DNA from: Phyllobacterium sp. YR531
GTDB taxonomy: Bacteria; Pseudomonadota; Alphaproteobacteria; Rhizobiales; Rhizobiaceae
DNA length: 64,000 nt
Direction of reading: 5' to 3'
Assembly (NCBI RefSeq): GCF_000282595.1
Contig: NZ_AKIZ01000013.1
Span: forward strand, 1-64,000
A model generated the notes under the pieces. That model searched no databases and had not been told where the DNA came from. It saw only the letters and a program-made list of their open reading frames with translations. The position numbers were made by a program, and so were the translations under genes. This document shows positions 1 to 64,000 of this stretch, piece after piece. Position 1 is the stretch's first letter. The number at the start of each line of letters is the position of its first letter.

Positions 1-56
1 AGCGGGCGTGGCAAAGGGGAAGTGCAATAAAAACAACCGCCTACCAGTACAGCCGC

Positions 57-85
57 TTGCGTTGGACAGTCACAGCCTTTAATCT
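57..85 (+). promoter_or_regulatory. Putative sigma70 promoter of the thiBPQ operon
   Basis: A -35-like TTGCGT (57-62) and a -10-like TAATCT (80-85) are separated by 17 bp, which would start transcription near 91, directly before the TPP aptamer. The hexamers are imperfect; the positioning just ahead of the riboswitch is the main support. The upstream bases 1-56 show no recognisable gene. Confidence 0.45.
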
Positions 86-93
86 TGCCTTGC

Positions 94-187
94 TCTAACG
101 GGGTGCCTGCATCAACAGGCTGAGAGGCTGGAATTATCCAGTCAACCCGCGGAACCTGATCCGGTTTGTACCGGCGGAGGGATTAGA
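94..187 (+). ncRNA. TPP riboswitch (THI element)
   Basis: The thi-box hallmarks are present in order: GGGGTGC near 100, GCTGAGA near 120-126, GGAACCTGATCC near 151-162 and ACCGGCGGAGGGA near 170-182. The P1 stem is closed by TCTAA (94-98) pairing with TTAGA (183-187). It lies 57 bp before the thiB start. In this class thiamine diphosphate binding lowers expression of the downstream gene, commonly in proteobacteria by hiding the ribosome binding site; here the mechanism is inferred. Confidence 0.95.
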
Positions 188-244
188 TGCGGCTTTAAAA
201 GCCGGCGCACCTATCCTTTTGAAATTCAACCTTAGGAGGCGCCT

Positions 245-1258
245 ATGCGACCATACGATTTAATAAAGTTTGCCCTTCTTTCCAGCACCATTGCCCTTTG
301 CATGGTTGGCACTGCAAGCGCAGAAGGCAAGCTGACAGTCTACACTTATGAAAGCTTTACCGCCGAATGGGGCCCCGGACCGAAAGTCAAAGAAGCCTTT
401 GAAAAGCAATGCGCATGTGCCGTGGATTTCGTGGCAGTTGCTGACGGTGTCGCCCTGCTTAATCGCCTCAAACTCGAGGGTGCATCCACCAAAGCTGATA
501 TCGTTCTCGGGCTGGATACCAATCTGACGTTCGAGGCGCAAAAGACAGGACTTTTTGCACCCCATGGGATCGATGTAAGTGCGATCAATATTCCCGGCGG
601 CTTTAAGGATGATATATTTGTTCCTTATGATTATGGCTACTTCGCCGTCGTTTACGACACTGAGAAGTTGAAAGACGCTCCTTCCAGCCTGAAGCAACTG
701 ATCGAGGGTGACCCCAAACAGAAAATCGTGATTGAAGATCCGCGCACCTCCACACCGGGCCTCGGTCTCGTATTGTGGATAAAATCGGTTTATGGCGACA
801 AATCCGGTGAAGCCTGGAGCAAATTGAAGGGCCGCGTTCTGACCGTCACACCCGGCTGGTCGGAAGCCTACGGCCTCTTCACCAAAGGCGAGGCCCCGAT
901 GGTTCTTTCCTATACAACCTCACCCGCCTATCATCTGATTTCAGAAAAGACCGAACGCTACAAGGCAGCAGCCTTCGAAGAAGGTCATTATTTGCAAGTC
1001 GAGGTAGCTGCGCAAACACCAAATGGAACCAAGAATCCGCTTTCGGCTGAATTCCTGAAATTCATCACCAGCACGGCGTTTCAGGACGCGATTCCGGAAA
1101 ACAACTGGATGTATCCGGCGGCGAAGACTTCAACCCCTCTTGATCCTGCATTCGATACTTTGGTGAAGCCAACAAAAACATTGGCTTTAAACCCCGAAGA
1201 GGTGGCTACAAACCGCAAGGTTTGGATTGATGAGTGGCTAGAAGCCATGAGCAAGTAA
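245..1258 (+). CDS. thiB: Thiamine ABC transporter substrate-binding protein
   Basis: Periplasmic binding protein for thiamine and its phosphates, delivering ligand to ThiPQ. The 337-residue product begins with a Sec signal peptide (hydrophobic residues about 8-24, cleavage near ASA-EGK) and then shows the ThiB-type start [10 protein letters not shown] strong AGGAGG ribosome site lies 8 bp before the ATG. It is first in a riboswitch-controlled operon with thiP and thiQ, whose identity supports the thiamine assignment over the related iron and spermidine binding proteins of the same fold. Confidence 0.95.
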
Positions 1259-2895
1259 TGCAGATGGCCGCACATTCAATGAAACCACTGGCGGGGGCTC
1301 TCGCCCTCACCTTTCTGGCTACGTTGGCGGGCGGCTCTCTCCTCAGCCTTGTTGTTGAAGCTTTCCGAGGCAGTACGGAAGGCTTCGCTGCTTTCGACAG
1401 CTATCTTTGGCGGATTGCCCGATTCACGATTCTTCAAGCACTGCTTTCCATGGTGCTTTCAGTAGGCTTTGCCATCCCTCTCGCTCGCGCGCTGCATGCA
1501 CAGCAGAATTTTGCCGGGCGGGCTATGATCCTGCGTCTGTTTGCATTGCCGCTGGCGTTACCGGCGCTTGTCGCTGTACTCGGGATCACAAGTATATATG
1601 GGCGAAACGGCCTGATTGCAGCAATCTTCTCCTGGCTTGGTCTGGACAACGTTCCTGATATTTACGGGCTCACCGGCATTCTTGTCGCCCATGTATTTTT
1701 CAATCTGCCTCTGGCAACCCGGTTGCTGCTTTCAAGTCTGGATTCCATTCCCGAGGATTACTGGAAGCTCTCCTCACAACTGGGGATGGGCAATTGGACA
1801 CAATTCAAGTTGATCGAATGGCCTGTCATTCTGCGCAATATTTCAGGCGTAGCCGGTTTGATTTTCATGTTGTGCATCACCTCTTTCACTGTGGTGCTGA
1901 CACTTGGTGGAGGACCGCGTGCAACAACGCTTGAAGTTGCGATCTATCAGTCGCTTCACTTCGATTTTGACATTGCCAGAGCCGTCTCCCTGACGCTGCT
2001 GCAACTTTGCCTGACTGTCGCAATTCTTTCGCTACTGTCCTTGGCGGGGCGACCGACCGAAGAAGGCTTCAGCATCCGCACCACGACACGCCGCTTCGAT
2101 GCATCTTCTTCGGCCAGCAGGGCCTGGAATACTTCGGTGATATTGATTGGCTTTCTTTTCATAGCCTTACCCATAAGCGGCACCGTGCTGTCCGGGCTGT
2201 CCGCCGATCTTGTACGATTGATGTCTGAAGCAACCGTATGGCGTGCAATTGTTACAAGTCTTGTTCTTGCTTCACTCGCTGCAACGCTTTCCCTTGCTGT
2301 CTCACTTAGTCTTGTCGTGGCCCGCGAGTTTTCAGCGACGAAGCGACGCTACGCCAAGGCTGGCATTTTTGAGCGCTCTCTTGATTTGGGCGCGAGCCTG
2401 ATCATGGTCGTGCCACCAATCATCATTGGTGCGGGATGGTTCATTCTCTCGCGTCACTTCGTCGACCCTTTCAGCTTGGCGCCTTTCATGGTCATATTCG
2501 TTAATGCAGCCATGGCTGTGCCGTTTACATTCCGAATCCTCCGTCCATCATGGGACACCGCGGCAAGCCGCCACAACCAGCTATGCGCACAGCTTGGAAT
2601 TACAGGTTGGAACAGGATGAAAATCATCGATTGGCCGGTCTTGACCCGGCCACTCGGTATCGCCTTTGCGTTTGCCATGGCCTTGTCACTCGGAGACCTC
2701 GGAACAATAGCACTCTTCGGCAATGACAGCGTTTTGACTCTGCCCTATCTGCTGTTGCAGCGCATGGGGAGCTATCGTACCGATGACGCCGCGGGCCTTG
2801 CGCTTATCCTTGCCGCTCTTTGTCTGATTCTCATGGTAATAGCCGACAGGGGGGCAAATCGCCTGATCAGAAGGGATAGCAACAACAATGGTTAA
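1258..2895 (+). CDS. thiP: Thiamine ABC transporter permease
   Basis: Inner-membrane permease of the thiamine importer, about 545 residues, with two tandem binding-protein-dependent transport domains (roughly residues 50-260 and 320-530), as is usual for fused ThiP. Each half carries an EAA-like cytoplasmic loop ([15 protein letters not shown] and [15 protein letters not shown]) that contacts the ATPase. The ATG at 1258 overlaps the thiB stop as TAATG, so it is preferred to an in-frame upstream start at 1234. Translational coupling with thiB is likely. Confidence 0.93.
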
Positions 2896-3628
2896 GCCGG
2901 TGCTGAATGGAATGTCGATCCGGCTTGACGCTGTCCGGTTTGATTATGGCGAAATGGCAATGCACTTTGATGCATCGATCGAGGCTTCTTCGATAACAGC
3001 CATCATCGGACCCAGCGGATCTGGCAAGTCGACACTGCTCAATCTCATTGCAGGGTTTGAAAAACCTGCCAGTGGCGCAATTCAGATCGATGATGTTGAT
3101 GTTACCGACTTACCGCCATCGCTTCGCCCGGTATCAATGGCATTTCAGGATAACAACCTGTTCGCCCATCTTGATGTGACATCGAATGTCGGGCTTGGGC
3201 GCAAGCCCGACCTTAAACTTGATCCGGCTGACATCAAGTCTGTTCAAACTGCTATTCAAAAAGTCGGGCTTGCCGGAAAAGAAGCCCGCAAACCTGATGC
3301 CTTGTCCGGGGGTGAGCGTCAGCGTGTTGCTATTGCCCGAGCGCTCGTCCGCAACAGACCTGTGCTGCTTCTCGATGAAGCTTTCGCATCGCTCGGCCCC
3401 GCATTGCGTCATGAAATGCTTGGTCTTGTTGCAGATCTTCATAGGGAAACCGGAATGACGATCATTATGGTGACGCACCACCCGGACGATGCTTTACGCC
3501 TGTCTTCAGCGCTCCTGTTTCTGGAAAACGGCCGGATTGTCGCTTCCGGACCCGCTAAAGATTTGCTGTCTGACAGGGGGCCGGCGCTGTTGCGAAATTA
3601 CCTCGGTAGCAAAGAGTCTGGCCTTTGA
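2888..3628 (+). CDS. thiQ: Thiamine ABC transporter ATP-binding protein
   Basis: ATPase that powers thiamine import with ThiP and ThiB. Visible motifs are Walker [10 protein letters not shown] (about residues 42-50), the ABC signature LSGGERQR and Walker B VLLLDEAF followed by the switch histidine in MVTHH. Length (246 aa) fits the ThiQ family. It overlaps the end of thiP by 8 bp and has an AAGGGA site before its ATG, consistent with a three-gene thiBPQ operon under the TPP riboswitch. Confidence 0.94.
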
Positions 3629-3772
3629 CATATTTTCGACGCCTTGCCCCCTTCAAGAAAACAATGAAATTCTTGCTCCCGACCGCGCATCAGGCTAGCA
3701 AGAACAAAGACATACGAGTCTGCCGCTATTCGGTACGAAGAGGATATGATTCTGGGTCCGCACATACTCCCA

Positions 3773-5260
3773 ATGAAGTCTGGTTGGTTTAAAGCGGCCA
3801 AGCGCGGTAAAAAGCCTGCGCAGGTTATGCTGATGCTCGCCTTTCTTTCAGGCTGCCAAGTGCTTAATGTTACCAAGGAAGATGCCGCCCTTGGTCCTTC
3901 GTCCAACCCTGTCACGGTGGACAATGTCAATAAAAACGACCGGCTCGCCAAGCTCAGCGCCGAGCAGCATCCACGTATTCTCGCGACCTATGGCGGAGAA
4001 TACAAAGACGCAAAGCTTGAACGCATGGTTGCGAAAGTAGTCGGCAATCTGACGACTGTATCCGACAATCCGACCCATACATATCGCATTACGATCCTGA
4101 ACTCGCCTAACATCAACGCCTTCGCGTTGCCAGGTGGCTATCTTTATGTAACGCGCGGGCTTCTGGCGCTTGCCAATGACAGCGCTGAATTGGCCGCTGT
4201 CATTGCGCACGAAATGGGCCACGTGATTGCCAATCATGGTATCGAACGCCAACAGCGGGAACAAGAAGCCGTTATTGCAGGGCGCGTCGTTTCCGAGGTA
4301 CTACAGGGTGATACTGCAGGACAGGAAGCCCTGATCCGTGGCAAGCTGCGCATGGCACAGTTTTCGCGAAATCAGGAACTTCAGGCCGATGCTATCGGCA
4401 TCAAGATGATTGGCGAGGCAGGATACGATCCATTTGCAGCGCCGCGCTTCCTGCAATCCATGGCTTCTTACGCCGACTTCCGCAATGTTTCCGGCGCTAC
4501 TGATGCCAGCCTTGATTTCCTTGCCAGCCATCCATCGGCACCGCAGCGCATCGAATTGGCGCGGGGGCACGCCCGCCGTATTGGCGCGCCGGGTGTTGGT
4601 ACAACCGACCGTGACTCGTTCCTGAAGGGAATAGACGGCATTCTCTACGGCGATACACCGGAAGAAGGTTATGTGCGTGGGCGCAACTTCGTTCATCCGC
4701 TTTTGGGCGTAAGCTTTACGGTCCCAGATGGTTTCACCATCGATAACAGCGCAGATGCGGTCATGGCAACAGGCCCGGGCGAAGTGGCCATCCGCTTTGA
4801 TGGGACACAAATCTCCGGCAATCCCTCAATGACCGATTACATGCGAAGCGGGTGGGTTACCGGCCTCGACGATGCCAGCGTCACTGCCACCACCTTCAAC
4901 GGTATGCCCGCTGCGAGCGCCAAAGCGAAAGCCGATCGCTGGGAATTTGATATTTTCGTCGTCAATGCCGGCAACCGCATCTATCGTTTTTTGACCGCCG
5001 CACCTGCCGGTAGCACCGCCTTGATGCCGGCATCTCAAACAGTTGTTCAAAGTTTTCGGTTACTGACACCCGAAGAGAAGGCAGCAGCCAAACCTTTGCG
5101 CATTCGAGTCGTAACCGTCAAATCCGGTGATACGCTGTCGTCCCTCTCAAGCAAAATCATGGGAACGGATCGCAAGCTTGATCTTTTCCGTTTGATTAAT
5201 GCAATGCCGCCAGGTGGAACCGTATCGGTTGGCGACAAAGTGAAACTGATCAGCGAATAA
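3773..5260 (+). CDS. M48 family zinc metalloprotease, probable lipoprotein
   Basis: Predicted envelope metalloprotease. The catalytic HEMGH zinc motif lies near residue 150 in VIAHEMGHVIANHG, with the downstream ELQADAIG providing the third ligand, as in the BepA/Oma1-type M48 peptidases. The N-terminus has a basic stretch, a hydrophobic segment and a lipobox-like LSGC, so lipidation and outer-membrane or periplasmic location are likely. A C-terminal segment (SGDTLSSLSSKIMGTD) resembles a LysM or tail domain. Start is uncertain: ATG at 3746 would add nine residues; the 3773 ATG gives a better signal sequence. Confidence 0.85.
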   Translation: MKSGWFKAAKRGKKPAQVMLMLAFLSGCQVLNVTKEDAALGPSSNPVTVDNVNKNDRLAKLSAEQHPRILATYGGEYKDAKLERMVAKVVGNLTTVSDNPTHTYRITILNSPNINAFALPGGYLYVTRGLLALANDSAELAAVIAHEMGHVIANHGIERQQREQEAVIAGRVVSEVLQGDTAGQEALIRGKLRMAQFSRNQELQADAIGIKMIGEAGYDPFAAPRFLQSMASYADFRNVSGATDASLDFLASHPSAPQRIELARGHARRIGAPGVGTTDRDSFLKGIDGILYGDTPEEGYVRGRNFVHPLLGVSFTVPDGFTIDNSADAVMATGPGEVAIRFDGTQISGNPSMTDYMRSGWVTGLDDASVTATTFNGMPAASAKAKADRWEFDIFVVNAGNRIYRFLTAAPAGSTALMPASQTVVQSFRLLTPEEKAAAKPLRIRVVTVKSGDTLSSLSSKIMGTDRKLDLFRLINAMPPGGTVSVGDKVKLISE

Positions 5261-5265
5261 CAAAA

Positions 5266-5284
5266 AGCCCGGCTTAGCCGGGCT
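5266..5284. terminator. Bidirectional rho-independent terminator
   Basis: Perfect 8-bp stem AGCCCGGC / GCCGGGCT with a TTA loop, flanked by an A-run on the left and CTTTGTT on the right. It sits between the convergent M48 protease gene and carD, and can serve both. Confidence 0.85.
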
Positions 5285-5308
5285 CTTTGTTAGAAAGGAA
5301 GATTACTC

Positions 5309-5923
5309 TTATGCAGCTTCTTCCTGCTCATCTTCGGCAACCACGTCTGCCTCTATCTCGGCCTCAGCATCGTCAGTCTTCGCACCACGCTTCGGACCCT
5401 TTGCGAGATTTACTTCGATCAGGCGGACAGCTTCGGTTTCCGACATCTTGTTGACGGCAGAAATTTCACGAGCCATGCGGTCAAGCGCTGCTTCATAAAG
5501 CTGGCGTTCCGAATAGGACTGTTCCGGCTGATTGTCAGCGCGGAAAAGATCGCGGACAACCTCGGAAATCGAAATCAGATCACCTGAATTGATTTTCGCA
5601 TCATATTCCTGCGCACGGCGCGACCACATAGTGCGCTTGATGCGTGCACGACCCTGAACCACTTTCAGTGCGCGTTCTACATAATCCGTTTCAGAAAGCT
5701 TCCGCATGCCGATCGCTGTTGCTTTGGCAACTGGCACCTTCAGACGCATCTTGTCTTTCTGGAAATCAATTACGAACAGTTCAAGCTTGTGGCCTGCGAC
5801 TTCCTGTTCTTCGATATTGACGATTTGACCAACGCCATGTGCCGGATATACAATAAATTCGCCCGTCTTAAATCCAATACGCTGGGCGGCTTTTTTCTGC
5901 GGAACTACTGTCATGCGCTTCAT
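5309..5923 (-). CDS. CarD family transcriptional regulator
   Basis: CarD/CdnL-type protein that binds RNA polymerase beta and stabilises open promoter complexes. The CarD_TRCF Tudor-like domain spans about residues 20-75 (FIVYPAHGVGQI onward) and is followed by an alpha-helical region with ARIKRTMWSRRAQEYDAKI, typical of the family. The acidic C-terminal tail (EAEIEADVVAEDEQEE) is an alphaproteobacterial feature. The start at 5923 (MKRMTVVPQ) was chosen because AGGGAG lies just upstream; the open frame runs 42 codons further but looks unlike the family. Confidence 0.9.
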   Translation of the reverse strand: MKRMTVVPQKKAAQRIGFKTGEFIVYPAHGVGQIVNIEEQEVAGHKLELFVIDFQKDKMRLKVPVAKATAIGMRKLSETDYVERALKVVQGRARIKRTMWSRRAQEYDAKINSGDLISISEVVRDLFRADNQPEQSYSERQLYEAALDRMAREISAVNKMSETEAVRLIEVNLAKGPKRGAKTDDAEAEIEADVVAEDEQEEAA

Positions 5924-6268
5924 TACTCCCTGCTGCGCCCGGCAAAACGCACCGGTTAAACCAACCACTGGAAACCGGAACCCGGTTTGTCGGTCGTCAA
6001 CGGTGTCGCGCAAAAGCAATCCGGACGGATCAGTTGGGCTGAATGACAAACAAGCATACCCTGAACTGCTACGTCCGAAAAAAATCTAGCCAAGTGGTGA
6101 TTTATACTTTAGCGCCACGAAATTGACGTCCAATGATCAACATATTCCGCGACCATAACATGAAAAGCGAGCAGAATCAAATTTTTGCTGCAATTGCTCA
6201 AAGAATGGGCTTCGCAGACTTGCAAATTACGGCGAATCCAGTTTAGCCAAGCTTGATTCCCTAGACTG
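5924..6268. other. Intergenic region between carD and fdxA
   Basis: This 345-bp AT-rich stretch holds no supportable gene. It must contain the minus-strand carD promoter; a TATAAA-like hexamer is visible around 6100-6115 on that strand but without a well-spaced -35. Near 6268 a weak GACTG/CAGTC pairing follows the fdxA stop and is too short to call as a terminator. Confidence 0.5.
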
Positions 6269-6607
6269 TCAGTCGCCTTCGCCGGGTTCAGCAGAGAAAA
6301 ACTTCTCGAATTTCCCGGTTACCCCATCCATTTCCTTAGCATCCGAAGGAGCCTCGCCCTTCGTCGAAATATTTGGCCACTTCTCAGAATACTCAGCGTT
6401 CAACTGGAGCCAATTGTCGAGACCTGGCTCAGTATCTGGCCTGATAGCTTCTGCAGGGCACTCGGGTTCACAAACACCGCAATCGATACATTCATCCGGG
6501 TGAATGACAAGCATGTTTTCACCTTCGTAAAAACAGTCTACCGGACAGACCTCAACGCAATCCATATACTTGCAGCGGATGCAATTGTCGGTCACAACAT
6601 AAGTCAT
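6269..6607 (-). CDS. fdxA: Ferredoxin FdxA (7Fe type)
   Basis: Small electron carrier of 112 residues. Cysteines at 9, 12, 17, 21, 25 and 40, 43, 46, 50 form the pattern of a [3Fe-4S] plus [4Fe-4S] ferredoxin of the Azotobacter FdI/FdxA class, followed by the long C-terminal segment typical of this group ([14 protein letters not shown]). It lies on the minus strand between carD and the S4/helicase pair, a neighbourhood familiar from Rhizobiales genomes. Two dyads upstream suggest its own regulated promoter. Confidence 0.95.
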
Positions 6608-6625
6608 TTACAGGCTCCAGAAGAC

Positions 6626-6661
6626 ACCGCTATCAGCGGTACAATCGTTGAGGTAACGATT
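6626..6661. promoter_or_regulatory. Two adjacent dyads upstream of fdxA
   Basis: ACCGCT-ATC-AGCGGT (6626-6640) and AATCGTT-GAGGT-AACGATT (6643-6661) are perfect inverted repeats 19-54 bp ahead of the fdxA start. They could be operators or leader hairpins of the fdxA transcript. The binding factor is unknown. Confidence 0.45.
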
Positions 6662-6866
6662 TGCTGCCAAGCTGACAAGAGGTAAGAACAGAACTGCGGC
6701 ACCAGAACGCGGCTATATGGGTACTGGCGGGCATTCGGCGGCATTGTTCGCACCTTCGTCAAGCACGAACAAGCAAAGAGATTTCATTACAAGTGAGAAT
6801 TACTAGAATAACGTATCCACCTACAGCCAAACCACGGAAAACTATTCCAAGCGTATTAGTGGCACG

Positions 6867-7280
6867 TTAATCAGTTTCGTCATTCTCACCCTGCATAAGG
6901 CGATCCACCTGTCGGCGTTCTCTTTTGGTAGGCCGTCCGCTTCCGGCATCACGCTTCGGCAGGGCGTCTATCCGGTTCTCATCTTTTGGCAAAGGCGGCG
7001 GCGAGATGTCTATATAGAGTTTCCTAGCCTCTTCAGCCGGGCCGCGCCGTTCGCCACCGGAAATAACCTCATAGATGAGAATGCGCCGGTCCAATGAAAT
7101 TGTCAGCACATCACCGGGTCTTACGCTCTGCGATGGCTGATCAATTTTGACTTTGTTGAAACGAACATTCCCGTTAGATACCAGCTTGGCCGCAAGGGAG
7201 CGGGATTTCACCACCCGCGCAAAAAACAGCCACTTATCAATCCGCTGTCCTTTTTTCCCTTCTTGTCCGGCCTCCGCCAT
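6867..7280 (-). CDS. S4 domain RNA-binding protein (HslR-like)
   Basis: 137-residue protein with an S4 RNA-binding domain at residues about 14-75 (QRIDKWLFFARVVKSRSLAAKLV...VRPGDVLTI is the alpha-L core, read in two pieces), followed by a basic tail (GRPTKRERRQVDRL). This layout matches heat-shock protein 15/HslR, which rescues stalled 50S subunits. The ATG is 4 bp after the helicase stop, so the two are co-transcribed and translationally coupled; a shared role in RNA handling is inferred. Confidence 0.88.
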   Translation of the reverse strand: MAEAGQEGKKGQRIDKWLFFARVVKSRSLAAKLVSNGNVRFNKVKIDQPSQSVRPGDVLTISLDRRILIYEVISGGERRGPAEEARKLYIDISPPPLPKDENRIDALPKRDAGSGRPTKRERRQVDRLMQGENDETD

Positions 7281-7284
7281 GGTC

Positions 7285-10200
7285 CTATTTCTTCATCTGT
7301 TCTTTCAGGGCGAGCAATTTTGCGAAAGGTGAGTCCATATCAATCTTGACAGGGCGCTCTTCCCGCTCCGGACGTTTGGCCGGGACTTTGTGCTGCACCT
7401 GTGCCTTTCCGCCGTGTTTCGCACCGTCCTGTTTGAAACGTTCATTACCCCCGGCTTTACCTTTACCGCGGAAATGCTCCTTACGTTCACCCCTCTCACT
7501 CGTCGGCGTCGAGGGACGATCAGTCCGAGCGGTTCTTTGCTCAGCTTGACCATTGCGCGCTTGGCCACGTTGATTGTCGCGCTTCTCGTGATTGCCGCGA
7601 GAATTGCGGTTGTCAAAACGCACCTGACGCCACAGCAGAATTGGCTTAGCTGCCTCTTCCGGTGCGGGAGCAGAAACAGGCTTGGTATCCTCTGCTGGCT
7701 GCGCTACGACGGCTTCGGACACAGGTGGCTTTACAAAACCGGGGCCGACAGGCTCAGCGGCAGGAACAGATGAAGCAACCTGATTTGATGGTTTTGTCGC
7801 GGCATTCGCCGCTTCAAGCTCAGCGAGTTTGGCGGCAACAATCGCTGCTTCTACTGGCTCCTGACGATAACCAAGATTCTTGAGAATCTCTTCCATATCG
7901 TCGGCAGTCGCACCAAGTATCGACATCATCGCTGGTATCACGAGAAAGCGCGAACCATCATAGGCACCATCAGGACGCGCACCCGTGCCGGGCTTCCACG
8001 CCAGCGCAGGACGAATAAGATCAGCCAAACGTTCAAGAATATCGATACGAACTGCTCTACGGCCAAGCAATCTATATCCTGCCAAACGATAGAAGGCTGG
8101 ATCAAAGCTAGCATCGGTCACAACAGAGGTTCTGCCCGCAGACAAGACCTGAACAACGTCGCCATACCCTGGACGATCTTTGGCGTCTTCCTTGAGTGCC
8201 CACAACAGTGTCAGGAGACCCGCTGGAGCAGGTTTGAGCAAGGCTGGCAAAAATACATGATAGGCGCCAAACCGTACTCCGAGGCGACGAAGAGCTGCGC
8301 GAGAGTCCTGATCCAAACCACGAACTTCTTCCGCTACATCGCGGCGCTGCAGAACGCCAAAGTTTTCAACCAACTGGAAGGCGAGGCCTTTGGTGATGCC
8401 AACCAATGCATCTGCATTGGCCAGATCCACAAGCGGCTTTAGCACCGTGTCTATGTGGTGATTGAGAAAACGATCAACGCGTGCCGCGACTTTATCACGA
8501 GCCGGGCCAGTGAGCTGTTCATCTGCCAACAATACAGCGCGAGGCTTTAGGGGTTGCTCACCCGAAACAATCGAAGCGATCGTCGCGCCGATCCAACGCA
8601 GGGTTCCGTCCGACGCCAACGCAAAGTCACCATTGGCCGATGCAGAAAAACGCTCGGCGCGGTTTTCAAACTCTGCGGCCAGAGCTTTCTGCGCTGCAGC
8701 CTTGATGGCTTTGGCGTCTGTTCCATCATCTTGAGCATCCGCAGTAAAGCGGAACCCGTCTAATCGTCCAACATGGTGCCCTTCGACAACAACGTCCCCG
8801 GCAGGGCTAATTTCGGCTTCTAGCATTGTATTCTCTCTCAGGCGCCTCATAAGCACGCTTGTCCTGCGGTCTACGAAGCGTTTCGTCAACCGTTCATGCA
8901 GTGCATCGGATAATCTGTCCTCAATTTCACGCGTCTTTTCTTGCCAATGTGCCTGATCTGCCAGCCAACCGGGTCGATGAGACACAAAAGTCCACGTTCT
9001 GATCTGTGCAATTCGCCGAGAAAGAGCGTCGATATCGCCATCAATGGAATCAGCTCTGCGGACTTCTTCAGCCATATAGTTTTCGTTTACATGACCTTTT
9101 TCAACAAGGTCAGTGTATACGGATGCAATGATATCCGCATGTTGCGCAGGGGCAATTTTGCGGTAATCCGGCAAAGCACAAGCATCCCACAGCAACGCCA
9201 CTCTTTCAGATGTATTTGCGAGAGGTGCTATATCCGGATCGCGGGCGAGATATTCCAAAGCTTGCTGATCAACGGCTGGCAGAGCTCTTGTAAGCCCCTC
9301 AATTGGAGCGGGCGTATCAATGGAACGTTTGAGGGCATCCAGGCTGGAATAGTCAAAGCGTGCACTACGCCATTGTAAAATCTTCACTGCATCAAAAGCG
9401 TGCGACTCGACCCGCTGAATCAGTGTATCGCTGAATCCCGAGACGTGACCTGTCACCCCAAACGTACCATCGCGCACATGCCGCCCGGCGCGCCCGGCGA
9501 TCTGACCTATCTCGGTAGGAGAAAGGTCTCGGAACTGATAACCATCGAATTTGCGATCTTGCGCAAAAGCAACGTGGTCGACATCAAGGTTCAATCCCAT
9601 TCCAATCGCATCAGTCGCAACGAGATAATCCACATCTCCAGACTGGTAGAGCTCAACCTGCTTGTTCCTGGTACGCGGGCTGAGCGTTCCCATAACCACA
9701 GCAGCGCCACCGTTTTGCCGACGGATCAACTCCGCAATGGAATAAACCTCTTCCGCGGCAAAGGCGACAATGGCTGTGCGTGGCGGTAGGCGGGTAATCT
9801 TCTTTGATCCGGCATAGGTGAGATTGGACAATCTTGGTCGTGTAACCACTGAAATGCCCGGCAAGAGCTTTTCAAGAATGCCACGCATCGTTGCGGCGCC
9901 CAGAAGAATTGTCTCCTGACGTCCTCGAAGATGCAGAATGCGATCTGTGAAAATGTGCCCGCGTTCCAGATCATTGGCGAGCTGCACTTCATCAATGGCG
10001 ACAAAGTCTACATCTGTCTGGCGTGGCATGGCTTCAACTGTGCAAACAGAATAACGCGCACCGGGCGGACTGATTTTTTCTTCACCGGTGATCAAAGCAA
10101 CATTGGCGATGCCCGCGCGCTCTGCCACGCGATTATAAACCTCGCGTGCCAACAGCCGCAGCGGCAAGCCAATCATTCCTGATCGATGTGCCAACAGACG

Positions 10201-10305
10201 CTCAATCGCAAGATGAGTCTTGCCAGTGTTCGTAGGTCCCAAAACTGCCGTAACATCGCGGCCAGTCAATGCGAGAGGCAGTTCGGTCTTGGGCATAAGG
10301 TTCAT
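7285..10305 (-). CDS. SUV3-like DEAD/DEAH-box RNA helicase
   Basis: Superfamily 2 helicase of about 1006 residues related to mitochondrial SUV3 of the RNA degradosome. Visible motifs near the N-terminus are GPTNTGKTH (motif I), IDEVQ (motif II, DEVQ box typical of SUV3), GAAT (motif III) and the C-terminal core IGMGLNLDVDHV and QIAGRAGR (motif VI). The last ~200 residues are low-complexity, first Pro/Ala-rich, then strongly basic (NRNSRGNHEKRDNQRG), presumably RNA-binding. ATG 10305 is preferred to the TTG at 10308. It forms an operon with the S4 gene. Confidence 0.9.
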   Translation of the reverse strand: MNLMPKTELPLALTGRDVTAVLGPTNTGKTHLAIERLLAHRSGMIGLPLRLLAREVYNRVAERAGIANVALITGEEKISPPGARYSVCTVEAMPRQTDVDFVAIDEVQLANDLERGHIFTDRILHLRGRQETILLGAATMRGILEKLLPGISVVTRPRLSNLTYAGSKKITRLPPRTAIVAFAAEEVYSIAELIRRQNGGAAVVMGTLSPRTRNKQVELYQSGDVDYLVATDAIGMGLNLDVDHVAFAQDRKFDGYQFRDLSPTEIGQIAGRAGRHVRDGTFGVTGHVSGFSDTLIQRVESHAFDAVKILQWRSARFDYSSLDALKRSIDTPAPIEGLTRALPAVDQQALEYLARDPDIAPLANTSERVALLWDACALPDYRKIAPAQHADIIASVYTDLVEKGHVNENYMAEEVRRADSIDGDIDALSRRIAQIRTWTFVSHRPGWLADQAHWQEKTREIEDRLSDALHERLTKRFVDRRTSVLMRRLRENTMLEAEISPAGDVVVEGHHVGRLDGFRFTADAQDDGTDAKAIKAAAQKALAAEFENRAERFSASANGDFALASDGTLRWIGATIASIVSGEQPLKPRAVLLADEQLTGPARDKVAARVDRFLNHHIDTVLKPLVDLANADALVGITKGLAFQLVENFGVLQRRDVAEEVRGLDQDSRAALRRLGVRFGAYHVFLPALLKPAPAGLLTLLWALKEDAKDRPGYGDVVQVLSAGRTSVVTDASFDPAFYRLAGYRLLGRRAVRIDILERLADLIRPALAWKPGTGARPDGAYDGSRFLVIPAMMSILGATADDMEEILKNLGYRQEPVEAAIVAAKLAELEAANAATKPSNQVASSVPAAEPVGPGFVKPPVSEAVVAQPAEDTKPVSAPAPEEAAKPILLWRQVRFDNRNSRGNHEKRDNQRGQARNGQAEQRTARTDRPSTPTSERGERKEHFRGKGKAGGNERFKQDGAKHGGKAQVQHKVPAKRPEREERPVKIDMDSPFAKLLALKEQMKK

Positions 10306-10461
10306 CAATTAAATTCCAACACCGCCCAAACGAGCAAACCAACGTTTGGTATTCATCCAAACAGCATTCTCAGCATCTACAGAAGGTATGTGGCCCGATC
10401 CAGATAAACAATCACTAATCGATTCACGGAATGTACCGTTAAGAAATAGAACGCGAGCAGA

Positions 10462-10483
10462 ACGAATCAGCTACGAATCAGCT
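10462..10483. repeat. Tandem 11-bp direct repeat
   Basis: ACGAATCAGCT occurs twice head to tail. Two copies only; it could be a replication slippage product or a pair of regulator half-sites spaced one helical turn apart. Confidence 0.6.
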
Positions 10484-10678
10484 TTAGGATCAGATTCCTG
10501 ATTTGTTCACGGCAATATCTAGATTTTTTCCACCCGCCCAACACAACATCCTGAATCGCGCACCTTGTTCCAAGGCCCGTTTTTCCTCAAATATTAACTT
10601 TTAAACATTTTCTATCGTTCGCAATCTTATTCAAGAGTCAAGCACTGTCTTAGGATAGGATTCCGCCTAGAGAATAGT

Positions 10679-10703
10679 GCCGCGCATCCTCAAGATGCGC
10701 GGC
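10679..10703 (-). terminator. Hairpin after phbB, possible terminator
   Basis: Perfect 10-bp GC-rich stem GCCGCGCATC / GATGCGCGGC with a 5-base loop, 9 bp beyond the phbB stop. No good T-run follows on the minus strand, so it may act with Rho or stabilise the 3' end instead. Confidence 0.55.
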
Positions 10704-10711
10704 AGAATCTA

Positions 10712-11437
10712 TCAGCTCAGATATTGTCCACCGTTAGCGGAGAGTGTCGAGCCCGTAATAAATCCGGATTCGTCAGATGCCAGAAACACAACGCAACGCG
10801 CAACTTCTTCTGGCTCTCCCAATCGTCCGACCGGAATTTGTGGAATAATCCGTTCGTTCAAGACCTTCTCGTCAATTGCCCGTACCATTTCGGTTCCAAT
10901 ATAGCCGGGGCAAATAGCATTGACCGTAATCCCCGCACGCGCGCCTTCCTGCGCAAGCGCTTTTGTGAAGCCGATATCGCCAGCCTTTGCGGCTGAGTAA
11001 TTGACTTGCCCTGCCTGACCCTTTTGCCCGTTGATGGAGGATATGTTGATAATGCGCCCGAACTTGCGGTCCCTCATCCCGGTCCAAATGGGATGGGTCA
11101 TGTTGAACAGACCATTCAGATTGGTATTGATTACTTCACTCCATTGTCCCGGCGTCAGCTTATGAAACATGGCATCGCGTGTGATACCCGCATTGTTCAC
11201 CAATACGGACACTGGCCCGAGGTCAGCTTCAACCTTGGCAATGCCAGCAGTACATTCTTCATAGCTTGAAACATCCCATTTATAGGTCGCTATACCGGTC
11301 TCATCACTGAATTTCTTCGCTGCTTCATCATTACCCGCATAGCTTGCGGCTACTTTGTAACCTGCAGCTTTCAAAGCAATGCTGATGGCGGCACCAATAC
11401 CGCGCGTACCACCAGTTACAATTGCTGTTTTGGTCAT
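10712..11437 (-). CDS. phbB: Acetoacetyl-CoA reductase
   Basis: NADPH-dependent reduction of acetoacetyl-CoA to (R)-3-hydroxybutyryl-CoA, the second step of polyhydroxybutyrate synthesis. The 241-residue SDR shows the TGGTRGIG nucleotide-binding motif near residue 8, NNAG in the middle, catalytic Ser in NISSINGQ and the YSAAK active-site motif near residue 150. A strong GGGAGGGG site precedes the ATG. It lies downstream of phbA on the same strand with a terminator-like hairpin between, so it may have its own promoter. Confidence 0.93.
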   Translation of the reverse strand: MTKTAIVTGGTRGIGAAISIALKAAGYKVAASYAGNDEAAKKFSDETGIATYKWDVSSYEECTAGIAKVEADLGPVSVLVNNAGITRDAMFHKLTPGQWSEVINTNLNGLFNMTHPIWTGMRDRKFGRIINISSINGQKGQAGQVNYSAAKAGDIGFTKALAQEGARAGITVNAICPGYIGTEMVRAIDEKVLNERIIPQIPVGRLGEPEEVARCVVFLASDESGFITGSTLSANGGQYLS

Positions 11438-11517
11438 GTTTCCCCTCCCTGAAATAATCTCGCTTAAACAAAGTCAATAAGTCAGTTGCTGAGAGCAATG
11501 TGCCCTCTTTCAAAAAT

Positions 11518-11544
11518 GCCGGCTTTGCCAAGAACAAAGCCGGC
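11518..11544 (-). terminator. Rho-independent terminator after phbA
   Basis: Perfect 10-bp stem GCCGGCTTTG / CAAAGCCGGC, 7-base loop, followed on the minus strand by ATTTTTG. It lies 11 bp past the phbA stop and 80 bp before phbB, so phbB expression from the phbA promoter would need readthrough. Confidence 0.85.
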
Positions 11545-11555
11545 AAGATTTTTGA

Positions 11556-12740
11556 TTAATCCTTCAGACGCTCAACACAAAGCGCGACACCCATACCGCC
11601 ACCGATGCATAATGTGGCAAGGCCCTTGGTTCCGTTGCGCCGCTTCAATTCGAAAAGCAGTGTGTTGAGGACACGTGCACCGGAAGCGCCGATCGGATGT
11701 CCTATGGCGATCGCTCCACCATTGACATTGACGATATCAGGATTGAAGCCAAGGTCTTTGTTGACCGCGCAAGCCTGAGCGGCAAAGGCTTCATTTGCTT
11801 CTACCAGATCAAGATCCTCTGCTTTCCAACCTGCTTTTTCGAGTGCTTTGCGGGAGGCTGGGATAGGGCCGGTTCCCATAATTGCCGGATCAACACCTGC
11901 TGTTGCCCAGGAAACGATACGAGCCAGCGGTTTGATACCACGGCGCTTGGCCTCTTCTTCACTCATGAGCACTACGGCGGCTGCACCATCATTCAAACCG
12001 GAAGCATTGCCAGCAGTTACTGTTCCTTCCTTATCAAAGGCAGGACGCAGCTTTGCCAGGGAATCCAATGTCGCGCCATGGCGAATATATTCATCGTCCG
12101 AAACAACCACGTCGCCCTTACGTGTCTTGATGGTAAACGGAACGATCTCATCCTTGAAACGTCCGGCTTTCTGCGCAGCTTCCGCCTTATGTTGCGACGC
12201 CAAGGCAAAATTATCCTGCTCTTCGCGGGTCAACTGCCATTTGCGGGCAATGTTTTCAGCGGTAATGCCCATGTGATAGCCATGAAAGGCATCTGTGAGG
12301 CCATCTTTGATCATGGTGTCGATCATCTTGAAGTCACCCATTTTGACACCGCCACGCAAGTGCGCACAATGCGGTGCCATGGACATGGACTCCTGACCAC
12401 CGGCGACGATGATATCCGCATCGCCGGTCGCAATCTGCTGCATGCCAAGAGCCACTGCTCGCAGACCTGAACCACAAAGCTGGTTCAATCCCCACGCCGT
12501 CGCTTCCTGCGGAATTCCAGCTTCCATTGCAGCCTGTCTTGCCGGATTTTGTCCCTCGCCTGCACCAAGCACCTGACCCATGATCACTTCGTCGACATCG
12601 GCACCCTCAACACCAGCGCGGCTAAGCACTTCCTTAATAACCGCTGCACCCAGCTCATGCGCGGGCACATTGGCAAACGCGCCATTGAACGAACCTACGG
12701 GGGTACGCGCTGCGCTGGCGATAACGATTGATTGGGTCAT
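11556..12740 (-). CDS. phbA: Acetyl-CoA acetyltransferase (beta-ketothiolase)
   Basis: Condenses two acetyl-CoA to acetoacetyl-CoA, the first step of polyhydroxybutyrate synthesis. The 394-residue product has the biosynthetic thiolase triad: acylated Cys89 in [10 protein letters not shown], His in [16 protein letters not shown] near residue 350 and the proton-transferring Cys in CIGGGMGVA near residue 380. A GAGGAAA site precedes the ATG. It is divergent from phaR, the usual alphaproteobacterial arrangement of phbAB and its regulator. Confidence 0.95.
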
Positions 12741-12997
12741 AAACGTTTCCTCATTTTGTAATGCTCAATTCAAAATACTTCTGCCAAACAGAATTCCCTC
12801 CCTTCAACCATTTGACAAGGCCCAATTCAGCTTGGAGTAGATTTATCCGTTCCGCAGTGCAGCATAACTTTGCGGGTAACTGGTTGTATGCGGTGCACAA
12901 ATCACTTTGAAATGATGCGCTTTGCCCCTATCCTTCGTGATCTACCGTCAAGCTGGCGCGTGAGTTCGGCAATGGGATATGCTTGGGGAGTTAAGTA
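12741..12997. promoter_or_regulatory. Divergent promoter region of phbA and phaR
   Basis: 257-bp intergenic region between two divergent genes of the same pathway. PhaR-type regulators bind TGC/GCA-rich sites; GCAGTGCAGC at about 12855-12864 and GGTGCAC at about 12892-12898 are candidate contact points, but no clean palindrome was found. Confidence 0.35.
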
Positions 12998-13609
12998 ATG
13001 GCAGCGAAGACCGGCGAAATCATCATTAAGAAATACGCTAACCGACGTCTCTACAACACGGGTACAAGCACATATGTAACCTTGGAAGACTTGGCGGGCA
13101 TGGTTAAGCGCAATGAGGATTTTACCGTACAGGATGCCAAGACCGGAGAAGATATAACCCATTCCGTTTTGACTCAGATTATTTTCGAGCTGGAGAATAA
13201 GGATGGGCAGAACATGCTGCCGATTCCATTTCTTCGCCAGCTGATTGCCTATTATGGCGACCAGATGCAGGTTGTTCTGCCAACTTTCCTGGAACAGTCC
13301 ATGTCCGCATTTGCAAAAGAACAGGAGCGTATGCGCGAGCAAATTACCACCGCTTTTGGCAAGTCTCCAATCGATATGATGAATGTCAGCACTCCAATCA
13401 AGCTGGTCGAAGAGCAGGTTCGCCGCAATACCGAAATGCTGCAGCATGCCATGAAGATGTTCACTCCGTTCCCGCTGAACAAATCGGCAGAAAGCCCAGC
13501 ACCGGACGAAGGTCCCGCGGCTGAAAAATCGGCCGAAACTTCAGGACTGAATGAGCTGAAAGAACAGATTGCTGCCATGCAGCGCAAACTGGATTCTCTC
13601 GATAAGTAG
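12998..13609 (+). CDS. phaR: Polyhydroxyalkanoate synthesis repressor PhaR
   Basis: Regulator that senses PHB and controls phasin and PHB synthesis genes. The 203-residue protein opens with the hallmark PHB/PHA accumulation DNA-binding domain (IIIKKYANRRLYNT and TYVTLEDLA, residues 8-35), followed by the PHB-accumulation domain (EDITHSVLTQIIFE). The C-terminal part has a Pro/Ala/Glu linker and an ending amphipathic helix. A GGGGAG site precedes ATG 12998. Its position divergent to phbA fits a role in controlling that gene. Confidence 0.95.
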   Translation: MAAKTGEIIIKKYANRRLYNTGTSTYVTLEDLAGMVKRNEDFTVQDAKTGEDITHSVLTQIIFELENKDGQNMLPIPFLRQLIAYYGDQMQVVLPTFLEQSMSAFAKEQERMREQITTAFGKSPIDMMNVSTPIKLVEEQVRRNTEMLQHAMKMFTPFPLNKSAESPAPDEGPAAEKSAETSGLNELKEQIAAMQRKLDSLDK

Positions 13610-13632
13610 AGCTATTGGGTTCGGGAGGAAAA

Positions 13633-13914
13633 ATGACCGGATCAGCCAAAGCAACCGTTTTCATCGACAATGAAAAAGTGATTGTAACCGAATATCGCTT
13701 CGGTGTTGGAGACAACACCGGGTGGCACAGGCATGGTCACGATTATGTTGTGGTGCCTTTGATGGACGGTAAAGTGAAACTCGTCACGAAAGACGGAGAT
13801 TCAATAGCCGAGATGAAAAAGGGCGTGCCTTATTTCCGATCCGAGGGCGTGGAACACGATGTCATAAACGCCAATGACGGCGAGTATGCCTTCATAGAAA
13901 TCGAGCTGAAATAG
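13633..13914 (+). CDS. Small cupin-domain protein
   Basis: 93-residue single-domain cupin. The metal-binding motif reads GWHRHGHDYVVVPL, with two histidines and a further His (VEHDV) near residue 75 in the second cupin motif. ATG 13633 is chosen because GGGAGGAAA precedes it; an in-frame TTG lies 18 bp upstream. It follows phaR by 23 bp on the same strand and may be co-transcribed. Substrate is unknown; such small cupins can be binding or isomerase proteins. Confidence 0.8.
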   Translation: MTGSAKATVFIDNEKVIVTEYRFGVGDNTGWHRHGHDYVVVPLMDGKVKLVTKDGDSIAEMKKGVPYFRSEGVEHDVINANDGEYAFIEIELK

Positions 13915-13917
13915 CTG

Positions 13918-14322
13918 CTAGCGGAAATTCACATCTCTACCTGCTGAGCGAAGCGACACCGTGAAGCCTGCCAGGATGTCGAAAAATGCCATCGCCATGA
14001 GAATGAAGAACAGCGAATGCGATGCGCTTGGCACGAGCAAAAACTCAACCAGAAAAGCCACAAACACAAATGTCGAGAGCAGATGATCGACTACTGATGC
14101 ATTGCTGGTACGTGTTGATTTCATGATTTCGAAGAAAAGCAATGCAAGGGATAAGACGATCATCAGATCGCCTAGTGTCATAATCCATGTGCCGCCGGAT
14201 AACATCTGCACCGAATAAAGTTGCGTGGCCCAAGGATCAGCACCGCCGATACCAGCCAGACCGGCGATCACCAGATTGAATACAATGAGCGGCACTATCA
14301 TCAACGGTATATTTGAAATCAC
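13918..14322 (-). CDS. Small integral membrane protein of unknown function
   Basis: 134 residues with four likely transmembrane segments (about 5-25, 40-65, 75-97 and 100-122), including a hydrophobic N-terminus MISNIPLMIVPLIVF. I do not recognise a named family. It converges on the cupin gene, with 3 bp between the stops, and its start faces rpmF on the same strand, 41 bp beyond the rpmF terminator. Confidence 0.7.
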   Translation of the reverse strand: MISNIPLMIVPLIVFNLVIAGLAGIGGADPWATQLYSVQMLSGGTWIMTLGDLMIVLSLALLFFEIMKSTRTSNASVVDHLLSTFVFVAFLVEFLLVPSASHSLFFILMAMAFFDILAGFTVSLRSAGRDVNFR

Positions 14323-14362
14323 GAAGCAATCTCCCCAAAAGCCGTCGGATCAAAATAAAAAA

Positions 14363-14381
14363 GACCGGCACATGGCCGGTC
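14363..14381 (-). terminator. Rho-independent terminator after rpmF
   Basis: 7-bp stem GACCGGC / GCCGGTC with a 5-base loop followed on the minus strand by TTTTTTATTTT, 27 bp downstream of the rpmF stop. Confidence 0.9.
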
Positions 14382-14407
14382 CTTTTAGCATGCTTTCGAA
14401 GGAAATA

Positions 14408-14590
14408 TCAGCCTTCTTTAGGCGTCAAAACCTGACGGCCACGATACATGCCGGTCTTCAGATCGACATGGTGTGGACGGCGCAGTTCGCCTGAATTCTT
14501 ATCTTCGACATATGTCGGTGCCTTCAACGCGTCAGCGGAACGGCGCATGCCGCGCTTCGACGGAGAAGTTTTTCGTTTAGGTACAGCCAT
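14408..14590 (-). CDS. rpmF: 50S ribosomal protein L32
   Basis: 60-residue large-subunit protein; the start [20 protein letters not shown] is the alphaproteobacterial L32 N-terminus. The zinc-binding cysteines of some bacterial L32 proteins are absent, as is common in this class. It has its own terminator and is followed in the opposite upstream direction by mtgA on the same strand, a known Rhizobiales neighbourhood. Confidence 0.96.
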
Positions 14591-14767
14591 TGTTCCAGCT
14601 CCAGTAATCAGTCAAAATCCGGCACTGGCCCAACTGAGCCTGTCACAATGGACAAAAATCCGGAAAGTTCGGCTGGGCTATACACCGCCAAAGAGCTTTT
14701 GACCAGCATGAGTCTTATATTTTTTGTCATCAAGCCTTTAAACAAGGCAATTAGACACTATTGGCCC

Positions 14768-15505
14768 TTAACCGACACATCCGACATATGCCCCAGCAGC
14801 TCGTGCGCGGCGCTCATTGACCCTTGCAAGCATTTGCAGACCACGGCCCGGTTTAGCCGGGTTTCGCATAATGGGATTAGGCAAAGTGACTGCCAGATAA
14901 GCTGCCTGACGTGCGGATAGCTTGGCGGCACTGGTCTTGAAATGATGTTGTGCAGCAGCCTCTATGCCGTAAATTCCAGGACCCCATTCTGCAATATTGA
15001 GATAAATTTCCATCAATCGGCGTTTTGGAAGTATCAGATCGGTCATGACCGCCAGTGGCACCTCAAGACCCTTCCGAATAAAAGAACGGCTATTCCATAA
15101 AAACAGATTCTTTGCCGTTTGCATCGGTATTGTCGAAGCGCCCCTCGTTTGCTCCCCATCAATCGTATCTGAGACAACTGAGTTCAATGCATCCCAATCA
15201 ACGCCGGAATGCGAGCAGAACTTGGCATCCTCTGACATCATCACTGAATTGACGAGCGTTGGCGATATGTCATCGATTGAAACCCACTGACGATCATATC
15301 CTGAAAATGTAACAAGGTCCTTGACCATCAAGGTAGAAACGGGATGCACAAAAGGCAGCCGATAAAGTGTCAGCAGTACCAACGGCAACATAACGAGTAT
15401 GACGCCAATCAGAATTGCATAGCGCATAACCCGCCCTAGAGGCGAGCGTCCGGGATCGACAAGATACCCCCTGCCCCGCTTGTTTCTGACCAGTACCCTT
15501 GCCAC
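14768..15505 (-). CDS. mtgA: Monofunctional peptidoglycan glycosyltransferase
   Basis: Polymerises lipid II into glycan strands at the inner membrane. The 245-residue protein has one N-terminal membrane anchor (about 28-50) and a GT51 domain with the catalytic Glu92 in [13 protein letters not shown], the [15 protein letters not shown] motif and the [19 protein letters not shown] motif. No transpeptidase domain is present, as expected for MtgA. The start is GTG at 15505 with GGAAGG five bases upstream. Confidence 0.94.
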
Positions 15506-15657
15506 GTAGACCTTCCGTTTGAATTTTAACTTCGGACATAGAGCATCAGGAAGAAGAAGGGAATTCTTTCTGCAAGAATCGGTGCACCATTTACATAATG
15601 AACAGAAAATTTATCCGATGCTTGACCCAAAGACCATTTATTGATCATTGAGCAGCC

Positions 15658-16575
15658 ATGAACGACAATGATTTTTCGCTTTTCCATTTGAGCTTGCAAC
15701 ACCGGGCATCGTCCGTGGAAATGTTGCTGTCAGAGCTTTTATCTGAACACTCGCGCAATGGTGAAATTACCCGCCCTCCACGATTGCTCGCAGCGATGCG
15801 ACATGGCGTTCTCAACGGCGGCAAACGGCTGCGGCCATTTCTGGTCATGGAAAGCGCGGCGCTGTTTGGAGCCGACAATTCTGCGGCCTTGCGTGTCGCA
15901 GCAGCCTTGGAATGCATTCATAGTTATTCGCTGGTTCATGACGACTTACCTGCCATGGACAATGACGATTTGCGTCGGGGACAGCCCACTGTGCATCGAA
16001 AGTTCGATGAAGCAGCTGCAATACTTGCTGGGGACAGCCTTCTCACTTACGCGTTTGAACTCATTGCCAGCGAAGAAACTGAAATCAGTGCGCAAGCGCG
16101 GGTGTCACTTATAACCGAGCTTGCACGGGCCGCTGGAATTGGTGGAATGACTGGCGGCCAGACGCTCGATCTGGAAGCTGAAAAGGTAAAGCCGGATGAG
16201 CAGGGCATCATTCAGCTTCAAGCAATGAAAACCGGCGCACTTATAAGATTTGCATGCGAATCGGGCTCAATTATCGGCAATGCAAGTCTACAGGATCGCG
16301 AGCGTCTGGCTGAATATGGTTCTGCAATCGGTCTGGCGTTTCAGCTTGCGGATGATCTGCTTGATGTGACTTCTGACGCCGGGAATATGGGCAAGGCAAC
16401 TGGCAAGGATGCGGCAGCCGGCAAAGCAACGCTGGTCTCGATTCATGGAATCGAATGGACCAAGCGGCAACTTTCCGGCCTCGTTGAACAGGCGCAACTC
16501 CTGCTTGAACCCTTCGGAGAACAATCTGCCCTTCTGAAAGAGGCTGCGCGTTTTATCGCCGAGAGAAAAAACTAG
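15658..16575 (+). CDS. ispA: Polyprenyl (farnesyl/geranyl) diphosphate synthase
   Basis: Class I trans-prenyltransferase of 305 residues that condenses isopentenyl diphosphate with allylic diphosphates. The first Asp-rich motif HDDLPAMDNDDLRRG lies near residue 93 and the second, ADDLLDVTSD, near residue 235, with GGKRLRP at the substrate-binding N-terminus. Length and motif spacing match IspA rather than the longer octaprenyl synthases; the exact chain length cannot be read with certainty. It converges on ispG, another isoprenoid gene. Confidence 0.9.
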   Translation: MNDNDFSLFHLSLQHRASSVEMLLSELLSEHSRNGEITRPPRLLAAMRHGVLNGGKRLRPFLVMESAALFGADNSAALRVAAALECIHSYSLVHDDLPAMDNDDLRRGQPTVHRKFDEAAAILAGDSLLTYAFELIASEETEISAQARVSLITELARAAGIGGMTGGQTLDLEAEKVKPDEQGIIQLQAMKTGALIRFACESGSIIGNASLQDRERLAEYGSAIGLAFQLADDLLDVTSDAGNMGKATGKDAAAGKATLVSIHGIEWTKRQLSGLVEQAQLLLEPFGEQSALLKEAARFIAERKN

Positions 16576-16578
16576 AAT

Positions 16579-17829
16579 CTATTCCGCGGCCTGATTTCCA
16601 TGGCCGAAACGATTTTCAATATAATCGGCAACCATTTTCTGAAATTCCTGAGCAATACCTGCTCCACGCAATGTTGCCACTTTCTTTCCATCAACAAATA
16701 CTGGTGCGGATGGCGTTTCGCCTGTTCCGGGGAGAGATATGCCGATATCGGCCATCTTCGATTCACCCGGACCGTTTACTATGCAGCCCATCACAGCAAC
16801 ATTCAGCGCTTCGACACCCGGATATTTCTCACGCCAGATTGGCATGTTCGTCCGGATATCGCTCTGGATGGATTGGGCTAATTCCTGAAATACTGTTGAC
16901 GTTGTACGTCCGCAGCCGGGGCACGCGGCAACAATTGGGATGAATTGCCGAAAGCCCATTGTCTGTAGCAATTCCTGTGCAACCTGCACTTCTCGTGTTC
17001 GGTCTCCACCGGGTTCAGGTGTTAGGGAAATACGGATTGTATCGCCAATTCCCTGTTGCAACAAAATGCCCATTGCAGCCGAAGAAGCCACGATACCCTT
17101 CGTTCCCATGCCTGCTTCTGTCAGTCCCAGATGCAGGGCATGATCGCAACGGCGAGCCAACTCTGCATAGACCGAGATCAAATCCTGAACTTGGCTTACC
17201 TTGGCCGAAAGAATAATCTTTGAGCGCGGCAGACCAATTTCCTCAGCCAACTGCGATGAAATCAGTGCCGATTGAACAATGGCCTCACGCACGACTGCCT
17301 CTGCGGTTAAGGGCGATCCGGCAGCGCTGTTTTTATCCATCAGGGCAGTGAGTAACTCCTGGTCAAGAGAACCCCAATTGACACCAATGCGGACAGGCTT
17401 GTCATATCGGACAGCCATTTCAATGATGGCGCCAAACTGTGCATCTTTCTTGTCTTTGAAACCTACATTCCCCGGATTGATGCGATACTTGGCCAAAGCC
17501 TCGGCGCAGGCAGGATGGTCGGCCAGCAATTTATGACCGATATAATGAAAGTCTCCAACGAGAGGCACACTAAGGCCAAGCCTGTCGAGCCTTTCGCGAA
17601 TACGCGGAACGGCGGCCGCTGACTCGTCACGATCCACAGTAATACGAACGATTTGAGAGCCTGCTCTCGAAAGTGCTGCAACCTGCGCAACGGTCCCATC
17701 GACGTCTGCTGTGTCGGTATTGGTCATGGATTGCACCACGACAGGTGCACCGCCACCGACCATAACGCCACCCACGTCGACTCCAATCGACGAACGCCGG
17801 GCAAAAGGTTGCGAAATATAGTCGGACAT
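16579..17829 (-). CDS. ispG: 4-hydroxy-3-methylbut-2-enyl diphosphate synthase
   Basis: [4Fe-4S] enzyme of the MEP isoprenoid pathway (GcpE), converting MEcPP to HMBPP. The iron-sulfur cysteines are in [12 protein letters not shown] and in [13 protein letters not shown] near the C-terminus; the N-terminal TIM-barrel half starts at [16 protein letters not shown]. The start at 17829 (MSDYISQPF) is chosen because GGAG lies 7 bases upstream; an in-frame start at 17874 adds 15 residues. It ends 3 bp from ispA, so the two are convergent. Confidence 0.95.
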
Positions 17830-18029
17830 CATCAAGCTCCAGAGATGCTGTTCAGGTGGCGCAGACACAGTCATTTGTCAACACCATGCAACCTTAGCGC
17901 ATTGTACTGCACTGCGAACATATAATCAGCATGACAAAGTGTTCATGATCCAAACCTAGTAATTTTGCTGCAATGCAATATATTCCACTCACAGATAAAA
18001 ACTCACAGCAGTTCAGGAAGCTCCACATC

Positions 18030-18809
18030 ATGGCTAAAAAGACAGCTATCGTTACCGGTTCAAATTCAGGCATTGGACTTGGTGCCGCGCATGCACTTGC
18101 CGAGGCCGGTTATAATGTGGTGATCAATTCCTTCACCGATCGGCCGGAAGACCACGCCCTAGCCAAGGAATTGGCTGAAAAGTACTCTACAGATGTTGCG
18201 TATATCAAGGCGGATATGTCGAATGGAGCTGAATGCCGAGCACTCATTGAAAACTCTGCCGGAAAGTTTGGAAGCGTCGACGTATTGGTAAACAATGCGG
18301 GTATCCAGTTTGTTGCTCCGGTTGATGAATTTCCAGTTGAGAAATGGGATGCAATCATCGCGATCAATTTGACGTCCACTTTCCATACGACTGCCGCTGC
18401 TCTTCCCCATATGAAAAAAGCTGGCTGGGGCCGCATCATCAATATTGCATCTGCCCATGGTCTGCGGGCCTCGCCATTTAAATCCGCTTATGTAGCTGCC
18501 AAGCACGGAGTGGTAGGGTTTACCAAGACAGTTGCGCTTGAAGTCGCTGAAAAGCACATCACCAGCAATGCCATCTGCCCGGGTTACGTCCTTACGCCTC
18601 TGGTAGAAGCACAAATTCCCGATCAAATGAAAGCGCACCACATGGATCGTGAAACGGTTATTCGCGATGTTATGCTCGAAAAGCAGGCCACCAAGGAATT
18701 CGCAACGGTCGATCAAATCGGCGCAACAGTCGTTTTTTTGGCCAGTGACGCTGCGGCTCAGATCACAGGAACATCCATATCGGTTGATGGCGGCTGGACT
18801 GCTGCATAA
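18030..18809 (+). CDS. bdhA: 3-hydroxybutyrate dehydrogenase
   Basis: NAD-dependent SDR (259 aa) oxidising (R)-3-hydroxybutyrate to acetoacetate, the degradation arm of PHB metabolism. Motifs are TGSNSGIG (about residue 8), NNAG, catalytic Ser in IASAHGL and YVAAK in the active site, with HGLRASPFKSAYVAAKHG matching the BdhA subgroup. ATG 18030 has AGGAAG upstream; the frame extends 19 codons further but lacks family resemblance. It overlaps the following lipase gene by one base, so the two form an operon. Confidence 0.92.
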   Translation: MAKKTAIVTGSNSGIGLGAAHALAEAGYNVVINSFTDRPEDHALAKELAEKYSTDVAYIKADMSNGAECRALIENSAGKFGSVDVLVNNAGIQFVAPVDEFPVEKWDAIIAINLTSTFHTTAAALPHMKKAGWGRIINIASAHGLRASPFKSAYVAAKHGVVGFTKTVALEVAEKHITSNAICPGYVLTPLVEAQIPDQMKAHHMDRETVIRDVMLEKQATKEFATVDQIGATVVFLASDAAAQITGTSISVDGGWTAA

Positions 18810-19909
18810 TGGCCAAGCCTAAAACCATCAATGTGGCGCTGCAGGGTGGCGGGTCGCACGGCGCTTTCAGTTGGGGCGTTCTTGACCGTATCCTTGAGGA
18901 CGGCCGTCTGACCATTGAAGGAATTTCGGGTACCAGTGCAGGAGCGATGAACGCTGTTGCGCTTGCAGATGGCTGGTCACAGAACGGTGCCGAAGGTGCC
19001 CGCGCCAAACTGCACGAGTTTTGGCGCGCTGTCGGACGCAGTGGCCGCTTCAGTCCGGTGCAGCGCACACCTTGGGATGTGTTCTTCGGCAATTGGTCAA
19101 TCGAGAACGGGATCGGCTACAATATTTTTGAGAAAATTACCCGGATGTTCTCGCCTTATGAGTACAATCCGCTCAATCTGAACCCACTTCGGGATCTCGT
19201 CGAGAAAGAGATCGACTTCGACCGAGTTAAGGCTTGCTCCGCACTCAAGCTTTTTATCTCCGCGACCAATGTCGAAAGCGGCAGATTGCGGGTTTTCTCC
19301 CAGAGCGAGCTCAATGCAGACGTTATCATGGCATCGGCGTGCCTTCCCTATATATTCCAAGCCGTTGAAATTGATGGCCACCCCTATTGGGATGGCGGGT
19401 ACGGTGGTAATCCGGCCCTGTTTCCATTCTTCTACTCCAGCGCCAGCGAAGACGTGCTTCTGATCCAGATCAATCCTATCGAGCGCAGAGGAACCCCCAA
19501 AACGGCGCGTGAAATCACTGACCGGATCGATGAGATCACCTTCAACGCAGCACTTCTACGCGAATTCCGCTCGATCGCTTTCGTCAATTCCCTGATTAAA
19601 GCGGGAAGGATAGAGCACGGCGAATATCGCAATATTCGCATGCACCGCATTGATGCCGATGAGGCGCTGGCCGGGCTTTCTCCGTCATCCAAGATCAACG
19701 CGGAATGGGCATTCCTTGAGTATCTTCGCGACCTTGGCCGAGCAGCAGCTGAAGACTGGCTGGAGGAACATTTCGATGCCATTGGAGAGCATGAGACGCT
19801 TGATCTGTCAGACGAACTCGCGCCTGAAATGAACATTGGCCTCAAAAAGAAGAAGCCTGGAAAACGCGTTACTGATTTCCTCATTCAACGCAAGAAGCCA
19901 GCCGCCTGA
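18809..19909 (+). CDS. Patatin-like phospholipase
   Basis: 366-residue acyl hydrolase. It has the oxyanion GGGSHGAF, the nucleophile Ser43 in GTSAG and the catalytic Asp195 in YWDGGYGGNP, the Ser-Asp dyad of patatins. No signal peptide is apparent, suggesting a cytoplasmic enzyme. Its ATG overlaps the bdhA stop (TAATG). A neighbouring bdhA raises the possibility of an intracellular PHB depolymerase-like or lipid-mobilising role, and a patatin gene beside bdhA is common in Rhizobiales, but the substrate is not shown by the sequence. Confidence 0.88.
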   Translation: MAKPKTINVALQGGGSHGAFSWGVLDRILEDGRLTIEGISGTSAGAMNAVALADGWSQNGAEGARAKLHEFWRAVGRSGRFSPVQRTPWDVFFGNWSIENGIGYNIFEKITRMFSPYEYNPLNLNPLRDLVEKEIDFDRVKACSALKLFISATNVESGRLRVFSQSELNADVIMASACLPYIFQAVEIDGHPYWDGGYGGNPALFPFFYSSASEDVLLIQINPIERRGTPKTAREITDRIDEITFNAALLREFRSIAFVNSLIKAGRIEHGEYRNIRMHRIDADEALAGLSPSSKINAEWAFLEYLRDLGRAAAEDWLEEHFDAIGEHETLDLSDELAPEMNIGLKKKKPGKRVTDFLIQRKKPAA

Positions 19910-19916
19910 CTTTCCC

Positions 19917-21098
19917 CTAGTTCTTGGCGCGATCCGCACTTGCAGCAAGGTTCGCCATTAGAAAAACGACAACGAGCAGAGCGGCAAGCACCATATAGAC
20001 AGGGCCGAAACCTGTTCGACCACCGACAAATCCGATTGCCGACGGGGCAACCAAAATTCCCGAATAGCCCATCAGTGTCACCATGCTGAGAGCAATGCCC
20101 GATGACGTTCCGGGCTGATTGCCTGCGGCGGAAAATGCAATAGGCACCATATTCGCAATACCAAGCCCTGAGAATGCGAACGCCAGAATTGCTATCCATG
20201 GCGTTGGCGCAATACTAGCCACGAGCAAGCCGGCCGCGCCGATGAGCGCCGAAACCCGCAAGGTTTTTACTGCGCCAAACCGGTTACGCACGCCATCCCC
20301 CAAAAATCTCATGATTGACATCGTGCCGGAGAATGCTGCGAACGCGAAGCCAGCAGTTGCAATATCCGCTCCTCTTTCCTGCTTCAGATAAAGTGCGGCC
20401 CAGTCGAGTACCGAACCCTCGGGTACCATGGAAAACAGCGCCATTATTCCAATGAGGTAAATCAGTGGATTTGTGGGAAATGATAGTTTCTGCTTTTCAT
20501 GAACAACCGGTTTATCCTCGGTGATCATATATCTGAACGAAGCAAGACCAAGAACAATAGCAATACCCGTCACGACAGTTGCATGGATCAAGTGACCATG
20601 TGCTTCAATAAGAATGCCGCCTAACGCACCACCTGCGAAGCCGCCCAGACTCCAAAATCCGTGGGACGATGACATAACTGCACGTGACAGTTGTTTTTCA
20701 ACTTCAACGGCATTGGCATTCATGGCCACGTCCATACCACCAATAACTGCGCCGAAGAGAAAGAGTGCAGGCGCTGCCGTGACAAGATTTGGGGCGAGCG
20801 CTACGAGAAGAAGAGAAAACGAGCAAACGACCGCAAAACTTTTTACGACAGCACGCGACCCGAACCTGCCAATCAGATAGCCACACCAAGGCATGGCGAC
20901 CAGAGCACCAATGCCGAAAACCAGAATCATCAGGCCCAGAGTAAACTCGCTTATATCCAAACGCGTCATGAACACCGGAATCTGCGGAGCCCAACTGCCC
21001 ACCAGAAATCCATTGAAGAAAAACGCACTGGCGACTGCCCACCGGCCGAAGACGGCGCGCTTGCGATATACAGAAGCATCCATTGATTTTACTGCCAT
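19917..21098 (-). CDS. MFS transporter, YbjJ/FucP-like
   Basis: 393-residue major facilitator with about 12 hydrophobic segments. The loop motif GYLIGRFGSRAVVK between TM2 and TM3 is the MFS signature, and GGMDVAMNANAVEVE in the N-terminal half resembles YbjJ-type transporters related to sugar permeases. It converges on the patatin gene. Two adjacent dyads, one a perfect 14-bp palindrome, sit 25-51 bp before the start and suggest control by a LacI/GntR-like repressor encoded elsewhere. Substrate unknown. Confidence 0.82.
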   Translation of the reverse strand: MAVKSMDASVYRKRAVFGRWAVASAFFFNGFLVGSWAPQIPVFMTRLDISEFTLGLMILVFGIGALVAMPWCGYLIGRFGSRAVVKSFAVVCSFSLLLVALAPNLVTAAPALFLFGAVIGGMDVAMNANAVEVEKQLSRAVMSSSHGFWSLGGFAGGALGGILIEAHGHLIHATVVTGIAIVLGLASFRYMITEDKPVVHEKQKLSFPTNPLIYLIGIMALFSMVPEGSVLDWAALYLKQERGADIATAGFAFAAFSGTMSIMRFLGDGVRNRFGAVKTLRVSALIGAAGLLVASIAPTPWIAILAFAFSGLGIANMVPIAFSAAGNQPGTSSGIALSMVTLMGYSGILVAPSAIGFVGGRTGFGPVYMVLAALLVVVFLMANLAASADRAKN

Positions 21099-21122
21099 TC
21101 GAATTTCGGGTCGCCTGAACCT

Positions 21123-21149
21123 TTAAATCGATTTAATTTGATGTCAAAT
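21123..21149. promoter_or_regulatory. Double operator-like palindrome before the MFS gene
   Basis: TTAAATCGATTTAA (21123-21136) is a perfect 14-bp palindrome with a central CG, as in LacI-family operators. It abuts ATTTGA-TG-TCAAAT (21136-21149), which contains a minus-strand TTGACA (21142-21147) usable as a -35. A repressor on the palindrome would block this promoter. Confidence 0.6.
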
Positions 21150-21202
21150 CACTCTTTCTGATCATTTATGAACGAAATTGAGATGGATTCTGTAAGAACA
21201 TC

Positions 21203-24200
21203 TTATTCATAGACAATCATGAGATCCTTGGCGTCAATCTGATCTCCCGAGCGAACAAGCACTTCTGCAACCACCCCATCGCGCTCAGCACGCAATGCAG
21301 TTTCCATTTTCATCGCTTCGATTGACAGCAAAACATCACCGGCGTTGACTTTCTGGCCTGCCAATACGCCGACTGTGGACACGATGCCGGGCATTGGTGC
21401 ACCCACATGCTTGTCATTAGTAAGCTCTGCCTTACGTCTTACCCCTGCTCCGCTTGCACCGTGTGTTCTGTCTGGAACCTTCACGCGCCGCGGTTGACCG
21501 TTCATCTCAAAGAACACGGTCCGCATACCCTTCTCGTCAGTCTCCCCGACAGCCTGGTTGCGTACAACCAATGTCTTGCCGCGTTCGATTGTAAGAAAGA
21601 CCTCTTCTTCCTGTTCCAGACCATAAAAATAGACATGCGTTGGTAGAACACTGGTGGGCCCATAGGTGTTATGAGTCACTGCAAAGTCGGTGAATACTTT
21701 CGGATACATGAGATAGGAGGCAAACTCCTGATCACTGATTTTGCGTTCCAGCTTGTCTTCGATTTCCTTGCGCTCTGCAGCAAGGTCCGCCGCTGCCAAT
21801 AGTGCACCGGGACGTTCAGTGAAAGGCTTCTCGTCTTTAAGGACTTTCTTTTGGATGTCTTTTGGCCAACCCTTCGGAGGCTGACCAAGGTCGCCACGCA
21901 TCATGGACACAACCGAGTCGGGAAACGCGATATCCTTATCCGGGTTCTTCACATCGTTAACCGACAGATCCTGACTCACCATCATCAGGGCCATATCGCC
22001 CACGACTTTGGACGATGGTGTTACCTTGACGATATCACCGAACATCTGGTTGACATCCGCATAGGCTTGCGCAACTTCATGCCAGCGTGTTTCCAGACCG
22101 AGAGAGCGAGCCTGTTCCTTGAGATTGGTAAACTGACCGCCGGGCATCTCATGGAGATAAACTTCGGAAGCTGGCCCCTTCAAGTCGCTCTCAAATGCCG
22201 CATATTGTGTGCGCACGGCTTCCCAATAGAAGGAAATGCGGCGTATCCACTCTGGATCAAGTCCCGGATCGCGTTCGGTTCCTTTCAAAGCTTCTACAAT
22301 GGACCCGAGGCACGGCTGGGATGTATTGCCCGAAAGCGCATCCATAGCGGCGTCGACTACGTCGACACCTGCATCTACAGCAGCAAGAACCGTTGCAGCA
22401 GAAATGCCCGAGGTATCATGTGTGTGGAAATGTAGCGGCAGGTCGGTTGCTTCCCGCAGCGCTTTAAAGAGGATTTTGGCAGCGCCAGGCTTGAGGAGAC
22501 CGGCCATATCCTTGACCGCAATAATATGCGCGCCCGCTTTTTCCACCTGCTGAGCGAGATCCACATAGTATTTCAAATCGTATTTTGGGCGGGCAGAGTT
22601 CAGGATATCACCCGTATAGCAAATAGCTGCTTCACAGAGTTTGTCCTCTTCCAGCACGGCATCCATGCTGACCCGCATATTCTCAACCCAGTTCAGACTG
22701 TCGAAAACACGGAAAACATCAATTCCTCCGCGCGCTGCCTGCTGAACGAAATATCTCACGACATTATCGGGATAGCTCTTATAACCGACGCCATTAGCGC
22801 CGCGCAGCAACATCTGCAACAGGATGTTCGGAGCCTGCTCGCGTATCTCTGCAAGACGCTCCCAAGGGTCTTCAGTCAGGAAGCGCATGGCGACATCGAA
22901 GGTCGCGCCGCCCCAGCACTCCAGCGAAAAAAGTTGCGGCAAAGCACGGGCATAAGTCCCCGCCACACGCGCTATGTCGTAGGTGCGCATACGCGTTGCG
23001 AGCAACGATTGATGACCATCACGCATGGTCGTATCAGTGAAAAGTGCGCGCTTTTCATTGCGCATCCATTCAGAAAACTTTTTCGGCCCCAATTGATCGA
23101 GCAGCTGTTTGGTCCCATCCGGAATGGGTGTTTCAATGAATGGTACTCGTGGCAATGCAGCCTCAGCCGGTGGCACTGCCCTTCCCTTGGTTTCTGGATG
23201 ACCATTCACTGTCACGTCTGCAAGGTAGGTCAGAAGCTTTGTCGCGCGATCCTGACGCTTAACTTGCTCAAACAGTTCCGGCGTCGTGTCGATGAATTTC
23301 GTTGTGTACGAATTATCGGTAAACTTGGGATGGGTGATGATGGCTTCAAGAAAGGTCAGATTTGTCGCAACACCGCGAATACGAAACTCACGCAAAGCGC
23401 GGTGCATGCGGTGTATGGTTTCTTCAGCTGTTGGAGACCAAGCCGTGATCTTCTCAAGCAATGGATCGTAGAAGCGGGTGATAACCGCTCCGGAATAGGC
23501 CGTACCACCATCAAGTCGAATACCAAAGCCCGTCGCGCCGCGATAGGCAGTGATGCGTCCATAATCAGGGATGAAGTTCTGCTCTGGATCTTCGGTCGTG
23601 ATACGGCACTGCAGGGCGTGACCGTTTAGCCGGATATCCTTTTGCGCAGGCACTCCCGATTCCGGTGTACCAATCGTCGCGCCCTCGAGAATACGAATCT
23701 GGGCTTTGACAATATCGATACCCGTCACTTCTTCAGTAACCGTGTGCTCCACCTGAATGCGCGGATTTACCTCGATGAAATAGAACTCATTGGTATCTGC
23801 ATCCATCAAAAACTCGATGGTTCCAGCACCAATGTAGGCAGTTTCCTTAGCGATCTTCAGCCCGTAATCAGCAATTTCCTTGCGTTGAGCCTCGCTCAAA
23901 TAGGGTGCGGGAGCGCGTTCAACCACCTTTTGATTGCGGCGCTGGATAGAACAATCTCGCTCAAAAAGATGAACCGCATTGCCATGCGTATCGCCCAAAA
24001 TCTGTACTTCCACGTGACGCGCACGTTGGACCAGCTTTTCGAGATAGACTTCATCTTTGCCAAAAGCTGCTTTCGCTTCACGCTTCCCTTCAGTAACCTC
24101 GCGGGCAATATCCTCAGGCTTGAAAATGGCCCGCATACCACGGCCACCACCACCCCAGGAAGCCTTGAGCATGACAGGATATCCGATCTTCTCGGCCATA

Positions 24201-24661
24201 GCCTTGATCGCATCCATATCTTCCGGCAAAGGCTCTGTAGCAGGCACAACCGGAACACCAATCTCGATTGCCAGATTGCGCGCGGCAACCTTGTTGCCAA
24301 GACGGCGCATGGTCTCAGGCTTTGGACCAATAAATATTATACCTGCTTCCGCGCACGCATCGGCAAATTCCGGGCTTTCCGACAAAAGGCCGTAGCCCGG
24401 ATGAATGGCATCTGCACCCGACAACCGCGCAACGCGGATAATCTCTTCGATTGAAAGATAACTCTCGATTGGGCCCATATCCTTTGCCAGATGCGGGCCA
24501 CGTCCAACCTGATAGGACTCATCAGCCTTGAACCTATGCAATGCAAGTTTATCCTCTTCCGCCCATATCGCCACGGTTTTCATGCCGAGCTCATTGGCTG
24601 CGCGGAAAACTCGGATGGCAATTTCCGATCGATTGGCGACGAGGATTTTCTTGATAGGCAA
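21203..24661 (-). CDS. pyc: Pyruvate carboxylase
   Basis: Biotin-dependent anaplerotic enzyme making oxaloacetate from pyruvate and bicarbonate. About 1152 residues in the order biotin carboxylase (ILVANRSEIAIR, GGGGRGMR, EVNPRIQVEHTVTE), carboxyltransferase (LFTDTTMRDGHQSLLATR, about residue 550) and C-terminal biotinyl domain with the modified Lys in EAMKMET near residue 1118. The start is a TTG at 24661 with GGAG eight bases upstream; the frame can begin at another TTG at 24685. Single-chain architecture is normal for Rhizobiales. Confidence 0.96.
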   Translation of the reverse strand: MPIKKILVANRSEIAIRVFRAANELGMKTVAIWAEEDKLALHRFKADESYQVGRGPHLAKDMGPIESYLSIEEIIRVARLSGADAIHPGYGLLSESPEFADACAEAGIIFIGPKPETMRRLGNKVAARNLAIEIGVPVVPATEPLPEDMDAIKAMAEKIGYPVMLKASWGGGGRGMRAIFKPEDIAREVTEGKREAKAAFGKDEVYLEKLVQRARHVEVQILGDTHGNAVHLFERDCSIQRRNQKVVERAPAPYLSEAQRKEIADYGLKIAKETAYIGAGTIEFLMDADTNEFYFIEVNPRIQVEHTVTEEVTGIDIVKAQIRILEGATIGTPESGVPAQKDIRLNGHALQCRITTEDPEQNFIPDYGRITAYRGATGFGIRLDGGTAYSGAVITRFYDPLLEKITAWSPTAEETIHRMHRALREFRIRGVATNLTFLEAIITHPKFTDNSYTTKFIDTTPELFEQVKRQDRATKLLTYLADVTVNGHPETKGRAVPPAEAALPRVPFIETPIPDGTKQLLDQLGPKKFSEWMRNEKRALFTDTTMRDGHQSLLATRMRTYDIARVAGTYARALPQLFSLECWGGATFDVAMRFLTEDPWERLAEIREQAPNILLQMLLRGANGVGYKSYPDNVVRYFVQQAARGGIDVFRVFDSLNWVENMRVSMDAVLEEDKLCEAAICYTGDILNSARPKYDLKYYVDLAQQVEKAGAHIIAVKDMAGLLKPGAAKILFKALREATDLPLHFHTHDTSGISAATVLAAVDAGVDVVDAAMDALSGNTSQPCLGSIVEALKGTERDPGLDPEWIRRISFYWEAVRTQYAAFESDLKGPASEVYLHEMPGGQFTNLKEQARSLGLETRWHEVAQAYADVNQMFGDIVKVTPSSKVVGDMALMMVSQDLSVNDVKNPDKDIAFPDSVVSMMRGDLGQPPKGWPKDIQKKVLKDEKPFTERPGALLAAADLAAERKEIEDKLERKISDQEFASYLMYPKVFTDFAVTHNTYGPTSVLPTHVYFYGLEQEEEVFLTIERGKTLVVRNQAVGETDEKGMRTVFFEMNGQPRRVKVPDRTHGASGAGVRRKAELTNDKHVGAPMPGIVSTVGVLAGQKVNAGDVLLSIEAMKMETALRAERDGVVAEVLVRSGDQIDAKDLMIVYE

Positions 24662-24780
24662 AATGAAAACTCCGGACGAGGGCAATCAAAATTGATTTGA
24701 TGCTTTTAAGACGACTTACAGATTGCTGCAGTGCAAACAATATATATTGACCACAGGAACAGGAAATTTCCAATAGCAAA

Positions 24781-24803
24781 ATGCCCGGTACAGGACCGGG
24801 CAT
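24781..24803 (-). terminator. Rho-independent terminator after livJ
   Basis: 8-bp stem ATGCCCGG / CCGGGCAT, 7-base loop, followed on the minus strand by TTTTGC, 25 bp downstream of the binding-protein gene stop. Confidence 0.85.
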
Positions 24804-24827
24804 TCGCTAATGTCTTAAGCAGGGATA

Positions 24828-25943
24828 TTACTGCTGCGTATAGGTATACTTGCCGTCTTCACCCTTCTTCCATTCATACATGACGTAGCCTGGAAGCTTC
24901 GGGTCACCCTTTTCATCGAATGCAATGTCACCAAGAACGGTCTTGAACGGACCCTTTTCCTTCAGTGTCTTTGCAACGGTTTCCGGGTCGTTTGACTTGG
25001 CAGCAGTTGCTGCGGCGGCAATGACCTGTGTCGCGGCATAGGAGTAAAGCGTATAGGCTTCAGGCTCGAAGCCCTGAGCGCGGAACTTCTCTACGAGTTC
25101 CTTGTTGGCTGGGTCCTTGCTTGGATCTGGGCCGAATGTGTTCAGAGTACCGGCAACAGCGTCACCAGCAATGGAAGCCAGTTCGTTCGATACAATGCCA
25201 TCGCCCGAGATGAAGGTAACCTTCAGGCCCTGATCAGCGAGCTGACGGATGATCAGACCAGCTTCCGTGTGCAGACCACCCCAATAGAGAACAGTGACAC
25301 CAGCCTGCTTGGCCTTGGCGATCAGTGCAGAGAAGTCCTTGTCGCCAACATTGACGCCTTCATAAAGCGCTTCTGTCACGCCCTTCGCATTCAGAGTCTT
25401 TTTGGTTTCGTCAGCAAGGCCCTGACCGTATGGAGTCTTGTCGTGAACGACAGCAACCTTGGCGTCCTTGAACTTCTCGGCGATGTAACCGCCGGCAACA
25501 ACGCCCTGCTGGTCATCACGGCCGCATGTACGGAATGTGTTCCACAGACCGCGCTCGGTGAAAACCGGATTGGTCGCGGCTGGAGTAACTTCCAGAATGC
25601 CGTTTTCCGCGTAGACTTCGGATGCTGGAATGGACACGCCCGAGTTGAAGTGACCGACAACGAACTTTACACCGTCAGCAACGAATTTGTTGGCGACCGA
25701 GATGCCCTGCTTTGGGTCGGAAACGTCATCGCCAAGTGACAACTTGATCTGTTCGCCGTTAACGCCGCCAGCAGCGTTGATTTCTGCGACAGCGGCTTCT
25801 GCACCCTTCTGTAGCTGAGCACCGAATGCAGCATTCGGACCAGTCATCGGACCGCCAACACCGATCAGAAGATCAGCATAAGCATGGCCACTCAGAGCGA
25901 GCATCGCAGCAAATGCAACGCCTGAGAACAGTGACTTCTTCAT
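24828..25943 (-). CDS. Branched-chain amino-acid-type ABC transporter substrate-binding protein
   Basis: 371-residue periplasmic binding protein of the Leu/Ile/Val type. A clear signal peptide ([11 protein letters not shown]... cleavage near AYA-DLL) is followed by the LivJ-type start [18 protein letters not shown]. It is the promoter-distal member of a complete liv cluster and is separated from the DUF6867 gene by 126 bp, so it may be independently expressed at a higher level. Branched-chain amino acids are the family default; the true ligand cannot be read from sequence. Confidence 0.9.
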
Positions 25944-26069
25944 TTGAAAACTCCCATTTTTCTAGGTACTTACCAAACCCCTCGCGATGTTTATTGACAT
26001 CGCTTAAGACTACATTTGCCGATTTTCCGGCGGTTGTCACGCTGATTCATTTCGCATCAGCGAGATAGA

Positions 26070-26423
26070 TCAAGCTCCTGTTCTTTCCTTCCAGCCGAAA
26101 GGAGAAACTTTTTCGTAGAGCCAGTGATACTGTCTGACCATCTGGTTTGTTCGTGTGTACCGGTACCCCAATGTTCCGATGATGATGAGGACGATGGTGT
26201 CGACGATATAGTAGTGCAGTGTGACCATTGTACCGCCGAAGAGGGCGAAGTGGATGAAGCGGACACCGACGCCGAGGAGGAGCATGTAGAAGACGAGGAT
26301 GGCGATTGGCCGCCACGTCTTTGCACAGGCCCTGCCCGCCATCCATGCAGCCCAGCCCCCCATGATGCAGGTGACCAGAATGAACAGCCAGATGGAAGGT
26401 TCTTCGTATAATATGCCCTGCAT
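26070..26423 (-). CDS. DUF6867-like small membrane protein in the liv operon
   Basis: 117-residue protein with three predicted transmembrane segments (about 10-28, 38-60 and 68-88) and a positively charged C-terminus (RYTRTNQMVRQYHW). A good AAGGAG site precedes the ATG. I recognise it as the family placed between livF and the binding-protein gene in Rhizobiales liv operons. Function is unknown; a regulatory or assembly role for the permease is an inference from location only. Overlapping longer frames on the same strand look like shadows. Confidence 0.75.
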   Translation of the reverse strand: MQGILYEEPSIWLFILVTCIMGGWAAWMAGRACAKTWRPIAILVFYMLLLGVGVRFIHFALFGGTMVTLHYYIVDTIVLIIIGTLGYRYTRTNQMVRQYHWLYEKVSPFGWKERTGA

Positions 26424-26465
26424 GGCGAAGTTCTCCTTGCGGCTCTTTTGAGCCGTCTTGTCTTG

Positions 26466-27197
26466 TCAGTGACGCCCGCCTTCAAGATAGGCTGCCCGTA
26501 CTTCCGGATTGGCCAAGAGGTCCTTGCTTGCACCGCTCATGGTGACGATGCCGTTGACCATCACATAGCCGCGATCCGCCAGCTTCAAGGCACCAAAGGC
26601 ATTCTGCTCGACCAGAAACACGGTCAGACCCGTTGTCTTGTTGAGTTCCTTGATTGCCTCGAAAATGTGCTTGATGATCAGGGGAGCAAGCCCGAGCGAT
26701 GGCTCATCCAGCAACAGCAGGCGCGGCCGTGCCATCAATGCGCGGCCAATGGCCAGCATCTGCTGCTCACCACCCGATAATGTTCCGCCGCGCTGGTTGA
26801 TGCGTTCTTTCAGGCGCGGGAAGAGGTCAAAGACCTTGCGCACGTCCTCATCGAAATATTCAAGCTTGTCGAGGCTGGCACCCATTTGCAGGTTTTCCTG
26901 CACGGTCATGCGCGGAAAGATACGCCGGCCTTCCGGTGATTGGGCAATGCGCAGCCTTGCGATTTCGTGGGCTGGCAGCTGCGTGATGTCCTTGCCATCA
27001 AAAATGATCCGGCCGGTGCGGGCGCGCGGCATGCCGAAGATGGTCATCATCAGCGTTGACTTGCCGGCACCATTGGCACCGATCAGCGTGACGATCTCAC
27101 CCGCATCCGCATGCACCGTTACACCGCTCAGCGCGCGGATATTGCCGTAATAGGTCTCGACATTCTCGATGCTGAGAAGAGCTTTGTTCTGCGCCAT
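26466..27197 (-). CDS. livF: High-affinity branched-chain amino acid ABC transporter ATPase LivF
   Basis: 243-residue ATPase of the Liv importer. Walker A GANGAGKST (about residue 38), signature LSGGEQQM, Walker B LLLLDEPSLGL and the switch-region LVEQNAF are all present. GGAG seven bases before ATG 27197 and the TGATG overlap with the livG stop indicate translational coupling; a GTG one codon earlier is the alternative start. Confidence 0.94.
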   Translation of the reverse strand: MAQNKALLSIENVETYYGNIRALSGVTVHADAGEIVTLIGANGAGKSTLMMTIFGMPRARTGRIIFDGKDITQLPAHEIARLRIAQSPEGRRIFPRMTVQENLQMGASLDKLEYFDEDVRKVFDLFPRLKERINQRGGTLSGGEQQMLAIGRALMARPRLLLLDEPSLGLAPLIIKHIFEAIKELNKTTGLTVFLVEQNAFGALKLADRGYVMVNGIVTMSGASKDLLANPEVRAAYLEGGRH

Positions 27198-28720
27198 CAC
27201 TTGGCTCCTCCGCTCTTGCCGGGCACCGGCTTCTTCTGGCTTGCCTTGGCCATGGCTTTAGCCTGGCCAATCCAGTCCTCGCGAGCGATGCGCCCGTCAA
27301 AAGCCAGATAGGCCTCGGCGGCGATCACATCGGCTTTCTTCCAGGAAGCTATCTGGTCGAAGTGGAAAATCCCGTGCTCGTTGAGCTTGCGCTCGTTAAC
27401 CGGCCCGATACCCTTGATATCGATCAGCCTGTCAGCCTTGCCATCACGTGGTGCCGCCAGTGCATTTGCCGTTGCCCCTGCCTTGATGGGCGAGGCTTGC
27501 GGGGCTTTTGCCGGCGCGGCCTTTACGGGCGGCGCTTTTGCAGCAGCCGGTTTGGCCACTGGCTTCTTTGCTGCAGCCGGGGCAACAGGCGTGACAGTCT
27601 TTGTTGCAGCAGTCTTTGCTGCGGCAGGATTGCCAGCTTCCGGTTTGGCAGTTGCCACCTTGGCAGGTGCCGGTGCAGAAGTTGCCTTGGCTGCTGTTTT
27701 TGCCGGCTTGGCTCCAGGCTGCTTTGTTGCTGCCGCAGGCTTTGCCGGACGCGCCGGACCGGTTGCGACGAGAGCAGCAGCCGGAGCATCCGGATGCGTC
27801 TCTTCGATCACATGGATGGCTTCGGTTGACATCAGGTCGACCGCCGCGGTGATGTCATCGACACCTGCGGCTTCCGCCTGTTCGAGCATCTCGACGATTT
27901 CCTCGTCCTCAACGCCGAGATAGGCGGCAATGACCTTCGGGTCATTCTTGACGCTGTCGGGCGTGCCGTCGGAAATCTTGGTGCCATATTCAAGCACAAC
28001 GACATGATCGGAGATTTCCATGACGACCGACATGTCATGCTCGATCAAAAGGATCGAGGTTCCCGTCTCATCGCGAATGTCGAGCAGGAGCTTGTTGAGC
28101 TCTGCGGACTCGCGTGCATTGAGACCGGCAGCCGGCTCATCAAGGCACAGCAGTTCCGGCTCGGTGCACATGGCCCGGGCAATCTCCAGACGGCGCTGTG
28201 CGCCATAAGGCAGATCGCCTGCCGGATCATCGGCACGATCAACAAGATTGATCTTCTCCAGCCAGAACCTTGCCTTCTCGATCGCATCGGCCGCCGCCTT
28301 CTTGTAGGTCGGAAACCCGAGCAGTCCGAGAATGGTATAGCCCGACGACAGCATCAGGGGATTGTGCTGGGCAACAAGCAGGTTCTCAAGCACCGTCAGG
28401 CCGGAGAACAGCCGGATATTCTGGAACGTACGCGCCACCTTCGCCTTCTTGGTGATGACGAAATCCGCCATGCGTTCAAGCAGATATTCCTCGCCGTTCT
28501 GGCGCGTCATGGTCAGCATGCCTTCGGTCGGCTTGTAAAAGCCCGTGATGCAGTTGAAGACGGTTGTCTTGCCTGCGCCATTGGGGCCGATCAGCGCCGT
28601 GATGGCACCACGCTTTGCCTCAAAGTTCAGGTCATTGATGGCGATCAGGCCGCCGAACTTCATCGACAGGCGTTCCACGCGCAGGATTGCGCTATTGTTC
28701 TTTTGCACTTCCGAAACCAT
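27197..28720 (-). CDS. livG: LivG-type ABC ATPase with a C-terminal low-complexity linker and extra domain
   Basis: ATPase of the Liv importer fused to an unusual tail. Residues about 1-260 are a standard LivG (GPNGAGKTT Walker A, LPYGAQRRLEIAR signature region, LLCLDEPAAGLN Walker B). Residues about 290-430 form an Ala/Lys/Pro-rich linker. The last ~70 residues (DRLIDIKGIGPVNERKLNEH, then FHFDQIASW) resemble the helix-hairpin-helix-like C-terminal domain found in alphaproteobacterial NuoE and some small proteins. The total of 507 aa is about twice normal LivG. Start 28720 overlaps the livM stop as ATGA. Confidence 0.9.
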   Translation of the reverse strand: MVSEVQKNNSAILRVERLSMKFGGLIAINDLNFEAKRGAITALIGPNGAGKTTVFNCITGFYKPTEGMLTMTRQNGEEYLLERMADFVITKKAKVARTFQNIRLFSGLTVLENLLVAQHNPLMLSSGYTILGLLGFPTYKKAAADAIEKARFWLEKINLVDRADDPAGDLPYGAQRRLEIARAMCTEPELLCLDEPAAGLNARESAELNKLLLDIRDETGTSILLIEHDMSVVMEISDHVVVLEYGTKISDGTPDSVKNDPKVIAAYLGVEDEEIVEMLEQAEAAGVDDITAAVDLMSTEAIHVIEETHPDAPAAALVATGPARPAKPAAATKQPGAKPAKTAAKATSAPAPAKVATAKPEAGNPAAAKTAATKTVTPVAPAAAKKPVAKPAAAKAPPVKAAPAKAPQASPIKAGATANALAAPRDGKADRLIDIKGIGPVNERKLNEHGIFHFDQIASWKKADVIAAEAYLAFDGRIAREDWIGQAKAMAKASQKKPVPGKSGGAK

Positions 28721-30126
28721 CAGCCGTGCCCTTCTTTGGTGAACTCGCTCGATATCAGCTTTCGCTTGTGCAGGAAGGCGCTCGGTTCCCGGTTGCCGAC
28801 AAATCCGCGCGGCTTCCACACCATGACCACGATCATGGCCAGACCGAACAGCAGCATGCGATAGAGCTCCGGTGTGAAGTCATTGCCGAAAATGTGCTTG
28901 AGGAATTCAAGCTCGCGCAACAGTTCCGTGCCGCCAATCATCACGGCCGCAGCAATGGCAATGCCGACCAGCGAGCCCATGCCGCCCAGAACCACAATGG
29001 CAAGGATGATGGCAGACTCGAGGAAGACAAAGCTTTCCGGGCTGACAAAACCCTGGCGTGCAGCAAAGAACGATCCGGCAAAACCACCGAACATTGCCCC
29101 TGTCGCAAAGGCCGTCAGCTTGGTTGTCGTCGTGTTGATGCCGAGCGAACGGCAGGCGATCTCATCTTCACGCAGCGCTTCCCAGGCACGGCCGATCGGC
29201 ATGCGCCGCAGGCGGATTGTCACCCATGCCGTCAAGAGCGCCAGAAGCAGGATCAGGTAATAGAGGAATACCTTGTAATAGACGCCGGAGTTCGGCAGGC
29301 CGAGCAGATTGGCAAAGCCGCCGGGGCCGGGTGTGAACGGAATGCCGAACAGCGTTGCCTTGGCAATTCCCGAGATCCCGAATGTGCCCTTGGTAACAAC
29401 CGTCCAGTTGATCAGCACAAGGCGGATGATCTCACCAAAGGCCAGCGTCACGATGGCAAGGTAATCACCGCGCAGGCGCAGCACCGGAAAGCCCAAGACG
29501 ATCCCCCACAGCGCCGCAAAAATACCTGCCATCGGCAATAGCAGCCAGAATGACAGGCCAAAATGCGATGACAGCAAGGCGTAGGAATAGGCCCCGACCG
29601 CATAGAACGCCACATAGCCCAGATCCAGAAGACCGGCGAGGCCGATAACAATATTCAATCCCCATGCCAGCATGACATAGATGAGAATCTGGATGCCGAA
29701 ATTGTCGACATATTTGAGCGAGCCCTGCAGGCCGCCCATCAGCGAGCCATTATAGGCCGCAAGGATCGCAATCACCAGAAACGGATAGACGAACAACAGC
29801 GCCAGCCCGATCCTGGGAAAGCTCTTGCGAAATGCCGACTGTTCCTTTGCCTCTTTGGCAACCGCAGCACGCTTGCTTGCCGCACGCGCCGCATTCCACG
29901 GCGTCACATACGCCGTCAGGAAAAACCGCCCAAATCCTGCAACCAGAACAAAAATCGCTAGCAAACCCCAGCGCTGATTCAGCACCAGCTCGTTGCGAAT
30001 ATTCTGATCCGTGCGAAAGCCCACGATGAGCAGGAACAATCCCAAAGCGAGCGCAGCAGCAACCAAGCCCTCCTTGACCGCCTTGGCAAAGTTGGATTCC
30101 GGGTTAGAAGTTTGTACATCGGCCAT
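28720..30126 (-). CDS. livM: Branched-chain amino acid ABC transporter permease LivM
   Basis: Inner-membrane permease of 468 residues. After an N-terminal extension with two hydrophobic segments (about 18-36 and 50-72) comes the BPD_transp_2 core, with [19 protein letters not shown] and the EAA-like loop [20 protein letters not shown] that contacts the ATPases. The long N-terminus is common in alphaproteobacterial LivM. It lies 4 bp after livH and overlaps livG by one base, inside the liv operon. Confidence 0.93.
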
Positions 30127-30130
30127 GCGC

Positions 30131-31039
30131 TTAAACCTTTTCGACTTCGGGACGGCCGAGAATACCCGACGGCAGGAAGATCAGCACGATCGCCAGGATC
30201 GAGAATGCCGCGACATCCTTGTAATCAATGGAGAAGTAAGCCGACCACAGCGCTTCAATAAGGCCGATCAGCAATCCACCAATCACCGCACCCGGCAGGG
30301 AGCCGATACCGCCAAGCACCGCTGCAGTGAATGCCTTGACCCCAGGCGTAAAGCCATCGGTAAAGGAGATCACCCCGTAGAACATCAGGTACAGCGTACC
30401 AGCAACAGCAGCCAGCATTGCACCCATCACAAAGGTCATGGAAATCGTCTTATCGACATCAATACCGAGCAAGGCAGCCATCTTGCGATCCTGCTCACAG
30501 GAACGCTGGGCTCTACCAAGAGTGGTCTTATTGACGAGGTACCAGAAGGCAATCAGCAAGATTGCCGTAACAACGATAATCACCATCTGCTTATAGGCAA
30601 TGCTGATATCAGTGCCGGGGATAAGAATACCGCCATTGACGAGAGGGGGAATTGGCTTGTTGCGAGGACCCTGTGTGACCTGCACGAAGTTCGACAGGGC
30701 AATGGACATGCCGATCGCTGTGATCAATGGTGCCAGCCGGAAAGAGCCGCGCAGCGGCCGGTAGGCCAGCCGCTCGATTGTCCAGCTCCACAGCCCGGTC
30801 AGAAGCATGGCGACAAGCATCATCAAAAGCAGCGCCAGAACCACCGGAACGCCACCGATAAATGTCGTCAATGCAAGAAAAACAATCATCGCCATGAAGG
30901 CGCCGAGCATGAACACATCGCCATGGGCGAAGTTGATCATGCCGATGATCCCGTAGACCATCGTGTAACCAATGGCGATCAGGCCGTAAATAGAACCAAG
31001 CGTCAACCCATTGATCGATTGCTGGATGAAATACTCCAT
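30131..31039 (-). CDS. livH: Branched-chain amino acid ABC transporter permease LivH
   Basis: 302-residue permease, first gene of the liv operon livH-livM-livG-livF-DUF6867-livJ. It shows the LivH core ([21 protein letters not shown] at the N-terminus, [12 protein letters not shown] in TM2 and the loop [19 protein letters not shown]). Eight or so transmembrane segments are visible. The gene is 267 bp downstream of the hydroxyproline epimerase stop on the same strand, so a separate promoter is likely. Confidence 0.93.
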
Positions 31040-31306
31040 TGCAACGATACCCCTCGTTTTTATTGGGAAGTTTCTTGTCCGGTTTTTTTATCCGGTTACT
31101 GTTGCCCCAACGTCATTACACCTAGCGCCTGCGATAAAGAAAGCAACTGCTTTTTTGGCACCGGCGGCACACTTTTATTTGCTGGCACAGATTCTTCGGA
31201 ATTTTACACCAAATTTGAGATGTTTCTTGGTGCTATCCACAACCATTCCGTCCATTTTAGCCGAAATCACCACCGCCGCCACAATTTCGCACTGCAGCAA
31301 AATGCG

Positions 31307-32308
31307 TTACTTCACTACAAAACCGTGGGCAAATGGATCTCTCTCATCGATGAAGATCGTATTGTAGCCGGTCATTCGAGCCCAGCCCGCGACAGAGGGG
31401 GTAATCGCAGGCTTGTCACCAACGGTCAACGCCTTCTCCACCCGGCCATGAAATAGCGAGCCTATTATGGACTCATGGACAAAATCATCTCCCGGCTTAA
31501 GTTTTCCCTTGGCAGCCAATTGCGCCATCCGCGCTGATGTACCCGTCCCGCAGGGCGAACGGTCGATCGCCTTATCTCCGTAAAAAACTGCGTTTCGAGC
31601 GTGCGCTTCTGCATGGATTGGCTCACCCGTCCACAGGATATGGCTTAGCTTGTTGATACCGGGATTCTCGGGATGCGTGAACTTATAGCGTTCATTCAAT
31701 CGTTCCCGCAGCACCGGGCTCCAACCGATCAAATCCAGCGCGCGATAATCAGCCATGTCCCGATAATTTGCCTGCGGTTCGACAATGGCGTAGAAATTAC
31801 CCCCATAGGCCACATCTACAAGGAGCGTACCCAAGTCCGGGCATTCCACTTCCAGCCCTTCGGAATGTAAAAAAGCTGGTACATTGGTGATTCTCACGCT
31901 CGTAACGTACTGTCCCTCTTGTTTGTACTCGGCAACAACAAGACCAGCAGGCGTATCCAGTCGCAATATTCCCGGAACCTTTGGCGAGACCAGCCCGTTC
32001 TCAATTGCCATGGTTACGGTGCCTATCGTGCCATGACCACACATCGGCAGACAGCCGGAGGTTTCAATAAACAGAATTCCAACATCGCAATCATCACGTG
32101 TTGGCGGATAGAGGATCGAGCCTGACATCATGTCATGGCCGCGAGGCTCGAACATCAAACCGGTTCTTATCCAGTCAAATTCAGCCAGAAAATGTGCGCG
32201 CTTTTCCATCATCGACGCGCCAGCAAGATTGGGCCCACCGCCGGCGACAAGCCGCACCGGATTTCCGCAGGTATGTCCATCAATGCAGAAAAAAGAATGA
32301 CGTGCCAT
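31307..32308 (-). CDS. 4-hydroxyproline 2-epimerase (proline racemase family, PrpA-like)
   Basis: Interconverts trans-4-hydroxy-L-proline and cis-4-hydroxy-D-proline, the first catabolic step. The 333-residue protein has both catalytic cysteines: Cys90 in LPMCGHGTIG and Cys253 in SPCGTGTSAR, as in the Brucella enzyme PrpA, known from the literature as a B-cell mitogen first described as a proline racemase. Neighbouring oxidase and deaminase genes on the same strand argue for hydroxyproline as substrate. It is the last gene of the operon starting at 34484. Confidence 0.92.
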   Translation of the reverse strand: MARHSFFCIDGHTCGNPVRLVAGGGPNLAGASMMEKRAHFLAEFDWIRTGLMFEPRGHDMMSGSILYPPTRDDCDVGILFIETSGCLPMCGHGTIGTVTMAIENGLVSPKVPGILRLDTPAGLVVAEYKQEGQYVTSVRITNVPAFLHSEGLEVECPDLGTLLVDVAYGGNFYAIVEPQANYRDMADYRALDLIGWSPVLRERLNERYKFTHPENPGINKLSHILWTGEPIHAEAHARNAVFYGDKAIDRSPCGTGTSARMAQLAAKGKLKPGDDFVHESIIGSLFHGRVEKALTVGDKPAITPSVAGWARMTGYNTIFIDERDPFAHGFVVK

Positions 32309-32314
32309 CTGGGA

Positions 32315-33568
32315 CTAGCTCCTGAAGCGTTTTGGACTATAGGGATCAATCGGTATTGAAGGCTCTTGGTTCTCAATCAGATCACTGATGAGCCGGGCAG
32401 TTATGGCAGACTGGGTGAGCCCGAGATGGCCATGCCCGAAAGCATAAAGAACATTTCTTGTCGAACTGGAAAATCCTATAACGGGCAGGGAGTCCGGTGT
32501 CGAAGGCCTGTATCCCATCCACTGGCGCCCGCCCTTTGACTGAAGTCCGGGCATGAATTGCTCTGCTTTTTTCAGCATGATCTCTGACCGCTTGAAATTT
32601 GGCGGCAATTCCAAACCACCCAACTCCACCGCGCCTCCGACACGTATACCGGTCTCCAGTGGGGTGACAACAAACCCATGCCCGGAAAAGATGAGTTGCC
32701 GTTTCAAATCGAAAGCACCAACAGGCAAAGTTGTGTTGTAGCCACGCTCGGTCTCGAGTGGGATTACATCACCCAGACACTTTGCCAGCTGATGTGACCA
32801 AGCCCCAGCTGCAATGACGATCTTTGCAGCATTTATCGTTTGACCGCTCGCAAGTTGAACAGTCACTTTCTCATCAGTCGCGGAAATCGATAGAACTTTA
32901 TCACGCAGATCCACCGCACCTTTATTCTGCGCATACGCCCAAAGACCCTGGCCAACATGCTTCGGGTCGCTAACGGTCTTCCACCCCGGAACGAAGGTGC
33001 CTGCTATGAAACGGGACGAAAGACCCGGTTGGCACTCACGTAATTGATTGCCGCGTAAATGTTCAAAGGAAATTCCAGCTGCCCTTTTCGCGCTCCAACC
33101 GGGCAATGAAGCATTCAGCTCGCTTTCGGTCTCATATAGTTCGAGAGAGCCATCTTCCCGAACCATACGGCCAATACCCGCGCGTCGCATAAGTCCAAGC
33201 ATTTCAGGCTCGGCCTGACGCATCATTGCACCCTGGGCCTGAACTGTACGCTCAAGCATATGGGCACTGCTTGCACGCCAGAATCGATATAACCAAGGTA
33301 AAAGCCTGGGAAGGTAAGACGGGCGGATCGTGAAAGGTCCGAGCGGATCCATCAACCAGCCGGGCACCTTCGCAAGCACACCCTTGGATGCCATCGGCAA
33401 TATATCGGAGAATGCCAACGCTCCCGCATTGCCGGAACTGGTACCTTCACAAATGCCCTGATGGTCGACGACAGAAACCTTGTGGCCACTCTCCGCAAGA
33501 GTGGCCGCCGTTGCTACGCCAACAATACCGGCGCCTATGATCAGTATATCGATATTATCTTTCGGCAT
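32315..33568 (-). CDS. FAD-dependent D-amino acid oxidase/dehydrogenase, probable D-hydroxyproline dehydrogenase
   Basis: 417-residue flavoenzyme with the Rossmann GAGIVGVATA near residue 12 and the DadA/DAO family C-terminal GHGHLGLTQSAITA. Position between the epimerase and the deaminase suggests oxidation of cis-4-hydroxy-D-proline to 1-pyrroline-4-hydroxy-2-carboxylate. ATG 33568 is preferred; GTG at 33574 is possible and neither has a strong Shine-Dalgarno, so it probably depends on coupling to the gene 23 bp upstream. D-amino acid dehydrogenase of other specificity is the alternative. Confidence 0.85.
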   Translation of the reverse strand: MPKDNIDILIIGAGIVGVATAATLAESGHKVSVVDHQGICEGTSSGNAGALAFSDILPMASKGVLAKVPGWLMDPLGPFTIRPSYLPRLLPWLYRFWRASSAHMLERTVQAQGAMMRQAEPEMLGLMRRAGIGRMVREDGSLELYETESELNASLPGWSAKRAAGISFEHLRGNQLRECQPGLSSRFIAGTFVPGWKTVSDPKHVGQGLWAYAQNKGAVDLRDKVLSISATDEKVTVQLASGQTINAAKIVIAAGAWSHQLAKCLGDVIPLETERGYNTTLPVGAFDLKRQLIFSGHGFVVTPLETGIRVGGAVELGGLELPPNFKRSEIMLKKAEQFMPGLQSKGGRQWMGYRPSTPDSLPVIGFSSSTRNVLYAFGHGHLGLTQSAITARLISDLIENQEPSIPIDPYSPKRFRS

Positions 33569-33590
33569 GGTCACAAAGTTTGCACGAAAC

Positions 33591-34484
33591 CTAGAGCGCC
33601 GGTAGAGCCGGACGCGACGCTATTGCATCACGAACGGTCTTTTCAACAGATGCGCGTCTTTCGCCACGCAGTGGCTGCCGTGGCAGACGGACGCGATCAT
33701 TCGTTCCAATTTCCAGAACCTCAGCCAGCTTGATGTTCTGCACGAGATAAGTAGACACATCAAGGTCAAGAAGCGGGCGGAACCAGCGATAGATTTCAAG
33801 CGCTTCAGCATAACGGCCAGCAAGCACAAGCTTGTAGATAGCTACTGTTTCCTTTGGGAAAGCTGTCACTAGCCCAGCAACCCAGCCAACAGCGCCAGCA
33901 GTTAACGCTTCAAAAGCAAGGTTGTCTACGCCGGTGAAAAGATCAAAACGTGTGCCAAACTCATTGATAATATCGGTGGTGCGACGAATATCGTCCGATG
34001 ACTCTTTGATGGCTACGAAATGATCATCGACGGCAAGTTCGGAAAGGATCGCACTGGTTACATCAACGCGATAGGCGATGCGGTTTGAATAGATCATGAC
34101 TGGCAGGTCACCTGCAGCGGCAACGGCTTTCAATGTTGTGACAGTCTCTTCCGGGTCCGTGTGATAAATGGGACTTGGAACCAGCATCAATCCGTCAGCA
34201 CCTGCCTTGGCGGCTCTTTTGGCAAGAGCAGCGCCTTCACGAGTTGCTGCCTCATTGATCGTGAGCAGGACTGGCTTGCCCCCGGCCACACCTTGCGCAA
34301 CTTTCAGTACTTCAAGTTTTTCATCGTGACTGAGCATTGGGCCCTCGCCAAGGGAACCCGCAACAATCAAGCCATCGCATCCGGCCTCCATCAAGAGAGA
34401 GAAGCAACGTTCCATTTCGCTATGATCAAGCCTATCATCATCTGTAAATTTGCTGGTAACCGCCGGAAGAACCCCTGACCACAT
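33591..34484 (-). CDS. DapA-superfamily lyase, probable 1-pyrroline-4-hydroxy-2-carboxylate deaminase
   Basis: 297-residue TIM-barrel enzyme of the dihydrodipicolinate synthase/N-acetylneuraminate lyase family. The Schiff-base lysine is in HFVAIKESSDD near residue 165, the Tyr in PVMIYSNRIAYRVD near 138, and the N-terminal GLIVAGSLGEGPMLS is the family motif. Clustering with the epimerase and oxidase supports the LhpC-type deaminase over DapA. Start 34484 (MWSGVLPAV) has AGGAG seven bases upstream; earlier in-frame starts run into the promoter. Confidence 0.85.
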   Translation of the reverse strand: MWSGVLPAVTSKFTDDDRLDHSEMERCFSLLMEAGCDGLIVAGSLGEGPMLSHDEKLEVLKVAQGVAGGKPVLLTINEAATREGAALAKRAAKAGADGLMLVPSPIYHTDPEETVTTLKAVAAAGDLPVMIYSNRIAYRVDVTSAILSELAVDDHFVAIKESSDDIRRTTDIINEFGTRFDLFTGVDNLAFEALTAGAVGWVAGLVTAFPKETVAIYKLVLAGRYAEALEIYRWFRPLLDLDVSTYLVQNIKLAEVLEIGTNDRVRLPRQPLRGERRASVEKTVRDAIASRPALPAL

Positions 34485-34500
34485 GATCATACTCCTAGTT

Positions 34501-34540
34501 GATATATCAGAAATATATCTATAATATGCATATCTGTCAA
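34501..34540. promoter_or_regulatory. Overlapping divergent promoters with a GntR operator
   Basis: On the minus strand TTGACA (34540-34535) and TATATT (34517-34512) are 17 bp apart and drive the hydroxyproline operon. On the plus strand TATAAT (34520-34525) with TTGATA (34499-34504) faces the regulator gene, though the spacing is short. A perfect dyad GATATAT-CAGAA-ATATATC (34501-34519) covers both, and ATATGCATAT (34524-34533) is a second palindrome. Repression with autoregulation by the adjacent GntR protein is inferred. Confidence 0.75.
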
Positions 34541-34565
34541 TTGCCCCAATGAAAGTTGCTGCACC

Positions 34566-35219
34566 ATGTTTCAAACCGCTGCACATACACCCGTACAGTC
34601 AGGCGAAAGTCTCGCAGAACTGGCCTATCGTCAGATCGAAGAGATGATTGTCACGCTAAAGCTTGAACCAGGTGCGATCGTCAACGAGCGGGCCCTGACA
34701 GACATAACCGGCATGGGCAGAACCCCCGTGAGAGAGGCTGTTCAGAAGCTTGCCTGGGAAGGGCTGATGGAAATCCGGCCAAGGTCCGGTATTGCAATCG
34801 CAGAGTTGAACCCGCAGGATTTTTCCAAAGTTCTGGATGCCCGAGAAGGCATCGAGCAGGTATTGGCACGCGGAGCAGCACAATATGGCGCGCAGTTGCA
34901 TCACCGCAGGCTGAAAGAAGCCTCCGATGCCATGAGCAAAGCTGTGACTTCGGAGGATGTCACTGCCTTTCTGGTAGCTGACAAAACGTTCGACACTGTG
35001 CTGGGACAGGCAGCAAGCAATCCTTTTGCAGCTCGTCTTGCGTCACCATTGCAAACCCACAGCCGGCGCTTCTGGTTTCGTTTACAGCGGCCGGGCGGAC
35101 TGCAACAATCAGTTGCAGCACATAAGGCGCTGATCGATGCGATCATAGAACGTGATCCGGAACATGCCGAGAAAGCAGCGGCGAAACTTATTGATCATTT
35201 GCGCGTGGTTGCCCCATAA
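34566..35219 (+). CDS. GntR-family (FCD) transcriptional regulator of the hydroxyproline operon
   Basis: 217-residue regulator with an N-terminal winged helix (AYRQIEEMIV... GMGRTPVREAVQKLAWEGLMEIRPRSG across residues about 22-75) and an alpha-helical FCD ligand domain (VLDAREGIEQVLARGAA onward), typical of regulators that sense small carboxylates or amino acids. It is divergent from the hydroxyproline genes across a short intergenic region with a strong dyad, so it most likely represses them until an inducer appears. No direct evidence for the ligand. Confidence 0.88.
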   Translation: MFQTAAHTPVQSGESLAELAYRQIEEMIVTLKLEPGAIVNERALTDITGMGRTPVREAVQKLAWEGLMEIRPRSGIAIAELNPQDFSKVLDAREGIEQVLARGAAQYGAQLHHRRLKEASDAMSKAVTSEDVTAFLVADKTFDTVLGQAASNPFAARLASPLQTHSRRFWFRLQRPGGLQQSVAAHKALIDAIIERDPEHAEKAAAKLIDHLRVVAP

Positions 35220-35223
35220 ATAA

Positions 35224-35245
35224 GCCGCCGGATCGCTCCAGCGGC
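35224..35245 (-). terminator. Probable terminator after mmsA
   Basis: Stem GCCGC.GGA / TCC.GCGGC with one mismatch and a TCGC tetraloop, followed on the minus strand by TTATTTAT. It lies between the convergent GntR and mmsA genes; the T-tract is better for mmsA. Confidence 0.6.
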
Positions 35246-35269
35246 CTATAGGGTATTCGGTTCGAATGC

Positions 35270-36766
35270 TTAGTTCATTGTCGGGATGACGAACTCGGCA
35301 CCATCCTTGACGCCAGATGGCCAGCGGGACGTGACAGTCTTTGTCTTCGTATAAAAACGGAATGCATCAGGACCATGTTGATTCAGATCACCAAAACCTG
35401 AGCCTTTCCAGCCGCCAAATGTATAATACGCAATCGGAACAGGGATTGGCACATTAATACCAACCATGCCAACCTGCACACGTGATGCGAAATCACGCGC
35501 CGCATCGCCATCGCGGGTAAAGATTGCAACGCCGTTGCCGTACTCATGCTCATTTGGAAGGCGTAACGCATCTTCATAGCTATCGGCACGAACAATGCCG
35601 AGCACCGGCCCGAAAATTTCTTCCTTATAAATGCGCATATCGGGCGTCACGTTATCAAACAGGCATCCGCCCATGTAATAGCCGTTTTCGTAGCCCTGCA
35701 TTTTGAAACCACGGCCATCCACAACAAGGTTTGCGCCTTCTTTCACGCCAAGATCAACATAACCCTGGATACGTTCAAGTGCCTGCTTGGTCACAACAGG
35801 ACCATAGTCAGCTGTCAGATCAGTTGACGGACCCACCTTAAGTGCCTCAACGCGGGGAATGAGTTTTGCCACCAGACGGTCGGCCGTTTCCTTCCCGACA
35901 GGCACAGCGACAGAGATCGCCATGCAGCGCTCACCAGCCGAACCATAGCCCGCGCCAATCAACGCATCCACTGTCTGATCCATGTCCGCATCCGGCATGA
36001 TGATCATGTGGTTCTTGGCACCGCCGAAGCACTGAGCGCGCTTGCCGTTAGCCGTTGCGCGACTATAAATGTACTGGGCAATCGGTGTGGAACCAACGAA
36101 GCCAACCGCCTTGATGTCTGGGTCATCAAGCAGCGTATCCACGGCTTCTTTGTCGCCATTGACTACGTTGAAAATGCCTGCTGGCAAACCTGCTTCGATA
36201 AACAATTCAGCCAAACGCATAGGCACGCCGGGATCACGCTCGGATGGCTTCAAAATGAAAGCGTTGCCCGAAACGATTGCAGGACCAGCTTTCCAAAGCG
36301 GGATCATCGCCGGAAAGTTGAAAGGCGTGATGCCGGCAACGACACCGAGGGGCTGGCGCATGGAATAGACATCAATGCCGGTACCTGCACTGTCAGAGAA
36401 CTCACCCTTGAGCATATGCGCGGCACCAAGGCAAACCTCGACCACTTCCAAGCCGCGTTGAATATCGCCCTTAGCGTCGGGAATGGTTTTGCCATGCTCA
36501 CGAGCAAGAAGCTCAGCCAGAGAGTCATATTCCGCTTCAACCAGTTCGAGAAACTTGCGCATGACACGAACGCGGCGCTGCGGGTTGGTTGCTGCCCAAG
36601 CAGGCTGCGCCGCCTTTGCATTTTCAACCGCTGCGCGAACCTCAGCAGGAGTGGCAAGCGCCACAGTTCCCTGCACTGTACCATCCATAGGTTGAAAAAT
36701 TTCGGTCGTACGACCGCTTGTTCCAGCGACGTGCTTGCCACCGATAAAATGTCCAACTTCGCGCAT
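35270..36766 (-). CDS. mmsA: CoA-acylating methylmalonate-semialdehyde dehydrogenase
   Basis: NAD-dependent aldehyde dehydrogenase, 498 residues, of valine, beta-alanine or inositol breakdown. The active-site Cys is in GSAGERCMAISVAVP, a motif characteristic of MmsA rather than of 2-oxoglutarate semialdehyde dehydrogenases, and the N-terminal FIGGKHVAGTSGR fits. GGGAGG nine bases before ATG 36766 sets the start; the open frame extends 31 codons upstream. It is divergent from a LysR gene. A link to the hydroxyproline genes nearby is possible but not supported by the motif. Confidence 0.88.
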   Translation of the reverse strand: MREVGHFIGGKHVAGTSGRTTEIFQPMDGTVQGTVALATPAEVRAAVENAKAAQPAWAATNPQRRVRVMRKFLELVEAEYDSLAELLAREHGKTIPDAKGDIQRGLEVVEVCLGAAHMLKGEFSDSAGTGIDVYSMRQPLGVVAGITPFNFPAMIPLWKAGPAIVSGNAFILKPSERDPGVPMRLAELFIEAGLPAGIFNVVNGDKEAVDTLLDDPDIKAVGFVGSTPIAQYIYSRATANGKRAQCFGGAKNHMIIMPDADMDQTVDALIGAGYGSAGERCMAISVAVPVGKETADRLVAKLIPRVEALKVGPSTDLTADYGPVVTKQALERIQGYVDLGVKEGANLVVDGRGFKMQGYENGYYMGGCLFDNVTPDMRIYKEEIFGPVLGIVRADSYEDALRLPNEHEYGNGVAIFTRDGDAARDFASRVQVGMVGINVPIPVPIAYYTFGGWKGSGFGDLNQHGPDAFRFYTKTKTVTSRWPSGVKDGAEFVIPTMN

Positions 36767-36825
36767 TGCGAGCAACCTCCCTTGGTAATATTCGTATGCC
36801 ACATCATCGCGCTTCAAAATATTTA

Positions 36826-36840
36826 TTGCAAGGCGTGCAA
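36826..36840. promoter_or_regulatory. LysR-type binding site between mmsA and its regulator
   Basis: TTGCA-AGGCG-TGCAA is a perfect dyad that also fits the T-N11-A LysR rule (T at 36827, A at 36839), 50 bp before the LysR start and 60 bp before mmsA. A further half-site TTGTGCAA lies around 36852-36859. Confidence 0.65.
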
Positions 36841-36889
36841 AAGCGTATCTGTTGTGCAAAAATTAAAGCAACGATACCGGAGACTTGCT

Positions 36890-37771
36890 ATGAACTGGGA
36901 TGACGTCCGTATTTTTCTTAGCGTCGCACGCTCGGGCCAGATACTCGGTGCAGCGAAGCGGCTGGGCGTTAACCATGCAACAGTGGCGAGGCGTCTTACG
37001 GCATTAGAGGCCGCTCTCAACACCAAACTGCTGACGCGACGCACGAACGGCTGTGAATTGACCCGCGCCGGTGAAGAGTTTCTTCTTTCCGGAGAGCGTA
37101 TGGAAGCGGAGATGCTGGCTGCACGCTCATCCCTTGGCGATGCTGATGTTGCGATATCCGGCTCGGTGCGTATCGGCGCGCCAGATGGCTTTGGTGTCAC
37201 TTTTCTAGCCCCGCGGTTGGCTACATTGACAGCCAGCTATCCCGATCTGAAAATACAGCTTGTTCCCGTTCCACGTTCTTTTTCGCTGTCACGCCGAGAG
37301 GCAGATATCGCCATCACTGTAGATCGCCCTGACCAAGGCCGGCTGGTTGCACGAAAACTCGTCGACTACAGCCTCTGCCTTTATGCAAGCCGAGCTTATC
37401 TTGCAAAACATGCAACACCACAATCCATTGATGATCTGCCAAAGCACCGGCTGGTTGGTTATGTTGACGATCTCGTTATCAGTCAGTCTTTGAACTATGC
37501 CCCCGAAATTACTCGAGAATGGCATCCAGCCTTCGAGATATCCAGCGCTTTAGGGCAAGTGGAAGCGGTGAAAGCAGGTGCAGGTATAGGCATTCTGCAC
37601 ACCTTCATCGCCCGCGAGCACGATGATCTCATTCCAGTTCTGCCGGAGCGTCAGATACGCCGGTCTTACTGGCTTTCCTATCACGAATCGGTGCGCACTC
37701 TTCGGCGCATTACTGCAGTATCGGGATTTATTTCAGATCTCGTGCACAGGGAGGCAGAGCGCTTTTCCTGA
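36890..37771 (+). CDS. LysR-family transcriptional regulator, divergent to mmsA
   Basis: 293-residue LysR regulator. The N-terminal helix-turn-helix (MNWDDVRIFLSVARSGQILG, then LGVNHATVARRLTALE) and the C-terminal effector domain (VRIGAPDGFGVTFLAPRL) are clear. The histidine-type HATVARR recognition helix is seen in regulators near mmsA in Brucellaceae. The start is ATG 36890 with CCGGAG upstream; the frame is open for 880 bp upstream but that part is antisense to mmsA. It likely controls mmsA. Confidence 0.9.
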   Translation: MNWDDVRIFLSVARSGQILGAAKRLGVNHATVARRLTALEAALNTKLLTRRTNGCELTRAGEEFLLSGERMEAEMLAARSSLGDADVAISGSVRIGAPDGFGVTFLAPRLATLTASYPDLKIQLVPVPRSFSLSRREADIAITVDRPDQGRLVARKLVDYSLCLYASRAYLAKHATPQSIDDLPKHRLVGYVDDLVISQSLNYAPEITREWHPAFEISSALGQVEAVKAGAGIGILHTFIAREHDDLIPVLPERQIRRSYWLSYHESVRTLRRITAVSGFISDLVHREAERFS

Positions 37772-37772
37772 C

Positions 37773-39716
37773 CTATTCTGAACTTAGCGCCACTGCGGGT
37801 TGCAACTTCGAAGCGTTTCTGGCTGGCAGATAGCCAAAGACGAGGCCCGTCAAGAATGAACAGGCGAAGGCCAATGCAACCGGTCCCACCGTAAAGCTGA
37901 TTGGTGCTCCGAGGAATTTGGCCAACACACCCGTGGCAAGACCAGCTACAACACCGATGGCGCCCCCCACTGCCGAGACAACCAGCGCCTCAATGAGGAA
38001 CTGCAACAGGATATCACGTTGCCTCGCACCGGTTGCCATTCGCACGCCAATCTCGCGGGTTCGCTCGCTAACACTTACAAGCATGATGTTCATCACGCCG
38101 ATTCCCCCTACCAGCAGAGAAATGGCTGCCACAGCGCCGAGGAACAGTTTGAGCGTGTTGGATGTTTCGGTCACGGCCTCGCGGATCGACGCCATATTCG
38201 TTATTTGAGTATCCTGCTTTTTATGTCGTTCATCAAGCAATTGCTGAATTGTCGTCTGCGTAGTATCAATGAGCGAGCCATCGTTGACCTGCACCGTAAT
38301 AGAACGCACATTTCGCTGACCGAACAGCCTTGTGCTGCCGGTCGTCAATGGCACGATGATTGTATCGTCCTGATCATTCCCACCGGGCCCTGCGCCCATC
38401 TCACTCATTACACCAATGATCTGGAACGGAATCTTACTAACCAGAACATATTTTCCCAACGGACTCTCGCCATCCGGAAACAGTGTTTTTGCAACTGTTT
38501 GGCCAAGAACAGCGACCGGCGCATAGTTGATCATGTCGCGTTGATTAAGGAATTCGCCTGTTCCTATCTTCCATGACTTGGCATCCGTATACTGCGGAAC
38601 AGTTCCATTCGCCGAGGTCTGGTAATCGATATTGCCGTAGCGAACAGTCACTGTGCTGGTCATTTCCGGAACAGCAAAAGCTACATTGGGAACTTCGAGG
38701 ATTGCATCAGCATCGGCAGGAATCAGCGTCACAATACTGCCGCCCTGCCCTCCGCGAAAATTCGCCATGTTTGGCCTGACAACCAGCAGGTTTGATCCCA
38801 TAGACGAAATACGATCCAGAACCGAGTTTTGAGCACCTGTACCTATTGCCAGCATGGCCACCACCGAGCCGACGCCGATCACAATCCCGAGCAACGTCAA
38901 AATTGTGCGGAAGAGATTCGCCCGCAGAGCCCGAACCGCCATTTTGATCGCTTCGGACACGTCAGCGATTGCCGCAACGCCGTCAACCGCCCTTTGCCTT
39001 AAACCAAGAGCTGCCTCGGGATTGCTGCGGCCTTTCTTTGTGCGATCAGAAACAATTCGCCCGTCACGCAGTTCGATCAATCGATCTGCCTGTTCGGCAA
39101 CCTCGCGTGAGTGGGTAATCACAATGATTGTATGGCCGCTTTCATTCATCGCCCGAAGAAGCGCCATCACTTCTTCACCGCTTTGGCTGTCCAGCGCCCC
39201 TGTGGGCTCATCCGCAAGGATAATCCGTCCGCCATTCATCAACGCACGCGCAATGGAAACACGTTGCTGTTGCCCTCCAGACAATTGATTTGGCCGATGA
39301 TCCAGCCGATCCCCGAGGTTAAGCGTGCTTAAAAGAGCTTCCGCCCTGTCATGTCGGTCCTTGGCGGAAGCACCCGCGTAAACAGCAGGAACTTCAACGT
39401 TCTCCTGCGCGCTGGCGGTCGGAATAAGATTATAACTTTGAAAGACGAAGCCGAACGTCCTACGCCGTAAGCCAGCTAATTCATCAGGTTCAAATCCAGA
39501 AACATGCTCTCCATCCAGCAGGTAGCTGCCACTGGTCGGCTGATCCAGACAGCCGAGAATGTTCATCAGCGTTGACTTACCGGACCCCGATTGCCCGATG
39601 ATCGCAACAAATTCACCAGCCTCAATATCAATCGAGATATTGTGCAGAACCTCAACGGAAATATCCCCATTAAAGTAGGTTTTACTGATGTCCTTGAGTG
39701 AGATAAGGGCTGTCAT
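37773..39716 (-). CDS. MacB-type ABC exporter, ATPase-permease fusion
   Basis: 647 residues: an N-terminal ATPase (GQSGSGKST Walker A near residue 40, LSGGQQQR signature, [11 protein letters not shown] Walker B) joined to a MacB membrane part with four TM helices (about 270, 525, 580 and 610) around a large periplasmic domain, ending in the FtsX domain [24 protein letters not shown]. It follows the adaptor gene by 2 bp and ends 1 bp from the convergent LysR stop. With an outer-membrane TolC, not in this window, it would export peptides, macrolides or siderophores. Confidence 0.92.
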
Positions 39717-39718
39717 TT

Positions 39719-41008
39719 TCAGAACATCCGCGGCATGCGCTGACCGCGCTGCGAGCGATTGCCTCCACCATTTCCCGGATTATTGGCATCGCTTGCTTGT
39801 CCGACAACAACCAGATCGCCCTCATCCAAACCACTTTTGATTTCAGCATTTACACGATTGCGGATACCGACTTCGACTTTACGCACCAATGTTTTCCCTG
39901 CAGCATCGACCACACTGACCTCAAACGTCCGCTTTCCATTCTCAGCCTCACCAGAATTGCGCTGAGACCGAATTGCTGAACTTGGAACCACCAAAACGTT
40001 TTTCGCAGATGATTGCAGGAAGAATACCTGTGCGCTCATGGAAATCATGAGGTCACCGTCGGTATTTGGCACGTCAAACAACGCATAATAGAGCACAACA
40101 TTGTTTTCGATATCCGGAGTGGGCTGTATCTGCCGCAGCTTTCCAGCATATCGCTTGCCCGGCTGACCGAGCAAAGTGAAGTACGCATCCATCCCGATCT
40201 TGAGTTTGCTGACATCTGCTTCCGACACTTGAGCCTTGACGGTCATCGTAGAAAGGTCAGCAATCGTTACAATAGTTGGGGCTGTCTGGCTGGCATTCAG
40301 AGTCTGACCCTCTTTTACCGGCACGGCGGCAATTGTACCTGCCATTGGCGCATAGATTTTCGTGTAGCCAAGATCAACCTGATCGCCATCAAGGGTAGCC
40401 TGCTGTTTGCGTATCTGGGCTTCAAGCGCATTTACATCAGCCTCAGCGGTCGCAAGATCGGCAACTGCTTGATCCAATGTCGATTGCGAGACGGAACGCG
40501 TTGCCACCAGATTGCGCTGGCGCTCAATATTGGCCTGTTTAAGGACAAGCTGGGCTTTCTTGGAGACCAACTGCGCCTGCAAGTTCGCAAGCTCTGCCTG
40601 ATCGATCTCAATCCTGTTTTGAATAGTTGCCGGATCAATCTCGGCTATCAGTTGGTTTTGGGTGACCTTATCGCCAATTTCGACATGCAGAACCTTCAAC
40701 TGGCCGGAAACCTGCGCACCTGCATCAACCGATTTGATCGAATCGAGAGTACCAACTGCCGTTACTGCATTCTCAATATCTGCCCTGACAACAGGCTGCG
40801 TAATTACGGCAGCCGTAGATGTTGAAGCTCCATAGGTCGACCATGCATAGTACCCAGCCCCAAGGGCAATGATGGCAACAGGCAACCACAACCAAAGACG
40901 AGAACGTTTTTTCTTGCGTCCTGGAGGAATGGCGCCGGGTATAAAGGTAACGTTTGACCCGTCTGGACCTTGTTTAATCTGGCTGGTTACCTTGGCAATT
41001 TTAGTCAT
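39719..41008 (-). CDS. MacA-type periplasmic adaptor protein
   Basis: 429-residue membrane-fusion protein that links MacB to an outer-membrane channel. It has a basic cytoplasmic N-terminus with KKKRSR, one TM segment ([19 protein letters not shown]), a lipoyl/biotinyl-like start ([21 protein letters not shown]), a long coiled coil (about residues 105-175), and the return lipoyl motif [19 protein letters not shown]. The C-terminus is Gly/Arg-rich. Start 41008 (MTKIAKV) is chosen over a longer frame. First gene of the macAB operon. Confidence 0.91.
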
Positions 41009-41101
41009 CGACCCATTCCACATTCTTCGCAGATGAAATACCTCCATCCTGATGGATATTACCAAGAAATGGATAGAAACAGTTCACTCGAAAAGCATTG
41101 A

Positions 41102-41125
41102 GATCATTATATTTTTGTAATGATC
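41102..41125. promoter_or_regulatory. Perfect 8-bp dyad containing a -10 element before macAB
   Basis: GATCATTA-TATTTTTG-TAATGATC, 94-117 bp upstream of the macA start. The left arm contains a minus-strand TATAAT (41111-41106), so a protein bound here would block initiation. A third copy of the half-site, GGTCATTAT, lies about 41132-41140. Confidence 0.6.
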
Positions 41126-41181
41126 AGTGGAGGTCATTATCCCAACACAGCATGAACACGGGCTGAATTACTTATTTGTAA

Positions 41182-41664
41182 TCAAATGCGATGATAAGGG
41201 TGCCCGGAAAGTATCGTTGTGGCGCGATAAAGTTGTTCAGCTACAAGAATGCGAACAATCTGGTGTGGCCAAGTCATTGCGCCGAGCGCAAGCACCAAGT
41301 CTGCACGCTCCCTCAGTGCAGCATCATGACCATCCGGTCCTCCGATAGCTAACAACAGCTGCCTTTTCCCGTCATCTCGGAAACGCTCAATACTGGATGC
41401 GAAAGCTTCGGACGGCATGGTTTTACCCCTCTCATCGAGAAGCACGAGCACACCGCCGCTATCAAGGGCTTTCAGGACCTGCGCGGACTCTTCTTGCTTT
41501 CGCAAATCGGGTTGTTGCGCACGGCTTTCCACGATTTCCGTCACCGACGAAAATTCAAGTCCTAAAGGAACGCCGGTTTTTTTCAGGCGATCAAAATACC
41601 GATCCGCAAGCTCACGCTCCGGCCCGGACTTCATGCGGCCCACGGCAAAAACACTGATGCGCAT
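41182..41664 (-). CDS. rlmH: 23S rRNA (pseudouridine1915-N3)-methyltransferase RlmH
   Basis: 160-residue SPOUT methyltransferase acting on helix 69 of 23S rRNA. The knotted SAM-binding region reads LLLAIGGPDGHDAALRERAD with the C-terminal LVAEQLYRATTILSGHPYH that completes the knot; the length matches RlmH. It is downstream of rsfS on the same strand (83 bp gap), the common RsfS-RlmH arrangement of ribosome-assembly genes. Confidence 0.96.
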   Translation of the reverse strand: MRISVFAVGRMKSGPERELADRYFDRLKKTGVPLGLEFSSVTEIVESRAQQPDLRKQEESAQVLKALDSGGVLVLLDERGKTMPSEAFASSIERFRDDGKRQLLLAIGGPDGHDAALRERADLVLALGAMTWPHQIVRILVAEQLYRATTILSGHPYHRI

Positions 41665-41747
41665 AACACTCCAGTCCGGGCAGAGTTAAGAACAAACCTG
41701 CTCACACCGGACTTGCAGCCGGCCTATAAAACGCCAGAGCCTCGGCC

Positions 41748-42131
41748 CTAGTGTACGGTTTCACCATCCAGTTCCGGAGCCTGCCACATCTTTTCGATGT
41801 TGTAGAACTCCCGCACTTCGGGGCGGAAAATGTGGATGATGATATCGCCCGTGTCGATCAGCACCCAATCACCGCTGGCTAGACCTTCGACTTTGGCATT
41901 ATTGCCGTGTCCATTCTCTTTCAGAGTACGAAGGAGTTGATCGGCAACCGCTGTAACATGGCGATGCGAACGACCGGACGCGATGACCATATGGTCAGCG
42001 ATGACGGATTTGCCTCGAAGATCGATGGGGACAACTTGTTCAGCCTTGGAGTCATCGAGACTATCAAGCACTGATTTGAGGGCACGAGCGACGGAATTGA
42101 TACCGTTGATCTCTGCCGTTGAAGGAGCCAA
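41748..42131 (-). CDS. rsfS: Ribosomal silencing factor RsfS
   Basis: 127-residue RsfS/Iojap protein that binds L14 and blocks subunit joining in stationary phase. The core motifs are ALKSVLDSLDDSKAEQ, VIPIDLRGKS-like VVPIDLRGKSVIADHMVIASG and the C-terminal GDWVLIDTGDIIIHIFRPEVREFY (each only partly quoted here). The start is uncertain: TTG at 42131 has AAGGAAG very close, while an AGGGAAAGGA site about 50 bp upstream would suit a non-ATG start that adds around 13 residues. Confidence 0.9.
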   Translation of the reverse strand: MAPSTAEINGINSVARALKSVLDSLDDSKAEQVVPIDLRGKSVIADHMVIASGRSHRHVTAVADQLLRTLKENGHGNNAKVEGLASGDWVLIDTGDIIIHIFRPEVREFYNIEKMWQAPELDGETVH

Positions 42132-42285
42132 AGCTTCCTTCTTTTGAATTGCTGTTCTCAGTGTAATTCCTTTCCCTTAAGAACAACGCGTCGCAGCTAT
42201 TGAACTCGCTGCACACGTATAAGATAGGCAGAGTCGCATGGCAGTTTCAAGACATCATCTTGATCTAACCACTTCGAACGCGATC

Positions 42286-42933
42286 TCAGCTTTCAGTTTG
42301 CATTTTCCCGTTGCGTATTGCTGTGGATGAGAGCAGCGATCTTGGCCCGTGAATAAAGGTCCAGGCGGGTGCATGCGTGCGGGCGAGAAGCGGAGCATCG
42401 TCCTCATCAATTCGGGCGTAGTCGAACGTCTTTGCCATGCGAGACGATAGGAACGCCAGCGTGGAACCCGGGCGATCTATGACGGCAATAGGAAACGTTG
42501 TGGCAATCTGCTGCCACCGTTGCCAGCGATGGAAATCCGCAAGACTGTCTGCACCCATTATCCAGACGAAATGAACACCTGGATTGCGGAGTTTTATGAG
42601 AGCGAGCGTATCCGCCGTGTATCGAATGTGATGAGCCGCTTCAAATGCCGTAACTTTCACTCGAGGATCGTGAATAAGCGCTTCGCACAACTCCAGCCGC
42701 TTTGACAAAGGTGCAAGCTCGCGCTTGTCCTTCAGCGGATTACCCGGCGTTACGATCCACCAGAGCTGATCCAGTTTCAGTCGGCGCATCGCGATTTCGG
42801 CAACCAAAGCGTGACCGGCGTGAGGTGGATTGAACGATCCGCCAAACAAACCGACCGCCATACCCTTTTCAACAAAGGGCATACGCAGATGCGCATCTTC
42901 GATGCCGGGAATGTTCGCTGGTCCGAATGTCAC
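42286..42933 (-). CDS. nadD: Nicotinate-nucleotide adenylyltransferase
   Basis: Adenylylates nicotinate mononucleotide in NAD synthesis. The 215-residue protein shows [14 protein letters not shown] (nucleotide-binding HxGH motif) after a 25-residue extension and [10 protein letters not shown] near the C-terminus, the ISSTxIR equivalent. The start is GTG 42933, overlapping the proA stop as GTGA. An internal ATG (MAVGLFGG) would remove the extension. It lies between proA and rsfS in a familiar alphaproteobacterial order. Confidence 0.94.
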
Positions 42934-44210
42934 GGACGTATCTGGCCAGTGCCGCGAACGCGGTATTTGAACGACGTCAACTGTTCAACGCCCACGGGCC
43001 CGCGCGCATGCATCTTGCCGGTCGCGATACCAATCTCCGCACCCATTCCAAACTCTCCACCATCGGCAAATTGCGTCGAGGCGTTGTGCAGAAGGATCGC
43101 GGAGTCGATCTCGTTGAAGAACCTTTCCACGACATCTTGGTCTTCGGCGATAACCGCTTCCGTGTGATGAGAGGAATAGTGATTTATATGATCAAGAGCG
43201 CCATCTATGCCGTCGACCAGTTTTACAGAAATGATCGCGTCCAGATATTCGGTTGACCAGTCCTCCTCGGTCGCAGTGTTGGCTTTACCATAGAGCTTGA
43301 CGACATCTTCATCGCCGCGGATTTCACAGCCCGCTGCCCTGAGGTCATCAAGCAGAGGTGCAAGATGCGCCGATGCAATAACGCGGTCGACAAGAAGAGT
43401 TTCGGCAGCTCCACAAACCCCGGTCCTGCGCATTTTGGCGTTCACGACGATCTTGCGCGCCAGATCAATATCTGCCGAGGCATCAATGTAGACGTGGCAC
43501 AGGCCTTCCAGATGCGCAAAAACCGGAACGCGCGCTTCTGACTGAACGCGCGCGACAAGGCTTTTGCCTCCACGTGGAATAATAACATCAAGATTGCCAC
43601 CAAGCCCTGTGAGCATTTCCCCTACCGCGCTGCGATCTCTCGTGGACACCAACTGAATTGCATCGCGCGGTAATCCAGCCGCTTCAAGTCCATCGGCAAG
43701 AGCAGTATGAATAGCCCGCGATGAGTTCGCCGAATCCGAACCGCCACGCAAAATCACGGCATTGCCAGACTTCAGGCAAAGCGCGCCCGCATCTGCCGTG
43801 ACGTTTGGCCGACTTTCATAGATCACGCCAATAACCCCGAGCGGCGTACGGACGCGTTCAATATGCAGCCCATTGGGACGATCCCATTCGGCAATAAGCT
43901 GGCCAACAGGGTCTGCCAGATTTGCAATCGTGCGGATGCTTTCCGCGATCCCCGCAATCCTTTTTTCGTCCAGCTTCAGGCGGTCAAGCAATGCTGCAGT
44001 CATATCGGCAGCCACACCATCTGCCATATCCAGCTCGTTGGCCTGCAAAATCTCCGCTTTTCGGCGCTCGATCGCGTCCGCCATGGCGAGAAGCGCAGTG
44101 GTCTTCACTTCCGAAGATGCGATAGCCAATGGTCGTGCCGCAGCACGAGCCTTGCGACCCATCTCGGCCATCAATGCAACAGTGGATGTATCCTCGGAAC
44201 GTGTCAACAT
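42930..44210 (-). CDS. proA: Gamma-glutamyl phosphate reductase
   Basis: NADPH-dependent reduction of glutamyl 5-phosphate to glutamate semialdehyde, second step of proline synthesis. The 426-residue enzyme has the catalytic Cys in [27 protein letters not shown] and [12 protein letters not shown]. The gene is 3 bp after proB and overlaps nadD by 4 bp, so obgE-proB-proA-nadD are likely one transcript. Confidence 0.96.
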
Positions 44211-44213
44211 TCT

Positions 44214-45410
44214 CTACTCCTCCGCTACGGCAAGGCGTTTTGCTGAGCGTACCACCAGATCGTCGCGGTGTATCATTGCTGAACGGGCATCGTACCCCAA
44301 TATTGCAGCAATCTCGCCCGTCTTTCGTCCGGCAATTTTAACGGCGTCCGACGCGTCATAGGCAATGAGCCCGCGCGCTGCTTCCCGGCCATCAGGCCCA
44401 ACGACAGCAACGGTATCGCCGCGCATAAACTGCCCGTACACCTCGCGAACACCTGCTGCCAGTAAAGATTTTCCAGATTTCAACGCCACAAGCGCACCGT
44501 CATCAATTACCAGACGCCCTGAAGGTTCCAAATTACCGGAAATCCAGGTTTTCCATGCATTTACAGGTGACGTGCTTGGCTTGAACAGGGTTGAACGTTC
44601 ACCCTGGTCTATTGCACTCAGCGGATTGAGCCGCGTACCCGACGCGATAATCATTGCAGTACCAGCGGCGTTGGCAATTTTGCCCGCATCAAGCTTCGTC
44701 TTCATGCCGCCCCGCGAATATTCGGATGCTGCCGCTCCTGCCATCGCTTCTATGTCGGGTGTGATCGCCTCGACAACTGGAAGAAATTGCGCATCCGGGT
44801 TCTGGTGCGGCGGCGCCGTATAAAGCCCGTCAATGTCCGAGAGCAGGATCAGCAGGTCAGCGCTCATCATCGTTGCAACCCGTGCCGCCAGCCGGTCATT
44901 GTCCCCGTAACGGATTTCAGTCGTCGCCACCGTATCGTTTTCATTGATGACCGGGATGGCCTTCAACCGTAAAAGTGTGCCCAATGTAGCGCGGGCATTA
45001 AGGTATCGCCGACGTTCTTCGGTATCGGCCAAAGTCAGCAGAATTTGCCCGGCGCGCAGGCTATGGTCGCTGAGCACCTCGGCATAGGCCTTTGCCAGTT
45101 CAATCTGTCCTGCCGCCGCTGCTGCCTGGCTTTCCTCTAACCGCAATGCACCTTTCGGCAGGCCGAGCACACTTCTGCCTAGTGCGATTGCACCCGACGA
45201 TACAATCATCACTTCCACACCTGCTTCAGTGAGCGCAGCAACATCGGCACCAAGGCTTTCCAGCCATTGCCGTTTTAATCCACTGACCCGATCAACAAGC
45301 AGGGCTGAACCGATTTTTACAACGATCCGTCTATAGCTGTGCAGCTTGGGCAATACCTTCGCCTTGGCAAATTCACGATCTTTTCGGCTTGGCGTGGATT
45401 TTACAGACAT
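44214..45410 (-). CDS. proB: Glutamate 5-kinase
   Basis: ATP-dependent first step of proline synthesis. The 398 residues comprise an amino-acid kinase domain ([15 protein letters not shown] near residue 28, [41 protein letters not shown]) and a C-terminal PUA domain from about residue 300 ([20 protein letters not shown]). A basic 20-residue N-terminal extension precedes the core. No strong ribosome site precedes ATG 45410; it starts 8 bp after the obgE stop and may rely on coupling. Confidence 0.95.
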
Positions 45411-45418
45411 TTTGGTAC

Positions 45419-46459
<1,041 letters not shown>

Positions 46460-46605
46460 TCAGTCCTTTTGTGTCGCTTGGAGGCAATACAGCAATTCCA
46501 GCTAGAATAAAACTGGCCAATTCCCGCGAAGATGACCTTTCGGGAACTGGCGTGTTGAACTTGTGTCGGTCCGCGGCGGAAGCCAAAAGAGGTCAGACAA
46601 CGCTG

Positions 46606-47208
46606 TTAAGAGGTCCAGCTCCGCAGACCAATCCAGGTGCGCCGATCAAGCATATAACGCTCCACAGGAACATTACCTGCATTGATCGAATCCATCATCC
46701 CTGTGTTGGTATACTGAAAGCCGCTCTTATAGAGTACCCGACGCGATGCGATGTTGGAGACACGGCAGGAAGCATAAAGCTTTTCCACCTGCGTTGCGCG
46801 AAACACCAGATCGACCAGCGCGTGGGCAGCTTCTGTCGCATATCCCTTGCCCCAGTGCGGTTCACCCAGCCAGTAACCTATCTCCAGTTCGTCCTTGCCA
46901 GCGCCACGTCGGTAATTGATCCCGCAACAGCCAACAAATGTACCTGTTTGAGCAAGGGTAATGGCGTAGACACATTTGCCAATCTCGCCCGCATTGGCGC
47001 GGCGCACGAAATCCACAGCATGGGCTTTCGTGTAAGGGTGCGGCATGCGTGACAGCATTTCTGCCACGCGCAGATTATCGGCAAGATTGGCAATTGCGTC
47101 CACATCCTCAATATGAGGCGCGCGCAGAACGAGGCGGTCTGTAACGAGAACCGGACAGTCTATCAGGTCCAGCCGTTCATCATCTTCTTCGAGTATATCA
47201 GCAACCAT
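46606..47208 (-). CDS. GNAT-family N-acetyltransferase, RimJ/RimL-like
   Basis: 200-residue acetyltransferase. TDRLVLRAPHIEDVDAI at the N-terminus and the acetyl-CoA loop HWGKGYATEAAHALVDLVF near residue 125 are typical of the Acetyltransf_3 subfamily, which acts on protein N-termini or small amines. A GAGGAATG site precedes the ATG. It lies between rpmA and obgE in the same direction, a conserved slot in Rhizobiales. The target is not shown by the sequence. Confidence 0.87.
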   Translation of the reverse strand: MVADILEEDDERLDLIDCPVLVTDRLVLRAPHIEDVDAIANLADNLRVAEMLSRMPHPYTKAHAVDFVRRANAGEIGKCVYAITLAQTGTFVGCCGINYRRGAGKDELEIGYWLGEPHWGKGYATEAAHALVDLVFRATQVEKLYASCRVSNIASRRVLYKSGFQYTNTGMMDSINAGNVPVERYMLDRRTWIGLRSWTS

Positions 47209-47230
47209 TTTTCATTCCTCCAGATACGAA

Positions 47231-47260
47231 AAGGGAGACGGGTAGTGCCCCATCTCCCTT
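47231..47260 (-). terminator. Terminator or attenuator after rpmA
   Basis: 8-bp stem AAGGGAGA / TCTCCCTT around a 14-base loop, with TTTT and TTCG following on the minus strand, about 67 bp past the rpmA stop and 22 bp before the acetyltransferase start. It would insulate that gene and obgE from ribosomal transcription. Confidence 0.7.
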
Positions 47261-47326
47261 TGATCTTTTGGCGGTTGCCATTTTTCACCGGGTCCGATGG
47301 GACGCCGGTGCTTCAAGCATGACCGG

Positions 47327-47599
47327 CTATTCTGCTGCTTCGGCGATCGGGGTGACGATCGACACGAAGCTACGGCCGTTAGCTTTGGTACGGAAAGATA
47401 CTGTGCCTGCTTCAAGCGCAAACAGAGTGTGATCCTTACCAACGCCAACATTGACGCCGGGATGCCACTTGGTGCCACGTTGACGAACGAGGATATTGCC
47501 AGCAAGCACGCGCTCGCCACCAAACTTCTTTACGCCAAGGCGCTTTGATTCTGAATCACGACCGTTGCGTGATGAACCACCAGCTTTTTTGTGTGCCAT
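47327..47599 (-). CDS. rpmA: 50S ribosomal protein L27
   Basis: 90-residue large-subunit protein; [20 protein letters not shown] is the conserved L27 start, with no N-terminal extension of the kind cleaved in Firmicutes. It follows rplU by 24 bp, the universal rplU-rpmA pairing. Confidence 0.97.
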
Positions 47600-47623
47600 G
47601 GGATTGCTCCTTTAAACCTGTTC

Positions 47624-48100
47624 TTATTCGCCCGAAGCGGGCTTCTCAGCCTTGGCAGCAGCCTTCTTGGGCGCAGCCTTGGCCTTTGGGGCGGCTTTGG
47701 TTTCTGTCGCGTCAGCTGCAGCAACTTCAGCCTTGGCAGGCTTCTTGTTGGCTGGCTTTTCAGCAGCAGTCTTCGAAGGCTTCGCACCACCTGTAAGAAT
47801 CTCTGCAATACGGATCGTTGTCAATTCCTGACGATGACCACGTGTACGCTTTGAGTTCTGGCGGCGGCGCTTCTTGAAAGCGATAACCTTGCGTGCACGG
47901 CCCTGCTCAACAACCTCAGCTGTAACCAGCGCACCGCTAACAACAGGAGCACCGATTGTTGCGTCAGCGCCAACGCCAACCATCAGAACTTCTGCGAACT
48001 GTACGATATCACCGGCATTGCCGGAAACTTTTTCGACCTTGAGAAGGTCATTGGCGGCAACGCGATACTGCTTACCACCGGTCTTGATGACTGCGAACAT
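47624..48100 (-). CDS. rplU: 50S ribosomal protein L21 with a long C-terminal tail
   Basis: Large-subunit protein. Residues 1-103 are normal L21 ([14 protein letters not shown] start, [15 protein letters not shown] near residue 80, LTTIRIAEI). The remaining ~55 residues form an Ala/Lys-rich low-complexity tail ([18 protein letters not shown]). Such tails occur in alphaproteobacterial L21. It begins the rplU-rpmA operon, with a promoter about 170 bp upstream. Confidence 0.96.
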
Positions 48101-48428
48101 TTTGTGCCCTTTCGGCGTTCGGTTCGGTTTTCTGCCATTATTCCGGCAATAACCGTCTTTTTGTCAGTCGTGACAGATTGATCGAAAGGCACTTTTATCC
48201 ATAAGAACGAAGGCACCCGAATTCAAAAACAAACGGCGCGGAGAATCCCCCACGCCAGTCGTCGGGCGCTTATAAGATCAGTATCCAGGCAGAGTCAAGA
48301 AATTTAACGCAAAATTGCTCTTGTATCTGGGCGCTTTGCCCGCTATCTAGCGCGTCGCACGCTCAAGCCAAGCCCTTCGGGGCATCGCGGCACTATAGAT
48401 ACGGGGTCTCGATAGCGATCCCAGACGC
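48101..48428. other. Divergent region between rplU and tRNA-Ser
   Basis: 328 bp without a coding gene. It holds the rplU promoter (48270-48298, minus strand) with a long leader, and on the plus strand a possible tRNA promoter TTGTAT (48321-48326), 17 bp, TATCTA (48344-48349), which would leave a leader of some 70 bases on the tRNA precursor. Confidence 0.5.
48270..48298 (-). promoter_or_regulatory. Promoter of the rplU-rpmA operon
   Basis: On the minus strand TTGACT (48298-48293), a 17-bp spacer and TTATAA (48275-48270) make a good sigma70-type promoter, with a leader of about 160 bases before rplU that could carry autoregulatory structure. Confidence 0.7.
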
Positions 48429-48518
48429 GGAGAGGTGGCTGAGTGGTTGAAAGCACCGCACTCGAAATGCGGCATGGGGGCAACTCCATCGGGGGTTCAA
48501 ATCCCTCCCTCTCCGCCA
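48429..48518 (+). tRNA. tRNA-Ser(CGA)
   Basis: Class II tRNA of 90 bases. The acceptor stem GGAGAGG pairs with CCTCTCC, the anticodon stem CCGCA/TGCGG encloses CTCGAAA (anticodon CGA at 48463-48465), a long variable arm follows, the T loop reads GGTTCAAAT, and CCA is encoded at 48516-48518. It reads UCG codons. Confidence 0.97.
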
Positions 48519-48619
48519 TTATGTTCCATTGGCCACAAAGTTTTTTTCGCACTCAATCTAAGCTTATACCATATCGGGTCGATGGCCCTGCAATCTCGAA
48601 AGGCGGCCTTGAAATTCTC

Positions 48620-48889
48620 GTGAACAACGAGATAAACCTATCCCAATGGCGAAAGAACACAACCGGTGGAAAATCCTGCGTCTGGCAATCTTGGCTCGCA
48701 TTTCTCGCGACGGGGCTGAGCATTGCAGGTTTTCTGTGGTTTCTCACGAAACCGGGTATCGGATTGGAACAGTATCCGACAATCGAATTTCAGCAGAAAA
48801 CGTTCATCATGCTGCCCGAAGGCACCCAAGTCACGACATGCCAGCAAGAAGGCGGTAAACAGATGGTTTGCATAGCACTGCCGACTTAA
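48620..48889 (+). CDS. Small single-pass membrane protein of unknown function
   Basis: Possible 89-residue protein downstream of the tRNA. It has a short polar N-terminus (VNNEINLSQWRKN), one transmembrane segment (SWLAFLATGLSIAGFLWFL) and a periplasmic part with two cysteines (TTCQQEGGKQMVC). I know no family. The frame is open back through the tRNA, so an ATG at 48521 or this GTG at 48620 are the possible starts; GTG has AAAGGCGG about 14 bases upstream. It converges on the EamA gene, 20 bp away. Confidence 0.5.
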   Translation: MNNEINLSQWRKNTTGGKSCVWQSWLAFLATGLSIAGFLWFLTKPGIGLEQYPTIEFQQKTFIMLPEGTQVTTCQQEGGKQMVCIALPT

Positions 48890-48909
48890 AATTAGATTGG
48901 CAGGAACTG

Positions 48910-49794
48910 TCAGACGGATGTTGTGTTGCTATGTCTGGTTGCAATCCATATGCCAGCCACTACTGCAATTGTACCCAAAGCCAGATTCCAGCCGAGCGGT
49001 TCGTGAAGCACGGTCGCCCCTACCAGAGAAGCACTGATCGGATTGACCGCAATCGAGACTGCAACCCGCGTTGGCGTGGTACGTTCAAGCGCAAAAGCCC
49101 AAAGATAAAATGTAAGCGCGCTACCAAACGCACCAAGGTAGACGATTGCAAACCATTGTGGCGTTGTGAAATCCGCAACCGGCGCAAAACTGCCATTAAG
49201 GCACCCGGCGCAAATCAGCAATATAGCACCCACTCCCATGGCCACGGTCGTAAACCGAATCGCTCCTGAACGCTGGATATAGGGACGTGACCAGATACTG
49301 TAAAATGCCATGCATAACGCAGCACAGCCCATGAGCAGATCGCCTTTCCAAGCGCCCGATGGGGCGTTTTGCAATCCTGAGACGAGGGCCGTCGCCACTC
49401 CCGTTGTGGCAATCAGAACTCCGGTGGTTTTACGGATCGTCAATCGCTCAATTCCAAGCGCTGCGCCGATAAGCATGGTCATCAGCGGAAGTGTCGAAAG
49501 AGCAAGTGCTCCTCGCGCCGCCGTGGTGAACATAAGTGATGCGTTGAACAGGCCTGGAAACACGGCAAAAAAGAGCAGGCCCAGTGCCGCGACAGCCGGC
49601 AGGTCGCGAAGCGACGGCCAGTTTCCCTCCCTTGAAATGGCCACTGGCAACAAGAGAACGAAGCCGACGCCAAACCGGAATGAACCAATGGCAATCGGAT
49701 CGGCAATATGTGCAAGATAGCGCGTTGCGCCAATTGAACTACCTCCAAGTGCGCTTGAAAACATTGCAGCCAAGACACCCCAGACTTCGCTCAT
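48910..49794 (-). CDS. EamA/DMT-family transporter
   Basis: 294-residue inner-membrane protein with about ten TM helices in two EamA repeats; the second repeat ends AFALERTTPTRVAVSIAVNPI, typical of amino-acid or metabolite exporters. It is divergent from a LysR regulator, the common pairing for inducible exporters. Substrate unknown. Confidence 0.87.
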   Translation of the reverse strand: MSEVWGVLAAMFSSALGGSSIGATRYLAHIADPIAIGSFRFGVGFVLLLPVAISREGNWPSLRDLPAVAALGLLFFAVFPGLFNASLMFTTAARGALALSTLPLMTMLIGAALGIERLTIRKTTGVLIATTGVATALVSGLQNAPSGAWKGDLLMGCAALCMAFYSIWSRPYIQRSGAIRFTTVAMGVGAILLICAGCLNGSFAPVADFTTPQWFAIVYLGAFGSALTFYLWAFALERTTPTRVAVSIAVNPISASLVGATVLHEPLGWNLALGTIAVVAGIWIATRHSNTTSV

Positions 49795-49841
49795 TCATCA
49801 GGCCCCGCATATTGATTGCACAAATCCTAGACTCGACTATT

Positions 49842-49869
49842 TTATCAAGGAACAGAATTTAACTGATAA
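49842..49869. promoter_or_regulatory. Inverted repeat in the EamA/LysR divergent region
   Basis: TTATCA (49842-49847) and TGATAA (49864-49869) form perfect 6-bp arms separated by 16 bp, 20-45 bp before the LysR start and 48-75 bp before the exporter gene. Candidate site for the LysR protein. Confidence 0.45.
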
Positions 49870-49887
49870 GGTGTATGAGATTTCGTG

Positions 49888-50754
49888 ATGAGTATGCCCG
49901 GACTTGATCCAGATCTTTTGAAAGCCTTTGTCGTTGTCGCGGAGCAGCAATCCTTTACGCGGGCAGCAACAATGCTTAACCGGACACAATCCGCCGTCAG
50001 CATGCAGATAAAACGTCTGGAAGAACGGTTGGACGTTCAACTGTTCCACCGCACGACAATCAAAGTTGACCTGAGTACGGCTGGCGAAGAGCTTTTGGGT
50101 TATGCGCGGCGTATCCTCACGCTTAACGATGAGGCCGTCGGGCGACTGCGGGAACACAAGGTCGAGGGTGTTGTCCGTTTGGGTGTCATGGAAGACTATG
50201 GTGCCTATATCATTCCGCCACTTCTGACGAGTTTTGTTGCTGGCTATCCGATGATCCATATTGAGATGGAAACAGGTCTTACCTGTTCGATGCCCGAGCG
50301 GCTTGGCGATACATTCGATCTGGTAATAGCAATGCACCCTGAAGGGAAAGGCGAGGGTCAGTTTTTGCGCAGAGAACAAGCTGTATGGGCTGCCGGCCCT
50401 GATCGGTCGTCGGTAGAACTCAATCCGCTCCCTGTTGCGCTTTATCCGCAGGGATGCCTGTTCCGGAAATGGGCGATGGAGGCACTGGATAGTGTAAAGC
50501 GTCCTTGGCGGCTTGCCTTTGTCAGTCAGAGTCAGGCTGCCGTTGAATCCATAGTGGCTCAGGGACTCGCAGTGACCGTAGTGAAATCTGGCATGTTCCC
50601 GAAACGGTTGCGACGGCTTACAATCGAAGATGATATGCCAGATCTTCCTGGCGCTGATATCTGTCTGCACAGGGCAGCAAATATTTCGCCAGCAGCCATG
50701 CTTCTTGCAGATCATTTTGTGGAGGCACTAGCCACTGCAGATAGTAATGTCTGA
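49888..50754 (+). CDS. LysR-family transcriptional regulator
   Basis: About 288 residues. The HTH region includes LLKAFVVVAEQQSFTRAATM and QSAVSMQIKRLEERL, followed by the effector domain VRLGVMEDYGAYIIPPLL. The C-terminal half has FRKWAMEALDSV and a normal ending. ATG 49888 is preferred to the adjacent GTG at 49885. It is divergent to an EamA exporter which it probably controls. Confidence 0.9.
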   Translation: MSMPGLDPDLLKAFVVVAEQQSFTRAATMLNRTQSAVSMQIKRLEERLDVQLFHRTTIKVDLSTAGEELLGYARRILTLNDEAVGRLREHKVEGVVRLGVMEDYGAYIIPPLLTSFVAGYPMIHIEMETGLTCSMPERLGDTFDLVIAMHPEGKGEGQFLRREQAVWAAGPDRSSVELNPLPVALYPQGCLFRKWAMEALDSVKRPWRLAFVSQSQAAVESIVAQGLAVTVVKSGMFPKRLRRLTIEDDMPDLPGADICLHRAANISPAAMLLADHFVEALATADSNV

Positions 50755-50866
50755 CTTGCCAGAATTTCAGATGTCCTCCCACGGTCAACAGTGCCCTAGT
50801 CTCAGCAGGTTTTGCGTCCATTCCGCTTATGCTAGAAGGTTGGTATCGAAGGGGAGATGTTGAGCA

Positions 50867-53743
50867 TTGAAACGCATCGTCAGTCCGATTTTTGTGGGCC
50901 GGAAACGCGAACTTGACGAGTTATCAGCCGCATTCGCGGCAAGTGTCACAGGCCATCAGTCCACCACGTTCATCGGTGCTGAAGCGGGCACAGGCAAATC
51001 AAGGCTTATCCGCGAATATCTGGCCCGGGCTGGTGCCGATGCCCTGATCCTGAAAGGAGATTGCATCGAACAGCTCGACAATTTTCTGCCCTATGCCCCT
51101 TTTGCCGCGATCCTGAGGGAATTGGTTTCCATTCAAGGCGTCGCAAGAATCAGGACCTACCTCGGCAACAATGCAAACGAGGAAATGGCTTTTTTGCTGC
51201 CAGAGTTTGGGCCAATGCCCACAAACCTCGAGCCCGACTTTGTTCGAACCAGACTTTTTGAAACTTTACGCAAGCTTTTTGTCAGTTTGAGCCGTGAACA
51301 GCCGCTGATTGTGGTGATTGAAGATTTACATTGGGCTGATGCGGCCAGTTACGATTTGCTGCGATTTCTCATTGGACGTATGGAGAATGCCCGCATCCAT
51401 CTCGTTCTTTCGCACAGAACGAATGACACGAACTACCGACCAGCGATGAAATCCCTCCTTGCCGGCACAATGACTGGCGAGAGCGTTTCGCGGTTGACAC
51501 TTGGCCGACTGTCACGGCCTGAAGTCGCTCGTCAGTTGGAAGGTATCCTGGGGCGTTCACCGGACCCAGCGATTGTAAGCGAGGCCTATGCGCGCGCAGG
51601 CGGGATACCCCTCTATACGGAATGTTTGGTCGAACCGGACGGCAAGATCAGCATGAAGATGCCACGCGCATTGCAAAGCCTCCTGCTACAAGCGATAGAG
51701 GATTTGCCCGAACCTGTACAAAGAGTGTTACGTACGGCATCTGTGGGTCGCCAGCGTATCAGCCATAGATTGCTTACCAGAGTGGCTGGACTCAGCGACG
51801 AGGATTTGACGGATGCCATGCGTCTGGCATCCGCAACAGGCGCAGTCGTGAGCGATGCTGACGGCTACATGTTTCGGCACGCGCTGATTCAGGAAGCCAT
51901 ACGCAGTGACTTGCTTTCAGGTGAACAGGTCCAGTTCAATCGGGCTTTCGCGGAGGCTCTGACCAGCCACCCGGACACGCATCCGGATATCTGGCTTTCT
52001 GTTGCATTGACCACACATTGGGGAGCTGCCGGCTGTCATGATCAGGCTATACAAGCAGCTTGGCGGGGCTCGCGCGAAGCAGCACTCAGATTTGCATACG
52101 CGGTCCAATTGCAACTTCTGGAACAGGTGATCGAGTTATGGCCTAAAGTTAAATCCGCACAGCAGTTGCTCGGCGCAGAATATATTGATGTGCTTGAGCT
52201 GGCCGTAGATGCCGCCTGTTGGGCGGCCGAAGCTGAGCGCGGCCTGGATATGGTTGAGACGGCACTTGGCGAGCTGACAGCTGCGAGCGATGCGGAAAGG
52301 CGGGCAGCGCTTTTACTGCAGCGAGCCATAATGCGGCAGCAGGGTCTGCTGGATGGTGAAATTGATGACCTCCAAGTCGCTTTACAGCTCGCCACGGCCG
52401 TCACCCCAATCCGGGCAGAAGCTCTTGCTCAAGCTTTCCGTGCCTGCATGCTGCACCATCTCTATGAGCGAGCAAGAGAGTTGTCCTCAGAACTGTCGTC
52501 TGTGGCTGATCAATTGAAGCTGAAGGAATTTCAGATCGAGGCGCAGCTTACGACCGCGCATTTCGGTAAACATGCCGGTAGAAATATAATATTGGAGCTT
52601 CGTACAGCGATCGATGAGGCCAGATTAAGCGGTTTTGGCAGGTTGGAGATAATTGGCCTTGGCTTATTGCTTGAAGCGCTTGAGGAACAGGGCAACCGGA
52701 CCGAAGCATTGTCGGAAGGCAGATACGCTATCAAGCGCACTGCTGAATTTGGCCAGGCGCGCTACATGGGCGCGCGAATTGCTCAGCGACTCTTCGCTTC
52801 GCTGTTCTGCTCCGGTGAATGGGATGAGGCACTGGATATTCTTGACGAAGTTCTGATGCTGAATCCGGCACCGCTTGGTCGTATGCAACTTCTCCTCTGC
52901 AATGTTGAAATCGCGGTTGCCCGCGGTGAAAACGAAAAAGCCGAACAGTTACTTGCCGAACTGCAAACATTGCCCGATGGCCCCCAGCAAAGACCCGAGC
53001 GATCAATGCTGACGGCGCGGCTAAAGCTAGAATTGTGCTTTGCGACAGGCGATATGACCGCCGCCCACGACCTTATCAACATGGCGATTGGCGCGGCTGA
53101 CCCGCGTCTGCCTTTGCTTGTCTGGCCACTGCTCTCTTCCAGCATGCGCCTTTGCATTGATTCCAACGCGCCTGCATCCTTGCGCAAGGCAGTCGAGAAA
53201 CTGGCGATGGATACTCCGCAGCCCGGGCCCGTTGAAATGGCATATAGCCTGATCTTGCAAGCAGAGAGCGCCCGATCCCATAACTCCGATGCGAATCTTT
53301 GGGATGCTGCCGCCAATGCTTTCTCGGATGTCGGATGCCCCTATACTCAAGCCTATGCACTGTTCCGGTCTGGAACTGCACATGCTGTAAAGAACAAGTT
53401 TGACGGGGCGGTACGTCTGCAAAAGGCATTGAACCTTGCCTCAAGCTTGAGAGCTACGCCGCTGCTTGCAAGGATAGTATCCGTTGCAAAACGCGCCCGC
53501 ATCAAACTCAATGATGGTCAGGAAGTATTTCTCCCCAACCCCGGCCATGGCCTGACTTCCCGTGAGCGTGAAGTGCTCCAACTCGTTTCCGCTGGCCTGA
53601 GCAACAGGGAGATCGCAGCGCAGCTATTCATCTCCACAAAGACAGCCAGTGTTCACGTGTCAAACATTCTGAGCAAGCTCAATGTGGCTAATCGCGGATT
53701 GGCAACTGCCATGGCTCATCGGCTTCATCTGGTTGATGCCTAA
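50867..53743 (+). CDS. Large STAND-type LuxR-family regulator (AAA ATPase plus HTH)
   Basis: 958-residue signal-transduction ATPase. The N-terminal AAA_16 ATPase has [15 protein letters not shown], Walker [10 protein letters not shown] (37-45) and Walker [13 protein letters not shown] (147-158). The middle (about 370-870) is alpha-helical and resembles the TPR-type sensor of MalT/LAL regulators. The C-terminus carries a LuxR HTH from about residue 895 ([20 protein letters not shown], then [20 protein letters not shown]). The start is TTG with GGGGAG ten bases upstream, forced by an in-frame stop just before. Ligand and targets unknown. Confidence 0.9.
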
Positions 53744-53863
53744 TTTCAAACCGCAATCAAAATCTCAATAAACATAAAAACTAAGGCAATTGCCTGATGT
53801 GCTCTACCCTACCTTAGACCAAGTATCAGCAATATTGGTACGGTGGGATGAGGCGCAATAATC

Positions 53864-54472
53864 ATGACAGATTTGAAAAGCGATATGGCAAACAGCAATC
53901 GCATAATTCAATCATATGAAGAATATGCAAAGGAATATAGCGAGATTGTAGGGACAGAAGTCTCACAAAGAACAGCCGAAACGCTACAGAGAATGGTTAG
54001 TTTTACAGGGCTTGGCGCTCATATGCTTGAAGTCGGTTCCGGGCCGGGTATTGAAGCAGATTATCTGGAAAGTCTGGGCGCTGTCGTTCGTCGTACAGAC
54101 GCCACACGCGCATTTCTCGCAATGCAGGTGGAGCGCGGTAAAAATGTTGATTTGCTCAATATCATATCTGATAAGCTTGGCGGGCCTTATGACGGTGTTC
54201 TTGCCCTTTGTGTCCTTATCCACGTAGACCGCGACCACACAGCCAATGTTCTGAAAAAGATCCGCAATGCGCTCCGGCCGGGCGGTGTTTTTCTGGTTTC
54301 ACTTCGTGAAGGGCAAGGTGAAACCGGCGGTGGCTTCAATACTATTTTTTGGGAATACGACGAGTTCATTGCCCATTTGGCTGCTGCTGACCTCCATGTA
54401 AGGTGGCATGACCGAAACACTGATCATGAGGGCGAAGTCTGGCTTACATTTCTAGCGGAGCGGCAGCTATGA
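53864..54472 (+). CDS. Class I SAM-dependent methyltransferase
   Basis: 202-residue Rossmann methyltransferase. Motif I is MLEVGSGPGIEADYLESLG near residue 55, an acidic post-I follows in RRTDATRAF, and motif IV-like ALCVLIHVDRD with LRPGGVFLVSLREG mark the catalytic core. Substrate unknown. It is 120 bp after the STAND regulator and overlaps the exporter gene as ATGA, so both are co-translated. An internal ATG at 53885 is possible. Confidence 0.87.
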   Translation: MTDLKSDMANSNRIIQSYEEYAKEYSEIVGTEVSQRTAETLQRMVSFTGLGAHMLEVGSGPGIEADYLESLGAVVRRTDATRAFLAMQVERGKNVDLLNIISDKLGGPYDGVLALCVLIHVDRDHTANVLKKIRNALRPGGVFLVSLREGQGETGGGFNTIFWEYDEFIAHLAAADLHVRWHDRNTDHEGEVWLTFLAERQL

Positions 54473-55344
54473 GCGCACGCGGACTTATCCTCTTTATCGC
54501 ATTGAGTATCTTTTGGGGCATCCCATACCTCATGATCAAGGTAGCGGTATTGGAACTGTCAGTACCATTTCTGGTGTGTGCACGATCTATCGTCGGCTCA
54601 CTGGTACTTTTACCCTTCGCCGTTTACACGGGAGGGTTCCAGCAGGTTTCAAAAGCCTGGATTGCTGTCGTCAGTTTTACTGTCATCGAGATGATTATCC
54701 CATGGGGGCTTCTAGCCCATGCGGAAATAAACCTGACCAGTTCAACAACAGGATTACTGATCGCCATTACCCCGGTTATTGCAATTGTGATTGCAAGAAT
54801 GACTGGCGAAACCAGTCGGCTTTCGCCGCGACGATTGGTTGGATTGGCCATAGGATTTGCCGGTGTTCTGACCTTGGCTGCTCCTGAGCTGGGAGGCGAC
54901 TTCTGGTCAATTGCTCAAGTGGTTTTGGCCGCTGCGTGCTATGCAGCAGGATCAGTCATTGCTGCACGCTGGCTGAACAATGTTCCCCCGCTGCCGATGA
55001 CTGCCGTCTGTCTCATTCTTTGCGCACTTGCCTATCTGCCTCCAGCGTTAAATGCATGGCCGGTAGGTCCAATTTCGATGAATGCAATTTCAGCAGTCGC
55101 CGGACTTGGAACCATCTGCACAGCGATTGCTTTTTTCACCTTCTTTCTTCTGGTCCGGGAAATCGGTTCTGAACGTGCCGTGATCATTACCTATGTTGCT
55201 CCAGCAATCTCCATCGCGGCCGGTGTATTGGTCTTGGGAGAACCGCTGACACAAAGGATGATTGCAGCCTTCGCTCTGATTATCTGCGGATCATATATTG
55301 CAACCTTATCGGCTTCCGCGGCGAAGTCATCCGTCACCGCGTGA
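54469..55344 (+). CDS. EamA/DMT-family transporter, second copy
   Basis: 291 residues with ten TM helices in two repeats (SIFWGIPYLMIKVAVLELSV at the start, TTGLLIAITPVIAIVIARMTGE in the first repeat, ERAVIITYVAPAISIAAGVLVLG in the second, each shown in part). It overlaps the methyltransferase by 4 bp. The pairing suggests export of a methylated compound, an inference only. Confidence 0.88.
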   Translation: MSARGLILFIALSIFWGIPYLMIKVAVLELSVPFLVCARSIVGSLVLLPFAVYTGGFQQVSKAWIAVVSFTVIEMIIPWGLLAHAEINLTSSTTGLLIAITPVIAIVIARMTGETSRLSPRRLVGLAIGFAGVLTLAAPELGGDFWSIAQVVLAAACYAAGSVIAARWLNNVPPLPMTAVCLILCALAYLPPALNAWPVGPISMNAISAVAGLGTICTAIAFFTFFLLVREIGSERAVIITYVAPAISIAAGVLVLGEPLTQRMIAAFALIICGSYIATLSASAAKSSVTA

Positions 55345-55400
55345 GCCTTGCAATCGGGGCTCAGTCTCAATTGGCGGCCCATAAATGGGGTTAAGTCAGT

Positions 55401-56273
55401 ATGAATGAAGCAAAAAAGCATGCTGGACGAAGCCAGTCCAACGGAGAACAGCTGCTCGTTGGAGATGGTGTCGAGCTTTGCGTCGAGACCTTTGGAGACG
55501 CGGCTGACCCTGCCATTCTTCTGATCCATGGAGCATCTGCTTCCATGATTTGGTGGGAAACCGATTTGTGTCGGATGATTGCGGATGGCGGGCGATTTGT
55601 CATTCGATACGACAATCGCGATACCGGTCTTTCGACGAGCTACCCTACAGGCAATCCGGGCTACGCTCTAAGTGACATGGCATCAGATGCAATTCGAATT
55701 CTCGACTGGCTGGAAGTACGCAGTGCCCATATCGTGGGCAGATCGTTAGGCGCAGCTATTGCATTGGCAATTGCTATTGATCATCCGAAAAGAGCCTTAT
55801 CAATAACATTCGTTTCCGCAACAACGGGAGATGATGATCTGCCCGCCATGACCAGCGAGTTCGAAGAAGCCACCTCCAAAATTCCGGACTTTTCAAATCT
55901 CGCAGCACTGGAAAATCATATTGTGGAGGTGTTGCGTATTTTCTCCGGTAATTCACCACATTTTGATGAGGTTGAAATGCGATCCTTGTCGGCGCTGGAC
56001 ATTGCCAGAACAAGAAATATGCAGTCCACGCTTGCCAACCACTTTCTGATTGATTTCGACGCTCCGCGCAACGGCGAGCTTTCCGATCTCTCCATTCCTG
56101 CACTGATCGTGCATGGGGAAAATGATCCGGTGTTTCCGCTGCCTCATGGTCGAGCACTGAGCGACGCGGTACCCGGCTCCAGATTGCTGGTACTGCCTGA
56201 TACCGGGCACGACATTCCTCGGCAGCACTGGGAGATATTTGTCACCGCCCTTACAGACCACACCAAAATATAG
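55401..56273 (+). CDS. Alpha/beta-hydrolase fold esterase
   Basis: 290 residues. The nucleophile is Ser115 in VGRSLGAAI, the acid Asp lies in HGENDPVFP near residue 245 and the His in TGHDIPR near 271, with the oxyanion region LIHGASASM. No signal peptide is visible. The fold is that of lactonase and aclacinomycin methylesterase (RdmC)-like enzymes. It follows the exporter by 56 bp and may share its transcript. Confidence 0.87.
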   Translation: MNEAKKHAGRSQSNGEQLLVGDGVELCVETFGDAADPAILLIHGASASMIWWETDLCRMIADGGRFVIRYDNRDTGLSTSYPTGNPGYALSDMASDAIRILDWLEVRSAHIVGRSLGAAIALAIAIDHPKRALSITFVSATTGDDDLPAMTSEFEEATSKIPDFSNLAALENHIVEVLRIFSGNSPHFDEVEMRSLSALDIARTRNMQSTLANHFLIDFDAPRNGELSDLSIPALIVHGENDPVFPLPHGRALSDAVPGSRLLVLPDTGHDIPRQHWEIFVTALTDHTKI

Positions 56274-56302
56274 GCTTTTGCACCGTCCAGAGGAATGTCC
56301 GG

Positions 56303-56632
56303 CTAACTCTCCGGATCAGTATCCAGTACATTAGCTGGTCCAAAGCAAACCTCGTAATCCGGATCTTCGACGAACACCTGCAGGTCATTGTCTACACGAC
56401 CCCAATAGCGCAAAGATTCGCCTTGACGCTCGACCCTCGTGATGATGACCCAAAATCGCTCACCTGTGTCGGCGATTTCCAAACCAACTTTTGCAGACTG
56501 GCCGGCTTGCAGGCGCTCACGTTGTTCTTGCGGTGGCATCCAGAATTGGTCTGGATAATCCTTGTTGCGCTGAACCCCGTCGATAAGTATTCCTTCCGCA
56601 AGATGATAGGCGCTCCCTCGCACTCCACTCAT
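56303..56632 (-). CDS. Hypothetical protein downstream of the orphan atpB
   Basis: About 109 residues starting MSGVRGSAYHLAEGILIDGV, with a hydrophilic core and an acidic end (VLDTDPES). No family recognised. An earlier in-frame start at 56722 would overlap the atpB-like gene by 23 bp; 56632 is chosen because AAAGGG precedes it and the extra N-terminal part is antisense-like. It is probably co-transcribed with the atpB-like gene and converges on the hydrolase. Confidence 0.65.
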   Translation of the reverse strand: MSGVRGSAYHLAEGILIDGVQRNKDYPDQFWMPPQEQRERLQAGQSAKVGLEIADTGERFWVIITRVERQGESLRYWGRVDNDLQVFVEDPDYEVCFGPANVLDTDPES

Positions 56633-56699
56633 CGGATAAACCCTTTTTACTTGTTTCCGGCTGCTCGCTTCCACCACACAATTGGTAGCCACCACTATA

Positions 56700-57446
56700 T
56701 CAATGTCCCGGGTGCAGCGCATCGTTGAGATACATGCAGGTCAGCATTGTAAACACATATGCCTGAATACCTGCCATCAAGAATTCCAGCGCGGTGATTG
56801 CAACTGTCATGAACATCGGAGCAATCGACCCAACCACACCCAAGGCTCCCATTTTTCCGAGTGACACCGCAAACCCCGCGAAAACCTTCAATGTTATGTG
56901 ACCTGCAAGCATCACCGCAAACAGACGAACCGAGTGGCTTATGGGCCGTGAAATATAGGAAATGATCTCAATTGGAATAATGATGGGTAGAAGGAGGACA
57001 GGAATACCCGCGGGCATGAACAGACGGAGAAAACACATGCCATGCTTGAAAATGCCATAAAGGGTTACAGTTCCGAACACGATCATTGCCAATCCGAAAG
57101 TGACGATAATCTGCGCCGTTACGGTGAAGGCATACGGAAACATTCCGATCAGATTGGCGACAAGAATGAACATGAAAAGTGTAAAAACCAGCGGAAAGAA
57201 CCGCATTCCACGTTCCCCGGCATTGTCTCGCAAGGTTTTTGAGACGAACTCGTAGAGAAGTTCCGCACTGGACTGCCACCGGCCTGGAATGATGCGTCGA
57301 TAGCTTGTGGCCAGCATCAAGTAAGCACCGGCAAGCATTATCGTCAGCACCATGTGAGCAGACGAGTTTGTAAAGCTGATGTCCATACCTGAAAAATTGA
57401 TGTCGATTAGCGACTTGATCTCGAATTGCTCAATAGGTCCGGCCAT
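56700..57446 (-). CDS. Orphan, diverged F0F1 ATP synthase subunit a (AtpB paralogue)
   Basis: 248-residue membrane protein clearly homologous to AtpB over its whole length. The essential arginine is Arg174 in [13 protein letters not shown], but the following, normally conserved Asn is Val178. [17 protein letters not shown] and [10 protein letters not shown] complete the C-terminal helices. AAGGAT precedes the ATG. Unusually, no other atp gene is present on either side; the housekeeping atpIBEF operon must be elsewhere. Whether it enters an F0 complex, replaces the main subunit under some condition, or does something else is unknown. Confidence 0.9.
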
Positions 57447-57717
57447 GGGATATCCTTTGACTTGCTGCAGCCACGGCTGAGTTTTCGCGTGACATGGCAG
57501 TGCATAAGCATTGCGTGCCGCGCGAATGTCGCGTGTCCGATATGATTTGCGGATTGGGAAGCTTGTTCAATTCGGCGGCCTCATTTTGATCTCGATGGCG
57601 AGATTCTGGGGCCGTCCCCGAAACGATTCATGGCGCAGGTCGTCCTGCGCGGTGGCTTCTTAGCTGCATCATTCGCCAATGGCAACAACCTTTGAACCAT
57701 CTAGCTTGAAGGTGCGG
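57447..57717. other. Non-coding region upstream of the orphan atpB
   Basis: About 270 bp between atpB and the LysR gene. Short minus-strand reading pieces appear, broken by stops and frame changes; I cannot match them to AtpI or any other protein, so they are either chance or decayed coding sequence. It must hold the atpB promoter. Confidence 0.4.
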
Positions 57718-58647
57718 TCAGACAGCTGTCAGGGGGGATGAATTTGTTGGATGGGTGTCTTTTGCAGCTTCTCGCATGATCCAGTCAAAGAATGTTTTGG
57801 TTGACCAGCCGATAGTGCGGCCCTTTGGCAGCACAACCCAGTGAGCTGCACGATAGGATGTGATTACTTCCGGAAATGGTTGAACGAGGCGTCCAGTGCG
57901 AAGATGCTCACTTATCAGCAGATTTCGACCTATCGCAACACCGTGCCCCTCCAGCGCCGCCTGCAATGTAATATTGTAGTCCGTTAGTTGTATCGTATGT
58001 GCTTTTCTGAAATCCAATCCGACTGCCTCAGCCCAGACTTCCCAATCAATCGGCTGCTTTGCCATGAGCAGGGTGTGGTGCATCAAATCTTGCGGATGAG
58101 TAAATTTCGATCCATCCCCAAGCAGTAACGGACTGACAACTGGGCTAAGCTGCTCCGCCATTAAAAGATGAGCATCGCTTCCGTCCCACGGTCCCTCCCC
58201 GTAGCGGATAGCAATGTCGATATTACCCGATGCAAAGTCCGTGACGCGAAGCGTTGGTTCAAGGTCGAGATCAATATCCGGATGTTCCGCATGGAATCCG
58301 GCAAGCCGGGACACCAGCCAGTTGGCCGCGAACGATGGTAGCAGGCTGACGTGAACCTTATTGCGCCCTGAACTAACCCGTACATCGTGTGTTGCGTCGG
58401 CGATAAGCCGGAAAGCCTGCTTCGTTTTCTTATAATAAGCTTCCCCCTCGTCTGTCAGGGCAATACTCCTGGCACTGCGTATGAAAAGACTGACCCCCAA
58501 TGTTTCTTCCAGCAAGCGAATGTGATGGCTGACCGCGCTCTGCGTGATTAACAGCTCCTCTCCTGCTTTTCGGAAGCTTAGCAGCCTGCTGACGGCCTCA
58601 AATGCTCGAAGCGACTGAAGCGGGGGAAGTGTGGAAGATGTTCGCAT
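57718..58647 (-). CDS. LysR-family regulator, GcvA-like
   Basis: 309 residues. LPPLQSLRAFEAVSRLLSFR at the N-terminus and TQSAVSHHIRLLEETLGVSL are the GcvA-type helix-turn-helix; the C-terminal effector domain includes FASGNIDIAIRYGEGPWDG. It is divergent from the RidA gene, 145 bp away, and very likely controls the RidA-PLP-SDR genes. Confidence 0.9.
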   Translation of the reverse strand: MRTSSTLPPLQSLRAFEAVSRLLSFRKAGEELLITQSAVSHHIRLLEETLGVSLFIRSARSIALTDEGEAYYKKTKQAFRLIADATHDVRVSSGRNKVHVSLLPSFAANWLVSRLAGFHAEHPDIDLDLEPTLRVTDFASGNIDIAIRYGEGPWDGSDAHLLMAEQLSPVVSPLLLGDGSKFTHPQDLMHHTLLMAKQPIDWEVWAEAVGLDFRKAHTIQLTDYNITLQAALEGHGVAIGRNLLISEHLRTGRLVQPFPEVITSYRAAHWVVLPKGRTIGWSTKTFFDWIMREAAKDTHPTNSSPLTAV

Positions 58648-58677
58648 GGGCTGCGACTCTCATTGTGGATGTTCAAA

Positions 58678-58744
58678 TATCCAATAGCGCGGGTTCGAGA
58701 CATTAGCCAGTTAGATCACACCAGAGCGCATTTTGAATTGGATA
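58678..58744. promoter_or_regulatory. Widely spaced inverted repeat in the LysR/RidA divergent region
   Basis: TATCCAAT (58678-58685) and ATTGGATA (58737-58744) are perfect 8-bp inverted copies 51 bp apart. Their placement near both promoters fits a LysR regulator bound at recognition and activation sites. Confidence 0.45.
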
Positions 58745-58792
58745 AGCTACTTTCTGCCGTTCATCATCTATCTCCGTAAAAAGGAGATAACG

Positions 58793-59269
58793 ATGTCCGA
58801 GACCATTGCAACAAAGCTCTCTTCACTGGGATATAAACTGCCAGCGGCATCCGCGCCCGCAGCAAATTACGTTTCTACCGTGCGGACAGGAAACCTCCTC
58901 AGCATATCGGGACAAATAAGCCGTAACGACGACGGCACTGCATTTTCAGGCACAGTGGGCGCCAGCGTTACAGCCGAGGAAGGGCGGAAAGCCGCCGAAA
59001 TTGCTGCCATAAACGTTCTCTCGCAAATTGCCGGGGCGACGGATGGAAGCCTTGCTGCTGTAAGCCGGATTGTGCGTCTCGGTGTGTTCATTGCAGCAAC
59101 GCCGGATTTCAATCGTCATTCTGAAGTGGCCAATGGAGCATCGGATTTGTTCGTTGCTGTTTTCGGCGATGCAGGTCGTCACAGCCGTGCCGCCATCGGC
59201 GTCAGCTCCCTACCGGTTGGTGCCGCCGTGGAAATTGACGCTCTTGTCGAACTTGCGGAAGGTGTCTGA
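58793..59269 (+). CDS. RidA-family protein
   Basis: 158-residue RidA/YjgF-type trimer subunit that hydrolyses reactive enamine/imine intermediates from PLP enzymes. The binding Arg is in SRAAIGVSSLPVGAAVEID, with GNLLSISGQISRNDDG upstream, a pattern of the YoaB-like Rid groups rather than classical RidA. An AAGGAGATAACG site precedes ATG 58793; the frame continues 20 codons upstream without that support. Its stop overlaps the next start (TGATG). Confidence 0.9.
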   Translation: MSETIATKLSSLGYKLPAASAPAANYVSTVRTGNLLSISGQISRNDDGTAFSGTVGASVTAEEGRKAAEIAAINVLSQIAGATDGSLAAVSRIVRLGVFIAATPDFNRHSEVANGASDLFVAVFGDAGRHSRAAIGVSSLPVGAAVEIDALVELAEGV

Positions 59270-60459
59270 TGAACTCGCTGAACATTGAATATTTACGTTC
59301 CGAGGCACCAGGCTGTGCGGTTGGAATGCATTTCAATCATGCAGGCTCATCCCTGCCTTCGAGGGCAGTGATTGAAGCCATTACCGACCATCTGCATCGC
59401 GAAATGCTGTATGGCCCAATGGAAGCTGCAAACAATGTCAGCGCCTTGCTCGATGAGGTAAGAATCGACGCTGCCGCAATCATTAATGCTCTTCCTCAAG
59501 AGATCGCATTCTGCAGCAGCGGCTCTGCCGCATGGGGTGCGGCTTTTGCTGCACTACCGCCATTGCGGCATGGTGACCGAATATTGGTCGGACGTCACGA
59601 ATGGGGCGGGAACCTTGCAGCGATTTATGCAGCGGCACAAAGTGCAGGTGCCAATGTCGAAACCATCCCTTGCAAAGAAGATGGCAGTGTTGACGCGTCC
59701 GCTCTAGCTGAAATGATCAATGATCGGGTTCGCTTGGTGGCCTTAACCTGGCTGCCTGCAAATGGGGGGCTTATCAATGATGCAGCAGCCATCGGGAGGG
59801 TAACGCGTGCCGCGGGCGTCCCTTATTTCATTGATGCAGCGCAGGCTCTCGGGCAGTTGCCTATCGATGTTTCCATAATAGGCTGTGACGTTTTGAAGGC
59901 CTCATGCAGGAAATTCCTTCGTGGCCCGCGTGGTACGGCTATTCTCTACATCCGCAAGGATTTCCTCGACAAGCTGAATCCAGTCAGTTTTGATGTCCTG
60001 TCCGCGCCTTTGCACGATGGCATGCCCAAGGTCAGATCCGATGCCCGCAAGTTTGAAACAAGCGAGCGCTCCATTGCCTTGGTGCTGGGCCTCGGTATTG
60101 CCCTAAAGCAGGCGCGGACATTGGACATAAGCGTACTTCGCCAACGTATCGCAAGCCTCTCGGAAGCACTGCGGCAAGAACTCAGCGCCATCAATGGCGT
60201 CTCAGTGCTTGACCTCGGTACTGAAAAATCCGGTCTCGTCTCCTTCAGTATCAGAGATGTCGGTCCTCAGATAATCCGCGATAGGCTGGCCGCCCAGCGC
60301 ATTACCATAGGCTATAATGGCGTGCCCTATACACCGCTCGACATGAAGGCACGCGGCCTCAATGAAATTGCCCGTGCCTCCGTCAGTTATCTGAACACTG
60401 TTGAAGAAATCACAGCACTGAGCTCGGCCGTCGCCGTCATTGCAAGTAACCCGGCTTGA
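59269..60459 (+). CDS. Class V aminotransferase-fold PLP-dependent enzyme
   Basis: 396-residue PLP enzyme related to cysteine desulfurase and isopenicillin-N epimerase folds. The Schiff-base lysine is Lys215 in ASCRKFLRGPRGT, the pyridine-nitrogen Asp is Asp189 in YFIDAAQALGQ, and FNHAGSSLPS is the N-terminal substrate region. No desulfurase Cys loop is obvious. Coupled to RidA (1-bp overlap), it likely releases an unstable imine, as a lyase or aminotransferase. Actual substrate unknown. Confidence 0.88.
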   Translation: MNSLNIEYLRSEAPGCAVGMHFNHAGSSLPSRAVIEAITDHLHREMLYGPMEAANNVSALLDEVRIDAAAIINALPQEIAFCSSGSAAWGAAFAALPPLRHGDRILVGRHEWGGNLAAIYAAAQSAGANVETIPCKEDGSVDASALAEMINDRVRLVALTWLPANGGLINDAAAIGRVTRAAGVPYFIDAAQALGQLPIDVSIIGCDVLKASCRKFLRGPRGTAILYIRKDFLDKLNPVSFDVLSAPLHDGMPKVRSDARKFETSERSIALVLGLGIALKQARTLDISVLRQRIASLSEALRQELSAINGVSVLDLGTEKSGLVSFSIRDVGPQIIRDRLAAQRITIGYNGVPYTPLDMKARGLNEIARASVSYLNTVEEITALSSAVAVIASNPA

Positions 60460-60490
60460 TCTTCGCCAAGAATAAACCACAGGAAACAAT

Positions 60491-61273
60491 ATGAATCTCG
60501 GCATCAGCGGAAAGCGCGCGATAGTTTGCGCAAGTTCAAAAGGTCTGGGCAAAGGCGTGGCTGAGAAGCTCGCTGAAGCGGGTGTTCATCTTACGCTCAA
60601 CGGGCGAACGGAAGAAACCCTTCATGCAACCGCAACTCAGATCGTCGAGAAGTATCATGTGCATGTTCAGATTGTAGCTGCAGATGTGACCACTGAGGAA
60701 GGGCGGCGGAAATTATTGGCCGCTGAACCGCAACCGGACATCCTGATTAACAATGCGGGTGGACCGCCCGCCGGGCTTTGGTCCGATTGGGACGAGAATG
60801 ACTGGCATAAGGCAGTGAATGCCAACATGCTGACCCCTATTCTTTTGATGAAAGCGGTATTGCCGGGGATGATCTCTCGCAAGTGGGGTCGGGTCGTGAA
60901 CATCACCTCGGGCTCGGTCAAATCACCCATACCACAGCTTGGGCTTTCCAATGCAGCACGCGGTGGTTTGACAGGTTTTGTTGCGGGAACAGCGCGGCAA
61001 GTCGCCAGACACGGTGTTATCATCAATAATCTGCTGCCGGGATCGCATGAGACAGACCGCATCCACCAATTGATGCAAAGCAATGCGGCTCGCGAAGGTA
61101 TTTCCGTTGAACAGGCGAAAGCGGCAGCTCATGCCGAAAACCCCACGGGCCGTTTTGGAACAACAGGTGAATTCGGTGCCGCCGGAGCGTTTTTATGCAG
61201 TCAGTATTCAGGATATATTGTTGGGCAGAACCTGCTGCTGGATGGAGGAGCTTTCAACTCAACACTCGGCTAG
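60491..61273 (+). CDS. Atypical SDR-family protein lacking the catalytic Tyr-Lys
   Basis: 260-residue Rossmann protein. Nucleotide binding is CASSKGLGKG near residue 13, with NNAG in the middle and DGG near the C-terminus. The expected YxxxK active site reads LSNAAR, so Tyr is Leu or Ser and Lys is Arg, while Ser is kept in NITSGSVKS. This matches the BKR-3-like divergent SDRs. AGGAAAC precedes the ATG and the gene is 31 bp after the PLP gene. It may be a reductase with another mechanism or a lyase. Confidence 0.88.
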   Translation: MNLGISGKRAIVCASSKGLGKGVAEKLAEAGVHLTLNGRTEETLHATATQIVEKYHVHVQIVAADVTTEEGRRKLLAAEPQPDILINNAGGPPAGLWSDWDENDWHKAVNANMLTPILLMKAVLPGMISRKWGRVVNITSGSVKSPIPQLGLSNAARGGLTGFVAGTARQVARHGVIINNLLPGSHETDRIHQLMQSNAAREGISVEQAKAAAHAENPTGRFGTTGEFGAAGAFLCSQYSGYIVGQNLLLDGGAFNSTLG

Positions 61274-61276
61274 GTG

Positions 61277-61459
61277 CTATTCTTCGTCGTCGCAGATACC
61301 GAGGTTTTCCAGCTCTTTTTGTCCAGCAGCCAGCGCCTCATCCTCGGTATCATGCGGTCCCATCAAGACACCGGTTTCACCATCGACAACGACGACATAG
61401 TACCATTTGCCATCGCTTTTCTTGTCGGTTTGCACACAGCATCTTTGATCATTGGACAT
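61277..61459 (-). CDS. Small acidic hypothetical protein
   Basis: 60 residues, MSNDQRCCVQTDKKSDGKWY onward, acidic C-terminus (ENLGICDDEE) and a repeated Asp/Glu and Gly composition that looks genuinely coding. No strong ribosome site is visible. It converges on the SDR gene with 3 bp between stops. Function unknown; the CC pair and a C-terminal Cys could bind metal, which is speculation. Confidence 0.6.
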   Translation of the reverse strand: MSNDQRCCVQTDKKSDGKWYYVVVVDGETGVLMGPHDTEDEALAAGQKELENLGICDDEE

Positions 61460-61525
61460 GCGGCATTTTCATTCATATCGAGGTAAAATGCAAACTCCGC
61501 AGCGTGCTTTGACTGGAGAAAAACC

Positions 61526-61813
61526 TTAGTAAACCGAGCGGTCTCCATAGATGCCGCTGGGATCATACATTGCGAACATTTCCAGCTCTACGGCGCTGAA
61601 AAAAGCACCCACCTGCTCGTCCTGTTCATCCTCGGAAAGGCCTATCTTTGCAAGATGCTCGAACAGACCATCGGCTATACTGTTCCGGTAAGCTTCAGCA
61701 TGGCGTTCGTTTTTTTCCCTTAGCTTGGACGCTACTTCGCGGACCGTAGCCAACCGCTTCGTCAGCGGAAAAGGGATAACCTGACAACTCACCGCAGATA
61801 CAACTTTTTGCAT
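61526..61813 (-). CDS. DUF6074-like small protein
   Basis: 95 residues. SCQVIPFPLTKRLATVREVA near the start recalls the short family typical of Rhizobiales genomes and mobile regions, followed by an alpha-helical part (KLREKNERHAEAYRN). The function is unknown. It lies 66 bp upstream of the 61277-61459 gene on the same strand, so they may be co-expressed. Confidence 0.65.
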   Translation of the reverse strand: MQKVVSAVSCQVIPFPLTKRLATVREVASKLREKNERHAEAYRNSIADGLFEHLAKIGLSEDEQDEQVGAFFSAVELEMFAMYDPSGIYGDRSVY

Positions 61814-61934
61814 GCTCGCTTATTCCCGAACGGCATTTGCCGCGTTTGCATTTGATTCGGGTGCAAGGATACGGGCAAGGTTCCTAACAATTTGTTCAGC
61901 ATAATTTTTCGGCAAAAACATAAATGATTTCAAT

Positions 61935-62009
61935 CGTTACGTAACAATAGAGGACCCTCTGGACCGTAACAGATTTGTGCGTAACACCCGCTGAATCTTG
62001 CCCGTTACG
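61935..62009. repeat. Cluster of CGTTACG/CGTAAC sites
   Basis: Five half-sites in 75 bp: the perfect palindrome GTTACGTAAC (61936-61945), CGTAAC at 61965-61970 and 61980-61985, and CGTTACG at 62003-62009. They lie between the divergent 61813 and 62071 genes. Probably operators for an unidentified regulator; iteron-like function is less likely at this spacing. Confidence 0.55.
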
Positions 62010-62022
62010 GCATGCGGGCTTA

Positions 62023-62040
62023 TCACTTGGGGGTAAGTGA
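62023..62040. promoter_or_regulatory. Hairpin before the 62071 gene
   Basis: TCACTT-GGGGGT-AAGTGA is a perfect 6-bp stem 31 bp ahead of the start codon, in the probable leader. Confidence 0.35.
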
Positions 62041-62070
62041 TTCGTTTGTTAACGGCGTAGAGATTCACAT

Positions 62071-62517
62071 ATGGCACTCAGTAACGCAGAACGGCAGAGA
62101 AGGCACCGCGAACGCCAGAAGCAAAAACTGGCAGCCGCAGCCCCTGACATCGCTATGCAGTATGAGAACGTCGGGGCTGATCTGCGCGAAAAATTCTATG
62201 CCCTTATCGATGCGGAAAACGCAGCCAGACAACGCGCGGCGGCTGGAAAACCGGTCGAAATCACAGATTTCCGGCGCGTGATTCTTGATATTGCCCTCAA
62301 CGAAAATCAATCGTTGATAGCAAATGCTGCACGCATGATTCTCCTGAAGGCCCTTTCAATGGGCGAAAGTTCAGAGAACGAGATTTTGGAAGCACAGCGT
62401 CAAAAATCTGCGAGAATTGGCGTCAAGCCTGAAACTTCTGCAATCTCTGAAAATCGCGTCCTGAAAGAACAGGTAACCCCGCTTCCGCATTATCTGCGTG
62501 TTCCCAATTTCGGCTGA
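62071..62517 (+). CDS. Hypothetical protein with a basic N-terminus
   Basis: 148 residues. The N-terminal ALSNAERQRRHRERQKQK is strongly basic and resembles openings of small proteins in phage or integrated regions; the middle is helical (ADLREKFYALIDAENAARQ). Possible DNA binding by the basic helix is an inference. It sits beside repeated GTTACG sites and follows no strong Shine-Dalgarno. No family assigned. Confidence 0.65.
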   Translation: MALSNAERQRRHRERQKQKLAAAAPDIAMQYENVGADLREKFYALIDAENAARQRAAAGKPVEITDFRRVILDIALNENQSLIANAARMILLKALSMGESSENEILEAQRQKSARIGVKPETSAISENRVLKEQVTPLPHYLRVPNFG

Positions 62518-62572
62518 TCATCAGATATCGCCTGAGACCTGTTGAAGCAATCAAAGCATTGAGGACGTTGCC

Positions 62573-63424
62573 ATGACCCATCCCGCTTTATCAAAATCCA
62601 GCGTTGCAGTGGTCACGGGTGGAGCATCCGGAATCGGTCTGGCAGCAGCAAAGCGTTTTGCTGGTTTGGGCATGAAAGTTGCCATCGCGGATATTGGTGG
62701 AGACCGACTGGAAGAGGCACACCGTCAGGTTGCTGACACAAACGGTGCCTTGGCCGAAAACATCATTTCTGTCGCCACAGACGTTACGCAGGATGATGAT
62801 TTGCAAAATTTGAAGCAGGTCGTAGATCAGAGGTTTGGCGGGACTGACGTTTTGATGAACAATGCCGGCATACAACCCGGAAGCAGCGTGTTCGATTCCG
62901 GTAATTGGAACCGGATCATCGCGACAAACCTTATGGCCATTGTCCATGGCTGCCAGATATTTGGTCCATCGATGATCGCGCGCAGAACGCCGGGCCTGAT
63001 CATCAATACCGGCTCGAAGCAAGGCATCACCACGCCGCCCGGAGACCCAGCCTATAATGTCTCGAAATCGGGCGTAAAGACCTTTACTGAAGCGCTGCAA
63101 CACGAGTTACGTAACACGAAAGACTGCCATGTAACTGCGCATCTTTTCATTCCCGGCTTTGTCTACACAGCCCTGACGAAGGGGAGCCGGACTGAAAAGC
63201 CGGCTGGCGCATGGACATCTGAACAGACTGTCGATTTCCTTTTGGAAAGCATATCAGCCGGCGATTTTTATATACTTTGTCCGGACAATGATGTTGTAAG
63301 AAGTTTAGATGAGAAACGTATACTTTGGGCTGCCGACGATATCATCCAAAATCGGCCACCCCTTTCGCGTTGGCATCCGGACTTTGAAGCTGAATTCTCC
63401 GACTTTTTGAAACAACCACACTAA
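62573..63424 (+). CDS. SDR-family NAD(P)-dependent oxidoreductase
   Basis: 283 residues with a normal active site: TGGASGIG near residue 16, NNAG, Ser in NTGSKQG and YNVSK near residue 162. GAGGAC lies upstream of the ATG. It ends 50 bp before an MHS-family transporter gene and probably shares its transcript. Substrate unknown; C-terminal extension ([16 protein letters not shown]) is seen in several oxidoreductases of this group. Confidence 0.9.
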
Positions 63425-63474
63425 TTGCGATTTACCACCTATTAGCATCCAAATTATTTGACAAAGGAATTTTC

Positions 63475-64000
63475 ATGAAAGGTATAGATCCCTCTTTGCA
63501 GGGTGCGCGTGCTCCCGATGACCGGACCCGTTTAAAGTCTATCATAGGTGGCTCAGCCGGCAATCTGGTCGAATGGTACGATTGGTACGTCTATTCGGCA
63601 TTTACCCTCTATTTTGCGCCCGTATTTTTCCCCTCGGGAAATCAGACAGCGGAACTTTTAAGTGCCGCAGCGGTCTTTGCCGTAGGATTTCTGATGCGTC
63701 CGATAGGCGCTTGGTTCATGGGCATTTATGCTGACCGTAAGGGTCGCAAAGCCGGACTGACGCTTTCTGTAACATTGATGTGTCTGGGATCACTATTGAT
63801 TGCTGTCACACCGGGTTATGAGGCAATCGGCATTTTTGCTCCCGCGGCACTTGTATTTGCCCGATTGCTGCAAGGCATCAGTGTGGGTGGCGAATATGGT
63901 GCAAGCGCAACCTATCTCAGTGAGATGGCAGGCAAAAAGCGCCGCGGATTTTACTCGAGCTTTCAGTATGTAACCTTGATATCCGGCCAGTTGACTGCAC
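63475..64000 (+). CDS. MHS-family MFS transporter, cut by the window end
   Basis: 175 residues visible of a metabolite:H+ symporter related to KgtP and Shi[21 protein letters not shown] is the family's first helix, followed by [21 protein letters not shown] and [25 protein letters not shown] precedes the ATG. It probably imports the substrate degraded by the enzymes encoded upstream. The 3' end is outside the window. Confidence 0.9.

What the first reader, a model, noticed from the sequence alone, without database searches (positions are those of the whole stretch)
56700..57446. Stand-alone, diverged ATP synthase subunit a with Asn-to-Val next to the essential Arg
The protein is a full-length AtpB homologue but has no atpI, atpE or atpF beside it. 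In [13 protein letters not shown] the essential arginine is kept while the neighbouring Asn, normally RLFANMLAGH, is Val. Position next to a tiny uncharacterised gene and a LysR regulator is unlike any atp operon. It may be an alternative a subunit altering H+ coupling, or a redundant copy under decay.
Basis: partly seen in the sequence, partly recalled or inferred. Interest (0 to 1): 0.72.

Follow-up and report, generated by a model that had tools for sequence, protein, structure and literature searches.

The report
Guanidine-switched spare ATP synthase subunit
A plant-associated bacterium carries a second copy of the proton-channel part of its ATP synthase, placed behind an RNA switch of a guanidine-sensing class and changed at one key spot, which suggests that guanidine poisons this motor and that the cell can swap in a tolerant part.

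Summary
In detail: window 56700-57446 (-) encodes an intact 248-residue ATP synthase subunit a outside any atp operon, with Val in place of the Asn four residues after the essential Arg. It is not a decaying copy and not peculiar to this genome. It belongs to one clade of stand-alone AtpB proteins in Hyphomicrobiales: V in 86 of 86 rows, N in 44 of 44 housekeeping rows, with purifying selection across the clade. The element precedes 76 of 80 named relatives and 6 of 6 second copies among 59 genomes, own included, and none of 45 housekeeping atpB loci. In some relatives a SugE-type exporter, a ChaA-like antiporter or a lone MrpF nearby has its own element. Best explanation: a guanidine-induced a subunit that joins the ordinary c-ring and keeps Fo working when guanidinium, a mimic of the stator arginine, is present. 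The regulation is close to certain, incorporation likely, tolerance inferred and untested. Main rival: a deliberately slowed Fo. No report was found in the open-access papers searched.

The parts
56700..57446 (-). atpB2: stand-alone ATP synthase subunit a, 248 aa
   Evidence: ORF; Pfam and NCBIfam; predicted model (mean pLDDT 72.2) matches yeast subunit a 6b2z, TM 0.82
56925..56927 (-). codon of the essential stator arginine (R174; E. coli R210, yeast R176)
   Evidence: translation; yeast alignment; E. coli number recalled and as used in PMC7251095
56913..56915 (-). codon of V178, invariant Val of the stand-alone clade; Asn in housekeeping AtpB (E. coli N214, yeast N180)
   Evidence: V in 86 of 86 rows against N in 44 of 44; yeast alignment
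57453..57458 (-). AAAGGA, likely ribosome binding site of atpB2
   Evidence: sequence; an AGG block before the ATG is conserved in 24 long leaders
57607..57651 (-). Guanidine-II (mini-ykkC) riboswitch aptamer, same strand, 160 nt upstream of atpB2
   Evidence: Rfam RF01068 39.8 bits, gathering 32; model R1 60 bits, but that model includes this sequence; covariation in relatives
57633..57650 (-). P1 hairpin of the riboswitch, loop ACGA
   Evidence: sequence; 5 of 7 P1 pairs show changes on both sides in 42 leaders
57608..57619 (-). P2 hairpin of the riboswitch, loop ACGG
   Evidence: sequence; all P2 cells paired in 42 leaders, one of 4 pairs with changes on both sides
57589..57604 (-). possible short hairpin just after the aptamer (ATCTC..GAGAT), partly conserved in the long-leader group; role unknown
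   Evidence: sequence; leader alignment (24 loci)

Best explanation
The gene is an inducible replacement subunit a of the one F1Fo ATP synthase. When guanidinium (or a small guanidine derivative) accumulates, the Guanidine-II riboswitch turns on atpB2. The product takes the place of the housekeeping a subunit against the ordinary c-ring. The housekeeping Fo is impaired because guanidinium is chemically the head of the stator arginine and can sit at the a/c interface near that Arg, the neighbouring Asn and the c-ring carboxylate. In the spare subunit that Asn is Val, and further sites around the Arg and the helix-6 Glu and Gln are changed, so guanidinium binds less and proton-driven rotation goes on. 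A SugE-like exporter, encoded in the same genome behind a weak element of the same class, removes the ion. Shown: an intact second a subunit, the riboswitch match, their linkage across a family, purifying selection, type-specific sites. Inferred from family knowledge: ON regulation by guanidine, assembly with the ordinary c-ring. Inferred and untested: that guanidinium harms Fo, and that V178 confers tolerance.
For: Riboswitch at 57607-57651 by Rfam. It precedes 76 of 80 named stand-alone atpB loci (misses L048, L078, L086, L089), 6 of 6 second copies among 59 genomes and a plasmid copy; among 45 distinct housekeeping loci the best score is 15.3 bits. 99.1% of 462 cells paired in 42 leaders, 40 cells changed on both sides; ACG of both loops invariant in these 42, as in the ACGR loops that bind the ligand (PMC5486947, passages). 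V178 in 86 of 86 rows against N in 44 of 44; R174, H183, E221 and Q228 kept; 4 of 5 type-specific sites lie within 4 residues of these, P=0.013 among 100 conserved sites, a test chosen after seeing the sites. One c-subunit match in the genome. dN/dS 0.198. SugE-like exporters behind atpB2 with their own Guanidine-II hits, some weak. Literature: aAsn214 required for proton movement, with an ion/water-like density beside it (PMC7251095, passages); arginine mimics, guanidines among them, discussed as Fo inhibitors (PMC8873251, passages).
Against: No data that guanidinium at cell levels inhibits Fo. [quoted passage not shown] The Asn is called functionally essential in E. coli, so Val might simply slow proton flow. 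The leader-folding test was inconclusive: of 25 short leaders scored, 6 gained and 4 lost more than 0.1 in ribosome-site openness when the aptamer was forced; of 8 long leaders scored, none gained and 2 lost more than 0.1. In the window the aptamer lies 160 nt from the start codon, so its expression platform is unknown. Four relatives keep the gene without a detectable element. Most genomes of the family sample (266 of 297) have no match of this type, so it is dispensable.
Confidence: 0.55

Rival explanations
1. AtpB2 is a brake. Val at the Asn position slows proton transfer into the c-ring, so that under guanidine stress less proton motive force flows through ATP synthase and more is left for H+-coupled guanidinium exporters such as SugE/Gdx.
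For: The Asn lies in the proton chain from the periplasmic half-channel to the c-ring (PMC10532555, PMC7251095, passages); antiporter genes in some relatives have elements of the same class.
Against: The other proton-path residues checked are kept and sites nearby changed together, which looks like retuning rather than damage. Lowering expression of the atp operon would brake more simply.
Confidence: 0.2
2. Guanidine is only an indicator of another guanidino toxin (canavanine, hydroxyguanidine, agmatine or an alkylguanidine), and AtpB2 protects Fo against that compound.
For: Guanidine riboswitches (classes I and IV) are proposed as canavanine indicators in front of CtdA (PMC10018355, passages); Guanidine-II also binds methylguanidine, aminoguanidine and agmatine (PMC5486947, passages); alkylguanidines are potent mitochondrial inhibitors (PMC5609876, passages).
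Against: Linkage to SugE-type exporters and a ChaA-like antiporter points to the ion itself. Canavanine genes were not searched for, and the neighbour clusters were only partly identified.
Confidence: 0.12
3. AtpB2 lets Fo tolerate changed membrane energetics in general (pH, cation load); protection at the a/c interface plays no part.
For: Elements of the same class lead a ChaA-like antiporter and a lone MrpF in Agrobacterium-type loci.
Against: The riboswitch class senses guanidine, and stand-alone AtpB is tied to it in 76 of 80 loci.
Confidence: 0.08
4. Redundant or decaying duplicate without function.
For: The copy of one same-genus genome (G001) is split over two frames, and L096 appears frame-shifted near its start.
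Against: One clade in many genera, dN/dS 0.198, V178 invariant, riboswitch kept.
Confidence: 0.03

Closest known systems
F1Fo ATP synthase subunit a (AtpB; PF00119, NF004482)
   Same: Full-length match, essential Arg, channel His, Glu and Gln, predicted fold like yeast subunit a.
   Different: Stand-alone gene, Val instead of the conserved Asn, own riboswitch.
Guanidine-II (mini-ykkC) riboswitch, RF01068
   Same: Two GC-rich hairpins with ACGR loops, score above gathering, covariation in relatives.
   Different: Targets named in the passages seen are efflux proteins and guanidine-modifying enzymes (PMC5486947, PMC12186494); here it is an ATP synthase subunit.
N-ATPase / alternate F1Fo ATPase (altF1_A, TIGR03306)
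   Same: A second a subunit in a genome.
   Different: 79.8 bits against a cut-off of 302.1; one c-subunit match in the genome.
Na+-I riboswitch control of Na+-type ATP synthase genes (PMC9971707, passages)
   Same: A riboswitch for a cation in front of ATP synthase genes.
   Different: There the sensed ion is the coupling ion of a whole complex; here a toxic ion is read in front of one spare subunit.
Inducible drug-tolerant spare target genes (recalled, e.g. second gyrB or ileS copies; no call)
   Same: A changed second copy of the presumed target beside an intact housekeeping copy, with expression tied to the stressor.
   Different: Here the swapped part is one subunit of a membrane motor and the switch is an RNA; tolerance is not shown.
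CtdA under guanidine riboswitches (PMC10018355, passages)
   Same: Stand-alone protection protein linked to guanidine riboswitches.
   Different: Acts on mischarged tRNA-Arg, not on Fo; classes I and IV, not II.

Membership tests
ATP synthase subunit a (AtpB) | Profile score above the curated cut-off over the full length | tested here: met
   216.8 bits vs 33.9; 356.8 vs 225
ATP synthase subunit a (AtpB) | Essential stator Arg plus channel His, Glu and Gln | tested here: met
   R174, H183, E221, Q228
ATP synthase subunit a (AtpB) | Asn four residues after the Arg (usual in the family, not part of its definition) | tested here: not met
   Val in 86 of 86 rows of the clade, Asn in 44 of 44 housekeeping rows
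ATP synthase subunit a (AtpB) | Gene inside an atp operon (usual, not part of the definition) | tested here: not met
   tblastn of the own housekeeping neighbours (ORFs of 148, 216 and 161 aa, and the c subunit) finds none of them in 80 stand-alone loci or in window 50700-63446
ATP synthase subunit a (AtpB) | Assembly with the c-ring and proton translocation | not testable with these tools
   Only one c-subunit match in the genome, so partnership with it is inferred
Guanidine-II riboswitch (RF01068) | Covariance-model score above gathering | tested here: met
   39.8 vs 32 bits
Guanidine-II riboswitch (RF01068) | Two hairpins with ACGR loops and compensatory changes | tested here: met
   A6: 99.1% of 462 cells paired, 6 pairs and 40 cells with changes on both sides in 42 leaders
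Guanidine-II riboswitch (RF01068) | Aptamer folding exposes the ribosome binding site | tested here: inconclusive
   Short leaders: 26 given, 25 scored, 6 up and 4 down by more than 0.1; long leaders: 10 given, 8 scored, 0 up and 2 down
Guanidine-II riboswitch (RF01068) | Binds guanidine and raises expression | not testable with these tools
   Needs a reporter or binding test
N-ATPase (alternate F1Fo) | Subunit a above the altF1_A cut-off and a second operon with its own c subunit | tested here: not met
   79.8 vs 302.1 bits; one PF00137 match
Inducible spare-target tolerance (functional analogue) | Intact housekeeping copy plus changed copy behind a sensor of the stressor | tested here: met
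   the sensing itself is inferred from the riboswitch class
Inducible spare-target tolerance (functional analogue) | The changed copy tolerates the stressor | not testable with these tools
   Needs enzyme or growth tests

The most novel reading that the evidence does not exclude
Free guanidinium is a poison of ion-translocating membrane machines because it imitates the arginine at their gates, and bacteria carry riboswitch-controlled, guanidinium-proof spare parts for them: subunit a of ATP synthase (AtpB2) in many Hyphomicrobiales, and perhaps subunit F of the Mrp antiporter in Agrobacterium-type loci. This would be a class of RNA-switched spare-subunit defences and would name a target of guanidine toxicity.
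Probability: 0.4. Interest if true: 0.92.

Novelty: new variant of a known kind. Interest (0 to 1): 0.82.

Why it matters
Four classes of riboswitch sense guanidine (PMC11018352, abstract passage), but what guanidine damages in bacteria is unclear; a 2025 review suggests protein denaturation and misfolding (PMC12186494, passages). A natural, widespread link between a guanidine switch and the a subunit of ATP synthase points to a specific target that can be tested directly. It also offers a natural a subunit that is kept by selection with a changed residue at a site called essential in E. coli, which bears on how protons pass the stator arginine and on inhibitors that mimic it.

Tried and rejected
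Decay: rejected for this copy and the clade. N-ATPase or second operon: rejected. Link to the neighbouring 139-aa ORF and the LysR gene: of the window's 12.7-kb neighbourhood only the LysR shared a cluster with other loci (L090 and L101), and the 139-aa ORF has no Pfam or NCBIfam match. Not pursued further.

Expression platform: my folding test did not show a general release of the ribosome site. A sigma-70 pattern scan found none in 56200-57900. Open-frame extension upstream of the ATG (288-aa frame): the conserved start MAGPIEQF and relatives such as L041, L043, L047 and L051 whose frame starts there argue against it. No Guanidine-I element at E 0.001 or better was found in the own genome (150 of 194 candidates scored); classes III and IV were not searched genome-wide.

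The order-wide samples (160 genomes each) added little: few Rhizobiaceae were in them and the weaker matches were not listed. Literature searches found no paper joining a guanidine riboswitch with atpB or an ATP synthase subunit: 17 and 23 returned nothing; both papers of 21 were opened by passages and are unrelated; of the 4 papers of 49 one and of the 9 papers of 78 two were opened by passages, the rest seen as listings. (42 papers on the Guanidine-II riboswitch) was seen as a listing of 20, of which 3 were opened by passages. The library is open-access only. The Guanidine-II validation paper (PMC5340285) and the canavanine-lyase paper (PMC9533460) are not held, and the gene list in the supplement of PMC2864571 could not be looked at, so an earlier listing of atpB there is possible.

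Biases: the collection search used FAVMLAGH as one of six peptide patterns, so V in 80 of 80 there is partly by design. The later profile search of 297 genomes was built from such sequences but scores the full length and splits cleanly: 31 genomes at 443-478 bits, next match 401. 30 of these 31 were fetched; 30 of 30 have V and the element, but 24 of the 30 repeat named loci over 360 nt and one is the window itself, so five are new. The 86 rows include near-identical and identical copies (for example L010 and L091, L030 and L058, L016 and L103), so they are not independent. Model R1 was built from seven sequences that include the window. Rows dropped from the housekeeping rows: L023 (my pattern did not find its motif) and L032 (same gene as L002). 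L096 was left out of dN/dS and of the distance count. Rfam at its own gathering score was met upstream of atpB in 18 of 26 distinct loci tested; one search was filled on purpose with the four misses and weak scorers.

Full report
WHAT IS THERE. The ORF at 56700-57446 (-) is intact, 248 aa, ATG start, and scores far above the cut-offs for subunit a. The genome (4,997,302 bases, 41 contigs, 99.91% complete) holds two AtpB matches: this one and a housekeeping copy at C19:41486-42118 beside the only c-subunit match of the genome. An AlphaFold2 model from 35 aligned relatives is of moderate confidence (mean pLDDT 72.2, pTM 0.62) and its best match in the PDB is yeast subunit a (6b2z, TM 0.82).

WHO HAS IT. 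A search of named genomes kept the best 80 of 186 confirmed places, from Agrobacterium, Rhizobium, Shinella, Ensifer, Aminobacter, Mesorhizobium, Phyllobacterium, Pseudochrobactrum, Brucella/Ochrobactrum, Bosea, Kaistia, Tardiphaga, Reyranella and others. The housekeeping neighbours of the own genome (ORFs of 148, 216 and 161 aa around atpB, and the c subunit) find no match in any of the 80 loci or in window 50700-63446 (tblastn). In a sample of 297 family genomes, 31 have a match of this type at 443-478 bits; all other matches are at 401 bits or less. In a tree of 80 rows (36 stand-alone, 44 housekeeping) the stand-alone rows are one side of one branch (SH-aLRT 96, quick method). The window copy groups with Agrobacterium-type copies (79% identity) and with one same-genus copy (L120), and apart from the three other same-genus copies in the tree, which suggests transfer between genera. 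A related copy (69.9% identity) lies on a 477-kb Phyllobacterium plasmid.

THE RIBOSWITCH. Rfam finds one Guanidine-II aptamer in the window, at 57607-57651 (-), same strand, 160 nt before the start codon. It is the only one over the cut-off found in the genome (150 of 300 candidates were scored). A model built from seven such sequences finds the element ahead of atpB2, on its strand, in 76 of 80 named loci (the four without are L048, L078, L086, L089). In 75 of these 76 (L096 left out, its start being unclear) the gap to the start codon is 14-22 nt in 27 and 95-264 nt in 48. In 59 genomes, own included, searched with both families, all 6 with a second atpB have the element just upstream of it. 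In a control of 51 loci the 5 stand-alone copies score 46.7-51.4 bits; among the 45 distinct housekeeping loci (46 records, as L002 and L032 hold the same one) the best score is 15.3 bits. On 42 leaders the named structure is paired in 99.1% of 462 cells, with 40 cells changed on both sides against a shuffled mean of 10.1. The loop letters ACG are invariant in both hairpins of these 42.

THE PROTEIN CHANGES. Between 86 stand-alone and 44 housekeeping rows, V178 stands against N in every row; H171 (L in 39, H in 5 of the housekeeping rows), M224, I227 and I155 are further type-specific sites outside the N-terminus. R174, H183, E221 and Q228 are kept. Four of the five type-specific sites lie within four residues of these (25 of 100 sites conserved in both groups do; P = 0.013; the test was chosen after seeing the sites). 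In yeast numbering V178 falls on N180, and the Paracoccus structure 5dn6 also has Asn there (the species name is recalled). In E. coli the Asn is N214, described as required for proton translocation, with a weak ion- or water-like density beside it that the authors call highly speculative (PMC7251095, passages), and as a moving link towards the c-ring carboxylate in simulations (PMC10532555, passages). Selection is purifying: median dN/dS 0.198 over 1,427 stand-alone pairs against 0.175 over 363 housekeeping pairs with dS between 0.15 and 1.2; the window copy is too far from the five relatives compared with it for a ratio (dN 0.13-0.16, dS saturated or 2.4).

THE COMPANY. In 14 of 80 loci a SugE-type SMR gene lies near atpB2 (cluster 2); its representative just passes the SugE cut-off (126.6 vs 126). 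Of 43 further hits of the R1 model in these loci (some as weak as E 0.57), 13 lead this cluster and 8 lead a cluster whose member in L036 is a ChaA-like antiporter (PF01699 74.5 bits; ChaA model 185.9, under its cut-off of 505); 13 had no ORF by my crude call. In three loci an element on the opposite strand leads an MrpF (in L036 PF04066, K+/H+ antiporter subunit F, 106.7 bits vs 93). In L036 its neighbours are a LysR regulator, an FAD-dependent hydroxylase and the antiporter, so it is a lone Mrp subunit there. The window's genome has a SugE-like gene (L155; 122.2 bits over a 93-residue piece against a cut-off of 126) with a sub-threshold Guanidine-II (25.3 bits vs 32) whose two loops are ACGA and ACGG.

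HOW IT MOST LIKELY WORKS. Guanidine-II elements are thought to act as ON switches for detoxification genes (PMC5486947, passages). A second a subunit without its own c, b or F1 genes beside it most likely acts with the ordinary complex. Guanidinium is the head group of the stator arginine. Inhibitors that mimic this arginine are discussed for the mycobacterial enzyme; the authors add that steric hindrance selects which guanidine mimics bind, and their own acylguanidine interacted only weakly (PMC8873251, passages). Guanidine and alkylguanidines were studied on mitochondrial energy transfer as early as 1963 (title in the reference list of PMC5609876; that paper itself was not seen). Plants, legume seeds and seedlings among them, contain guanidine (PMC11018352, passages), which fits the hosts of these bacteria. 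I therefore read atpB2 as a guanidinium-tolerant replacement a subunit (0.55). The regulation I hold at about 0.95, incorporation into Fo at about 0.85; tolerance is the uncertain step, with a proton-saving brake as main rival.

LIMITS. No expression, binding or enzyme data exist here. The expression platform is unresolved. Four relatives lack a detectable element, and two copies look broken (G001, L096), so the gene can be lost. Prior listing of atpB among mini-ykkC targets in supplements that I could not open is possible.

Noticed in passing
L036:3766-4056 (-), element at L036:4146-4191 (-); also L038, L054: An MrpF/PhaF (K+/H+ antiporter subunit F) led by a Guanidine-II element; in L036 no other Mrp gene lies beside it. 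A possible second spare subunit of an ion-translocating complex.
   Followed up: partly
L036:4346-5518 (+) and cluster members in L034, L038, L040, L044, L046, L050, L054: ChaA-like Na_Ca_ex antiporter led by its own Guanidine-II hit (weak in L040 and L050) upstream of atpB2.
   Followed up: partly
L036:5585-5899 (+), element at L036:5534-5579: 105-aa ORF without Pfam match led by another Guanidine-II element, between the antiporter and atpB2.
   Followed up: no
L155:1801-1857 (-) (own genome C14): Sub-threshold Guanidine-II ahead of a SugE-like gene; in four same-genus genomes (L147, L148, L149, L152) an element over the cut-off leads a similar SMR-like ORF (Pfam checked for L147 only).
   Followed up: yes
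G001:C14:259627-260258: Second atpB of a same-genus genome split over two frames, riboswitch still present.
   Followed up: partly
L048, L078, L086, L089: Stand-alone atpB kept while the Guanidine-II element is not detectable; L086 and L089 are Pseudochrobactrum and the L078 leader resembles theirs, so perhaps one loss in these three.
   Followed up: partly
L078 record title: Contig labelled Bacillus subtilis carries a Pseudochrobactrum-like locus; probably mislabelled or contaminated.
   Followed up: no
window 89-199 (+): TPP riboswitch (74.4 bits) at the start of the window.
   Followed up: no
window 56303-56722 (-): 139-aa ORF overlapping the end of atpB2 by 23 nt; no Pfam or NCBIfam match.
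   Followed up: no
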